This document shows positions 1 through 43,002 of a stretch of DNA of 43,002 nt, in pieces. The position numbers and the translations under genes are program-made. Each line of letters opens with the position of its first letter. Position 1 is the first letter of the stretch. The stretch covers positions 1-43,002 of the forward strand of contig JAFXZJ010000042.1 in NCBI GenBank assembly GCA_017541305.1, read 5' to 3'. This DNA is from Clostridia bacterium. GTDB lineage: Bacteria; Bacillota; Clostridia; Christensenellales; CAG-138. Under the pieces are notes generated by a model. The model saw only the letters and a list, made by a program, of their open reading frames with translations, did no database searches and was not told the origin of the DNA.

Positions 1-39
1 TCCCGGGCGTGGAGGGCAGCCCGACAGCCGCCCCAAACC

Positions 40-97
40 CCCGATTTTCTCGTACGACCGTACGAAAACGGGCATTTGAGTACCAAAAATGGTACTC
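40..97. repeat. Two adjacent inverted repeats upstream of the lipoprotein gene
   Basis: The first inverted repeat spans 40-72. CCCG, TTTT and CGTACG arms pair with CGTACG, AAAA and CGGG around an AC centre, with small bulges. The second spans 78-97, with GAGTACCA pairing to TGGTACTC around AAAA. Neither is followed by a clear T-run, so they may be remnants of the 3' end of a transcript lying outside the window, or intergenic repeats. Confidence 0.45.
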
Positions 98-191
98 AGC
101 CAAAATATATTTTAAAAAGGGTGTAATTTTCGCCCAAAAAACTGTCTATATAAGTAGAGGGACATTTTCGCCTCCCGCATACGATCCCTCA

Positions 192-229
192 GTCGGCTTC
201 CGCCGACAGCTCCCTTTACGCAAGGGAGC
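192..229. repeat. Double-hairpin intergenic repeat in the lipoprotein leader
   Basis: Two perfect hairpins lie back to back. GTCGGC/GCCGAC with a TTCC loop is at 192-207, and GCTCCCTT/AAGGGAGC with a TACGC loop is at 209-229. The preceding CCCTCA and the GACAGCTCCCTTT join resemble a dispersed palindromic repeat that I recall from gut Clostridia genomes; that resemblance is from memory. It ends 31 bases before the start codon at 261, so it would form part of the mRNA leader. Confidence 0.5.
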
Positions 230-260
230 CATCCTGCCAACCGAAAGGAGAACCAAACAA

Positions 261-1700
261 ATGAAACGCATCTTAGCATTATCCCTCTGCATACTCTCCC
301 TCTTCCTCTGCGCGTGCCAGCCCACGCCCGAGGTGGAGCCGGTGCCGAACAAGGGCGACGACGTTATGGGCGAGAAGATACATACCACTCCTGTGCCCAA
401 GACTCCCGATCCTAACGCGACCGATGATCCCGCTTCCACCGGCGATCCAGACGTAACGGAGGTCCCTTTCGTAATACCGCACATCGACGTTCCCGAGCAC
501 TGGACGGAGGTGCTGACCGTCCCCGCGAACGGCACCAAGGTCTATATCGACGCCGACATCGAGTATAAGGACGCTGCTCACCCGGTATATCTGATAAAGG
601 ATGCAAAGGAATTCGACAGAGATATAACAAATAAGATGCTGAATCTTTTCGGCAGGGGGTTCAAATGGAGGCCCATAGATACCACAAGAGAGGAGCTCCT
701 TGAAAAGCTTGAAAAACTGATGAAGGCAGACGAGAGCGACGTAGAGATGGATGATATGTACCCGGACGCCGCTGAAAAGGAAAAGGAAGAGGCGATTGCC
801 GAGATCATGAAAAAGCTGCAGGAGCTCGATCCCGATACGGTGTGGGAAGATATCAAGAGCGCGGATGATATCCCTTTCGGTTTAGGCGTACTCACCGACG
901 GTAAAACGGATATCAGCACAGACAGAACATGGGAATATTACAGCATAAGCCGACACGGGACGAACGTCAAAACCGCCGGTCAGTTGGAACTTGTCACGGA
1001 GATGTTCGATAAAAACCTTGAGCATGGTATCCATGTGCCCCTGAATGAATTGATACCGACCCCCGCGATGGAAAAGGAGGATGCGATCAAGTTTGCGCAA
1101 ACGATGCTGAGGGAGCTTGGGATGGAAGATCATTATGAATTGTCTTCCGTAACCGTGTGCCAGACCGAAAAAAATGATACCAAAGAAGTATTGGAAGTTG
1201 GGTGGCGAGTTGCATTTGGGCTTAAAACCAACGGAGCCACGCCGTTTGACGTATCGTTGTATGCTCTTAACGGCCAATGGGTAGACGATAGTATCAACGG
1301 AGACGAAGAGGCAATGAGCTTCAGACCCGGCACAAGGTATGAACGACTGCATTTCGATATCGCTGACGGCGAACTGATCGGGATCACGTGGCAGTATCCG
1401 CAGGAGATCATATCGATCGAGAATCCTGCGGTCGAGCTGCTGCCGTTCGATACGATAAAGGAGAGGATCAAGAAAAAACTCGAATACGGTCTTTCATGGA
1501 GCAGCGGCGCGATTAACGATATTCATGTGGACAGGATATTCCTTACGTATCTTAAATCCGAAATGGCCAATGATATCACCGCGTATTATTATACGCCGAT
1601 GTGGTGCTTCGTATCTCATGCAGATAATAATGTGCCAATGCAGGAAGGTGTGACTTTTATCAACGCTATCGACGGATCCTTCGTGCAGTTCAACGGCTGA
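261..1700 (+). CDS. Secreted lipoprotein of unknown function
   Basis: The 479-residue product begins with a classic lipoprotein signal: MKR, a Leu-rich core, and a lipobox ending LFLCAC with the lipidated Cys near residue 19. A Pro/Thr-rich stretch follows (about residues 35-70). The start at 261 is chosen because AAAGGAG lies 10 bases upstream; the frame is open further upstream but shows no signal there. The mature part is acidic and helical around residues 110-190, then mixed. The C-terminus (PMWCF..., INAIDGS) resembles clostridial lipoproteins of the DUF6034/YycI-like kind, but this is a weak impression. It is a single-gene unit closed by the terminator at 1805-1848. Function is not recognisable beyond an extracytoplasmic, membrane-anchored protein. 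Confidence 0.85.
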   Translation: MKRILALSLCILSLFLCACQPTPEVEPVPNKGDDVMGEKIHTTPVPKTPDPNATDDPASTGDPDVTEVPFVIPHIDVPEHWTEVLTVPANGTKVYIDADIEYKDAAHPVYLIKDAKEFDRDITNKMLNLFGRGFKWRPIDTTREELLEKLEKLMKADESDVEMDDMYPDAAEKEKEEAIAEIMKKLQELDPDTVWEDIKSADDIPFGLGVLTDGKTDISTDRTWEYYSISRHGTNVKTAGQLELVTEMFDKNLEHGIHVPLNELIPTPAMEKEDAIKFAQTMLRELGMEDHYELSSVTVCQTEKNDTKEVLEVGWRVAFGLKTNGATPFDVSLYALNGQWVDDSINGDEEAMSFRPGTRYERLHFDIADGELIGITWQYPQEIISIENPAVELLPFDTIKERIKKKLEYGLSWSSGAINDIHVDRIFLTYLKSEMANDITAYYYTPMWCFVSHADNNVPMQEGVTFINAIDGSFVQFNG

Positions 1701-1804
1701 GCTTTGATGAAACGATGTATTGTTTCTTTCTCGCGATCGACGGCAGCGTAGTAGAACCGAGGATTCAAACAAATCTCGGAGGATATTGATCTCTTAGCCC
1801 CCCG

Positions 1805-1848
1805 ACCCCGCGCGGCCCGAGCCTTTGCTCTGCCGCGCGGGGTTTTTT
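1805..1848 (+). terminator. Strong intrinsic terminator of the lipoprotein gene
   Basis: An 11-bp GC-rich stem (ACCCCGCGCGG with CCGCGCGGGGT) is followed immediately by TTTTTT on the plus strand. Confidence 0.9.
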
Positions 1849-1870
1849 ATCAAAGGGGGCGGGACCGCAT

Positions 1871-1892
1871 AAAAAAGCTCCCTTTGGGGAGC
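1871..1892 (-). terminator. Intrinsic terminator of the minus-strand RluA/lipid kinase operon
   Basis: On the minus strand GCTCCC pairs with GGGAGC around CAAA and is followed by TTTTTT. It lies 20 bases downstream of the pseudouridine synthase stop codon. Confidence 0.85.
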
Positions 1893-1911
1893 ATGGATGC
1901 GCAGATGAGGA

Positions 1912-3264
1912 TCACAGCCCGAAGGGGGCTTCGGCCGAGAGCGTGAGGCCATTGAGCCTTTCAAGGCAGGAGCCCTTTTCAAAATGCAGCTCGAGCCTGA
2001 CCGCGGCAAGCAGGAGCGGCGCGCGCCTGAGCAGGGGGCGGAAGCGCGGATCGCGGTTGACCTCCCTGGAGCCGTATTTATCGTCGCCTATTATGGGGCA
2101 GCCGATATGGGCGAAGCTTGCTCTGAGCTGATGCGTGCGGCCGGTGACGAGGCGCGCCTCGATGAGGCAGGCGCCGCCGCTTTGCTTTATGACGCGGTAA
2201 TCGGTGATCATTTCGAGCGAGTTCTTGACCGGCTCGTCGAATACGCGCATGAGCCCGGACGCGGGATCCTTTACGGCATAGAGCCTGAGCGTGCCCGAGC
2301 CGCTTGGGGGACAGCCGCAGGTGATCAGGCGATAATACTTATCTATCGCGCGGGCGCGGATGGCGGAATCGAGCGCCTCTTTCGCGCCGGTATTTCGGGC
2401 AAAGAGTATGAGCCCCTGAGTTTTGGCGTCGAGCCTGTGCACGGGGAAGCATGTAAAGCCCGCGGCCGCAAGACGCGCCTCGAGCGTATCGGAGCCGCCG
2501 TCGGCATTGGCAACGGTCACGCCATCGGGCTTATTCAGCACGATCACGTCCTCATCGGAATAGGGACAGTTAAGCCCCGCGTTGAGCAGGCGAAGCTCGT
2601 TGGAAAAGCGCTTGAACAGGCCGTAATCGGGCACAGCGGTGAAGGTCATGCGCTCGTGCAGGGTGGGATGCTCGAACGAGAGCGAGCGGGCAAACAGCGC
2701 TATCTGCAGGCCGGGGCGCGCTTCGGGATCGTATTTCTGATCGCCGCGGATGGGGAACCCGGCGTGGGCAAGCTGGGCGCGGATCTGGTGATGGCGCCCG
2801 GTGTGCAGCTCGATATCGAGCAGCGCAAGCCCGTCCCTGCGGCACACGGCGGTGTAATCGAGGGCGGCGCTCTTGGCGCCTTCGGTGCCCTCGGGCACCA
2901 CGTAAGAGCGTCTTTCGGATTCGCTCCTTAAAATGAAGCCCTCAAGCCTGCCGCGGTCGGGCACGCCGTCCCCCGTCACCGCGGCATAGCGCTTTACGGC
3001 GCCCGCGCGATTCTTTTCGGCAAACTGGGGCATAAGGCGCGAAGCGGCCTTGCTGGTGCGCGCAAACACCATCACGCCGCCCACGGGCCTGTCGAGCCTG
3101 TGCACGAGGCCAAGATACACCTCGCCGGGCTTTTGATACTTTTCCTTGATATAGGCCTTGAGCAGCGTGAGCATGTCGGGATCGCCCGTATCGTCGCCCT
3201 GTACGGGCACGTTGACGGGCTTTATCACAACGATTATGTGGTTGTCTTCATAGAGGATCTGCAT
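1912..3264 (-). CDS. Double-headed RluA-family pseudouridine synthase
   Basis: The 450-residue protein carries two complete RluA-type pseudouridine synthase modules in tandem. Module one (about 1-215) has the KPVNVPVQGD entry motif, HRLDRPVGG with catalytic Asp58, and the HTGRHHQIRAQLAHAG motif. Module two (about 230-440) has NKPDGVTVA, HRLDAKTQG with Asp279, and TGRTHQLRASFAHIG. RluA enzymes are usually single-module proteins of about 220-330 residues that isomerise uridine to pseudouridine in rRNA or tRNA. Both active sites look intact, so two target uridines or a duplicated activity are possible. No S4 domain is seen. It is the last gene of the operon, 34 bases after the methyltransferase gene, and no strong Shine-Dalgarno sequence precedes the ATG. 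The neighbouring methyltransferase supports an RNA-modification role. Confidence 0.9.
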   Translation of the reverse strand: MQILYEDNHIIVVIKPVNVPVQGDDTGDPDMLTLLKAYIKEKYQKPGEVYLGLVHRLDRPVGGVMVFARTSKAASRLMPQFAEKNRAGAVKRYAAVTGDGVPDRGRLEGFILRSESERRSYVVPEGTEGAKSAALDYTAVCRRDGLALLDIELHTGRHHQIRAQLAHAGFPIRGDQKYDPEARPGLQIALFARSLSFEHPTLHERMTFTAVPDYGLFKRFSNELRLLNAGLNCPYSDEDVIVLNKPDGVTVANADGGSDTLEARLAAAGFTCFPVHRLDAKTQGLILFARNTGAKEALDSAIRARAIDKYYRLITCGCPPSGSGTLRLYAVKDPASGLMRVFDEPVKNSLEMITDYRVIKQSGGACLIEARLVTGRTHQLRASFAHIGCPIIGDDKYGSREVNRDPRFRPLLRRAPLLLAAVRLELHFEKGSCLERLNGLTLSAEAPFGL

Positions 3265-3298
3265 ATGGTGGATCGGTCAAAGCCGCATTGGGAAGCCG

Positions 3299-4165
3299 TT
3301 ATCGAACCCAGCGCCCCGTCGCTCCGCAGGGGAGTATCAGGCCGCCCCGGGTGATGGGCAGGCCGACCTCCTGTGATTCGACCGAGCCGCCGAAGGGCTT
3401 CATGGCGACCCTGAGCACGTCGGTCAGCACGGTGGGCGCAAGACCGGTGGTGTAGGAATTGATGAGGAAGAAGGCGGCGTCCTCCGAGAGGAGCCTGACG
3501 CAGGCCTCGACCAGAGGATAGAGGCCGTTTTCGATGCGCCACATCTCGCCGTCGGGCCCGCGGCCGTAGCTGGGCGGATCCATAAGTATGCCCTCGTAGA
3601 AATGCCCGCGGCGCGATTCGCGCTGGACGAATTTCATGCAGTCGTCGACTATGAAGCGCACGGGGCGGTCGGCAAGGCCGCATTCGGCAAGATTCTGTTT
3701 GGCCCACTGGACGATGGACTTTGCCGCGTCGACGTGCACCACCTCGGCCCCCTCGGCCGCAAGCGCGCAGGTGGCGCCGCCGGTGTAAGCAAACAGGTTG
3801 AGCACGCGGAAGGGCTTTTCGGGATGCGCCTTTTTGAAGCGCCTGACGACGGAACGCATGAAATCCCAGTTGACGGCCTGCTCGGGGAACAGGCCGGTGT
3901 GCTTGAAGCCCGTGGGACGGACGATGAAATTAAGATCGCGATAGCTTATGCGCCAGGATTCGGGCAGCTCGCGCCGGTATTCCCAATAGCCGCCGCCGGA
4001 ATTGGAGCGGATGTATTTTGCGTCGACGCCCCCCGCAGGGAATTCCATGGGCCACACGGCCTGAGGATCGGGACGCAGCAGGGTGACTTTGCCCCAGCGC
4101 TCGAGCTTGTCGCCGCCGCCGGCGTCGATTATCTCATAATCTTTCCATTCGGATGCCAGATACAT
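3299..4165 (-). CDS. Class I SAM-dependent methyltransferase, RlmI/RlmK-like (probable rRNA methylase)
   Basis: The 288-residue product has a Rossmann methyltransferase core. NLFAYTGGAT is the SAM-binding motif I, an acidic VHVDAAKS strand is motif II, and ILMDPPSYGRG is the DPPY-type motif IV seen in cytosine/guanine RNA methylases of the RlmI/PF10672 type. The N-terminal about 90 residues form a small beta-rich region. I choose the ATG at 4165 because AAAGGAG lies 5 bases upstream; a GTG at 4183 in the same frame overlaps the upstream stop codon but has no ribosome binding site. It sits between a CvpA-like gene and a pseudouridine synthase. The exact target nucleotide cannot be read from sequence. 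Confidence 0.87.
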   Translation of the reverse strand: MYLASEWKDYEIIDAGGGDKLERWGKVTLLRPDPQAVWPMEFPAGGVDAKYIRSNSGGGYWEYRRELPESWRISYRDLNFIVRPTGFKHTGLFPEQAVNWDFMRSVVRRFKKAHPEKPFRVLNLFAYTGGATCALAAEGAEVVHVDAAKSIVQWAKQNLAECGLADRPVRFIVDDCMKFVQRESRRGHFYEGILMDPPSYGRGPDGEMWRIENGLYPLVEACVRLLSEDAAFFLINSYTTGLAPTVLTDVLRVAMKPFGGSVESQEVGLPITRGGLILPCGATGRWVR

Positions 4166-4179
4166 TGCGAGCTCCTTTG

Positions 4180-4884
4180 TCACACGCCCGGGGTCAGGGC
4201 AAGCAGGAAGTTGGAGTAATAGAAGAACCTTGCGAATATGCTGTTTTCAACGACGTCGGACACGAAATCGAAGGGGAGCACGGTGAGCACGATGGGTGCT
4301 ACCATGAACAGCAGGAACACCGCCAGAATGCCGTGTATCAGGCCGGTGCCTATTGCGGCGGGGATCTCGAGCTTTTTGAGCACCGGGAAGGGACTTGCGT
4401 AATTCCACCAGCCGACGGCGAATGCGAGTATTGCCCGAAGCCCCAGGAAGAGCACGAGGAACACCATTATGTTGATGGTGACGATGACCATGGTTTGATT
4501 GAAATAATCGCCCAGGGTGTAGATGCTTTGGGATTCGAACGCGGCATCGGCAACGTTGGTCCTTATGCGCTCGTCCATGGGGAACGCGACCTCGGAATGC
4601 GCATAGATATCCTCGAGCTCGGCATTGGAGATCTCGGTGATGTTTTTCTTTTTATACTCGACGTCGTATATGTTCTCGCTGCCCTCGGTGTAATAGAGCA
4701 TGGTGTTGAAAAGGCCCTCGTTCTGAATGACGTTGAACGACACGATGGGCATCATCAAAAACGCGAAAAGCGTGCAGAGCAGATAGCATATGATGTCGAT
4801 CGTAGTGTGCATGAAGCCCTTGTAGAGCCCGCCCAGCACGAACAGCCCCAATATTCCGATTATAACAAAATCAAGTATGTTCAT
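4180..4884 (-). CDS. CvpA-like membrane protein
   Basis: The 234-residue protein starts MNILDFVIIGILGLFVLGGLYKG, the typical opening of CvpA-family proteins, and has four hydrophobic spans (about 5-27, 32-55, 132-152 and 180-203). Between spans two and three is a hydrophilic loop of about 75 residues rich in acidic residues, longer than in minimal CvpA. CvpA homologues are inner-membrane proteins linked to colicin V export and envelope homeostasis; the biochemical role is unclear. The start codon overlaps the stop of the upstream gene (ATGA), and no good ribosome binding site precedes it, so translational coupling is likely. Confidence 0.75.
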   Translation of the reverse strand: MNILDFVIIGILGLFVLGGLYKGFMHTTIDIICYLLCTLFAFLMMPIVSFNVIQNEGLFNTMLYYTEGSENIYDVEYKKKNITEISNAELEDIYAHSEVAFPMDERIRTNVADAAFESQSIYTLGDYFNQTMVIVTINIMVFLVLFLGLRAILAFAVGWWNYASPFPVLKKLEIPAAIGTGLIHGILAVFLLFMVAPIVLTVLPFDFVSDVVENSIFARFFYYSNFLLALTPGV

Positions 4885-6020
4885 TTGCCCACGGTAAGGA
4901 GAACGAAGCCTCCGTTCCTTTCCATAAGAATATGCTTCCCGTCGAGCTTTTCCGACGAAAGCGTGAGCCCCGTTTTGAACGCCGTCTTCTCGGTGGCTTC
5001 GCCCTTGCTTGAGAAGAGCTGCACGCCGTCGGAGGAGACGACCGCAAGCGATCCCCCGCAGAGATGACAGCCCACGGTGCCTTCGGGCAGCGTGACCGTC
5101 ACCGCGGTCTCATCCGCAACGTCCTTCTGCGAAACGGTGAGGAGCCTTACCGAACCGGCCTCGGCCGGGCTTCCCGCGCCGCGCGGCACGAGCATGAGCA
5201 TCGGCGAGCCCTCGCTTAAGGTGATATCCTCAACGCGGTAGCCATAAAGCTGCACGCGGTAGATCTCGCGGTTGGCGGATGCGGAATAGCGGATGAGCGA
5301 CTCGGTGCCTATTGCATAGACGCTCGAGCCCGTGAAATAGAGCCTTTCGATGAGCTGATCCGACACGGTTATCACGCCGGTGGAGCTCATGCGCTCAAGA
5401 TCGAAGGTGGATATGGTGGTCCTGGGAGAGCCGGAATCGGTATCCAGCTCCATTATCCACAGCGTGCTGCCCGAGGCCTCGCTGAAGCCGAAATCCACAA
5501 GGCGCCCGCCGTCGAAATCGAAGGATCTCAGCGGCTGACCTGCCGAGGAATAGGCCGTGACGCGCCTTGCGCCGTTGGGCATGCGCGAGCAGACGGCGGC
5601 AAACGCGCCGCCGCAGCGGACCTTTTCGATAACGCCTTCGGCTGTGATATCGAAGCCGCCGCCTATTATCTGCACGCTGTATTCGGAATAGACCGCCTTG
5701 ACGCCCGGGCTGCCCACCAGCCCGTCGGGCGCAGCGCCGCCCGTGAGCGACTTTGTAAAGTCCTTATCCTCATCGGTATAGCTTAAGAAATTGAGCTGAT
5801 CGGCGCGGATATACATAAGCCCGTCGCCGGTGCCGCAATAGGTATCGGATCGGACAAGCGGCAGCTCGCGCTGGGTGAGATCCATGCTGCAGGACCTTGC
5901 GAGGAAGAACGCGAGCACGACCAGCCCCGCAAGCGCAATAAGGCTGACAAGCGTTACCGCGATGCGGAGCGCCGTCTTCCTTCGGTCTCTTACAACCAGC
6001 TTACGCCTTCTTCTTGCCAT
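4881..6020 (-). CDS. DUF5711-like membrane-anchored beta-propeller protein
   Basis: The 379-residue product begins with a basic cluster (MARRRRKLVVRDRRK), then one membrane span (about 20-44) and a long extracytoplasmic part built of repeated short beta-strand segments, as in beta-propeller sensors or scaffolds. This matches the DUF5711 type of clostridial proteins, which often neighbour CvpA-like genes. ATG at 6020 is preferred over TTG at 6023 because AAGGAG lies 6 bases before the ATG. The gene overlaps the downstream CvpA-like gene by 4 bases. Function is unknown; the arrangement suggests a joint envelope role with the CvpA-like protein. Confidence 0.75.
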   Translation of the reverse strand: MARRRRKLVVRDRRKTALRIAVTLVSLIALAGLVVLAFFLARSCSMDLTQRELPLVRSDTYCGTGDGLMYIRADQLNFLSYTDEDKDFTKSLTGGAAPDGLVGSPGVKAVYSEYSVQIIGGGFDITAEGVIEKVRCGGAFAAVCSRMPNGARRVTAYSSAGQPLRSFDFDGGRLVDFGFSEASGSTLWIMELDTDSGSPRTTISTFDLERMSSTGVITVSDQLIERLYFTGSSVYAIGTESLIRYSASANREIYRVQLYGYRVEDITLSEGSPMLMLVPRGAGSPAEAGSVRLLTVSQKDVADETAVTVTLPEGTVGCHLCGGSLAVVSSDGVQLFSSKGEATEKTAFKTGLTLSSEKLDGKHILMERNGGFVLLTVGK

Positions 6021-6038
6021 CAAAAACTCCTTAATGCT

Positions 6039-6926
6039 TTATTCCGATACCTTGGGCGGCAGCATAACGCAAAGCGCGCCGGGGATGAGCCGGTAATGCG
6101 AAGCCGCGTGCTCGACCACCTCGCCGTCAAGCTGCGAGGGGGTGTCGGGGCATTCCACCGTGACCTCCTTTGCCCGCAGGCATATTACGGGCTTTTTGCC
6201 GATATGCTTGCCCTTTATGAAAAGGGGAAGCAGCGTGAGGAACCTGAAAATGTTTATCTTTTTGACAAGGCAGATCTCAAACAGCCCGTCCTGCGCGTTC
6301 GCGTTGGGCAGCGCGGCCATGCCGCCGCCGAAATGCGAGCCGTTGCCTATCGAAAGTATGAGCGCGTTCTCTTCGATCGTTTTGCCGTCCGCCGTGATCT
6401 TCATGGGGATGGCCTTCATGTGCATAAGCGTGCGCGCGACGCCCAGCAGATAGGGTATCATGCCGTGAAAGCGCGCCTTGTATCTTTCGGTATTGATGAC
6501 CACGCCCACGTCAAAGCCTATGCCCGCGATATTGGTAAACGGGCGGTCGCCCGCCATGCCGATATCGACCGGCTCGGCAATGCCGTCGAGCAGCACCCTT
6601 CCCGCGCCCCGGGGATCGGTGGGAAGCTTGAGCACACGGGCAAAATCATTGCCCGTGCCGAAGGGGCATATGCCGAACACGACGTCCCGCTTGGAATAAA
6701 GCACCGAGGCGACCTCGTTTATCGTACCGTCCCCGCCGACCGCGCATATGAAACGCTCGCCCGCGGCATACGCTTGCTCCGCAAGCGGGGCGGAGTGACC
6801 CGCGTGCTCTGTGAAAACGCTTGCATACTCCGCATTGCGCGAATCGAGATAAGCCGTGAGCGCTGTAAAGCTTTCCTTTGCTTTGCCGCCGCCCGCAATG
6901 GGATTAACAATGAAATAAGGTCTCAT
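6039..6926 (-). CDS. Diacylglycerol/lipid kinase (DagK/YegS family)
   Basis: The 295-residue protein has the N-terminal NPIAGGGKA nucleotide-binding loop, the signature GGDGTINEV (residues 64-72) and PFGTGNDFAR downstream, all diagnostic of the DAGK catalytic domain. The C-terminal beta-sandwich with LDGE is also present, and the length is normal for the family. These cytosolic enzymes phosphorylate diacylglycerol or a related lipid with ATP, feeding phospholipid recycling. It is the first gene of the five-gene minus-strand operon and stands behind the promoter at 6967-6995. The ribosome binding site is weak (GGGGG). Confidence 0.92.
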   Translation of the reverse strand: MRPYFIVNPIAGGGKAKESFTALTAYLDSRNAEYASVFTEHAGHSAPLAEQAYAAGERFICAVGGDGTINEVASVLYSKRDVVFGICPFGTGNDFARVLKLPTDPRGAGRVLLDGIAEPVDIGMAGDRPFTNIAGIGFDVGVVINTERYKARFHGMIPYLLGVARTLMHMKAIPMKITADGKTIEENALILSIGNGSHFGGGMAALPNANAQDGLFEICLVKKINIFRFLTLLPLFIKGKHIGKKPVICLRAKEVTVECPDTPSQLDGEVVEHAASHYRLIPGALCVMLPPKVSE

Positions 6927-6966
6927 AGCAAGAGCTTTGCCCCCATAATATTTTGATCCAATCTAT

Positions 6967-6995
6967 ATCATACTACATTTCATACCAAAAGTAAA
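6967..6995 (-). promoter_or_regulatory. Sigma-A-type promoter of the lipid kinase operon
   Basis: On the minus strand TTTACT (6990-6995) is separated by 17 bases from TATGAT (6967-6972). Confidence 0.6.
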
Positions 6996-7025
6996 TAAAG
7001 AAAGCCCCGCAATTTGGGGGCTTTC
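6991..7025 (-). terminator. Intrinsic terminator of the repeat lipoprotein gene
   Basis: GAAAGCCCC (7000-7008) pairs with GGGGCTTTC (7017-7025). On the minus strand it is followed by TTTATTTAC, which overlaps the -35 region of the next promoter. Confidence 0.8.
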
Positions 7026-7039
7026 AAAAACATTATCGC

Positions 7040-8029
7040 TCAGCGTTTTACGGCGGACAGCACCAGCGAGCCGGAATCGTCCTCGTCGAGCAGCAGCGAA
7101 TACGCGCCGTAGCCGCGGCTGCCCTCGTAATACAGGTCTATATCCGCGATCACCTCGTCAAGCCCGGCTCCCTCGACGGCAAGCGCGCAGATGCAGTGCG
7201 CGTAAAGGCGCGAAACGTCCTCTTCGCCAAGCTCGCTCCAAAGCGCTTCGTCCACCCAGAAGGACATTTCGGTGATGCTGCCGTAAGCATCCGTATTGCC
7301 CATTATTATAAGGCCGTTGGTGGTCCTCCACGCAAAGCCGTTATCGGTGACTTCCGCCGTGGGAAGCGAATAATCCTCGCCCTCCGCCTCGCAGCTTTCG
7401 TTGAAGAGGATGCGGAAAATCTCCGGCGTTGAGCCCGAACGGGTCATGCAGCGGTATATGTTTGCGATGCGCTCCTCGGAATCGCGATAGGGCACGCCGA
7501 TGCTTTTGAACGCCTCGAGCGCGCGCACGTAATTGCCCTCGTAATAGGAATTGAGCGCGGCCCGGTAGGCCTCCTCGTAATCCCCGAGCTCGGCAATATA
7601 ATCTTCGGAATCCGCCCAGCCGAGCGCCTGAGTGAAGCGCTCGTTTGCCAGCACGTAATCGCCCGCGTCATAGGCCGCCCTGCCCTCGTTATAGCGCTGC
7701 TCGAGCCTTTCCATAAAGGCCAAGTATTCGGCCGAATTGCCGAATTCCTTTATGGCCGAAAAGCTGTTCGCGGCCGCGGCGTAATCGCGCGCCTTGAAAA
7801 AGCCCAGCGCTTCCCCGTAGATGCGCTCGTATTCGGCGATGGCAGAAAGGTATGACCTGGAATTGCCGTAACCCGCCGCCTTTTCGAAATGCGCCTTTGC
7901 GGCGATGAAATCATGCGCCTCATAGGCCTTGACGCCGTCGTTGTAATGCCCTATCGCGGCGCCCGAAACACAGCCCGTAAGTAATACGAGCGCAAGCAGC
8001 GCTGTGAGGATGAGAGTGAGTTTTTTCAT
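7040..8029 (-). CDS. Lipoprotein with TPR-like repeats
   Basis: The 329-residue product starts MKKLTLILTALLALVLLTGC, a clear lipoprotein signal with Cys20. From about residue 27 to 195 there are four to five degenerate helical repeats of about 35-40 residues with the pattern Y..G...Y....Y..A...F, each ending in a G-Y/D-S-Y turn, as in tetratricopeptide or Sel1-like repeats. The last about 130 residues form a non-repeat domain (ITEMSFWVDEALW...) without a recognised motif. The start at 8029 is set by the signal peptide; the frame stays open upstream and the ribosome binding site is weak. It lies 86 bases after ileS in the same direction. It is probably a surface scaffold; no enzymatic motif is visible. 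Confidence 0.8.
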   Translation of the reverse strand: MKKLTLILTALLALVLLTGCVSGAAIGHYNDGVKAYEAHDFIAAKAHFEKAAGYGNSRSYLSAIAEYERIYGEALGFFKARDYAAAANSFSAIKEFGNSAEYLAFMERLEQRYNEGRAAYDAGDYVLANERFTQALGWADSEDYIAELGDYEEAYRAALNSYYEGNYVRALEAFKSIGVPYRDSEERIANIYRCMTRSGSTPEIFRILFNESCEAEGEDYSLPTAEVTDNGFAWRTTNGLIIMGNTDAYGSITEMSFWVDEALWSELGEEDVSRLYAHCICALAVEGAGLDEVIADIDLYYEGSRGYGAYSLLLDEDDSGSLVLSAVKR

Positions 8030-8050
8030 GGTGCTGCGGATCAAACCGGC

Positions 8051-8080
8051 CCGCCTCCCCCTTTTTCGCGGAGGAGGCGG
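8051..8080 (-). other. GC-rich stem-loop between ileS and the lipoprotein gene
   Basis: CCGCCTCC (8051-8058) pairs perfectly with GGAGGCGG (8073-8080). On the minus strand it lies just after the ileS stop codon and has no T-run behind it, so it may be a weak terminator or an mRNA end-protecting hairpin. Confidence 0.5.
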
Positions 8081-8115
8081 CGCTTTGGCTTTCGTTGATT
8101 GGAAATCGGGCGGGA

Positions 8116-11100
8116 TCAGACCACCTTGACGCCTATGGTGACGTTTTCGCCGTTGATATCCCATTCCTTGGAGCAGGCGCCCTCGGGAGCGGGACCGAAA
8201 TGCAGCTCGTCGGCAAGCGTATCGCCGGTGATGGAAACGCAGTTCTTGACGGCGATCTCTTCGATATTCGCGTTGCCGCTTATGAATATCGAGATATGGT
8301 CGGTCACGCGGAAATCGGCCTCCTTGCGCATGGTCTGCACCTTGGAGACCAGCTCGCGCACGTAGCCCTCCTCGATCAGCTCGGGGGTGAGGGTGGTTTC
8401 GAGCACCACGGTGAGATCGCGCTCGGAAACGGAGGAGAAGCCCTCGCGCTTGACCGTATCGACGAGCACGTTGTCGGGGCCGAGCGCTATCTTCACGCCC
8501 TCGAGCTCGAACTCAAAGGGCAGGCCCTTGGCGTGCGCGGCGACGCACAGATTGCCCACGCCCTCGGTATTCTGCAGGTAGTTGTTTATCTTGGGAAGCA
8601 GCTTGCCATAGCGCGGCCCGAGCAGCTTGAGCTGGGGCTTTACGCGATAGGCGATGAAGGCGGACGCATCGGAAACGTATTCGACCTTCTTGACGTTTAG
8701 CTCGCCCTCGATTATCTCGTCATACATATCGGGCAGCTTCTCGGCGCCCTGCACGAAGAGCCTGGAAAGGGGCTGACGGTTTTTGATATTGGACTGCGCC
8801 CTTGCCGCGCGGCCGAGCACGACTACGCGGTAAGCCTCGCCCATGTCGGCTTCGAGCTCGGGATCTATGAAGCTTTCGTCGCACACGGGGTAATCGCAAA
8901 GATGCACGCTTTCGGGAGCGTTCTTATCGCAGGTGCGCACTATGTTCTGATACATCTGCTCCGCCATGAAGGGGGTGAAGGGCGCGGTGAGGCGCGTCAT
9001 GGTCTCGAGCACGGTGTAAAGCGTCATATAGGCGGCCTCCTTATCGGCGGTCATCTCGCTGCCCCAGTAGCGCTCACGCCCGCGGCGCACGTACCAGTTG
9101 GAAAGATCGTCGACAAAGGCGTTCAGCTCGCGCCCGGCCTCGGTGATATGCAGGCTTTCGAGCAGCTCGTCCTCCTTTTTGACAAGGGTGTTGAGCTTGG
9201 AGAGTATCCACTTATCCATAACGGAAAGGTTCTCGCGCCTTAGCTCGTGCTTGGTGGGATCGAACCCGTCGATATCGGCATAGAGGATATAGAACGCATA
9301 GGTGTTCCACAGAGTGCCCATGTATTTGCGCTGGGTCTCGGAAACGGCCTCGCCGGAGAAGCGGCTGGGCAGCCAGGGGCTGGAGGCGGTGTAGAAATAC
9401 CACCTTACGGCGTCGGCGCCCTGCTTGGTGAGCACGTCCGCGGGAGCGACGACGTTGCCGATATGCTTTGACATCTTTTTGCCGTCCTTATCGCAGACAA
9501 GGCCGAGCACTATGCAGTTTTTGAACGCGGGCTCGTCGAAGAGGCAGGCCGCGACGGCGTTCAGGGTGTAGAACCAGCCGCGGGTCTGATCGACGGCTTC
9601 GCTGATGTAATCGGCGGGATAGCGGCGCTCGAACTCCTCTTTGTTTTCAAAGGGATAATGCCACTGGGCGAAGGGCATGGAGCCGGAATCGAACCAGCAG
9701 TCGATAACGACGGGCTCGCGCTTCATAACGCCGCCGCAGTGCGGGCATTTCATGGTCAAGGGATCGAGCATGGGCTTGTGCAGCTCGATATCGGGAGCGG
9801 CATCGGGGAAGCATTTCAAAAGCTCCTCGCGGGAACCTATCGTGTGGTGATGGCCGCAGTCCCCGCACACCCACACGGGCAGGGGCGTGCCCCAATAGCG
9901 CTCGCGGGTGACGGCCCAGTCGATCACGTTTTCGAGGAAGTTGCCCATGCGCCCCTCGCCTATGGATTCGGGTATCCAGTTGATGCGCTTGTTGAAATCC
10001 AGCAGCTTATCGCGCAGCTTGGTCATCTCGATGAACCAGCCGCCGCGCGCGAAATAGATGAGCGGAGTGTCGCAGCGCCAGCAGAAGGGATAGCTGTGCT
10101 CATAGGGAAGCTCTTTAAAGAGCCTGCCGCGCTCCTTAAGATCGGCTATTATGAGCTTGTCGGCCTTCTTGACGTTCACGCCGTCCCAGGGGGTGCCGCC
10201 GGCCAGCTCGCCCTTGGCGTTAACGTTCTGCACGAAGGGCAGCTCCCATGTCTTGCCGACCCTGCCGTCGTCAACGCCGAACGCGGGCGCGATATGCACC
10301 ACGCCGGTGCCGTCGGTGAGCGTGACGTAACCGTCGGACACGACGCGCCAGCCCTTCTTGCTGCCGTGATTCACGGGGAAGTCGAACAGGGGCTCGTATT
10401 CGAGGCCCACCAGATCGGCGCCCTTGTATCTTTCGACGACGTTCCAGCCCTCGCCGAGCACGCTTTCAACCAGCGCTTCGGCCATTATATAGCGCTTGCC
10501 GTCCTTTTCGACCTTGACGTAATCCTCGTCGGCGTTGACGCAGAGCGCGACGTTGGAGGGCAGAGTCCAGGGGGTGGTCGTCCAGGCGATGAGCTCCGTG
10601 CCGTCATCCATGCCCTTTACGGGGAAGGTGATGAATATGGAGACCTCCTTGACGTCCTTATAGCCCTGAGCCACCTCGTGAGAGGAGAGAGCGGTGCCGC
10701 AGCGGGGGCAGTAGGGCACTATCTTGTGGCCCTTATAGAGCAGGCCCTTTTCGTCGATGGTCTTTAAGGCCCACCATACGGATTCGATATAGTCGTCCGT
10801 ATAGGTGACGTAGGGGTTTTCCATATCGGCCCAATAGCCGACGGAATCGGACATCTGCTCCCATTCGCCCTTGTACTTCCAGACGGATTCCTTGCACTTT
10901 GCGATAAAGGGCTCGACGCCGTACTGCTCGATCTGCTCCTTGCCGTCAAGGCCCAGGAGCTTTTCGACCTCGAGCTCGACGGGCAGACCGTGGGTATCCC
11001 AGCCGGCCTTTCTGAGCACGTCATAGCCCTTCATGGTGCGGTAGCGGGGTATGATATCCTTCATCGAGCGGGTCAGCACGTGGCCTATGTGGGGCTTGCC

Positions 11101-11253
11101 GTTGGCCGTGGGCGGGCCGTCATAGAAAGTATACGCGGGCGCGCCGCGGCGAAGCTCAACGGATTTTTCGAATATCCGGTTTTCCTTCCAGAATTCCAGC
11201 ACCTCGCGCTCGCGCGGGACGAAATCCATGGAGGCGGAGACTTTCTTGTACAT
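8116..11253 (-). CDS. ileS: Isoleucine--tRNA ligase
   Basis: The 1045-residue class I synthetase charges tRNA-Ile. HIGH is at residues 55-58 in NGKPHIGHVL, and KMSKH is near residue 590. The large CP1 editing domain lies between them, including WTTTPWTLPSN. Cys-rich zinc-knuckle pairs occur at PYCPRCG, VCGDCGHH and KCPHCGG, and the anticodon-binding domain is C-terminal. The length and WND-free, long C-terminal form look like the IleS2 (eukaryote-like) class rather than the about 930-residue IleS1 class; this is inference. ATG at 11253 has AAAGGA 8 bases upstream; the open frame continues through the leader but that part is the T-box region. Expression is controlled by the T-box leader at 11429-11675. 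Confidence 0.97.
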   Translation of the reverse strand: MYKKVSASMDFVPREREVLEFWKENRIFEKSVELRRGAPAYTFYDGPPTANGKPHIGHVLTRSMKDIIPRYRTMKGYDVLRKAGWDTHGLPVELEVEKLLGLDGKEQIEQYGVEPFIAKCKESVWKYKGEWEQMSDSVGYWADMENPYVTYTDDYIESVWWALKTIDEKGLLYKGHKIVPYCPRCGTALSSHEVAQGYKDVKEVSIFITFPVKGMDDGTELIAWTTTPWTLPSNVALCVNADEDYVKVEKDGKRYIMAEALVESVLGEGWNVVERYKGADLVGLEYEPLFDFPVNHGSKKGWRVVSDGYVTLTDGTGVVHIAPAFGVDDGRVGKTWELPFVQNVNAKGELAGGTPWDGVNVKKADKLIIADLKERGRLFKELPYEHSYPFCWRCDTPLIYFARGGWFIEMTKLRDKLLDFNKRINWIPESIGEGRMGNFLENVIDWAVTRERYWGTPLPVWVCGDCGHHHTIGSREELLKCFPDAAPDIELHKPMLDPLTMKCPHCGGVMKREPVVIDCWFDSGSMPFAQWHYPFENKEEFERRYPADYISEAVDQTRGWFYTLNAVAACLFDEPAFKNCIVLGLVCDKDGKKMSKHIGNVVAPADVLTKQGADAVRWYFYTASSPWLPSRFSGEAVSETQRKYMGTLWNTYAFYILYADIDGFDPTKHELRRENLSVMDKWILSKLNTLVKKEDELLESLHITEAGRELNAFVDDLSNWYVRRGRERYWGSEMTADKEAAYMTLYTVLETMTRLTAPFTPFMAEQMYQNIVRTCDKNAPESVHLCDYPVCDESFIDPELEADMGEAYRVVVLGRAARAQSNIKNRQPLSRLFVQGAEKLPDMYDEIIEGELNVKKVEYVSDASAFIAYRVKPQLKLLGPRYGKLLPKINNYLQNTEGVGNLCVAAHAKGLPFEFELEGVKIALGPDNVLVDTVKREGFSSVSERDLTVVLETTLTPELIEEGYVRELVSKVQTMRKEADFRVTDHISIFISGNANIEEIAVKNCVSITGDTLADELHFGPAPEGACSKEWDINGENVTIGVKVV

Positions 11254-11345
11254 ATGATTATTCCTTTCGGTATAATGATCGTTTAATATTGCGCCGCGAT
11301 CGCGCATATCGACCGAGCTTTGGCAGATGCGCCCCCTCGTCATCC

Positions 11346-11418
11346 ATGCGCCGCAAGGCGCATATCGGATCGGCGCAAGCCGATATATCGAGCCGCAGGC
11401 ATATCGAATGCGAAGCAT
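11346..11418. repeat. Array of four short hairpins in the ileS leader
   Basis: Four small hairpins follow each other. ATGCGCC/GGCGCAT with a GCAA loop is at 11346-11363, ATCGGC/GCCGAT with a GCAA loop at 11369-11384, GCC/GGC with a GCA loop at 11392-11400, and ATGC/GCAT with a GAA loop at 11408-11418. They are joined by ATATCG spacers. The array lies between the T-box terminator and the ileS start codon, so it is transcribed only on read-through. It is distinct from the T-box fold. Confidence 0.6.
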
Positions 11419-11428
11419 ATCTCGACCT

Positions 11429-11675
11429 AAAAAGCGCCCGCGGGGAAATTCCCGGGACGCCTTATAAACGCGGTACCACCCGAGTTCGCAGGAGAAAAGC
11501 CCCTGCGCGCTCACGAGCCCTTTAACGGAGGCCGGCCGCGGAAGGGTACCTGAAGCTTTCTCCCCATCCGTGCTCGCAGGCGATATGCCGCGCCGCCGTG
11601 CCGCCGCGCTTCCACCATCCGCAGCTCGCTTTACGCCGTGCCAACGCTCACCTGTCCTGTTCAAAGCATTTACGA
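11429..11675 (-). promoter_or_regulatory. T-box riboswitch leader of ileS
   Basis: On the minus strand the T-box core GGGTGGTACCGCG is present at 11469-11481, the sequence that pairs with the free CCA end of uncharged tRNA. Upstream are a stem I-like region with GGATGGTGGAAG and a candidate isoleucine specifier codon ATC at 11582-11584 (in CATATCG). Downstream a GC-rich terminator stem (about 11433-11462) is followed by TTTTT. Known mechanism: uncharged tRNA-Ile stabilises the antiterminator and lets RNA polymerase continue into ileS. The specifier assignment is inference from position and needs a covariance fold. Confidence 0.92.
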
Positions 11676-11681
11676 ATAAGT

Positions 11682-11710
11682 ATTATAACACTTAAAGTGA
11701 AAGCTGTAAA
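11682..11710 (-). promoter_or_regulatory. Promoter of the ileS T-box transcript
   Basis: On the minus strand TTTACA (11705-11710), a 17-base spacer and TATAAT (11682-11687). It starts only 11 bases after the CotH-like gene stop, and no terminator separates the two, so read-through from that gene would enter the T-box leader. Confidence 0.85.
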
Positions 11711-11721
11711 GCCCGAATTTT

Positions 11722-14031
11722 TTATTTCGTCCTGCCGAAATAATTCATCATTTCGGAATCCGAAAGCCCGAAATAGCTCTTGATGCCGATGAGCACGTTG
11801 GTATCGCGCTTGCCGTCCCTTACAAAATCCCTGAGGCGCTCGACGGCGCTGTTCCAGGAATTTACGGAGAAGCCGTAGGCGGCGCGGTCCTGCTCGATCT
11901 CGGGCTGCATAAGGGTCACGAACTCATCTATCTTTTTTAGTATCGTCTGCTCGTTGAGCACCGATTTCATAAGGCTCGCGTAGCGCTTTAAAAACTTATC
12001 CTTGAATTCGGGGTTCTTGAGCAGGGCGACTATTATCGCGTGGTTGCCGTCGTTTCGGGCGGTCTTGGCAAGGGATTCGGTGGAGTTGTTGAACATTGCC
12101 CAGTCAAGATCGAAGAAGCACCAATGCCACCTGCCGTCGTCCTCGGTGGAGGAATAGAAGCGGCCGTTGGCAAGGTCGGTATCGGCGAAATACGAGCGGC
12201 AGATGTACCAATCCATAAGGCTCGCGGCGTCCACGCGGCGCATCACGTAATCGTAATCCTCCTTGTTGCGCAGATCGTGCGTCTTGCAGTATTCCACCGT
12301 TTCGGCAAAGGTCTTGAGCGAGCCCTTGACGAGCGAGAAGCCGTAATCCTTTGTGAGGTTGATGGAATCGGAGGATACGCCCAGGCGGTTCGCGCAGAAA
12401 TCGGCGTCGATCCTTTCGCGCAGCCAGTAGATGCCCCAGTATTTGCCGTTGAGATAGAGTATCACGGGGCGGTAGGCCTGCACGGAAAGCTCGGTCACGC
12501 CGTCGACGATCGAGGTGCACAGCTCGTCGCGGAAGCCGCAGAACTGGTAATCCTCGCTGCCGCCCTTTAAGAGCAGGGAGTTATAGACGTCGAAATCACG
12601 GTTCTCGAACACCTTGTAATTGAGCTTGCTCACGCCGTAATCGGCGCGGAAGCGGAGCTGGAAATTCTGCTTGGCGCCCTTTTTGCTGTCGTTGCCATGC
12701 AGCTTGAAGCCGCAGGGTATTTCGAATTTCACCTCGCCCTCCTCAAAGAGGGTGGCATAGCATTCATGCTCGTATTCGGGATCCACGTGATTCAGCACGC
12801 CCTTGTCGCCGTCCAGATATGACTGCTTTATGGCGATATTCAGTATGGGGAAGGCGTGATCGAGACCCGCGGTATAGAAATAAGAGGCGATGGGGCTTTG
12901 ACGGCCGTCCTTGACGCAGAAGGTGCGCACGGAGGCGATCTTGCTTACGCTTATGGGCTCGGAATAAACGCGCGAATTCTCGGTGGGCGCGGTGCCGTCA
13001 AGGGTGTAATAGACGGTGCCCTCGCCCGAAAGGGTAAGCCGGAAGGGCTCGGCATAGGCGCCTGTGGGCACGCTTGCGGCGGGCGCGAGCAGGCTGGTGT
13101 CAAAGCCCGGGGCGTTCTCGGCGCCGGGAGTCACGTTGCTCATATAGACGAGCTTGTCGCCGCTGCGGCCATAGCTTTCGTCGCGCGCAAGATCGCCGGG
13201 CACCGTCACGCAGTCGATTATGCCCTCGTCGCTGCTGAGATAGATCGTTTCGCCGGAGGAGCCTATCTTGAACGAGGCGTGATCCTCGCCCTCAAGGCCC
13301 GAGCAGTACACGACGAAGAATCCGCCGGGCTCGAGCGTCCTGTTGGGGAAGCGGTAGCGGTCAAGCTCGCTCCTCTTGTCCGAAAGGCGGTATTTGGAAA
13401 GATCCACAGGGGAATCGGACGCGTTCTTGATCTCGACGAAATCATAGAAATTTCCGTCGACGGGCGCGTACTTGCTGTTGGAGGAGACCACCTCGTTGAT
13501 CCTCAGCTCGGGCGCTTTGAGGCCGGCGAGATACTCGCGGTATCCCTCCTCGTCGTTCGCGTAGCCGGGGGTGGGATGGGGCAAAACGCCCTCGTGACCG
13601 AACGAATTCGTGCCTATCGTTTCGTCGAAGGAAAGCTGATCGACCGCCTTGTCGCGGTAAAAGAGCGTCACGCTGTCGCCCTCCTTCGCGAGGCGAAACG
13701 GGGACTTGTCGGTTAGGCGTATCACGATATAGCCCTTCGCGGGGATCGTCCTGTCGTCAAGAAGGAGCGTCTTATCCCCCTTCTTCAGATAATACGAATT
13801 GAGGCGCGCTTCGCTTTCGCCGTCGTTGTATAGCTCGATCCAGTCGTCCATGCAGCTCATGACGAAAGCGGCGTTATCCGCCTGGAGCTCGCTTATCGTG
13901 ATCTTCTTCTCGCTCTCGATCTCGATGGGATCGCCGTTGGGTATCACAACGGGCTCCCCGCCCTCGCTGCCGCAAGCGGCAAGCCCGAAGACGGTGATCA
14001 ATGCGAGCAAAAATGCCAATGTCCTTTTCAT
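11722..14031 (-). CDS. Lipoprotein with lamin-tail, chitobiase-type and CotH domains
   Basis: The 769-residue protein has a lipoprotein signal ending GLAAC (Cys20). Two lamin-tail (LTD) beta-sandwich domains follow at about 44-157 and 175-305, each with the W/F-I/V-E-L/I-x-N core and a final PTPGYAN or VTPGAENAPG motif. Next is a chitobiase C-terminal-type Ig domain (about 318-388: YYTLDGTAPT). The CotH kinase-like domain (about 395-700) contains GFKLHGNDSKKGAKQNFQLRF, YWGIYWLRERID and CFFDLDWAMFN. CotH kinases phosphorylate spore-coat proteins; secreted relatives with LTD modules occur widely, with substrates mostly unknown. ATG at 14031 has AAGGGG 6-7 bases upstream. It has its own promoter at 14083-14111 and no visible terminator before ileS. 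Confidence 0.88.
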   Translation of the reverse strand: MKRTLAFLLALITVFGLAACGSEGGEPVVIPNGDPIEIESEKKITISELQADNAAFVMSCMDDWIELYNDGESEARLNSYYLKKGDKTLLLDDRTIPAKGYIVIRLTDKSPFRLAKEGDSVTLFYRDKAVDQLSFDETIGTNSFGHEGVLPHPTPGYANDEEGYREYLAGLKAPELRINEVVSSNSKYAPVDGNFYDFVEIKNASDSPVDLSKYRLSDKRSELDRYRFPNRTLEPGGFFVVYCSGLEGEDHASFKIGSSGETIYLSSDEGIIDCVTVPGDLARDESYGRSGDKLVYMSNVTPGAENAPGFDTSLLAPAASVPTGAYAEPFRLTLSGEGTVYYTLDGTAPTENSRVYSEPISVSKIASVRTFCVKDGRQSPIASYFYTAGLDHAFPILNIAIKQSYLDGDKGVLNHVDPEYEHECYATLFEEGEVKFEIPCGFKLHGNDSKKGAKQNFQLRFRADYGVSKLNYKVFENRDFDVYNSLLLKGGSEDYQFCGFRDELCTSIVDGVTELSVQAYRPVILYLNGKYWGIYWLRERIDADFCANRLGVSSDSINLTKDYGFSLVKGSLKTFAETVEYCKTHDLRNKEDYDYVMRRVDAASLMDWYICRSYFADTDLANGRFYSSTEDDGRWHWCFFDLDWAMFNNSTESLAKTARNDGNHAIIVALLKNPEFKDKFLKRYASLMKSVLNEQTILKKIDEFVTLMQPEIEQDRAAYGFSVNSWNSAVERLRDFVRDGKRDTNVLIGIKSYFGLSDSEMMNYFGRTK

Positions 14032-14082
14032 TCCGTACCCCTTGAATCCTCGGAAGCACATACTTCCGCTATTATATAAAGG

Positions 14083-14111
14083 ATTTTATCAAATCCTGCC
14101 GAAAAAGTCAA
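14083..14111 (-). promoter_or_regulatory. Promoter of the CotH-like lipoprotein gene
   Basis: On the minus strand TTGACT (14106-14111), 17 bases, TAAAAT (14083-14088). A 6-bp hairpin, CGGAAG/CTTCCG at 14051-14068, lies in the leader just before the ribosome binding site. Confidence 0.75.
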
Positions 14112-14125
14112 TCGGGAAGGCGCAT

Positions 14126-14154
14126 AAAAAGCTCCCGCCTTAAAATGCGGGAGC
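14126..14154 (-). terminator. Intrinsic terminator behind the small ORF
   Basis: On the minus strand GCTCCCGC pairs with GCGGGAGC (14131-14138 with 14147-14154) and is followed by TTTTT. It implies a minus-strand transcript coming from about 14.3 kb. Confidence 0.8.
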
Positions 14155-14170
14155 CGTGACTTCATGCTTA

Positions 14171-14308
14171 TCAGTCTTCATCCAAAAACCGGAGCAGATC
14201 ATCCGCGGGGTAGGTTTTGACCGTGCTGTACGTGAACCCGCCCCTGCACGCCACGCCGGAAGCAGGATCTAAGGTCATGAAGGCTTCCTCTTCCTTCGAT
14301 CCGGTCAT
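14171..14308 (-). CDS. Possible small protein of 45 (or 35) residues
   Basis: This minus-strand reading frame encodes MTGSKEEEAFMTLDPASG at its start and ends in YPADDLLRFLDED. An internal ATG at 14278 has GGAAGAGGAAG directly upstream and may be the true start, giving 35 residues. The frame ends 17 bases before a good intrinsic terminator on the same strand, which supports a real transcript. I do not recognise the family and see no signal peptide or membrane span. It could also be the remnant of a longer gene. The upstream promoter would overlap that of the divergent deacetylase gene, but no convincing -35/-10 pair was found. Confidence 0.4.
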   Translation of the reverse strand: MTGSKEEEAFMTLDPASGVACRGGFTYSTVKTYPADDLLRFLDED

Positions 14309-14343
14309 TCTCCGTTTTCCGCAAAATATATTGACCGCCGCCG

Positions 14344-14372
14344 TTGAAAAGAATCAAAAAATGTATTATATT
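14344..14372 (+). promoter_or_regulatory. Promoter of the polysaccharide deacetylase gene
   Basis: TTGAAA (14344-14349), 17 bases, TATATT (14367-14372). Confidence 0.7.
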
Positions 14373-14419
14373 GAAAGGTGGAACAAAGGATGCGCTATTC
14401 GCAGGAAAGGCTTTATGCT

Positions 14420-15331
14420 ATGAACAGCTTTGCATACAGAATAAAAAGGATCGCGGCGCTTACGCTGGCGCTGCTCACGCTTGCCGCACTCACGGCCTGC
14501 GGCGAAAAGCCCGACCCGGCCGACCCTTCGGCCTCGGTGATAGACGTTGCGGACGATCCCGCCTCCCCCGTCACCGCGGCGCCCACCGCCGTGCCCACTC
14601 CCACGCCGGAGCCTACCCCCGTGCCCACGGATACTCCCGAGCCCACGGCCACTCCCAGGCCCTCGCAGGCGGCGAACCCCTCTTATCAGGGGCGCACGAT
14701 CTATCTGACGTTCGACGACGGCCCCTATAAGTACACCGACCAGGTGCTGGACATACTCGATCAATACAATATCAAGGCCACCTTCTTTACCGTGGGCAAT
14801 TTCGTAAAGGCCTATCCCGAGCAGGCCAAGCACATAGTCGAGCGCGGGCACGTGCTGGGCTGCCATTCGCAGACGCACGAAATGGCAAACCTTTATCACG
14901 GCACCGACGGCTTCAAGAAGGAGCTGAACCAGTGGCGCGAAACGGTGAAGAGCGTGTTCGGCTATGACGCGGGCGCGTACGTGATGCGCTTCCCCGGCGG
15001 CACCACCAATTCCACCATAGGCGGGCGCAAGAACCGCGGGCCCTACGTTGAGGCGGCAAACTCACTGGGCTACAAGGCCTTCGACTGGAACGTGTGCCTG
15101 AACGACCGCTGGCTTGCCGGCAATAAGGACGGCCTGCCGCTTAACGAATACTTCTGGAAATCCTACCTCGATTCCCTCTCGATGTATAAAAACATAGAGC
15201 CGCTCGTATTCCTGATACACGATACCGAGCCCGAAAGCGTCAAGATACTGCCCCGCGTGATCGAGGACCTGATCGCCAAGGGATTCAAATTCGGCGTCTG
15301 CACCGATCTTGACGATAATTATCTGATGTAA
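14420..15331 (+). CDS. Polysaccharide deacetylase (NodB/CE4) lipoprotein
   Basis: The 303-residue product has a lipoprotein signal with Cys27 (LAALTAC), a Pro/Thr-rich linker (about 50-82, PTPEPTPVPTDTPEP-like) that would span the cell wall, and a NodB homology domain. Motif 1 is LTFDDGPY (Asp99, Asp100), motif 2 is HSQTHE (His149, His153) for metal binding, motif 3 is RFPGG, and DWN and LIHD follow as motifs 4 and 5. Family members remove acetyl groups from peptidoglycan GlcNAc/MurNAc or from xylan/chitin. I choose ATG at 14420 because AGGAAAGG lies 9 bases upstream; in-frame GTG 14378 and ATG 14390 lack spacing for a ribosome binding site. It is monocistronic, ending 49 bases before the tRNA promoter. 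Confidence 0.9.
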   Translation: MNSFAYRIKRIAALTLALLTLAALTACGEKPDPADPSASVIDVADDPASPVTAAPTAVPTPTPEPTPVPTDTPEPTATPRPSQAANPSYQGRTIYLTFDDGPYKYTDQVLDILDQYNIKATFFTVGNFVKAYPEQAKHIVERGHVLGCHSQTHEMANLYHGTDGFKKELNQWRETVKSVFGYDAGAYVMRFPGGTTNSTIGGRKNRGPYVEAANSLGYKAFDWNVCLNDRWLAGNKDGLPLNEYFWKSYLDSLSMYKNIEPLVFLIHDTEPESVKILPRVIEDLIAKGFKFGVCTDLDDNYLM

Positions 15332-15380
15332 AAGCAGGCTCCGCGCCGTCATAATATACAGTAAAAATCAAAAAAAGCTG

Positions 15381-15409
15381 TTGACAAAGCCGGTTCGGCG
15401 CGTTATAAT
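15381..15409 (+). promoter_or_regulatory. Consensus promoter of tRNA-Leu
   Basis: A perfect TTGACA (15381-15386), 17 bases, TATAAT (15404-15409). The predicted start is about 10 bases upstream of the mature tRNA 5' end. Confidence 0.9.
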
Positions 15410-15426
15410 ACCATTCGCAACAAAAA

Positions 15427-15509
15427 GCGGTCGTGGCGGAACAGGCAGACGCGTACGTTTGAGGGGCGTATGGGAGACCGTATGGGTTCAAGTCCCATCG
15501 ACCGCACCA
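15427..15509 (+). tRNA. tRNA-Leu (GAG anticodon)
   Basis: The acceptor stem GCGGTCG (15427-15433) pairs with CGACCGC (15499-15505), followed by an encoded ACCA. The anticodon stem TACGT/GCGTA frames the loop TTGAGGG with GAG at 15461-15463, reading CUC and CUU. The long variable arm typical of class II leucine tRNA is present, then the T arm ATGGG-TTCAAGT-CCCAT. Confidence 0.96.
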
Positions 15510-15547
15510 ACACAAAAGGGCATCCAACGGATGCCCTTTTGTGTTGG
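15507..15547 (+). terminator. 19-bp hairpin that begins inside the tRNA CCA end
   Basis: A perfect 19-bp stem (15507-15525 with 15529-15547) around an AAC loop. Its first three bases are the encoded CCA of the tRNA. The descending arm carries CCCTTTTGTGTT rather than a clean T-run. It may terminate transcription in either direction. Confidence 0.7.
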
Positions 15548-15555
15548 TATAATCT

Positions 15556-15719
15556 TATGGGACTTGAAGCCCGTGATGAAACGCTCCGGTGGAGCGTTTC
15601 ATAGGGCTGGGTTTTTCGTCGCAGGGCGAAAAGGCGGCGGAGTGAGCCGCCTTTGAGACCCGATGCGCGAAAAACAAGTCCCATCGACCCGGCATCCAAC
15701 GGATGCCCTTTTGTGTTGG
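15556..15719. repeat. Palindromic element bounded by inverted and direct copies of the tRNA-Leu 3' end
   Basis: ATGGGACTTGAA (15557-15568) is the reverse complement of the tRNA T-arm TTCAAGTCCCAT. CAAGTCCCATCGACC (15675-15689) is a direct copy of tRNA bases 15489-15503. It is followed at 15691-15719 by an exact copy of the right part of the tRNA terminator (15519-15547). Between the arms are a perfect 12-bp hairpin (ATGAAACGCTCC/GGAGCGTTTCAT, 15576-15602), a 9-bp hairpin (AAAGGCGGC/GCCGCCTTT, 15630-15654) and nested GTTTTTCG/CGAAAAAC arms (15611-15618, 15668-15675). No ORF is supported here. Confidence 0.75.
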
Positions 15720-15772
15720 CATCGTTTTGTTACGGGACCTGTTTGCGAAAACGAGTCCGGCGGCCCGACGGC

Positions 15773-17401
15773 TCAGAAGCAGGCTATGCTGCTGTCGGTT
15801 CTCGATTCCGTGCCGCCGACCAGCGTGCCGTTGCCGAGGCGGACTATCATCTGGCCGCGTCCGAAGGAGGGGGTGTTTGCGCTGACGGCGATATCGTGCC
15901 CGCGGGAGATAAGCGCGGCGAGGATATCCTTATCGAAGCCCTGCTCGACGGTCACTCTGCCGTCGCGCATCCACTGCCAGCGCGGGGCGTCGAGCGCCTG
16001 CTGGGGATTCATGCGGCGGTCGACGAAGTTGGAGACCACCTGCACGTGGCCCTGGGGCTGCATGTATGCGCCCATCACTCCGAAGGGCCCGACGGGCAGG
16101 CCGTCCTTCATGAGGAAGCCGGGGATTATTGTGTGATAGCTGCGCTTGCCGGGCATGAGGCAGTTGATATCGTTGGGATCGAGCGAGAAATCGGCGCCGC
16201 GGTTCTGCAGCGCGATCCCCGTGCCGCCGACGACGACGCCCGAGCCGAAGCCCATATAGTTGGACTGGATGAACGAGACCATATTCCCCTCGCCGTCCGC
16301 GCAGCATAGATAAACCGTGCCGCTCCTGTGGGGCGTGCGGTCGGTCCAGACGCGGGCGCGATCGCCCATCTGCCGTGCGCGGGCCGCGCCGTATTCCGGG
16401 AGGAGCAGCTCTTTGGGATCGACGGTCATGTGATCGGGATCGGTCACCGTGCGGAACGCGTCGGCAAAGGCCATCTTCATTGCCTCGATGCTCCTGTGGC
16501 ACGCCTCGTTGGCGGGCATGGACGCGAAATCGAATTCCTTCATTATATTAAGCGCCATAAGCGCCGCAATGCCCTGCCCGTTCGGCGGGAGCTCGAAGAC
16601 CTGCCAGCCGCGGTAATCGACCGAGATCGGCTCGACCCAAAGCGCCTCGTGCGAGGCAAGATCCTCATAACGCAGATAGCCGCCGAAGCGCCGGCTTTCC
16701 TCGTCGATGCGGCGGGCGATCTCGCCCTTATAGAAGCTTTCGCCATTCGTGCGGCCTATCTCGTCAAGGGTCGCCGCGTGATCGGGAAGGCGCACCGTCT
16801 CCCCCGCCTCGTATCCACGGTCCAATGGCGCAAAGGTATCAAACCAGGCCTTGAAGCAGGGCGCCGTGAGGCTGTTTTTATAGACCTCGTAAGCCCTTTT
16901 CCAGCTTGCGGCAAGATTCGGCGAGCAGGGATAGCCCTCCGCCGCATAGCGCACCGCGGGAGAGAGGGCCTGTGAAAGCGTGAGCCTGCCGAAGCGCTCG
17001 CTGACCTTGACCCACGCCCCGACGGCGCCGGGCACCGTGACGGGCGCCCAGCCATGCTTTGGCATAACGCCGTCACGCATAAGCCCGTCCCTTTCGACGC
17101 GCTCGATCGAGGCAAGCCGCGGCGCGCGCCCGCTTGAATTGAGGCCATATAGCTTTTTATCGCTTTGGGACCATATTATCGCGAAAGCGTCGGAGCCCAG
17201 GCCGTTTGCCGTGGGCTCTGTGACGGTGAGCGCCGCCGCTGCCGCGACTGCCGCGTCCATCGCGTTGCCGCCCATACGAAGCGCCTCGAGGCCCGCCGCC
17301 GCTGCCTGCGGGCTGGAGCAGTTGACCATGCCGCCGCCGGCGTAGACGGGATAGCGGCGGGAGGGATATTCGTGCATCAGGGGATCGAATCCGTAATCCA
17401 T
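15773..17401 (-). CDS. ggt: Gamma-glutamyltransferase family protein
   Basis: The 542-residue Ntn-hydrolase precursor shows the family pattern AGGGMVNCSSPQAAAAGLEALRMGGNAMDAA in its N-terminal part (residues about 21-51), LNSSGRAP (87-94), and the autoprocessing site at HRSGTVYL with probable nucleophile Thr362. GFGSGVVVGGTGIALQNRG follows in the small subunit region. These enzymes cleave gamma-glutamyl bonds (glutathione, polyglutamate) or act as acylases. No signal peptide is visible, so a cytoplasmic protein is likely, unlike classic exported GGT; a GGT-like acylase is the alternative. TAGGAG lies 6 bases before the ATG and overlaps the stop of the upstream YdcF-like gene. It is last in a three-gene minus-strand group. 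Confidence 0.9.
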   Translation of the reverse strand: MDYGFDPLMHEYPSRRYPVYAGGGMVNCSSPQAAAAGLEALRMGGNAMDAAVAAAAALTVTEPTANGLGSDAFAIIWSQSDKKLYGLNSSGRAPRLASIERVERDGLMRDGVMPKHGWAPVTVPGAVGAWVKVSERFGRLTLSQALSPAVRYAAEGYPCSPNLAASWKRAYEVYKNSLTAPCFKAWFDTFAPLDRGYEAGETVRLPDHAATLDEIGRTNGESFYKGEIARRIDEESRRFGGYLRYEDLASHEALWVEPISVDYRGWQVFELPPNGQGIAALMALNIMKEFDFASMPANEACHRSIEAMKMAFADAFRTVTDPDHMTVDPKELLLPEYGAARARQMGDRARVWTDRTPHRSGTVYLCCADGEGNMVSFIQSNYMGFGSGVVVGGTGIALQNRGADFSLDPNDINCLMPGKRSYHTIIPGFLMKDGLPVGPFGVMGAYMQPQGHVQVVSNFVDRRMNPQQALDAPRWQWMRDGRVTVEQGFDKDILAALISRGHDIAVSANTPSFGRGQMIVRLGNGTLVGGTESRTDSSIACF

Positions 17402-17410
17402 ATCGTTCTC

Positions 17411-18619
17411 CTACCGGTAATAGACGAGCGTCATTACGACGTAAATGACTATCATGGCGCCCAGCACCGCCGCCTGCTTGACGCGGTGGGCGGAGAGCAG
17501 CCCCACGAATTCGCGCACGGCGGCGTTGGGCCAGAAATACCATTTGGTCCTGGCGCCCATGCCCACTGCGCGCATTTTGACTCGGCGGGCGAATATCCCG
17601 CTGCGGAACACGTGATAATTGGTGGTGGAATAGGCGACCTTGGCATTGGGATCGACCGCCCATATCTTTTCCTTGGAGAAGCGCATGTTCTCAAGGGTGT
17701 CGGTGGACTTGTCCTCCTCGATTATGCGCTCCTCGGGAACGCCCCGCTCCATCAGATAGCGCTTCATGCAGAGGCTTTCGGAGATCACCTCGCCCGGCCC
17801 CTGACCGCCGGAGGTGACGAACACGGGCTCTTTGCCCGCTGCCTCCTTCTGCTTTTCGGCGAACCTGAGCGCACGGTCACAGCGGCCCTTCAAAAGGGGC
17901 GTGGGCGTGCCGTCGGCCCTTATGCCGCAGCCGAGTATTATAATGAAATCCTTGTTTTTTTCGGGCTCATAGCGGACGGCGATCACGTTTGCCGTGATGG
18001 CGCCGATCAGCATGCACTCCACGTACAGATAGATCGCGGCAAACAGATTGACCGCAAGATCGTGCATCATCACCTCGAATTGACTGCCCGACACATAGAA
18101 ATCGACCATGAAGAACACCGCCTCGCCCGCAACGAGCAGGAAGGCGAGTATCATGCCCAGCACGTTGACGAACCTTTTGCGCTCGTGCCTGAGCAGCGAG
18201 ATATTCGAGATGAACAGCGCCGCCGAGAATATGAGTATGAACGGCGCGGAATAGACCATGTATGTTTTGGCGGAATCAAGGAGCACATGGAGCATCTGCT
18301 CGAGCCCGTAATGAGCCGGATCGGCGATCGCATGGATGAGCAGCACGAAATGCGTGACGAACACGGAGGCGGCAAAAAGCGCGAAGCCGACGTAATAAAT
18401 GGTGTTATAGGAATAGGGATTGTAGCGCAGCTGACGAATGAAAGCGCGTATCAAAAGCGCCACGGCGGCCGCAAGATAGGCCGTCACCACCGCGATAATG
18501 GGTATCGTGAGCTTTTCAAGGGCGATAGCCGCCATAATGCCCACGGCAGCGGCCGTTATCACGGTGATGATCAGCAGGTTGTAAAGCTTGGGTTTTTTAT
18601 CGAGCGTATCGAATTTCAA
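17411..18619 (-). CDS. Membrane protein with YdcF/SanA-type DUF218 domain
   Basis: The 402-residue protein has about six N-terminal membrane spans (residues 15-60, 75-97, 118-140, 151-172 and 187-210) followed by a DUF218 domain. That domain has IILGCGIRADGTPTPLLKGR, VTSGGQGPGE, STDTLENM and STTNYHVFRSG, and a last C-terminal membrane span. DUF218 proteins (YdcF, SanA, ElyC) act at the envelope, some on lipid carriers or vancomycin sensitivity; the exact reaction is unsettled. The start is a TTG with GGAGGT 9 bases upstream; no good ATG lies nearby. It is followed within 9 bases by ggt, so the two are probably co-translated. Confidence 0.85.
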   Translation of the reverse strand: MKFDTLDKKPKLYNLLIITVITAAAVGIMAAIALEKLTIPIIAVVTAYLAAAVALLIRAFIRQLRYNPYSYNTIYYVGFALFAASVFVTHFVLLIHAIADPAHYGLEQMLHVLLDSAKTYMVYSAPFILIFSAALFISNISLLRHERKRFVNVLGMILAFLLVAGEAVFFMVDFYVSGSQFEVMMHDLAVNLFAAIYLYVECMLIGAITANVIAVRYEPEKNKDFIIILGCGIRADGTPTPLLKGRCDRALRFAEKQKEAAGKEPVFVTSGGQGPGEVISESLCMKRYLMERGVPEERIIEEDKSTDTLENMRFSKEKIWAVDPNAKVAYSTTNYHVFRSGIFARRVKMRAVGMGARTKWYFWPNAAVREFVGLLSAHRVKQAAVLGAMIVIYVVMTLVYYR

Positions 18620-18650
18620 GATCCGGATACCTCCGCTTTTGCCGAAAGGA

Positions 18651-19619
18651 TCAGAGCTCGCTGTGAAGCTTTTTAAACTTGGGGGACTTGGAATCGAGCG
18701 CGGAGAAGCTTGCCTCGGTGGGGATATCGTTCATGCCGGACTCGATAAAGTTCCTGAGCACTCCGGTGAGCACGAATGGCTTTACGAACACGGAGTGTAT
18801 GACCGACCACATTATGATGCCGCCGATGGCCGCGAATACGATGGGAAGCATATTGGGATCGGTGAGGAACGCGGGGATCTTTTCGCTCTGGGCGGCGGCC
18901 TCGGCGATCTCCTGCGCGAGCTTGTTATAGAACTCGGGATGATTGCTGAAAAGCAGATAGAACAGGCCGGCGAATACGCCGCCTATCAGCAGGAACGATA
19001 CAAGGCCCATGCCGAACACCCTGCCCATATTCTTGGCAAATGTCTTGCCGTGCTTGAAGAACAGCACCGCGCCTTCGCAGGTGGCCTTGGCCGCCTTCTG
19101 CTCCCTGCGGTAGAACACCCAGCCCAGGCAGCAGTCGCAAAGGTAATTGATTATGGTCTGCATAACGGAGCTTACGGCGCTTCCCACGGTGCCGCCGGCG
19201 TCGCCGCCGATGGCTTGGCCAACCTTGGTTATGCCGCGCCCGATCTGATTGAATATGCCCTTTATCACGCCGGTCACGGCAAAATATGCCGCAACGGTGC
19301 CAAAGCGCTCCTTGACCGTCCTCTTGCCCTCGGCGATCACGTTATCGGGAAGCTCGCCTTCGGTTATGCCGCGGGTCATCATTGCGATCTGCCCCGCCTT
19401 GTAGGTGTAGGAGATGAACCTGAGCACCAGCGCGACGATTATAATGCCCACGATGGCGCCTATGATCAGCCCGATGGGGCCGCCGTCCTCCATGAATTTG
19501 TCGCCAAGGAAGAAGCCCGCCGTTGCAAAGCCGGCAAGCAGCAGCAGAGTGAGCACGTCCCACAGCAGGCGGCGGATGGAGAAGCCCAGCGTTTTCTTGT
19601 AGATCTCTTTGTTAGACAT
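18651..19619 (-). CDS. Polytopic membrane protein of unknown family
   Basis: The 322-residue protein has about five hydrophobic spans (20-42, 47-68, 105-125, 200-225 and 255-285). A Gly-rich stretch lies at about 120-150 (GRGITKVGQAIGGDAGG), and a CDCC cysteine cluster occurs near residue 160. No domain is recognised. GGGAGGT lies 5 bases before the ATG, and a good promoter stands upstream at 19664-19692. It is first in the group with the YdcF-like protein and ggt, 31 bases apart. Confidence 0.75.
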   Translation of the reverse strand: MSNKEIYKKTLGFSIRRLLWDVLTLLLLAGFATAGFFLGDKFMEDGGPIGLIIGAIVGIIIVALVLRFISYTYKAGQIAMMTRGITEGELPDNVIAEGKRTVKERFGTVAAYFAVTGVIKGIFNQIGRGITKVGQAIGGDAGGTVGSAVSSVMQTIINYLCDCCLGWVFYRREQKAAKATCEGAVLFFKHGKTFAKNMGRVFGMGLVSFLLIGGVFAGLFYLLFSNHPEFYNKLAQEIAEAAAQSEKIPAFLTDPNMLPIVFAAIGGIIMWSVIHSVFVKPFVLTGVLRNFIESGMNDIPTEASFSALDSKSPKFKKLHSEL

Positions 19620-19663
19620 GATTTACCTCCCGAAAGCAGCGATGGATTTATGGATCTTCCTAT

Positions 19664-19692
19664 ATTATACAGTTCGCGTTAAAACATATCAA
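19664..19692 (-). promoter_or_regulatory. Promoter of the membrane protein / YdcF / ggt group
   Basis: On the minus strand TTGATA (19687-19692), 17 bases, TATAAT (19664-19669). It is divergent from the ybaB promoter. Confidence 0.8.
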
Positions 19693-19707
19693 GTGCGTTT
19701 TTGGCTG

Positions 19708-19736
19708 TGGACAAAAGGTATTTATGATGATATAAT
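19708..19736 (+). promoter_or_regulatory. Promoter of ybaB-recR
   Basis: TGGACA (19708-19713), 17 bases, TATAAT (19731-19736). Confidence 0.75.
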
Positions 19737-19774
19737 TATAAAGTTAAGAAAACATCCGACAGGAGGAACAAATA

Positions 19775-20110
19775 ATGGCAAAAGGTTTCGGCATGCCCGG
19801 CATGGGCGGCAATATGCAGCAGATGATGCTGAAGGCGCAGAGGATGCAGCAGGAGATACAGCGCGTGCAGGAGGAAGTGGGCAATTCCGAGCTTGAGTAT
19901 TCCGCGGGCGGCGGCGCCGTTAAGGTGACGATCTATGGCCGCAAGGAGCTGAAGGCCATCGAGATACAGCCCGACTGCGTGGATCCCGACGACGTGGAGA
20001 TGTTGCAGGATCTTATCATCGCCGCGGTAAACGGCGCGATCGCGCTTGCCGACGAGACGATGGAAAAAGAGATGCACAAGGTTACAGGCGGCATGAACCT
20101 TCCCTTCTGA
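19775..20110 (+). CDS. YbaB/EbfC family nucleoid-associated protein
   Basis: The 111-residue protein has the family layout. A Met/Gly-rich N-terminus (GFGMPGMGGNMQQMM) leads into a helix (KAQRMQQEIQRVQEEVGNSELEYSAGGG region, residues 20-48), then the beta core VKVTIYGRKELKAIEIQPD and a C-terminal helix. The dimer binds DNA without strong sequence preference. AGGAGG precedes the ATG. The gene overlaps recR by one base (TGATG), the usual partnership, but dnaX, often upstream, is absent here. Confidence 0.95.
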   Translation: MAKGFGMPGMGGNMQQMMLKAQRMQQEIQRVQEEVGNSELEYSAGGGAVKVTIYGRKELKAIEIQPDCVDPDDVEMLQDLIIAAVNGAIALADETMEKEMHKVTGGMNLPF

Positions 20111-20703
20111 TGAGCACAAGATCGCTTGAAAACCTGACGGCAAGGCTGAACCGTTTGCCCGGGATAGGGATAAAGACGGCGCAGCGCCTGGCCTATCACA
20201 TACTCGCCCTGCCCGAGGAGGACGTGGAGGGGCTTTCTTCCGCGTTGCTCGACGCAAGGCGGCGCATACATTACTGCCCCGTGTGCGGGAATTTTACCGA
20301 GGAGGAGCTGTGCGATATCTGCTCCGATCCCAAGCGCGATCCTTCCGTGATATGCGTCGTTAAGGACGCGCGCGACGTTTCGTATCTTGAGCGCATGCGC
20401 GAATACCGCGGCCTTTACCACGTGCTTGGCGGCACGCTTTCGCCCATGGACGGCGTGGGGCCCGAGGATATCAGGATAAACGAGCTGATCGAAAGAGTGC
20501 GCGGGGGCAAGGCGGCCGAGGTGATACTTGCCACCAATCCCGACGTGGAGGGCGAAGCCACCGCGTCTTACATTGCCAAGCAGTTAAAGCCCCTGGGCGT
20601 GAAGACCACGCGCATAGCGCACGGCATACCCATTGGCGGCAATCTGGAATTCGTCGACGAGATAACGCTCTTCAAGGCCATTGAAAACCGCCGCGAGGTG
20701 TAG
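20110..20703 (+). CDS. recR: Recombination mediator RecR
   Basis: The 197-residue protein carries the N-terminal helix-hairpin-helix (LNRLPGIGIKTAQRLAYHIL), the four-Cys zinc finger (CPVCGNFTEEELCDIC, about residues 57-72), the Toprim domain beginning VICVVKDARDVSYLE, and the Walker-like ATNPDVEGEATASYIA segment. With RecO/RecF it loads RecA on SSB-coated gaps. Its length and order are normal for RecR. Translation is probably coupled to ybaB. Confidence 0.97.
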   Translation: MSTRSLENLTARLNRLPGIGIKTAQRLAYHILALPEEDVEGLSSALLDARRRIHYCPVCGNFTEEELCDICSDPKRDPSVICVVKDARDVSYLERMREYRGLYHVLGGTLSPMDGVGPEDIRINELIERVRGGKAAEVILATNPDVEGEATASYIAKQLKPLGVKTTRIAHGIPIGGNLEFVDEITLFKAIENRREV

Positions 20704-20713
20704 CTTATAAAAA

Positions 20714-20756
20714 AACAAACGGCGGGCGTGGGAATGCTGCTCACGCCCGCTTTGTT
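20714..20756 (+). terminator. Stem-loop after recR
   Basis: GCGGGCGTG (20722-20730) pairs with CACGCCCGC (20742-20750), extended by AACAAA/TTTGTT. The T-rich part is TTTGTT. Confidence 0.7.
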
Positions 20757-20768
20757 ATTCATCATCCG

Positions 20769-20806
20769 GCGCGGGGCCGCTTTTTTATTGCGGCCGCGCA
20801 TTTTTA
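20769..20806 (+). terminator. Second stem-loop after recR
   Basis: GCGC and GGCCGC (20769-20780) pair with GCGGCC and GCGC (20790-20799) around TTTTTTATT, followed by ATTTTTATT. It backs up the preceding terminator. Confidence 0.65.
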
Positions 20807-20815
20807 TTGCCGGGA

Positions 20816-20844
20816 TTGAATCGGGTCAACGGATGTGGTAAAAT
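20816..20844 (+). promoter_or_regulatory. Promoter of the HD-domain gene
   Basis: TTGAAT (20816-20821), 17 bases, TAAAAT (20839-20844). Confidence 0.65.
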
Positions 20845-20879
20845 AGTATATCTAACAGTCGGACAGAAAGGAGCTCGCC

Positions 20880-21560
20880 ATGCTTGACCGCGAAATGATA
20901 AGAAGGACCGAGGAATTTTTGAGGGCGAAGCTGGACGGCTCGCCTTGGCTTTCCGCGCGGCCCGGCGATAAGGCCTATCGCACGGAGCACAGCTATCGCG
21001 TTGCGAACATAGGCCGGCGCATCGCCGCCGAGGAGGGCTTTGACGAGACCGAAACGGTGATCGCCTGCCTGCTGCACGATATCGCCTACTGCGAGGAATT
21101 CGGCGAGAACGGTTGGCGGGAGCACGGGCGCAGATCCGCCGCCATCGCGCGGCCGTTCCTTGAAACGCTGGGGCTGCCCGAAGACAGGATAAACGACATA
21201 TGCTACGGCATTGCGATACACGTTGACGACAAGGCGGATTTTTGCGGCGAGCGCACGCCCTTTGCCCTGACGGTGGGCGACGCGGACAATATCGACCGCT
21301 TCGATGTCTACCGCATACACGAGGGCCTGCAAAAGGACGCCTTTACCGATATGAGCCTTGACGAAAAGCGGGCCTATACCGAAAGGAGGCTGGCGCGTCT
21401 GCGCGAGCTGCTTTCGCTGCCCAACGGCACCGGGGCGGCCGAGGCGATGTGGAAAAAGCGCGTGCTGTTTTACATATCGTTCTATGAGAAGCTTGCCGAT
21501 CAGCTTGAAGCGAGCTCGGGCGTTATGGATAAGCGCGTTACCTGCTCGGACAGGCTGTGA
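20880..21560 (+). CDS. HD-domain phosphohydrolase
   Basis: The 226-residue protein has the HD metal-site series: His37 in TEHSYRVANIG, His66-Asp67 in CLLHDIAY, the REHGRRSAAIARPF helix, GIAIHVDD and DADNIDRFD. This is the layout of small HD hydrolases (YedJ/uncharacterised nucleotidase type). The substrate is not evident; nucleotides or phosphate esters are typical of the family. AAAGGAG lies 6 bases before the ATG. It stands alone between the recR terminators and the MerR-like gene. Confidence 0.88.
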   Translation: MLDREMIRRTEEFLRAKLDGSPWLSARPGDKAYRTEHSYRVANIGRRIAAEEGFDETETVIACLLHDIAYCEEFGENGWREHGRRSAAIARPFLETLGLPEDRINDICYGIAIHVDDKADFCGERTPFALTVGDADNIDRFDVYRIHEGLQKDAFTDMSLDEKRAYTERRLARLRELLSLPNGTGAAEAMWKKRVLFYISFYEKLADQLEASSGVMDKRVTCSDRL

Positions 21561-21638
21561 ACGCAGTGCCCTGCATGAAAATCACGGGGCGGCGGAAGAA
21601 AATTCGGTTTTTTTCAAAAAATCCCCCTGCGTAAGGGG

Positions 21639-21669
21639 TTGCTTGTGACGCTGCGTAATATGGTAATAT
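21639..21669 (+). promoter_or_regulatory. Candidate long-spacer promoter of the MerR-like operon
   Basis: TTGCTT (21639-21644) and TAATAT (21664-21669) are 19 bases apart, the unusual spacing typical of MerR-controlled promoters. This suggests autoregulation by the protein encoded just downstream. The -35 element is imperfect. Confidence 0.45.
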
Positions 21670-21691
21670 CGGCTCACAGGAGGTGAAACGC

Positions 21692-22432
21692 ATGTCCAAA
21701 TACACGACGGGAGAGATCGCCAGGCTGTGCTGCGTGACCGTCCGCACGGTGCAGTATTACGATACGCGCGGGATACTGATACCCAGCGAGCTGACCGAGG
21801 GCGGAAGACGGCTCTATTCCGAGAACGACCTGAGGCGCATGAAGCTGATATGCTTCCTGCGGGAGCTGGGATTCTCCATCGACTCGATTTCGAAGCTGCT
21901 TTCGGAGGACGATCCCGCAAGCGTGATATCGCTTCTGCTCGATCAGCAGGAGGCGGCGCTTGAAAGCGAGATAGGCGAGCGGGAGAAACAGCTTAAAAAG
22001 CTTTCCGAGCTGAGGACGGGGCTTAAAAGCACGGAAGTGAACTCCGTTGAATCCATAGGCGACATTGCGTATATCATGACTAACAGGAAAGAACTGAAAC
22101 GCGTGCATATCACTATGCTGCTGAGCGCGATACCCCTGGGCATACTGCAGTGGACTTCCATAATACTGTGGATCACAAAGGGTATATGGTGGCCGTTTAC
22201 AGTATGGCTGGCCGTGGGGATACCCTATGCGGCGATCATTGCGCGCCATTATTACAGGAAGGTGAATTATATCTGCCCGAAGTGCCACAAGGTGTTCAAG
22301 CCCTCTTTTTGGGAGATGTTCTTTGCGGCGCACACCCCCGCGGCCCGAAAGCTCACCTGCCCCGAGTGCGGGCACAAGGGCTTCTGCGTGGAGGCGGCGG
22401 ACACGAACAAGGAAGGTGCAAAAGATAAATGA
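21692..22432 (+). CDS. MerR-family regulator fused to membrane hairpin and zinc ribbon
   Basis: The 246-residue protein begins with a complete MerR winged-helix domain (YTTGEIARLCCVTVRTVQYYDTRGIL through LGFSIDSISKLL, residues 4-72) and a coiled-coil (80-115). Instead of a soluble ligand domain it has two membrane spans (about 137-157 and 163-185) and then a zinc ribbon with CPKC and CPEC pairs. ATG at 21692 is chosen: AGGAGG lies 8 bases upstream, whereas the in-frame GTG at 21683 overlaps that site. It overlaps the next gene, an ABC ATPase, by 4 bases (ATGA). It is probably a membrane-tethered transcription regulator of the adjacent exporter. Only the DNA-binding part is firmly assigned. 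Confidence 0.85.
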   Translation: MSKYTTGEIARLCCVTVRTVQYYDTRGILIPSELTEGGRRLYSENDLRRMKLICFLRELGFSIDSISKLLSEDDPASVISLLLDQQEAALESEIGEREKQLKKLSELRTGLKSTEVNSVESIGDIAYIMTNRKELKRVHITMLLSAIPLGILQWTSIILWITKGIWWPFTVWLAVGIPYAAIIARHYYRKVNYICPKCHKVFKPSFWEMFFAAHTPAARKLTCPECGHKGFCVEAADTNKEGAKDK

Positions 22433-23304
22433 AAGCGATAGAAACCAGGGGACTTACCAAGTTTTACGGTAAAGCAAGGGGCATAGAGGGATTGGATCTT
22501 TCCGTTGAGGAGGGCGAGATCTATGGCTTTATCGGCCCCAACGGCGCGGGCAAGAGCACCACGATACGCACTCTGCTTGGGCTTATCAAAAAGACCGGCG
22601 GCGAGGCGCGCGTGCTGGGCATGGATATCGAAAAGGACAGGGAGAAGATACTGCGCGAGGTGGGCTATCTGCCGTCGGAGGCTTCGTTCTATGGCGGTAT
22701 GCGCGTGCGCGAGGTGCTGGAATTTTCGGCAAAGCTGCGCAAAAAGGACTGCCGTGAGGAAGCGGGGCGCCTTGCCGAAAGGCTTGGGCTGGACATGGGC
22801 CGAAAGGTGAACGAGCTTTCGCTTGGCAACCGCAAGAAGGTGGGCATAGCGGCCGCCTTCCAGCACCGCCCCCGCCTTTACATACTCGACGAGCCCACCG
22901 GCGGGCTCGATCCGCTGATGCAGAGGGAGTTTTTCACCCTGCTCAAGGAGCGCAGCGCCGAGGGCGCTACCGTTTTCCTCTCCTCGCACGTGCTTTCGGA
23001 GATAGGGCGTCACTGCTCCGGCGCGGGCATACTGCGCGAAGGCCGGCTGATCAGGCAGGAGAGCGTCGACCGGCTTACCGCCACGGGCGTCAAGCGCGTC
23101 ACCCTGCACGGCGCGGCCGCGCTGCCCGAAACGGAGGGCATGCGCGATATTAAGCAAAGCGGTCAGGCGGCAAGCTTTTTATACAGCGGCGGGACGAAGG
23201 AGCTGATCCGCGTGCTTGCGGGGCTCGATTTTGACGACGTGACCATCACCGATCCCGATATCGAGGACGTGGTCATGCACTATTACACGGGGGAGGCGAA
23301 ATGA
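22429..23304 (+). CDS. ABC transporter ATP-binding protein (exporter type)
   Basis: The 291-residue ATPase has Walker A GPNGAGKST (36-44), signature LSLGN (130-134, Leu replacing the first Gly of LSGGQ), Walker B LYILDEPTGGLDP and the H-loop SSHVLSE. A C-terminal extension of about 80 residues is typical of CcmA/bacitracin-type exporters (ABC-2 partners). It is coupled by ATGA overlap to the MerR-like gene and followed at once by its permease gene. The substrate is unknown; small-molecule or peptide export is the usual role of such pairs. Confidence 0.92.
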   Translation: MKAIETRGLTKFYGKARGIEGLDLSVEEGEIYGFIGPNGAGKSTTIRTLLGLIKKTGGEARVLGMDIEKDREKILREVGYLPSEASFYGGMRVREVLEFSAKLRKKDCREEAGRLAERLGLDMGRKVNELSLGNRKKVGIAAAFQHRPRLYILDEPTGGLDPLMQREFFTLLKERSAEGATVFLSSHVLSEIGRHCSGAGILREGRLIRQESVDRLTATGVKRVTLHGAAALPETEGMRDIKQSGQAASFLYSGGTKELIRVLAGLDFDDVTITDPDIEDVVMHYYTGEAK

Positions 23305-23305
23305 T

Positions 23306-24094
23306 ATGACTCTGTTCCTTCACGAATTGAGGCGCGACCGCGTAAAGCTGATCGTGTGGACAGCGGCGATCGCCTCGATGCTGCTTATAAGCATAATCAT
23401 CTATCCTCAGATGACCGCCCAGATGAACGAGATGGGCGACATGTTCGCCGAAATGGGCGCGTTTTCCGAGGCGTTCAATATGGACAAGGTCAGCTTCGGC
23501 GAATTCAGCGGCTATTTCGCGGTGGAATGCGGCAACGTGCTGGGCCTTGGCGGAGCGTTCTTTGCGGCGCTTATGGGCATTTCGGCCCTTGCCAAGGAGG
23601 AGCGCGAGCGCACGGCGGAATTCCTGCTGACGCATCCCGTTTCGAGGAGCCGCGTTGTGGCCGAGAAGCTTGCGGCGGTGCTGTTTGAGGTGCTGGTGCT
23701 GAACCTGGCAGTTGCCGCGGCATCGGTGATCGGCGCGCTTGCGATAGGGCAGGATTTTGACGCAAAGCTGTTTTTCACCGTGCTGCTGGGATATTTGATC
23801 ATGCAGGCCGAGATCGCGTGCATCATGTTCGGCCTTTCCGCGTTCCTGAGCGGGAACGGCATAGGCATCGCGCTGGGCGCGGCGTTCGTGCTGTATTTCA
23901 TGAACATACTTGCGAACCTGACCGACGAGGCCGAATTCCTGCGATACGTCACCCCATTCTCTTACGCGGACGGCACGAGCATCGCGGCCTCGGGAAGGAT
24001 CGAGGTGAAATACCTGATCCCCGGTCTGGCTTTTGCCCTTATCGGCGCGGCCGCGGCTTTCATCAAGTACAACAAAAAGGATATCCGCGCGTGA
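23306..24094 (+). CDS. ABC-2 type permease
   Basis: The 262-residue protein has six hydrophobic spans in the ABC-2 pattern: about 14-35, 70-92, 115-140, 150-172, 180-200 and 235-255. EERERTAEFLLTHPVSRSRVVAEK lies between spans two and three, the hallmark cytoplasmic segment of this permease class. It starts one base after the ATPase stop, with GGGAGG upstream, so the two form one exporter. A conserved-looking YATPFSYADG-like turn (YVTPFSYADG) precedes the last span. Confidence 0.9.
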   Translation: MTLFLHELRRDRVKLIVWTAAIASMLLISIIIYPQMTAQMNEMGDMFAEMGAFSEAFNMDKVSFGEFSGYFAVECGNVLGLGGAFFAALMGISALAKEERERTAEFLLTHPVSRSRVVAEKLAAVLFEVLVLNLAVAAASVIGALAIGQDFDAKLFFTVLLGYLIMQAEIACIMFGLSAFLSGNGIGIALGAAFVLYFMNILANLTDEAEFLRYVTPFSYADGTSIAASGRIEVKYLIPGLAFALIGAAAAFIKYNKKDIRA

Positions 24095-24120
24095 CGGATC
24101 TCCGGGAAACAAACTGCAAA

Positions 24121-24134
24121 CGCCCCGCGGGGCG
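24121..24134. other. GC-rich palindrome between permease and YbjQ genes
   Basis: CGCCCC and GGGGCG surround GC as a perfect palindrome, followed by GATAAATAC rather than T residues. It may be a weak mRNA hairpin. Confidence 0.35.
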
Positions 24135-24163
24135 GATAAATACAAAAACAAAGGAGCATCAAA

Positions 24164-24478
24164 ATGTTATTGGTCAACACGGAATACGTCAGCGGAAAGC
24201 AGCTGATCACACTGGGGCTCGTAAAGGGCAGCACGATACAGTCAAAGAACATAGGCCGCGATATAACGCAGAGCTTCAAGACGCTGGTGGGCGGCGAGCT
24301 TAAGGCCTATACGCAGATGATGAACGAGGCAAGGGACCTTGCGACGAGCCGCATGGTTGCCGAGGCCGAGGCGCTGGGCGCGGACGCTATAGTCAATATC
24401 CGCTTTGCCTCCTCGGCCGTGATGCAGGGCGCCGCCGAGGTGATGGCCTGGGGCACCGCCGTGAAGTTTGCGGAGTAA
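24164..24478 (+). CDS. YbjQ family (UPF0145) heavy-metal-binding-domain protein
   Basis: The 104-residue protein has the YbjQ pattern: TTEYVSGKQ-like start (NTEYVSGKQLITLGLVKGSTIQ), then GRDITQSFKTLVGGELKAYT, a long helix with ARDLATSRMVAEAEALGADAIVNIRF, and the final GTAVKF strand. Members form pentamers; the heavy-metal link is by domain name and is not proven biochemically. AAAGGAG lies 8 bases before the ATG. It follows the exporter genes by 69 bases and may share their transcript. Confidence 0.93.
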   Translation: MLLVNTEYVSGKQLITLGLVKGSTIQSKNIGRDITQSFKTLVGGELKAYTQMMNEARDLATSRMVAEAEALGADAIVNIRFASSAVMQGAAEVMAWGTAVKFAE

Positions 24479-24484
24479 AGCCTT

Positions 24485-24877
24485 ATGCGTATCAAGGAGG
24501 GTTTGGGCTGGAAGGCCTGTCACAACGAGGAAAGGAACGTGTACGGCGCGGAGCTGGTCTTTCAGGGCTCGTGGGAGCTTTACGAGATATCGGCGGACGT
24601 TTTCGGCCGCCTGAACAAGGGCCTGAACGGACGCGAGGCCGGCGAGCTGATATGCACCGGACGAAGGCTTTACATACACTCGAACGACATGTGCGGCCCG
24701 GCCTATAACGTGGTGCTCGACGATGATTACGCCGTGTACTGCCAATGGATGCAGGATCCCAAGCCCGTGGGCAGGACCTGGAGCGACGAAATGACCGACG
24801 CCGCGGTGGAGCTTTTCGAATCCGAAAAGGACAACCGCGAGCAGAGGAGCAAAAAGCGCGCGAAGAAGCGGGAATGA
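24485..24877 (+). CDS. Small protein of unknown function
   Basis: The 130-residue product is not recognised. It has a mixed fold with a central acidic YNVVLDDDYAVYCQW segment, and it ends in a highly charged tail (ESEKDNREQRSKKRAKKRE), suggesting nucleic-acid or ribosome contact or simply a disordered tail. No signal peptide or membrane span is seen. It starts 6 bases after the YbjQ stop; the GGAG at the end of that gene serves as ribosome binding site, so both are probably co-translated. Confidence 0.7.
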   Translation: MRIKEGLGWKACHNEERNVYGAELVFQGSWELYEISADVFGRLNKGLNGREAGELICTGRRLYIHSNDMCGPAYNVVLDDDYAVYCQWMQDPKPVGRTWSDEMTDAAVELFESEKDNREQRSKKRAKKRE

Positions 24878-24929
24878 TCCCGCGCGCCGCATGCTGCGAA
24901 GGGACGCGGCCCGGGCGCTTTATTTACGC

Positions 24930-24968
24930 GCGCGCCGCGCTGTGAACGGCGCGCTCCGATAAATATCG
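24930..24968. other. Hairpin and palindrome upstream of the GH5 lipoprotein gene
   Basis: GCGCGCC (24930-24936) pairs with GGCGCGC (24948-24954). CGATAAATATCG (24957-24968) is a second palindrome that could be a protein-binding site. No clear promoter was found before the GH5 gene, so it may be read from upstream. Confidence 0.4.
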
Positions 24969-24999
24969 GCAGCCATATCAAACATATCGGGAGATTACG

Positions 25000-26001
25000 A
25001 TGAAAAAGCTTTTGATCATGATACTTGCGGCATTTCTGGCGCTCACCTTATTTTCGGGCTGCGGCGGCTCGGGCGACGGCAGAGCGCGGCCCTCGTCCTG
25101 CGGGGCGCTGAAGGTGGAAAACGGCAGGCTGTGCTCGCAGAGCGGCGAGCCGGTGATGCTTCGCGGCGTCAGCCTGAACGGGCTGATCACCTCGGAATCC
25201 TTCCTGAACGAGGCGCTTTTTTCGGAGCTTGCGGCGCAGGGCGTCAACCTGTTCCGGCTGCCCGTGTACACCTATGGCGTGGGCATAATAGGCTACTGCA
25301 CCAAGGGCGACAAGGACCGCCACAAGCGGGATATCGCAAAAGGAGTCGAGCTGGCGAAGGCCGCCGACATGTACGTCATAATCGATTGGCATATATTGAG
25401 CGACGGCGACCCCAACACGTACATTGAAGAGGCCGGGCGCTTTTTTGCCGAGATGGCCGAGACCTATCGCGATCACAACAACGTGCTGTATGAGATCTGC
25501 AACGAGCCCAACGGCGTGGACTGGCAGGCCGTCAAGCGCTATGCGAACGAGATCATTCCCATAATACGCGAAAGGGATCCCGACTCGGTGATACTGGTCG
25601 GAGATCCCGATTGGTCGAAGGACTTAAAGAGCGTTGCCGCCGATCCTCTCGATCATGAAAACGTTATGTATTCCCTGCATTTTTATGCCGCCACGCACGG
25701 CGCCGAGGTGCGTTCGCAGGCGGAGGAGGCCATAAAGGGCGGCCTGCCCGTGTTCGTTACCGAATTCGGCGTCACCGCGGCGAGCGGAGGACTTCCCCGC
25801 AACAAGGAGAGCGCCGACGAATGGATCGAAATGCTCGAGCGCGAGAATATCTCATACTGCATGTGGGCTTTTTCGAACGTGTCGGAGGCATGCTCGGCGA
25901 TACGCTCATCGGTATTAAAATACAGCGGATATGAGCCGGAGGATTACACCGAGACCGGCTTGTGGCTGCTTGACACGCTTAAAAAGCACAACACCAAATG
26001 A
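25000..26001 (+). CDS. GH5 family endoglucanase-type lipoprotein
   Basis: The 333-residue product has a lipoprotein signal (LTLFSGC, Cys21) and a GH5 (subfamily 2-like) TIM barrel. GEPVMLRGVSLNG opens the fold, WHILSDG follows, ICNEPNG holds the acid/base Glu169, SLHFYAATHG the conserved His-Tyr, and VTEFGVT the nucleophile Glu255. Such enzymes cut beta-1,4-glucan internally at the cell surface. GGGAGA precedes the ATG. Its stop codon TGA directly abuts the stop of the convergent second GH5 gene (TGATCA), with no base between. Context with GH94 and a sugar ABC system supports cellulose or mixed-glucan use. Confidence 0.93.
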   Translation: MKKLLIMILAAFLALTLFSGCGGSGDGRARPSSCGALKVENGRLCSQSGEPVMLRGVSLNGLITSESFLNEALFSELAAQGVNLFRLPVYTYGVGIIGYCTKGDKDRHKRDIAKGVELAKAADMYVIIDWHILSDGDPNTYIEEAGRFFAEMAETYRDHNNVLYEICNEPNGVDWQAVKRYANEIIPIIRERDPDSVILVGDPDWSKDLKSVAADPLDHENVMYSLHFYAATHGAEVRSQAEEAIKGGLPVFVTEFGVTAASGGLPRNKESADEWIEMLERENISYCMWAFSNVSEACSAIRSSVLKYSGYEPEDYTETGLWLLDTLKKHNTK

Positions 26002-27030
26002 TCAGATAAAGCGAAGCAGCTCTTCGCGCACGCCGTCCATCCTTGCATCGGAAAGGCCGAAATCCATCCTGCGGTAGCTCCACGCCGCGCGGCCGATACC
26101 GTATTTAAGGAAGGCGGCGTTTATCATTTTATACCATTCAAGCGTATCCTCGGGCGACGCGCAGTCGATCACGCCGTATTCGCCGCAATAGAGCGGCACG
26201 CCGCGCTCCTCGGCGACGCGCGCGGCCTCGGCCATGAAATCCTCGAAGAAGTCGCTTGTGAGCTTCGATCCCTTCGGCAGCTTATCGAGCCCCGCGCAGG
26301 AGCCCGCGAGCATGCGCCTGCCCGCCTCGTCCATCTCGCCGACGGTCGCAGTTATGGGTATGCGGAAGCCCGTTTCCATGGGAGGCATCCAGTAAGCGCC
26401 CTGGTGGGTGAATACAAGCGGCTCGTAGCAGTGGAAATTATAGACGATATTCCCGTCATACGGCATTGCAAGATCCTTCACCGCGGCGGCGCTGTTATGC
26501 CAATAGCCGCCGACGAGTATCTTCACTTCGGGAGCGATCGCCCTGATCCTTCTTATGCACTCGTTGGATATGCGGTTCCACGCGGCGCAGTATTCCTTTT
26601 CCGTCACCTCGTTCAAAAGCTCGAAGGCGAGCGTGCCCGAATATCTGCCGAACCGCCCGGCGATCCTCTCCCACAGGGAATAAAAGCGCTCCTGATACGC
26701 TTCGTTTACGAAGAAGCCCGTTTCGCCCTCGTTGGGATCGAACGAGAAGCCCGCGGCCTTATGCAGGTCGATGATCATATTGAGGCCGGCCGCGCGGCAG
26801 AGGGAAGCGGCCCTTTCAAGCCTTTCATAGCCGCTCTCTATGGGTTCGCCCGCGCTGTCCTCGAGCAGCTCGTAATCGACCGGCACGCGCACGTGGTCGG
26901 CGCCCCAGCGCTTTATTATCGGAAAGTCCTCCGCGGTTACGAACGTGTCGTAATGCTCTTCAGTGTGCACGCACTGCGAGAACCATCCGCCCAGATTTAT
27001 GCCCTTTTGATAGCCGTTCCAGATCTTCAT
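26002..27030 (-). CDS. Cytoplasmic GH5 family glycoside hydrolase
   Basis: The 342-residue protein starts MKIWNGYQKGINLGGWFSQC, a GH5 barrel opening with no signal peptide, so it is probably intracellular. HVRVPVDY and IIDLHKAAG are conserved barrel strands. ELLNEVTEK holds acid/base Glu141 (NEV in place of NEP), NFHCYEPLVFTHQGA the His-Tyr segment, and YCGEYGV the nucleophile Glu284. It probably hydrolyses imported beta-gluco-oligosaccharides. It is the last gene in the lacI-SBP-permease direction, but a terminator (27053-27086) sits between it and the permeases, so it would depend on read-through. AAAGGA lies 9 bases before the ATG. Confidence 0.9.
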   Translation of the reverse strand: MKIWNGYQKGINLGGWFSQCVHTEEHYDTFVTAEDFPIIKRWGADHVRVPVDYELLEDSAGEPIESGYERLERAASLCRAAGLNMIIDLHKAAGFSFDPNEGETGFFVNEAYQERFYSLWERIAGRFGRYSGTLAFELLNEVTEKEYCAAWNRISNECIRRIRAIAPEVKILVGGYWHNSAAAVKDLAMPYDGNIVYNFHCYEPLVFTHQGAYWMPPMETGFRIPITATVGEMDEAGRRMLAGSCAGLDKLPKGSKLTSDFFEDFMAEAARVAEERGVPLYCGEYGVIDCASPEDTLEWYKMINAAFLKYGIGRAAWSYRRMDFGLSDARMDGVREELLRFI

Positions 27031-27052
27031 TTGCTTTTTTCCTTTCCGTTTT

Positions 27053-27086
27053 GTAAATAAACCGCCCCGCGTTGACAGGACGGTTT
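27053..27086 (-). terminator. Intrinsic terminator after the sugar permease genes
   Basis: On the minus strand AAACCGTCC pairs with GGGGCGGTTT, allowing one G-U pair, and is followed by TTATTTAC. It lies 27 bases downstream of the permease stop and just before the second GH5 gene. Confidence 0.75.
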
Positions 27087-27112
27087 TTAGGAGGTAATGG
27101 TGAAAAAGTTTA

Positions 27113-27970
27113 TCACCCTTTGACGCTTCCGGAGGTTACGCCTTTGATTATCGACTTCGACAGGATGATGTAAGTGATCAGCACAGGCAGTATTGCCAGC
27201 AGTATGAACATATACACCTTGCCCATATCGAACTTGGAATAATCGGCGCTTCGCAGCTGCGCTATCATGATGGGAACGGTTTTGAGCTCCGCCTTGTCAA
27301 GCAGCAGCGCGGGTACGAAATAGTTGTTCCACGAGCTGACGAATGAGAATATCATCTGCACCGCGATGGCGGGCTTTATCATGGGCAGCACGATGGTGTT
27401 GAATGTGCGGAATTCGCTTGAGCCGTCGACTCGCGCCGCGTTTATAACGTCGAGCGGCAGAACGCTTTCCATATATTGCTTCATATAGAAGAAGACAACG
27501 GGTGCGGCTATACCGGGGATTATCAGCGGGATGAAGCTGTTGTTGAGGTGGAGCTTGTTCATCAGCTGAACGAAGCCCAGCGCGGAAACCTGCGCGGGAA
27601 TCATCATAATGGCCATTATGAACGTGAACACGAGCTTTTTGCCCTTGAAATCGTAAACGTGCACGCCGTAAGCGGTGAGCGCCGAGAAATAGGTCGTAAG
27701 CACCGCGGTGGCCAGCGCGATTATTAAGCTGTTCAGCATGCCGCGCGGGATATTGATGGACGAATCGTTCCACGCGTTTTTAAGGTTGGTGAAGAAATTG
27801 CCGCTGGGTATCAGCGTGAAGCCCTTGGCAAGCTCGGCGTTGCTGCGCGTGGCGTTGACCACCATAAGGTAGAAGAAGAATATGCACAGCAGGCTGAGGA
27901 ACACGAGTATCGAATAAACGACCACCCGCAGGAATATCAGCTGTATCCTTCCCTTGGTATTATCGTTCAT
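27113..27970 (-). CDS. Carbohydrate ABC transporter permease (MalG type)
   Basis: The 285-residue inner-membrane protein has six membrane spans (about 13-36, 78-100, 112-133, 142-162, 190-212 and 250-272) and the EAA loop INAARVDGSSEFRTFNTIVLP that docks with the ATPase. It is typical of the second permease of CUT1 importers for oligosaccharides. It overlaps the first permease gene by 4 bases. No ATPase gene lies in this cluster; the UgpC-type ATPase at 34176-35297 is the likely partner. Confidence 0.94.
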   Translation of the reverse strand: MNDNTKGRIQLIFLRVVVYSILVFLSLLCIFFFYLMVVNATRSNAELAKGFTLIPSGNFFTNLKNAWNDSSINIPRGMLNSLIIALATAVLTTYFSALTAYGVHVYDFKGKKLVFTFIMAIMMIPAQVSALGFVQLMNKLHLNNSFIPLIIPGIAAPVVFFYMKQYMESVLPLDVINAARVDGSSEFRTFNTIVLPMIKPAIAVQMIFSFVSSWNNYFVPALLLDKAELKTVPIMIAQLRSADYSKFDMGKVYMFILLAILPVLITYIILSKSIIKGVTSGSVKG

Positions 27971-28956
27971 GCTTCCTTCCCCCTCTGCAGCTTTCTGTGG
28001 TACTTGGGCGCGCTCGTCTTTTCCTTATACTGTGCGGAAAGCATCTTGTAAACGACGCCTCCCAGCACGCCGGTCATAATGAATATGATCACGGAGATAG
28101 CGCCGGCCATGCCGTAATTCTTGCCGCCGAGATAACCGTTGAGGTACATGACGAGCGTGCGGGTGGTTTCGTTGGGCAGGCCGTTGCCCTTGGTAAGGAC
28201 CTGGGGCACGTCGAACATCTGTATGCCGCCGATCATGGCGGTGATGAGGCAGTAGACGAATATGGGCATGAGCAGCGGGAGCGTTATGCGGAAGAACACC
28301 TTCCAGGCATTGGCGCCGTCGATCGTGGCCGATTCGAAAATGCTTTGATCGATGCCCATTATGCCCGCCATGAGCACGATCGTCGTGTTGCCGAACCACA
28401 TAAGGAAGTTCATGAACGCGACCATGCTGCGGACGCTTATGCGGTAGGCGAAAAAGTCGAATGAGTGGTCTATGATCCCCTGCTGCTCGAGGAACAGCTG
28501 TATGGGGCCGACCTTGGAGAAGAGGGTGAAGATCAGCATTGAGAACGCCGCGGCCATTATGAGGTTGGGCATGTAGATGACCGTTTTGAAAAAACCCTGG
28601 CCCTTTATGTTGAGCCTTGCGCTGGTGAAGAACACGGCAAGCAGCAGGGCGATAACAAACTGTGGCACGGCGCCCATGAGCCACATTATCATGGTGTTGG
28701 CGGTGTACTTCAAAATGAGTATCGTGCCGTCGCTCTGGGCAGTGAACAGGGCCTTGTAATTTTCAAGTCCCACGTAATTCGGGCCGATCTGATTGAGGCC
28801 CACGCGGTAGTTCTCGAATAAGCTGTTGTAAAGCGTTAAAAACTGCGGTATCAGCGTGAAACCGATATAGACCACGAAGAACGGGATTATGAATATGTAG
28901 CCCCATTTTGCGTAGCTGACCGATTTCAGCTTGCCCGGCTTGAGCTGATCTTTCAC
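27967..28956 (-). CDS. Carbohydrate ABC transporter permease (MalF type)
   Basis: The 329-residue protein has six membrane spans (about 20-42, 95-118, 132-155, 180-200, 230-252 and 290-312) and the EAA loop ESATIDGANAWKVFFRITLPL. The start is GTG, with GGGAGG 7 bases upstream. It forms the heterodimeric channel with the following MalG-type permease. A stem-loop separates it from the solute-binding protein gene upstream. Confidence 0.94.
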   Translation of the reverse strand: MKDQLKPGKLKSVSYAKWGYIFIIPFFVVYIGFTLIPQFLTLYNSLFENYRVGLNQIGPNYVGLENYKALFTAQSDGTILILKYTANTMIMWLMGAVPQFVIALLLAVFFTSARLNIKGQGFFKTVIYMPNLIMAAAFSMLIFTLFSKVGPIQLFLEQQGIIDHSFDFFAYRISVRSMVAFMNFLMWFGNTTIVLMAGIMGIDQSIFESATIDGANAWKVFFRITLPLLMPIFVYCLITAMIGGIQMFDVPQVLTKGNGLPNETTRTLVMYLNGYLGGKNYGMAGAISVIIFIMTGVLGGVVYKMLSAQYKEKTSAPKYHRKLQRGKEA

Positions 28957-28989
28957 AGTTTTTCCTCCCTTCGGTCGAATTCTAAAATA

Positions 28990-29016
28990 CTGCGGCAGGG
29001 GTTTGCCCTGCCGCAG
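28990..29016 (-). other. 11-bp stem-loop between solute-binding protein and permease genes
   Basis: CTGCGGCAGGG pairs perfectly with CCCTGCCGCAG around GTTTG. On the minus strand it is followed by TATTTTAG. As in other binding-protein operons, such a stem can stop part of the transcripts or protect the upstream mRNA, giving more binding protein than permease. Confidence 0.75.
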
Positions 29017-29028
29017 CGGAGCTGTGAC

Positions 29029-30366
29029 TTAGTTCTCGGGAACTACGAGGTTGGCGTACTGCTCCTTGACGTAAGCGTAGAAGTTCTTCATAGCGGTATC
29101 CTTATCGACGGAACCGTTGTAGTACTCCTGGAGCTTGTTCTGCAGGCCCTCGTTGAGGATCTGGTCGTAATTGGTGTGGTTCTCCCACTTGATGTCCTTG
29201 GCGAGCTCATAGAACACGGCGATATCGTTCTGACCGTCGAGGATGGCGGTGTTGCCGTACTCGGGATCCTCGGCGAACTTCTTGACGACGTCGGTGTTGT
29301 TGACGTACTGGTTGTCGTCCTTGACCATCTTCTCGAGCACTTCGGTGTTGACGGTGAAGGTCTCGAAGATATCCTTGAGCATCTCGGCGTTGTCGGAACC
29401 GGCAGCGGCAAGCAGCCAGGTGCCGCCCCAGAAGTAAGCCTGGGGACCCTTGACGATGCACCAATCGCCCGCACAGCCCGCTTCGGGATCCATGGCGTTG
29501 GTCATGCTGAAGTTATAATACCAGGCGGGACCGAAGAAGCACATGGTCTTACCGTCGGCAAACATCTGATTGGTCTTTTCCTGATCCCACACGCCGGCGG
29601 TCAGGGTGTAGCCGTTCTTGATGAAGTTGTCGGTCTGATCGATCCAAGCGGTGATCTGATCGTCGAACTGAATGTTGTTGTTCTCATCGACCCAGGGCTT
29701 GGTGCAGTTGTTGGAGAAGGCGCGGAAGGTCTCGGCGAAGGAGGCGGTCATGTAATAGCCCTTTTCCTTGGCCTGAGCGGCAACGGCGTCGAACTTCTCC
29801 CAGCTGTCGATAGCGGCCTGGACCTCTTCGGGCACGTCGGTGCCGAGAACGTCCTTTGCTATGCTCTTGCGGTAGATAACAGCCGCGGGGCAGCACTGGA
29901 AGGAAACGCCCTTGCAGACGCCCTTGGTATCGGAAGCGGCCTTGATGGTGTACTCATACATGGTGGGGGCGTTCTTATAACCGATCGTGGAGATATCCAT
30001 GGTGTAATCGGAATCCACGTACTTGCCGATGTAGTCGGCCTCGGCGAGGAACATGTCGATCTTCTCGTCGGTGGGGGCGTTGGCCTGATTCAGAAGAGCT
30101 TCGTCAAGCTTCTGCTGATAGACGCCATTGTCGGAGGGGTTGATGATCCAGTTGACGGTGACGCCTTCGGGTACCTTATAGTACTTCTCGAAGAAGCCCT
30201 TGAACTCCTCGTTCCAGGCATAGATGTTGAACACCTTGCCCTGCTCGGCGGCGGGAGCCTGAGTGGCCTTATCGCCGGGCTCAGCGGGTTCGTTGGTGCC
30301 GGTGCCGCAGGCGACAACGCTTACGAGCATCAGGGCAGCAAGCAGGATAACTAACAGTTTTTTCAT
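29029..30366 (-). CDS. Extracellular solute-binding lipoprotein (family 1)
   Basis: The 445-residue product has a lipoprotein signal (LMLVSVVAC, Cys20), a Glu/Pro/Thr-rich linker, and a periplasmic-binding fold typical of CUT1 sugar ABC importers: FNIYAWNEEFKGFFEKYY, YDQILNEG, and a Trp-rich ligand region around GPAWYYNFSM and YFWGGTWLL that could stack with sugar rings. ATG at 30366 has AAAGGAG 7 bases upstream. Codon use is strongly biased: the opposite strand stays free of stop codons over most of the gene, consistent with very high expression. It lies directly downstream of lacI and upstream of the permeases. Confidence 0.94.
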   Translation of the reverse strand: MKKLLVILLAALMLVSVVACGTGTNEPAEPGDKATQAPAAEQGKVFNIYAWNEEFKGFFEKYYKVPEGVTVNWIINPSDNGVYQQKLDEALLNQANAPTDEKIDMFLAEADYIGKYVDSDYTMDISTIGYKNAPTMYEYTIKAASDTKGVCKGVSFQCCPAAVIYRKSIAKDVLGTDVPEEVQAAIDSWEKFDAVAAQAKEKGYYMTASFAETFRAFSNNCTKPWVDENNNIQFDDQITAWIDQTDNFIKNGYTLTAGVWDQEKTNQMFADGKTMCFFGPAWYYNFSMTNAMDPEAGCAGDWCIVKGPQAYFWGGTWLLAAAGSDNAEMLKDIFETFTVNTEVLEKMVKDDNQYVNNTDVVKKFAEDPEYGNTAILDGQNDIAVFYELAKDIKWENHTNYDQILNEGLQNKLQEYYNGSVDKDTAMKNFYAYVKEQYANLVVPEN

Positions 30367-30412
30367 GGTTTCGCTCCTTTTAATAGACCTTGAGGTCATT
30401 TTTTTCTTATTA

Positions 30413-30426
30413 TCAAAACGCTTTCG
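30413..30426. promoter_or_regulatory. cre-like site between lacI and the solute-binding protein gene
   Basis: TCAAAACGCTTTCG has the CG-centred layout of LacI/CcpA-family operators and matches the CcpA cre consensus except at the two ends. It lies 47 bases upstream of the start codon. A separate palindrome, GACCTTGAGGTC, is at 30386-30397. No convincing promoter was found here. Confidence 0.4.
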
Positions 30427-30430
30427 CGCT

Positions 30431-31441
30431 TTAACCCAATTTGCGGACGGTATCGCCCGGTAAAAGCTCGCCCTCGACGGTGATCTGCTGAGGGAGCCAG
30501 GTGTCGGGATGCTCGATCTGCTCGATCAGGCTCCTTGCCGCCTCCTGCCCTCTCCTTTCGGCGGCCTGCCGATAGGTGGAAAGCCTGGGCCGCAGCACCT
30601 GAGAAAGGGGGATCCCATCGTAACCTATAACGCTCATATCAATTGGGATGCTCATGCCGTGACGCTCGAGCTCGCTCATGCCGCCCAGGAAGGAGAGATC
30701 GTCGGGATAGAATATGCAGGTGGGCTTTTCGGGAAGCTCGAGAAGAGCTCTCGTTGCAAGCCCGCTCGACCTGGGATCGTGATACACCGCCGAACGGACG
30801 TATTCACGGGGAACGCTTATGCCCAGCGCGGCGCAGGTCTTTTTGAAGCTTGCCATGCGCTTCTGCGTGACCGAGGTCATTTCGCCGTGTATGAACGCAA
30901 GCTTTCTGTGGCCGTTCTCATATGCGAAGCGCACCAGCGTTTCCATGCCGCGCACGTTGTCGGATATGATGGAGGTGCGGCTGTCAAAGCTGTAATCGAG
31001 CGTGACGGTGGGGATCTCGCTTGTGGCGAGCCTTATTATCGCGGGATCCGCGAAATCCGCCGAGGCTATGACGACTCCGTCGCAGCTGCGGTATTTGGCA
31101 TGCTCGTAGTAATCCATCTGCATTGCCCCGAGATCCTTTGATATGAAGGTTATGTCATAGCCCAGCCTTTCGGCCTCGGCCTTGACGCTTTCGAGTATCT
31201 GGGAGAAGTATTCGTGCGATATGCCGCCGCCCGTCTTGTCAGAGAAGAGCACTCCGATATTGTAGCTGCGGCCCATCTTCAGGGCCCTTGCCGTGGCGTT
31301 GGGCAGATAGCCGAGCTCCTTTGCCTTTTCCCTTATCAGCTTGACAGTCTTGGGCGCCACGTCCGGCGCGCCGTTGAGCGCCTTGCTGACCGTTGCACGC
31401 GATACGCCGCAGATTTTCGCAATATCCGTGATCGTAACCAT
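30431..31441 (-). CDS. LacI-family transcriptional regulator of the sugar locus
   Basis: The 336-residue protein has the LacI helix-turn-helix and hinge (MVTITDIAKICGVSRATVSKALNG, residues 1-24, followed by ALKMGRSYNIGVLF). The periplasmic-binding-like effector domain follows, with the usual CDGVVIAS, DNVRGMETLVRFAYENGHRKLAFIHG and PDDLSFLGGMSELERHG segments. ATG at 31441 is set by the family N-terminus; the frame is open for 28 more codons. A candidate operator overlaps its own promoter region, suggesting autoregulation. It precedes the binding protein and permease genes in the same direction and is divergent from GH94. Confidence 0.94.
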   Translation of the reverse strand: MVTITDIAKICGVSRATVSKALNGAPDVAPKTVKLIREKAKELGYLPNATARALKMGRSYNIGVLFSDKTGGGISHEYFSQILESVKAEAERLGYDITFISKDLGAMQMDYYEHAKYRSCDGVVIASADFADPAIIRLATSEIPTVTLDYSFDSRTSIISDNVRGMETLVRFAYENGHRKLAFIHGEMTSVTQKRMASFKKTCAALGISVPREYVRSAVYHDPRSSGLATRALLELPEKPTCIFYPDDLSFLGGMSELERHGMSIPIDMSVIGYDGIPLSQVLRPRLSTYRQAAERRGQEAARSLIEQIEHPDTWLPQQITVEGELLPGDTVRKLG

Positions 31442-31474
31442 GCCAAAGTCGCTTCCCTTCCGATGATTGATATA

Positions 31475-31488
31475 CTTAATCGATTTCG
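31475..31488. promoter_or_regulatory. Candidate LacI operator 1 (lacI leader)
   Basis: CTTAATCGATTTCG with palindromic core AATCGATT (31478-31485). It lies just downstream of the lacI -10 element, around the expected transcription start. It is identical over 14 bases to operator 3 at 35546. Confidence 0.7.
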
Positions 31489-31496
31489 TCAATGAC

Positions 31497-31525
31497 ATTA
31501 TACAGCGTATATATGCTCCCGTCAA
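31497..31525 (-). promoter_or_regulatory. Promoter of lacI
   Basis: On the minus strand TTGACG (31520-31525), 17 bases, TATAAT (31497-31502). Confidence 0.8.
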
Positions 31526-31617
31526 GAGCTTTTTTTGAAAAATTTCGCAAAATTTATACGATTTGAGGCCCCGAAAGAGGCGATTTGGACATTTTTTCGA
31601 ATATTTTAAAAAAACTC

Positions 31618-31646
31618 TTGCGTTTTTTTCGGAGTATGCGTATAAT
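31618..31646 (+). promoter_or_regulatory. Promoter of the GH94 phosphorylase gene
   Basis: TTGCGT (31618-31623), 17 bases, TATAAT (31641-31646). Operator 2 begins 3 bases after the -10 element, over the predicted transcription start. Confidence 0.8.
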
Positions 31647-31649
31647 TAA

Positions 31650-31663
31650 CTTAATCGATTCAG
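31650..31663. promoter_or_regulatory. Candidate LacI operator 2 (GH94 promoter)
   Basis: CTTAATCGATTCAG, sharing CTTAATCGATT with operators 1 and 3. Its position immediately after the -10 element fits repression by blocking RNA polymerase. Confidence 0.7.
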
Positions 31664-31706
31664 CTACGTATCTGATCGTTTATATCAACATTGGAGTCAG
31701 CTTGAG

Positions 31707-34118
31707 ATGAAGTACGGTTATTTTGACGACGCCGCGCGTGAATACGTGATCACCCGGCCCGACACTCCCCTGCCCTGGATCAACTATCTTGGCAGCGACG
31801 GGTTCTTTTCGCTGATCAGCAACACCTGCGGAGGCTACAGCTTTTATAAGGACGCAAAGCTGAGGCGCATAACGCGCTTCCGCTATAACAACGTTCCCCA
31901 CGACGACGGCGGGCGCTGCTTTTACATCTGCGACGGGGACGCGGTCTGGAGCCCCGCATTTCTGCCCGCCCGAACGGAGCTTGATTCATCGCTCTGCCGC
32001 CACGGCATGGGATATTCCGTTTTCGAGGGCTGGAAAAACGGCGTCGGCGCTGAGCTTACCGTTACGGTGCCGCTTCACACCGACATGGAGGTGCAGAAGC
32101 TTGTGCTCAAAAACGAGAGCGGAGAGGAAAAGCGCCTGACCGTTTACGGCGTGACCGAATTCTGCCTGTGGAATTCGGTGGATGATTCGACCAATTTCCA
32201 GCGCAACTGGAATATTGGCGAGGTGGAGATCGAGGGCTCGGCCGTCTATCACAAGACCGAGTACCGCGAGCGCCGCGATCACTATTCCTTCTATTCCGTC
32301 AACGCCCCCATATCGGGCTTCGATACCGACCGCGATACCTTCCTGGGCCGATTCAACGGCTGGAGCGGCCCCGATGCGGTGAAAAAGCGCGCCTCCTTCC
32401 AAAGCGTCGCCTCCGGCTGGGCGCCCATCGCCGCGCTGAGGCTTGATATCGCCCTGGCTCCCGGCGAATCGAAGGCGCTGATATTCCGCCTTGGATACGT
32501 TGAGAACGAGTATGAAAAGAAGTTTGCCGCACCCGGCATTATAAATAAGGAAAAGGCGCGCGCGCTGATGGCCCGATTCGAGACCGAAGCGCAGTTCGAC
32601 GCCGCCATGGACGAGCTTAAGGCGCATTGGGACGCACTGCTTTCGCGCTTCACCGTGGAAAGCGGCGACAAAAAGCTTGACCGCATGGTGAATATCTGGA
32701 ACCAGTATCAGTGCATGGTGACGTTCAATATGTCCCGCAGCGCTTCGTATTACGAGAGCGGCACGGGGCGCGGCATGGGCTTCCGCGACAGCTGTCAGGA
32801 TCTTTTGGGCTTTGTGCACCTGATACCCGAGCGCGCGAGGGAGCGCATAATCGACATCGCCTCCATACAGTTTGAGGACGGCAGCACCTATCACCAGTAT
32901 CAGCCCCTTACAAAGCGGGGCAACGCGGACGTGGGCTCGGGCTTTAACGACGACCCGCTGTGGCTGATCGCCTGCACCTGCGCTTACGTACGGGAGACCG
33001 GCGATTTCGCCATACTCGATCACCCCACCCCCTTCAACAACGAGAAGGGCTCCGAAGCGCCGCTCATGGAGCATCTGCGCCGAAGCCTGAACTATACCAT
33101 GACTCACCGCGGCCCGCACGGACTGCCGCTTATCGGCCGCGCCGACTGGAACGACTGCCTGAACCTGAACTGCTTCAGCACCACCCCGGGCGAGAATTTT
33201 CAGACCTGCTCGAATTACGAGAGCGGCAGGGCGGAAAGCGTTTTTATTGCTGGAATGTTCGTGAAATACGGCCGCGAGTTCGCCGCCCTGTGCGAAAGGC
33301 TGGGCCTTGCGGACGAAGCGGAGCGCGCGCTTGCCTCGGCGGATGAGATCGAAAGGGCCGTGCTTGAATACGGCTGGGACGGCGAATGGTTCAAACGGGC
33401 CTACGACGCGTTCGGGCGCCCCGTGGGAAGCAGTGAAAACGAAGAGGGGCGGATATACGTCGAGCCGCAGGGCTTCTGCGTGATGGCGGGCATCGGCGGC
33501 GCGGATCACGGAAAGCGCGCCCTTGCCTCCGCCGAAAAATACCTCGGCAACGATTACGGCATAGAGGTGCTCTCGCCCTGCTATAAGGAGTATCACGATT
33601 ATCTGGGCGAGATATCCTCATATCCCCCGGGCTATAAGGAGAACGGCTCCGTTTTCTGCCACAACAATCCGTGGATCACGCTGGCCTACTGCACGGTCGG
33701 GGACGGCAACGGCGCGTTCCGCCTTTACACGCGCAACGCCCCCGCCTATATCGAGGACAAGAGCGAGATCCACCGCACCGAGCCCTACTGTTACAGCCAG
33801 ACCATTGCGGGCCGCGCCGCACGGAATTACGGCGAAGCCAAGAATTCATGGCTGACCGGCACCGCCGCCTGGTCGTTCGCAGCGGTATCGCAGGGCATAC
33901 TGGGCATCCGTCCCGAATTCGATGGGCTCACCGTGGATCCCTGCCTGCCCGATCATATGGAGGGCTTCCGCGTCACGCGCATGTTCCGCGGCACCCGCTA
34001 TGAGATCAGCGTCACCCGGGGCGAAAACAAGGGCATGACCGTGGACGGCAAGCCCGTTTCGGGCAATACCGCGCCGCTGACGGAAGCCGCCCTGTGCCGC
34101 GTGGAGCTGGTGATCTGA
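31707..34118 (+). CDS. GH94 cellobiose phosphorylase-type enzyme
   Basis: The 803-residue protein matches the size and order of GH94 cellobiose phosphorylases. It has an N-terminal beta-sandwich with LGSDGFFSLISNTCGGYSFY, a helical linker, and an (alpha/alpha)6 barrel with GTGRGMGFRDSCQDLLGF (Arg360-Asp361 for substrate binding). GSGFNDDPLWLI follows, then GRADWNDCLNLNCF with Trp481 and the catalytic acid Asp483. The enzyme splits cellobiose with phosphate into glucose 1-phosphate and glucose in the cytoplasm, saving ATP. Cellodextrin or laminaribiose specificity cannot be excluded from sequence. It is divergent from lacI and carries an operator at its promoter. Confidence 0.93.
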   Translation: MKYGYFDDAAREYVITRPDTPLPWINYLGSDGFFSLISNTCGGYSFYKDAKLRRITRFRYNNVPHDDGGRCFYICDGDAVWSPAFLPARTELDSSLCRHGMGYSVFEGWKNGVGAELTVTVPLHTDMEVQKLVLKNESGEEKRLTVYGVTEFCLWNSVDDSTNFQRNWNIGEVEIEGSAVYHKTEYRERRDHYSFYSVNAPISGFDTDRDTFLGRFNGWSGPDAVKKRASFQSVASGWAPIAALRLDIALAPGESKALIFRLGYVENEYEKKFAAPGIINKEKARALMARFETEAQFDAAMDELKAHWDALLSRFTVESGDKKLDRMVNIWNQYQCMVTFNMSRSASYYESGTGRGMGFRDSCQDLLGFVHLIPERARERIIDIASIQFEDGSTYHQYQPLTKRGNADVGSGFNDDPLWLIACTCAYVRETGDFAILDHPTPFNNEKGSEAPLMEHLRRSLNYTMTHRGPHGLPLIGRADWNDCLNLNCFSTTPGENFQTCSNYESGRAESVFIAGMFVKYGREFAALCERLGLADEAERALASADEIERAVLEYGWDGEWFKRAYDAFGRPVGSSENEEGRIYVEPQGFCVMAGIGGADHGKRALASAEKYLGNDYGIEVLSPCYKEYHDYLGEISSYPPGYKENGSVFCHNNPWITLAYCTVGDGNGAFRLYTRNAPAYIEDKSEIHRTEPYCYSQTIAGRAARNYGEAKNSWLTGTAAWSFAAVSQGILGIRPEFDGLTVDPCLPDHMEGFRVTRMFRGTRYEISVTRGENKGMTVDGKPVSGNTAPLTEAALCRVELVI

Positions 34119-34131
34119 AAGCAAAAAGAAT

Positions 34132-34166
34132 ACGGCCGTTCGCGTTTTGCGGGCGGCCGTTTTGAT
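34132..34166. terminator. Bidirectional terminator between GH94 and ugpC
   Basis: ACGGCCG (34132-34138) pairs with CGGCCGT (34154-34160). It is followed by TTTTGATTT on the plus strand and TATTCTTTTT on the minus strand, serving both convergent genes. Confidence 0.8.
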
Positions 34167-34175
34167 TTATATCGG

Positions 34176-35297
34176 TCAGATGAGGTTGTTTTCGGTTTCG
34201 GAGGAGAACAGGTGCGCAAGCTCGGGATCGAACGTGAAGCTGATCTGCTCGCCGTAATCGAAGCCCGCGCGCTTTTCAACGGGAAGATCGACCGTCTGGA
34301 GCACGAGCACGACGTCCTTATCCCCGGCAGTGACGTGCAGGTGCATGGACGAGCCCATCATCTCGCACACGTCGACCGCGGCGTTGATATGCGGCTCATC
34401 GGAGTCCGCCCGGCAGAGCGAGATATGCTCGGGACGGATGCCCAGGATCATCTTTTGCTCCCCGGCATCAGCCGAGGAGAGCGCATCCTGCTGAGCGGCG
34501 CTGAGCGCAAAATCCGCACCACCTATGCGCGCGGTGTATTTGCCGCCGTTTTTGACAAGCTCGGCGTCGAAGAAGTTCATCTGCGGCGAGCCTATGAAGC
34601 CCGCGACGAAGAGATTGACGGGATGATTGAACACCTCCTGCGGGGTGCCGATCTGCTGAATGAAGCCGTCCTTCATTATCACTATCCTGTCGCCCAGGGT
34701 CATGGCCTCGGTCTGGTCATGCGTGACGTAGATGAAGGTGGTGTCGATGCGGTGACGGAGCTTGATTATCTCGGCGCGCATCTGATTGCGCAGCTTGGCG
34801 TCGAGGTTTGACAGCGGCTCGTCCATGAGGAACACCTTGGGCTCGCGCACGATCGCGCGGCCTATCGCCACGCGCTGACGCTGACCGCCGGAGAGCGCCT
34901 TGGGCTTTCTTTGCAGATACTCGGTGATGCCGAGTATTTCCGCCGCCTCGAGCACGCGCCTTTCGATCTCCGCCTTGGGAAGCTTCCTGAGCTTCAGCGC
35001 GAACGCCATGTTCTCATACACGGTCATGTGCGGATAGAGCGCGTAATTCTGGAATACCATCGCGATATCGCGGTCCTTGGGCGCGATGCTGTTGACCAGC
35101 CTGCCGCCGATATAGAGCTCGCCCGAGGAGATCTCCTCGAGGCCCGCGATCATTCGCAGCGTGGTCGATTTGCCGCAGCCGGAGGGGCCGACGAACACGA
35201 TGAATTCCTTGTCGTTGACGACGAGATTGAAATCGTCAACGGCGGTGAACTTGTTGTCGTAGACCTTCCTGATGTTCTTGAGTTCAAGACTTGCCAT
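34176..35297 (-). CDS. ugpC: Sugar ABC transporter ATPase (UgpC/MsmX type)
   Basis: The 373-residue ATPase has Walker A GPSGCGKST (37-45), Q-loop VFQNYALYPHMTVYENMAF, signature LSGGQ (135-139), Walker B VFLMDEPLSNLD, and the C-terminal OB/TOBE region with GIRPEH. This form energises CUT1 sugar importers and is often shared between several of them (MsmX in Bacillus). It probably serves the permeases at 27113-28956. ATG at 35297 is set by the conserved MASLELKNI start; upstream frame is leader. It has its own promoter with a long hairpin-rich leader, and operator 3 lies upstream of its -35 element. Confidence 0.93.
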   Translation of the reverse strand: MASLELKNIRKVYDNKFTAVDDFNLVVNDKEFIVFVGPSGCGKSTTLRMIAGLEEISSGELYIGGRLVNSIAPKDRDIAMVFQNYALYPHMTVYENMAFALKLRKLPKAEIERRVLEAAEILGITEYLQRKPKALSGGQRQRVAIGRAIVREPKVFLMDEPLSNLDAKLRNQMRAEIIKLRHRIDTTFIYVTHDQTEAMTLGDRIVIMKDGFIQQIGTPQEVFNHPVNLFVAGFIGSPQMNFFDAELVKNGGKYTARIGGADFALSAAQQDALSSADAGEQKMILGIRPEHISLCRADSDEPHINAAVDVCEMMGSSMHLHVTAGDKDVVLVLQTVDLPVEKRAGFDYGEQISFTFDPELAHLFSSETENNLI

Positions 35298-35340
35298 AGA
35301 TTTGACCTTGACCGCCCCGAAATCCTTCAACGAGCGGCCT

Positions 35341-35411
35341 CGCAAGGGAGCGCTTGCGTCTCCTTCGCATTGCGGCAGGTCTCCACACTGCCGCACCCCA
35401 AGCCGGGGGTG
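35341..35411 (-). repeat. Three consecutive hairpins in the ugpC leader
   Basis: CGCAAG/CTTGCG (35341-35358), GCGGCAG/CTGCCGC (35371-35393) and CACCCC/GGGGTG (35394-35411) follow each other in the roughly 205-base leader. An AAGGAGG is present upstream of them on the minus strand (about 35422-35428) but no start codon is suitably placed. Function is unknown; the style resembles the ileS leader array. Confidence 0.5.
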
Positions 35412-35508
35412 AAAATTTCCTCCTTATATTCAGCCCTCGCCCGCCCAATGAGTGGAGTGGCCGGGTGCGGAGCCGATTGACGAACTGACGCCCTCAGGGC
35501 TCTTTTAT

Positions 35509-35538
35509 ATTATAACGACCGCGGCATACTCTTGTCAA
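35509..35538 (-). promoter_or_regulatory. Promoter of ugpC
   Basis: On the minus strand TTGACA (35533-35538), 18 bases, TATAAT (35509-35514). Confidence 0.8.
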
Positions 35539-35545
35539 GAAAAAT

Positions 35546-35559
35546 CTTAATCGATTTCG
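35546..35559. promoter_or_regulatory. Candidate LacI operator 3 (ugpC / SGNH intergenic region)
   Basis: CTTAATCGATTTCG, identical to operator 1. It lies 7 bases upstream of the ugpC -35 element and about 37 bases upstream of the -35 of the divergent SGNH-like lipoprotein gene, so it could act on either. Confidence 0.65.
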
Positions 35560-35595
35560 AAAATTCTTTTAGTGCTGAAAAATCCGCTGTTTTCC

Positions 35596-35624
35596 TTGTA
35601 ATTTGCGAAAAGAGCGGGTATAAT
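35596..35624 (+). promoter_or_regulatory. Promoter of the SGNH-like lipoprotein gene
   Basis: TTGTAA (35596-35601), 17 bases, TATAAT (35619-35624). Confidence 0.7.
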
Positions 35625-35659
35625 GTATTTCAGCCGTGAAAAAGGAGGATCCGACCGCG

Positions 35660-36469
35660 ATGAGAATAAAGCTTGCCGCGCTGATGCTTGCCGTGCTGAC
35701 GCTTGCCTCGTGCGCTTGCTGCGCTAAGCGCCGCATGCCCGAGCCCGAAACGGAATTCGATACCATAGCCGATTACGCTTCGTGGGCGGAGAACGAGGGC
35801 TATAGGGACGGCGCGCTGACCGACGAGGGCTTTTTGGGACTGAGTCAGGACCGTTTTGCCACTCTTCCGGGACAGCCGGGCTATGATTCGGGCCGCATAG
35901 TGATAGGCGACAGCCGCTGCTGCCAGCTGGGGATGTATCAGCTGCGCGCGCACGCGGGTGATTTTGCCGTGTTCGCCGTGTGGGGAGGGCATTACACCGA
36001 CCGCGAGCCGCGTATCCCCACCGAGGGATTCTTCAAAGCCGTTGAGGAATGCTTCCGCGCGCAGATCGCCTCCAGGGGCCGCTGCGAGATATTCTTTTTT
36101 GCCACCGTAAACGATTACGATCACGTTGGGAACGACAACTCCGGCAATATCGCCGCCGCTCTGCGCTGTGCCGAAGCGCTCTCGCAAATGAGCTGTGAGC
36201 GCAGCGGGCGCACGGTGCGCCCTTCCATGACCGTGATCGGCATCGAGGGAGGGACGCTTTCGCGCTATATCCCCGAGGATTTCAACGCGTTCGTCGGGAG
36301 CTATAACGAGGCGCTTGAAAGCGCGGCGGCGCAGAGCCGCGGCTTTGCCTGCGTCCCCCGCTTCACCAGCGTTCCCGAGATCACGAACCACAGCACGGGC
36401 TTTATAGACGACGGCCTGCACTATAACGACGCGACGCTGAAGGCGCTTGCGGAATTCATAACAGAGTAA
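35660..36469 (+). CDS. SGNH-hydrolase-like lipoprotein
   Basis: The 269-residue product has a lipoprotein signal (LTLASC, Cys18, followed by ACC). The body has the SGNH/GDSL marks GRIVIGDSR (candidate nucleophile Ser85), a central NDYDHVGND segment, and DDGLHYND near the end (Asp251, His254), the usual D-x-x-H pair. Relatives deacetylate or de-esterify cell-wall or plant polysaccharides; the substrate is unknown here. The block I Ser lies in GDSR rather than GDSL. ATG at 35660 is preferred to the in-frame GTG at 35636 because AAAGGAGG falls between them, 11 bases from the ATG. It leads a plus-strand run of metabolic genes. Confidence 0.78.
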   Translation: MRIKLAALMLAVLTLASCACCAKRRMPEPETEFDTIADYASWAENEGYRDGALTDEGFLGLSQDRFATLPGQPGYDSGRIVIGDSRCCQLGMYQLRAHAGDFAVFAVWGGHYTDREPRIPTEGFFKAVEECFRAQIASRGRCEIFFFATVNDYDHVGNDNSGNIAAALRCAEALSQMSCERSGRTVRPSMTVIGIEGGTLSRYIPEDFNAFVGSYNEALESAAAQSRGFACVPRFTSVPEITNHSTGFIDDGLHYNDATLKALAEFITE

Positions 36470-36480
36470 AGGAAAATAAC

Positions 36481-37236
36481 ATGATCGACGCAAAAGGAAG
36501 GGTGGCGCTGATAACCGGCGCGAGCCGCGGGATAGGGTATCTTGCGGCAAAGGCGCTTGCCGCGCAGGGCTGCGAGCTGATACTTCACGGAAGGACCGAG
36601 GCGCATCTGGAAAGGGTGCTTTCAGAGGTGCGCGCGCTTGGCGTGAGGGCGCACGCCGCCGCCTGCGAGCTTTCAGACCCCGCAGACGTGGAACGCATGC
36701 TTAAAGGGATCGATTCCCTTGGGCTTGACGTGGATATCGTGCTGAATAACGCGGGCGTGCAGGTGGCCTATCGCACCGATTACCTTAATACCCCCGCATC
36801 GGATTATGAGCGCAGCTTTTTGATAAACACCATATCTCCCATGATGATCGCATATCACTTTCTGCCCGGTATGACCGAGCGGGGCTTTGGGCGCATCGTG
36901 AACACCACGAGCGGCATTCGGCGCGATCCCCAGCAGGCGGGCTATTCCGCAAGCAAGGCGGCGCTGGACAAGGTGACGATGGACCTGGCTTCGGTCTATG
37001 ACGGCACGGACGTTATAATAAGCCTTACCGATCCCGGCTGGTGCCGCACCGACCTTGGCGGCCCCAACGCGCCCAACTCGCCCGAGAGCGCGATACCGGG
37101 CGTGATAATAGGCGCACTCGTTGACGACAGGCGCTCCGGGCGCTGCTTCTGCGCGCAGGATTTTTGCGGGATGACTCTTGAGCAGGCCGTGAAGCGCGCC
37201 GAAACGGTTGCCCGATACAGCGGCGTGATCGGCTGA
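36481..37236 (+). CDS. Short-chain dehydrogenase/reductase
   Basis: The 251-residue protein has the classical SDR set: TGASRGIG (12-19) for nucleotide binding, NNAG (89-92), Ser144 in VNTTSG, and YSASK with Tyr155 and Lys159. Arg in the TGASRGIG and HGRTE region suggests NADP(H) preference (inference). The substrate is not predictable; FabG-like or sugar-alcohol oxidoreductase roles are possible. It lies 11 bases after the SGNH-like gene with AAAGGA upstream, and 11 bases before the GNAT gene. Confidence 0.9.
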   Translation: MIDAKGRVALITGASRGIGYLAAKALAAQGCELILHGRTEAHLERVLSEVRALGVRAHAAACELSDPADVERMLKGIDSLGLDVDIVLNNAGVQVAYRTDYLNTPASDYERSFLINTISPMMIAYHFLPGMTERGFGRIVNTTSGIRRDPQQAGYSASKAALDKVTMDLASVYDGTDVIISLTDPGWCRTDLGGPNAPNSPESAIPGVIIGALVDDRRSGRCFCAQDFCGMTLEQAVKRAETVARYSGVIG

Positions 37237-37247
37237 GGGAGGCCCGG

Positions 37248-37823
37248 ATGACGGAGGATATTCGCATTGTGCCGCTGACCGACGGCCGCTATATCGATAT
37301 CATGACCGAATGGATGTATGATTGGTGGGGCCGGAAGGAGAATTATTCGCGCGGGGCCGTGGAGCGCGCGCTTGCGCACAGCCTGAATACCGACCGGCTG
37401 CCGCGCACTTACGGCATGCTGCTTTGCGGCAGGCTGACGGGGATGTATCAATTCACTTACTCCGATCTGTTCGTGAGGCCCGATATCTATCCGTGGCTGG
37501 CAAACGTGTATCTCGATCCCGCTTACCGCGGGCGGGGCCTGGGAAGGCTGCTGCTTGGATCGGTAAAGCAGAACGCCCGCGCCGCGGGGCTTGACGAGCT
37601 TTTCCTTTTCACCGCGCACCGGGGGCTTTACGAAAAATTCGGATGGGAATTCGCAGGCGAGATCGAGACCTTCCTTGAGCCGCACGTACAGCGGCTATAC
37701 AGGCTTGACACTTCCGGCCGCGCGGAGGGCCCGGCGGCGGATCCCGTTTCGAAGGCGGGCAAGCTTGTGTGTGATGTTCCATTAAAAGGCAGTGAGAAAG
37801 GAGCCGAACATGATCTCATTTGA
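37248..37823 (+). CDS. GNAT family N-acetyltransferase
   Basis: The 191-residue protein has the acetyl-CoA loop YRGRGLGRLLL (motif A), the preceding strand ANVYLDPA, and the later YEKFGWEFAGEI motif B, as in GNAT enzymes. The acceptor is unknown. GGGAGG lies before the ATG. The last 14 bases overlap the start of the threonine aldolase gene, so the two are probably translationally coupled. The C-terminal about 30 residues are low-complexity and may be a loose tail. Confidence 0.88.
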   Translation: MTEDIRIVPLTDGRYIDIMTEWMYDWWGRKENYSRGAVERALAHSLNTDRLPRTYGMLLCGRLTGMYQFTYSDLFVRPDIYPWLANVYLDPAYRGRGLGRLLLGSVKQNARAAGLDELFLFTAHRGLYEKFGWEFAGEIETFLEPHVQRLYRLDTSGRAEGPAADPVSKAGKLVCDVPLKGSEKGAEHDLI

Positions 37824-38841
37824 AAGCGACTACACCACGGGGGCGCATCCCGAAATATTGAAGCGGCTTGCCGAAACGAATCTTGAGCCCATGCCCGGCT
37901 ACGGCACGGACGCCTTCTGTGAGAGCGCCAAACGAAAGATACGGGAAGCGATAGGCGACGAGACCGCCGAGATCGAATTCCTTGTGGGCGGCACTCAGAC
38001 CAATTCCGTTATTATTTCCACCATGCTGGCCGATCACGAGGGCGTGGTCGCCGCCGAGACCGGGCACGTCAGCTCGCACGAGGCGGGAGCGATCGAATAC
38101 ACCGGGCACAAGGTGCTTGCCCTGCCGCAGAAGGACGGCAAGATCGCGCCGGAGACGCTTGAAAAATACCTTTGCACCTTCTTTTCAGACGCGAATCACG
38201 ATCACATGGTGTTTCCCGGGATGGTTTACATATCCCACCCCACCGAGTACGGCACGCTTTATTCAAAGGCGGAGCTCACCGCGCTTTCGGATATCTGCCG
38301 CGAATATTCGCTTCCGCTCTTTCTCGACGGAGCAAGGCTGGCCTATGGCCTGATGAGCCTTGAGACCGACGTTACGCTTGCCGATATCGCCCGCCTTTGC
38401 GACGTATTCTATATCGGCGGCACCAAGGTGGGCGCGCTCTGCGGCGAGGCCGCGGTGTTCATGCGCGGCTGCAGGCCCACGCACTTTATGACCTCCGTAA
38501 AAAAGCGCGGCGCGCTGCTTGCCAAGGGGCGTTTGCTGGGCGTGCAGTTTGACACGCTCTTCACCGACGGGCTTTATTTCAAGCTCGGCGCGCACGCCAT
38601 AAGCATGGCCGAAAGGCTTAAGGAGGTGTTTGCCGCGCACGGCATTGAGTTTTACGCCCCCTCCCCCACCAATCAGCAGTTCGTGGTGCTGGAAAACGAG
38701 CGTATGGAGCGGCTTTCGAAGAATATCGCGTTCAGCTTTTGGGAGAAGGCGGACGAAGCCCACACCGTGGTGAGGTTTGCCGCAGGCTGGTCGACTGCAA
38801 GCGAGGATATCGCGGCGCTCGACGCGGCGCTGAGCGAATGA
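37810..38841 (+). CDS. ltaE: Threonine aldolase (low-specificity type, beta-eliminating lyase family)
   Basis: The 343-residue PLP enzyme has FLVGGTQTNS (cofactor phosphate cup), ETGHVSSHEAGAIEYTGHK, LFLDGARLAYGL with the Asp that contacts the pyridine nitrogen, and YIGGTKVGAL with Schiff-base Lys206. It converts threonine or allo-threonine to glycine and acetaldehyde. Family relatives include aromatic amino acid lyases, but the fold signature fits threonine aldolase. AGAAAGGAG lies 6 bases before ATG 37810; an in-frame GTG at 37792 lacks a site. The next gene, an alcohol dehydrogenase, could reduce the acetaldehyde, which is inference from adjacency. Confidence 0.92.
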   Translation: MISFESDYTTGAHPEILKRLAETNLEPMPGYGTDAFCESAKRKIREAIGDETAEIEFLVGGTQTNSVIISTMLADHEGVVAAETGHVSSHEAGAIEYTGHKVLALPQKDGKIAPETLEKYLCTFFSDANHDHMVFPGMVYISHPTEYGTLYSKAELTALSDICREYSLPLFLDGARLAYGLMSLETDVTLADIARLCDVFYIGGTKVGALCGEAAVFMRGCRPTHFMTSVKKRGALLAKGRLLGVQFDTLFTDGLYFKLGAHAISMAERLKEVFAAHGIEFYAPSPTNQQFVVLENERMERLSKNIAFSFWEKADEAHTVVRFAAGWSTASEDIAALDAALSE

Positions 38842-38850
38842 TCGCGGCGC

Positions 38851-38879
38851 TTGAAAACGGACCTGAAATGTGATAATAT
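38851..38879 (+). promoter_or_regulatory. Promoter of the alcohol dehydrogenase gene
   Basis: TTGAAA (38851-38856), 17 bases, TAATAT (38874-38879). Confidence 0.7.
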
Positions 38880-38928
38880 TTTTAAACAATAACCCGGCGG
38901 CACGGCAGCCGCACAGAAAGGATGCAGA

Positions 38929-40101
38929 ATGCTCAATTTCACTCACAATATTCCCACCAGGATCTATTTCGGCAGGGGCCAGATATCGCATCTTGCCGAG
39001 TCCCTGCGCGAATTCGGCACGCGCGTGCTGCTCACCTATGGAGGCGGCTCCATCATAAAGACGGGGCTTTATGACCGCGTGATGGACATTTTGAGCGACG
39101 AGGGCTTCACCGTGATCGAATGCGGCGGCATCGAGCCCAATCCCCGCATCGAGTCGGTCGAGCGCGGCGTGGCGCTGTGCAAAGAGCATGATATCGACGT
39201 GATACTTGCCGTGGGCGGCGGCTCCACCATCGACTGTTCCAAGGCGATAGCCGCGGGCGTTTACTTTGAGGGCGACGACCTGTGGGATATGGTTGCCACC
39301 CGTCACGGCGTTTTAAAGGCGCTCCCGCTCGTGGACATACTTACGCTGAGCGCCACCGGCTCGGAATATGACGGCGGCGGAGTGATATCGAATATGAAGC
39401 TGAATCAAAAGCTGGGCAACGGCTATACCTTCCCCGCCGTTTCGATCTGCGATCCCACGTACACCTTTACGGTTTCTAAGTATCAGACCGCCGCGGGCAC
39501 GGCCGATATAATCAGCCATATCTGCGAGGAATATTTCTCCCGCACGCCCGACAGCGACCTTGCCGACGGGATCTGCGAAACGGTGTTCAAGTCCGCGATA
39601 CGCAATCTGCCCATAGCGCTTGCCGAGCCCGACAATTACGAAGCCCGCGCCAACCTTATGTCCATATCGTCCATCGCCTGCTCGGGCATACCCTCCTATG
39701 GCAAGCAGGGCTCCTGCTGGCCCTGCCATTCGATGGAGCACGAGCTTTCCGCGTTCTATGACATCACCCACGGCGTGGGCCTTGCCATACTCACCCCGCG
39801 CTGGATGCGCCATATTTTAAAGAAGGATCCCACCTGCGCGTGGCGCTTTGTGCGATTTGCGAGAAACGTGTGGGGCCTTGACGGCGACGACGAAACGGCG
39901 CTTGCATTTGCCGGCATAGACAGGCTTGAAAGCTTCTTCCGCGAATCCGGCATACCCATGACGCTTTCCGAGCTGGGCATAGGCACGGAGCATTTCGCAA
40001 AAATGGCCGCCCACGCCAACCGCGGCGGCTTGCTGAAAAACTCCTTCGTTGCGCTTGACGACGAGGATATAATCCGGATCTACACCGATTGTCTTAACTG
40101 A
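38929..40101 (+). CDS. Iron-containing alcohol dehydrogenase (YqhD/BdhA type)
   Basis: The 390-residue protein has the group III ADH pattern: AVGGGSTIDCSKAIA for NAD(P) binding, TLSATGSEYDGGGVISN, the metal-ligand Asp/His in GTADIISHICEEYF, and CHSMEHELSAFYDITHGVGLAIL supplying two further His ligands. It reduces aldehydes such as butyraldehyde or acetaldehyde to alcohols with NAD(P)H. Length is typical for butanol dehydrogenase BdhA. AAAGGA lies about 6 bases before the ATG. It has its own promoter and is followed by the dipeptidase gene after 23 bases. Confidence 0.93.
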   Translation: MLNFTHNIPTRIYFGRGQISHLAESLREFGTRVLLTYGGGSIIKTGLYDRVMDILSDEGFTVIECGGIEPNPRIESVERGVALCKEHDIDVILAVGGGSTIDCSKAIAAGVYFEGDDLWDMVATRHGVLKALPLVDILTLSATGSEYDGGGVISNMKLNQKLGNGYTFPAVSICDPTYTFTVSKYQTAAGTADIISHICEEYFSRTPDSDLADGICETVFKSAIRNLPIALAEPDNYEARANLMSISSIACSGIPSYGKQGSCWPCHSMEHELSAFYDITHGVGLAILTPRWMRHILKKDPTCAWRFVRFARNVWGLDGDDETALAFAGIDRLESFFRESGIPMTLSELGIGTEHFAKMAAHANRGGLLKNSFVALDDEDIIRIYTDCLN

Positions 40102-40124
40102 AACACTCTTATGGGGGCGCGCTT

Positions 40125-40784
40125 ATGGAAAGGGACTTCAGATCAAGGGTGACGATGGATACTTCGGATTTCATACTGCTTTCGGACTATGTGCCGGGCG
40201 CTGTGCAGGAGATCCGCTATCATTCGACTTTCAATTTCATAGGAGACCGCATCGACGGCTATGAGGAGCCCTGCGCGATAATCACGCTGGAGGCGGCGCG
40301 GGCGCTAAAGGCCGTTGCCGCCGAAATGAACGTGATGGGATATCGGCTCAAGATATTCGACGCCTATCGCCCCGTGTGCGCGGTAAAGCAGTTCATATTC
40401 TGGGGCATCGAGGACACGGATATCCGCATGAAGCCTTATTTCTACCCCGAGCTCGAAAAGCAGGAGCTCTTCGCCAAGGGCTATATCGCCAAGCTCTCCT
40501 CTCACAGCCGCGGAAGCACCGTCGATCTCACCCTGCTCGATATGCGCACCGGCCGGGAGCTTGACATGGGCAGCCCCTTCGACCTGTTCAGTGAAATATC
40601 GCATCCCGACAACCGAAGCGTCACCGACGAGCAGTATTCAAACCGCATGCTGCTGCAGAGCGCGATGGTGCGCGGCGGCTTCCGCCCGCTCGACTGCGAA
40701 TGGTGGCATTTCACGCTTGAAAACGAGCCCTTCCCCGATACCTATTTCGAATTTCCCGTTTCGTCAAGGTGCTTGAAGAGGTAA
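40125..40784 (+). CDS. VanX-type D-alanyl-D-alanine dipeptidase (M15D)
   Basis: The 219-residue protein has the VanX/DdpX signature: DAYRPVCAVKQF with the conserved Arg82, SSHSRGSTVDLTL with zinc ligands His127 and Asp134, and CEWWHFT with catalytic Glu192 and zinc ligand His195. It hydrolyses D-Ala-D-Ala. No vanH, vanA or vanS genes are nearby, so a role in peptidoglycan recycling is more likely than vancomycin resistance. No signal peptide is seen. The ribosome binding site GGGGG is moderate. It is the last gene before the terminator at 40801-40826. Confidence 0.92.
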   Translation: MERDFRSRVTMDTSDFILLSDYVPGAVQEIRYHSTFNFIGDRIDGYEEPCAIITLEAARALKAVAAEMNVMGYRLKIFDAYRPVCAVKQFIFWGIEDTDIRMKPYFYPELEKQELFAKGYIAKLSSHSRGSTVDLTLLDMRTGRELDMGSPFDLFSEISHPDNRSVTDEQYSNRMLLQSAMVRGGFRPLDCEWWHFTLENEPFPDTYFEFPVSSRCLKR

Positions 40785-40800
40785 AAAAACATAAAACATA

Positions 40801-40826
40801 AAAGGCGCGGATATGCGCCTTTTTTA
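40801..40826. terminator. Terminator between the dipeptidase and AAA ATPase genes
   Basis: AAAGGCGC (40801-40808) pairs with GCGCCTTT (40815-40822) around GGATAT, followed by further T residues on the plus strand; A-rich flanks allow use from the minus strand too. The last bases overlap the stop codon of the convergent ATPase gene. Confidence 0.85.
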
Positions 40827-41546
40827 TTCCTCGCACAGCAGCCTGTGCAGTATCCTCTCCCGGTCGGAAAGGAAGAGCCGCGTTATGCTCACGCTCTCCG
40901 TATCCTCATATTCGCAGCGATGTATCCTGCCGCCGTCGAACGAGAGTATCGAGGCGTTCGGGAAGCCCAGTATGATGGGCGAATGGGTGGCGATGATAAA
41001 CTGCGCGCCCGCCTTCACACAGCGGTCAAGCTCAACGAGCAGCGCAAGCTGTCTTTGCGGGCTGAGCGCGGCCTCCGGCTCGTCGAGCATATAAAGCCCG
41101 TTCGCGCCAAAGAGGTTCTGCGCTATATAAAGGAAGCTTTCGCCATGTGACCTCTCGTGAAGATGCTGCGGTCTTCCTCCCATCAGCTTGTTCGCCTCAG
41201 CCTCCATCGAGGCCACGTTATAAAAGCTTTCCGCGCGAAGAAAATACCCGCCTCTCGCCCTGCGGAAGCTCTTTGTCAGGCTTATCGCCCGGCAGAGCTC
41301 CGAATGGGAATCATAGGTCGAGAACGAATTGGCCCTTGTTCCGCCCTCGGGATTGAACCCAGCGGCTATGGCAACAGCCTCCAGAAGGGTGCTCTTGCCG
41401 CTGCCGTTCTCGCCCACAAGGAACGTCACGGGGCTTTCAAGCGCTATCTCGTCCGCGGAACGCAGCGCTTCGATATTCCGAACGTAGCTGCTTTCAGGGA
41501 CCTTTTCCCATTCGATGCGTATGGCAGTGATAAAGTTATCGCTCAT
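40824..41546 (-). CDS. AAA family ATPase (COG3910-like)
   Basis: The 240-residue protein is a stand-alone ABC/SMC-type ATPase with Walker A GENGSGKST (45-53), a signature-like LHERSHGESFLYIAQ region, Walker B LYMLDEPEAALSP and a final IIATHSPIIL. It has no transmembrane or coiled-coil arm. Such small AAA_15/AAA_21 proteins are common and mostly uncharacterised; some belong to defence pairs, but no partner nuclease is present here. It overlaps the upstream GNAT gene by 11 bases without a clear ribosome binding site, so it is likely translationally coupled. Confidence 0.85.
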   Translation of the reverse strand: MSDNFITAIRIEWEKVPESSYVRNIEALRSADEIALESPVTFLVGENGSGKSTLLEAVAIAAGFNPEGGTRANSFSTYDSHSELCRAISLTKSFRRARGGYFLRAESFYNVASMEAEANKLMGGRPQHLHERSHGESFLYIAQNLFGANGLYMLDEPEAALSPQRQLALLVELDRCVKAGAQFIIATHSPIILGFPNASILSFDGGRIHRCEYEDTESVSITRLFLSDRERILHRLLCEE

Positions 41547-41982
41547 GCTTCATTATTATAAAGAACTCGTTCGTATCGTCCACCCTCTGCCGCTCATCCG
41601 TGCAGACGAAGCCGTGCCTTTCATAAAGCCGAATCGCGCCCGGGTTCTTTTCCAGCACGAGCAGCCGCCTGCCGCCGCGCTCGACCGCGCGCTCCATAAG
41701 CGCGCCGCCTATGCCCAGCCCATGGAAGCTCGGCTCAACGAAGAGCTTCTCGATCTCATCGCCGTTCACGCGCACGAAGCCCTTCACGACCCCGTCGTCA
41801 AACACGAGCGTGTGCGCGAGCTTTTCGGGAAAAGCGCGGTACTCGCCGATGAGCGTCGGCACGGTCAGCTCTGAAAAGAAGTAACGATCCGTCCTGAATA
41901 TGGGGTAAAAATACAGGCGGTAGTTGAAGATCTCGATCTCGGCAAGTCTGGCGGCGTCCTCCTGCGCGGCGGGTCGGATCAT
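41536..41982 (-). CDS. GNAT family N-acetyltransferase
   Basis: The 148-residue protein has LFVEPSFHGLGIGGALM as the acetyl-CoA binding motif and a following NPGAIRLYERHGF segment, both standard for GNAT enzymes. The acceptor is unknown. ATG at 41982 is preferred because AGGAAG lies 8 bases upstream; an in-frame ATG at 42003 would overlap the preceding gene. It is the middle gene of a tight three-gene minus-strand cluster. Confidence 0.88.
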   Translation of the reverse strand: MIRPAAQEDAARLAEIEIFNYRLYFYPIFRTDRYFFSELTVPTLIGEYRAFPEKLAHTLVFDDGVVKGFVRVNGDEIEKLFVEPSFHGLGIGGALMERAVERGGRRLLVLEKNPGAIRLYERHGFVCTDERQRVDDTNEFFIIMKHER

Positions 41983-41987
41983 GGGAG

Positions 41988-42383
41988 TCACTTCCTCACG
42001 CATGCCTCATACCTTTTCTTCAAAAGCAGATAGCGCGAATACTTATCCTCGTTTGCAAAGTGCTCCCCGCGCATCTGCGGGACGGCGGTCGAATAATCGA
42101 GTTTTTCATCGCCGAACTGCTCGCTCGTCAGATCGAACTCATATCCGTCGATCCTGTTGAAGCAGTGATACGCGCCGTCGGGCAGGAGTATCCCCCAAAC
42201 CTCGCCGCCTAAAAGATCCTGCACGAGGAACGAAGTTATCGAGCATTGCCCCAGCGTGGGATTGGCTTTTGACCAGTGCGGCCTCATGCGCGGCGCGCAG
42301 GTCTCGGCGCACCAGACGGAAAGGAAAGTGTCGTACAGCTCACGAATGTGATCGGGAACGGCGTCGTGTCCGTAAAAGCTCAT
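41988..42383 (-). CDS. YunG-like family protein
   Basis: The 131-residue protein contains GQCSITSFLVQDLLGGEVWGI, then YHCFNRIDGYEFDLTSEQF, the pattern of Bacillus YunG-type proteins. The invariant Cys in GQCS, His in YHCFN and Asp in FDLT could form a papain/transglutaminase-like Cys-His-Asp triad; that is inference, and no activity is established. AGGAG lies 6 bases before the ATG. It is first in the cluster with the GNAT and AAA ATPase genes. Confidence 0.78.
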   Translation of the reverse strand: MSFYGHDAVPDHIRELYDTFLSVWCAETCAPRMRPHWSKANPTLGQCSITSFLVQDLLGGEVWGILLPDGAYHCFNRIDGYEFDLTSEQFGDEKLDYSTAVPQMRGEHFANEDKYSRYLLLKKRYEACVRK

Positions 42384-42409
42384 ATTTGTCTCCTGTGATG
42401 TTTTTTTGT

Positions 42410-42439
42410 ATTATAGCATATACTCCCGCGGGCTGACAA
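42410..42439 (-). promoter_or_regulatory. Promoter of the YunG-GNAT-ATPase cluster
   Basis: On the minus strand TTGTCA (42434-42439), 18 bases, TATAAT (42410-42415). Confidence 0.65.
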
Positions 42440-42482
42440 CAAAAACATTGAAGGCGCTGAGGGCGGATCAATAAGGGGATCC

Positions 42483-42631
42483 GGCAGCTGCCTGTCCTCT
42501 CCATGCGTCGCAAACCTTTGGTTTGCTCATTGAGAATATCCTCACGGTGTTCGGATATTCTCACGTCGCCGCCGCAAAAAGGCTTCACCTTTTTGCTTAT
42601 CAAGAAAAAAGCGATGGTGGCGTGAGGCAAG
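42483..42631. repeat. Structured intergenic module B downstream of the 5S rRNA gene
   Basis: It begins with a copy of the 5S 3' end (42483-42511, starting GGCAGCTGCCTGTCC; 18 flanking bases GGGATCCGGCAGCTGCCT also match the true gene). Three hairpins follow: GCAAACC/GGTTTGC (42510-42526), GAGAATATCC/GGATATTCTC (42532-42562) and GCAAAAAGG/CCTTTTTGC (42574-42596). It ends in a degenerate inverted copy (42611-42631). Confidence 0.7.
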
Positions 42632-42674
42632 TTGCTTTTGATAATAAGGATGTTTTTGGAGTTCTTTTAGACAG

Positions 42675-42835
42675 GGCAGCTGCCTATCCTCTCCATGCGT
42701 CGCAAACCTCGGTATGTTGAGCATACCGAGGTTTGTTCACCGAGAAAAGCTCTGCGGACGGGGCCTTGAGCTTTTCTCGCGTCGCAGGTAAAAAGCTTCG
42801 CTTTTTACGCGACGGCTAATGGCGAGGGTAGGCAG
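42675..42835. repeat. Structured intergenic module A downstream of the 5S rRNA gene
   Basis: It begins with a 29-base copy of the 5S 3' end (42675-42703, two indels from 42899-42927). Three hairpins follow: AAACCTCGGTATG/CATACCGAGGTTT (about 42704-42734), CGAGAAAAGCTC/GAGCTTTTCTCG (42741-42779) and GTAAAAAGC/GCTTTTTAC (42788-42808). It ends with GCGACGGCTAATGGCGAGGG... (42809-42835), the inverted copy of the same 5S segment. Hairpin order and pairing match module B although sequences differ. Confidence 0.75.
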
Positions 42836-42850
42836 ATGGCGGGACCAAAG

Positions 42851-42886
42851 GAAAGAAAAAGCAGAGACGCTTGCGTCTCTGCTTTT
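42851..42886 (-). terminator. rRNA operon terminator
   Basis: AAAAGCAGAGACGC (42857-42870) pairs with GCGTCTCTGCTTTT (42873-42886). On the minus strand the stem is followed by TTTTTCTTTCC. It lies 13 bases downstream of the 5S 3' end. Confidence 0.88.
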
Positions 42887-42898
42887 CCTTTGGGATCC

Positions 42899-43002
<104 letters not shown>

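Follow-up and report, generated by a model that had tools for sequence, protein, structure and literature searches.

Palindromic modules behind an rRNA operon of a rumen Clostridia genus, probably a branch of an interspersed hairpin mosaic

At the end of an rRNA operon in an uncultured rumen Clostridia genus, two tandem modules lie beside the 5S gene, and the arms of their hairpins differ between modules while remaining paired. A first-pass annotation of this DNA took such paired changes to indicate selection on, or generation of, the fold. Which of the two applies is the question that the locus raises. We consider it probable that the modules form a fast-changing palindromic repeat array behind the rRNA operon terminator, the operon-linked branch of a genus-specific interspersed hairpin mosaic, shaped by template switching, unit swapping and recombination.

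The window, meaning the whole stretch of 43,002 nucleotides that was analysed, is contig C7 of a draft genome of 2.42 Mb (G000, hereafter the window's own genome). The contig ends within the 5S gene, as is likewise the case for locus L031. Read from the 5S on the minus strand, the order is terminator-like hairpin, module M1, module M2, promoter-like site and YunG-family gene:

42895..43002, minus strand: 5S rRNA gene, truncated by the contig end (Rfam RF00001, 67 bits, E 4.2e-12)
~42852..42891, minus strand: intrinsic-terminator-like hairpin after the 5S, with a GC stem and a T-rich tail in both directions (arms 95% complementary; found by our own terminator scan, not called by a consensus terminator scanner)
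42675..42840, minus strand: module M1, type I, comprising an inverted 5S-end strand, three hairpins and a 5S-like 3' end (model R1, 146.5 bits, a score that is not independent since M1 is a member of R1's own alignment)
42819..42840, minus strand: inverted copy of the 5S 3' end, the closing strand of M1 (17 Watson-Crick pairs, 1 A.C, 2 other; score 27 against a shuffle maximum of 25)
42788..42808, minus strand: M1 hairpin H1, 9 bp, perfect
42741..42779, minus strand: M1 hairpin H2, 12 bp, perfect (matched together with H3 by model R3 at 42697-42787, E 8.1e-9)
42703..42735, minus strand: M1 hairpin H3, 14 bp, perfect
42675..42709, minus strand: 5S-like 3' end of M1, a direct copy of the 5S 3' end
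42483..42635, minus strand: module M2, a mosaic, in part type II and for the remainder type I (R1 71.3 bits, E 1.1e-16, M2 being outside R1's alignment)
42565..42616, minus strand: type II-derived piece of M2, holding its third hairpin at 42574-42596 (9 bp, perfect); 92% identity to the L031 type II module, E 3.2e-15
42531..42563, minus strand: M2 hairpin H2, 11 bp, perfect (R3 match at 42505-42571, E 1.3e-7)
42510..42526, minus strand: M2 hairpin H3, 7 bp, perfect
42483..42517, minus strand: 5S-like 3' end of M2, a direct copy of the 5S 3' end
42410..42439, minus strand: promoter-like site TTGTCA-18-TATAAT with TG ahead of the second hexamer, for the next gene past the array (11 of 12 matches)
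41988..42383, minus strand: gene for a YunG-family protein, next downstream (Pfam PF24585, E 4.1e-34)

A similar promoter-like site, again with 11 of 12 matches, lies past the L031 array. Elsewhere in the window, Rfam searches placed a malK-I RNA motif at 35292-35475 (minus strand, RF03069, 119.7 bits) and a T-box leader at 11450-11673 (minus strand, 98.1 bits), the latter with a long same-strand ORF at 8116-11664.

The modules reported by the first-pass annotation are present, but the 5S gene is on the minus strand, so that they lie downstream of it and in an order opposite to that first described; the array also starts further out, at the terminator hairpin. Both modules do carry a copy of the 5S 3' end, and the two copies share 97% identity (69% with the true 5S end, 42899-42933, in ungapped comparison). 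The hairpin arms are indeed perfectly paired, over 14, 12 and 9 bp in M1 and 7, 11 and 9 bp in M2. The shared order of three hairpins holds up less completely: the hairpins are real, but the third ones, of the AAAAAG type, are not homologous, that of M2 deriving from type II. An inverted 5S copy, said to close both modules, closes M1, and none was found in M2. The 426-nt stretch 42470-42895, terminator hairpin included, folds better than all 100 dinucleotide shuffles on either strand (z of -11.3 on the minus, or 5S, strand and -10.1 on the plus strand).

Comparison with other loci separates two main module types. Type I carries the AAACC/GGTTT-, GAGAA/TTCTC- and AAAAAG/CTTTTT-type hairpins first noticed in the window. 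Type II has an outer CCATGCC/GGCATGG stem and two small hairpins, one on either side of a long CAAGAAAAAAGC/GCTTTTTTCTTG hairpin whose loop is large in most copies. By eye, a third unit type occurs in L064 and L069 and is dispersed elsewhere too. Type II modules are located at rRNA operons, and elsewhere yielded only short matches (E 0.015-0.1). M2 is a chimera of the type II piece 42565-42616 and a type I piece. In four loci (L031, L061, L066 and L067) the loop of the long type II hairpin is nearly constant in length (66, 65, 68 and 64 nt, respectively) and very variable in sequence. Within positions 1-140 of L059, an inverted type II piece adjoins a type I module, and a 43-bp near-perfect palindrome (41 Watson-Crick pairs, 1 G.T, 1 A.C) surrounds the terminator between the two. 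We do not claim an inversion of the L058 module, for which R1 scored 49 bits antisense against 31 sense and R3 31.7 bits sense against 19.4 antisense. Small ORFs across type II modules were likewise set aside, the frames being open in several modules but out of step with the conserved letters (by eye, unscored).

A DNA search of 61 genomes, the window's own and 60 relatives, gave matches in 11, ten belonging to the genus and one to a different genus, where the 5S end alone matched. Fifteen loci of the genus were read; in 13 the contig includes the 5S 3' end, while L059 and L064 start within an array or at its margin. Behind the 5S, modules or parts of them stand in 11 of these 13 (the window, L031, L057, L058, L060, L061, L062, L063, L066, L067 and, partially, L069); L065 and L068 are 5S ends without modules. 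Counted by genome, a module is present in nine of the ten genus genomes showing a 5S end or array, the remaining three of the 13 having given no such locus. Because contigs break in the gene, only three of the 13 pass the Rfam 5S cut-off, and since all genomes are drafts, and genus contigs with a 5S break in or near it, copy numbers are minimum estimates. A further 13 loci, from outside the genus set (three from one genus of the same family and ten contigs matching none of the 13 genus genomes), have the same 5S end and, by eye, no module. Model R1, built from seven type I sequences, gave 22 matches in six of the 13 genus genomes at E <=1, a figure that includes its seven training rows and both-strand doubles; across the family, with stricter filters, it matched four of 103 genomes at E <=0.1, in one of 26 genera. 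A scan of viral contigs for the 5S-end pattern returned no exact match. Within the window's own genome the two rRNA operons bear different arrays: the counterpart of M1, a 95% identical stretch, lies at the end of the second operon in the second, not the first, position.

Relatives of the modules also occur away from rRNA operons. R1 gave weak matches (E 0.04-0.05) at three intergenic places without a 5S, where the hairpin pair stands in the same order. Exact hairpin patterns were found at nine places in four of the 13 genus genomes, three of the nine being rRNA-operon modules (controls, 0), and at ten places in four of the 103 family genomes, again in one of 26 genera (reversed-pattern control, 0). 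A 271-bp dispersed query had 60 matches in six of the 13 genus genomes (25 in G000, 14 in G009, nine in G007, six in G010, five in G008 and one in G003) and none in the other seven; several dispersed matches are at contig ends, and these repeat counts are thus lower bounds. By eye, 20 stretches of the window's own genome share one scaffold and carry differing hairpins in the same slot, for example of the CGAGAAAAGCAT, CCGAAAAATTTGC and CTCGAAAAATG types. Alignments A3 and A4 were mis-registered by two columns in H2, and four of their 11 rows were dropped from A5, the basis of model R2; as A5 includes one rRNA-operon module, R2 matches on modules are not independent. Model R3 was trained on seven dispersed copies only, and it finds M1 (8.1e-9), M2 (1.3e-7), L057 (8.5e-11), L031 (1.2e-9) and L062 (1e-6), at E-values that are rough owing to a shortened calibration. 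Since a model of dispersed copies alone recovers both window modules, the relation between modules and dispersed copies does not rest on circular training. By sequence likeness, then, the modules appear to be that part of a genus-specific, interspersed palindrome mosaic which sits at rRNA operons. Other dispersed repeats, of CCCTCATCC...GGGGAAGGC types, are joined to hairpin mosaics in L230-L249, notably L235. On the 13 loci outside the genus set R3 gave two matches, one in L085 (898-964, 21.3 bits, E 0.0013), which could be a distant relative or chance, and one in L091 (12.2 bits, E 0.27).

These searches dispose of the simplest alternative, that the hairpins are chance structures or unrelated simple repeats. 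Beyond the A/T-rich arms nothing speaks for it, and it is ruled out by the folding z of -11, the R1 matches in six of 13 genomes (training rows and both-strand doubles counted) and the zero control matches. Further copies with compensatory pairing, which the first-pass annotation had proposed seeking with a covariance model, were found in genomes of the genus and exclude a source in unrelated simple repeats.

The proposed covariation test was likewise positive: two-sided changes that keep the pairing exceed most shuffles and slid controls in both module types. Alignments A1 and A2, of type I and type II respectively, hold only seven and six sequences, picked as complete modules with mosaic modules omitted. 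In type I, 11 of 47 pairs changed on both sides and still paired, in 26 cells (shuffle means 7.6 pairs and 10.2 cells; slid controls, at most five pairs); in type II, ten of 36 pairs did so, in 16 cells (shuffle means 4.4 and 5.2). The observed number of two-sided pairs was reached by four of 500 shuffles for type I and none of 500 for type II, with the qualification that the shuffles take no account of relatedness and that the structures themselves come from the alignments under test. Further pair types showed no excess in type I (20 against a shuffle mean of 19.4, reached by 256 of 500 shuffles). Adding up the rows for individual pairs gives, for the three inner helices of type I, 26 two-sided, two one-sided and 20 unpaired cells, the last of which we attribute largely to one mis-registered row, A1 having misplaced L057_M1 and so lowered its pairing. 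The closing and junction helices of type I have seven one-sided cells and no two-sided ones, and the three inner helices of type II have 15 two-sided and two one-sided cells.

A structured RNA read from one strand should tolerate G.U on that strand. We counted mismatch classes with one stem finder over 13 arrays, identical arm pairs being counted once. Because the finder prefers perfect stems, absolute wobble rates are underestimated and only comparison between classes is fair; the classes follow rules on arm letters set after a first look, 'inner' being every other short-range stem of at least seven pairs. Terminators have 266 Watson-Crick pairs, 13 G.T and 3 A.C (six of 16 perfect; binomial p 0.02), an excess of G.T over A.C that is a transcript-strand bias. 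Closing or 5S-like stems have 129 Watson-Crick, 1 G.T, 6 A.C and 6 other (five of 13 perfect; binomial p 0.125, not significant alone), and the G.T:A.C ratios of the two classes differ (Fisher p 0.005). Inner stems have 506 Watson-Crick, 3 G.T, 2 A.C and 9 other in 520 positions (41 of 53 perfect), the remaining long-range stems 14 Watson-Crick, 1 A.C and 2 other, and the hairpins of the 20 dispersed stretches 406 Watson-Crick, 5 G.T, 4 A.C and 24 other. The four known RNAs of the window have 16 G.U in 143 pairs, counted on Rfam structures and hence only roughly comparable. Neither the inner stems (3 G.T to 2 A.C) nor the closing stems (1 to 6), in these small numbers, show the strand-specific wobble tolerance expected of a structured non-coding RNA. 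Genuine as the covariation is, whole blocks of an inner stem change at once and hardly any wobble pairs appear. On our reading of these small numbers, the terminators function as RNA, read on the 5S strand, and the inner hairpins and closing stems give no sign of RNA function.

These results bear on the possibility that the modules are a genus-specific structured RNA, transcribed as a trailer of the rRNA operon or as separate small RNAs, with a four-way fold under selection. Strong folding, covariation above controls, conserved linkers and order, and the presence of modules in nine of those ten genomes are all consistent with it, as are promoter-like sites (9 of 12 matches) inside arrays of the window (plus strand, 42530-42559) and L031; a fixed three-hairpin order in two module types together with the conserved linkers could reflect selection on RNA or DNA structure. 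Against it, M1 sits behind a terminator, the inner stems are almost without G.U and the closing stems have A.C rather than G.U. No Rfam family scored above its gathering score (microRNA and other rows below it were taken as chance), R1 matches are confined to one of 26 family genera, two of 13 genus 5S ends lack modules, L059 holds an inverted type II piece, and L062 1-900 is without a promoter-like site. We regard a selected RNA as unlikely. Of the two readings offered at the outset, selection on an RNA is the less favoured, and the evidence leans towards generation or swapping of hairpins, given the excess of two-sided over one-sided changes, the scant inner G.U, the excess of A.C over G.U in closing stems, the differing arrays at one genome's two operons and the dispersed homologous hairpins.

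A reverse-complement copy of the 5S 3' end lies behind the first terminator in ten of 13 genus loci, at an offset of 48-53 nt (p <=0.018; 1000 mononucleotide shuffles per locus). A faint trace is seen at this offset in L065 (p 0.27), but no copy was found in L068 or L069, nor in any of the 13 comparison loci lying outside the genus set (lowest p 0.12). Together, 5S end, terminator and inverted copy make one long quasi-palindrome. Our own terminator scan, whose rules were set after the hairpins had been seen, found 19 terminators on the 5S strand across 15 arrays, against 0.02 in mononucleotide shuffles, and 13 on the opposite strand; five arrays have two, L060 has none on the 5S strand, and none was detected ahead of M2. 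By eye, four terminator stem types recur across species. The consensus scanner called none in window 42300-43002, one in L062 on the wrong strand and two in L031; we think that it misses them because A-T pairs absorb the T tract.

Tandem intrinsic terminators occur behind the 5S of rRNA operons, but here successive terminators are separated by palindromic modules. The closest kinds already known, as far as the sources cited here describe them, are remnants of 5S genes at the ends of rRNA operons (PMC7812874) and the mosaics formed by BIME/REP repeats (PMC2817692, PMC3733652). As outlined in PMC7812874, 5S-like remnants with large insertions lie behind a normal 5S in Peptococcaceae and Pseudoalteromonadaceae, sometimes several, each after a putative terminator, and the authors considered homologous recombination with 5S genes. 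The modules of this rumen genus could accordingly be degenerate 5S genes, tandem duplicates with the core replaced by insertions: they share the location downstream of a normal 5S, the multiple copies and a terminator before most of them (none found before M2), and over 36 nt the end of M2 aligns with the 5S 3' end at 92% (E 5.9e-6). Unlike the remnants outlined in that paper, they keep only about the last 30-40 nt of the 5S, carry this segment inverted on the other flank in place of a 5S 5' half, and hold inserts belonging to a genome-wide hairpin family. A cmscan found 5S only at true genes, and no 5S core in the modules (seven loci, E up to 1; window 42400-42900, E up to 5). We judge this origin to be distinctly improbable.

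As with BIME/REP elements in the accounts of PMC2817692 and PMC3733652, the family to which the modules belong is intergenic and palindromic, with stems variable within it; its interspersion is seen in the dispersed matches, and its mosaic make-up in the slot variants of the 20 stretches (by eye) and in the chimeric M2. It differs in having three hairpin slots and tens of matches rather than hundreds, the 25 in the window's own genome falling short of the more than 100 copies per genome that PMC2817692 gives as usual. CGTC-tagged REPs are outlined as having a CGTC tag (TGTC or CCTC in many), a stem of 8-9 bp and a loop of 4-5 nt; in our copies the H3 loop is mostly 3 nt and the tag varies among dispersed copies (by eye). 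Mobilisation of such REP/BIME elements by the genus's own RAYT-type tyrosine transposase would fit interspersed mosaic hairpins, and RAYT-like genes do occur in four of the 13 genus genomes (PF01797, 49-55 bits); for the two genes tested the best NCBIfam model was REP_Tyr_transpos, with scores of 50.4 and 52.5 bits that fall short of its cut-off of 80. By eye, these genes (L251-L254) are flanked by another, GGGGAC-type hairpin and not by the module repeat, and G007, G009 and G010 hold dispersed copies without a Y1_Tnp match, two of them being 77% and 53% complete. We hold this explanation to be very unlikely. The flanking repeats at L251-L254 (from G002, G011, G008 and G000, in that order) are inverted ACTAACCA...GGGGAC hairpins, with a GCACC...GGGGACGGTTC variant in L251, and are apparently a separate REP system of the genus. 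No transposase or recombinase tied to the module hairpins was found.

For the array that we favour, a history in four steps may be proposed. First, the 5S 3' end would have been copied in inverted orientation past the terminator hairpin, perhaps by fold-back template switching, giving the long quasi-palindrome. Second, hairpin units in fixed slots between inverted and direct 5S-end copies would be replaced or remade whole, by cassette exchange or template-switch repair, and both arms would change together and stay paired. Third, recombination between direct 5S-end copies may duplicate terminator-plus-module units and move them among rRNA operons, as the occurrence of shared modules at different positions suggests. 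Fourth, most units bring a terminator recognised by its sequence, and the arrays may thus serve as fail-safe terminators or insulators. The division of labour that we favour would assign the inverted 5S copy and the perfect arms to fold-back template switching, the mosaic to hairpin exchange and array growth to recombination at 5S ends; the arrays may be retained for their added terminators. Neither an empty-site pair nor a dated event directly showing template switching or recombination was found. According to PMC8794818, template switching both makes hairpin stems and mends them, with compensatory changes of several bases at once; PMC8604942 describes arm homogenisation and spacer inversion. 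Perfect stems, multi-base two-sided changes and arm homogenisation are common to those cases and ours; theirs, in the accounts given there, concern RNA genes and yeast protein genes, and ours entire hairpin arrays. A more specific version is possible but not probable: a hairpin-cassette system with a three-slot scaffold, behind rRNA operons and dispersed, in which whole hairpins would be exchanged by a recombination or template-switch process reading a cruciform or four-way fold, the 5S-end copies being the entry point. Among open-licence PMC articles, judged by title and the start of the abstract, we found no description of such arrays in this group.

When both arms of a stem change together, this is usually read as strong support for an RNA under selection. 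At this locus the signal comes from palindromes that seem to be swapped or regenerated, and covariation by itself could therefore have led to the mistaken call of a novel RNA family. Related arrays, both inside one genome and across genomes, provide a natural test bed for asking whether perfect hairpins in bacteria are written by fold-back template switching, and how terminators accumulate at rRNA operon ends.
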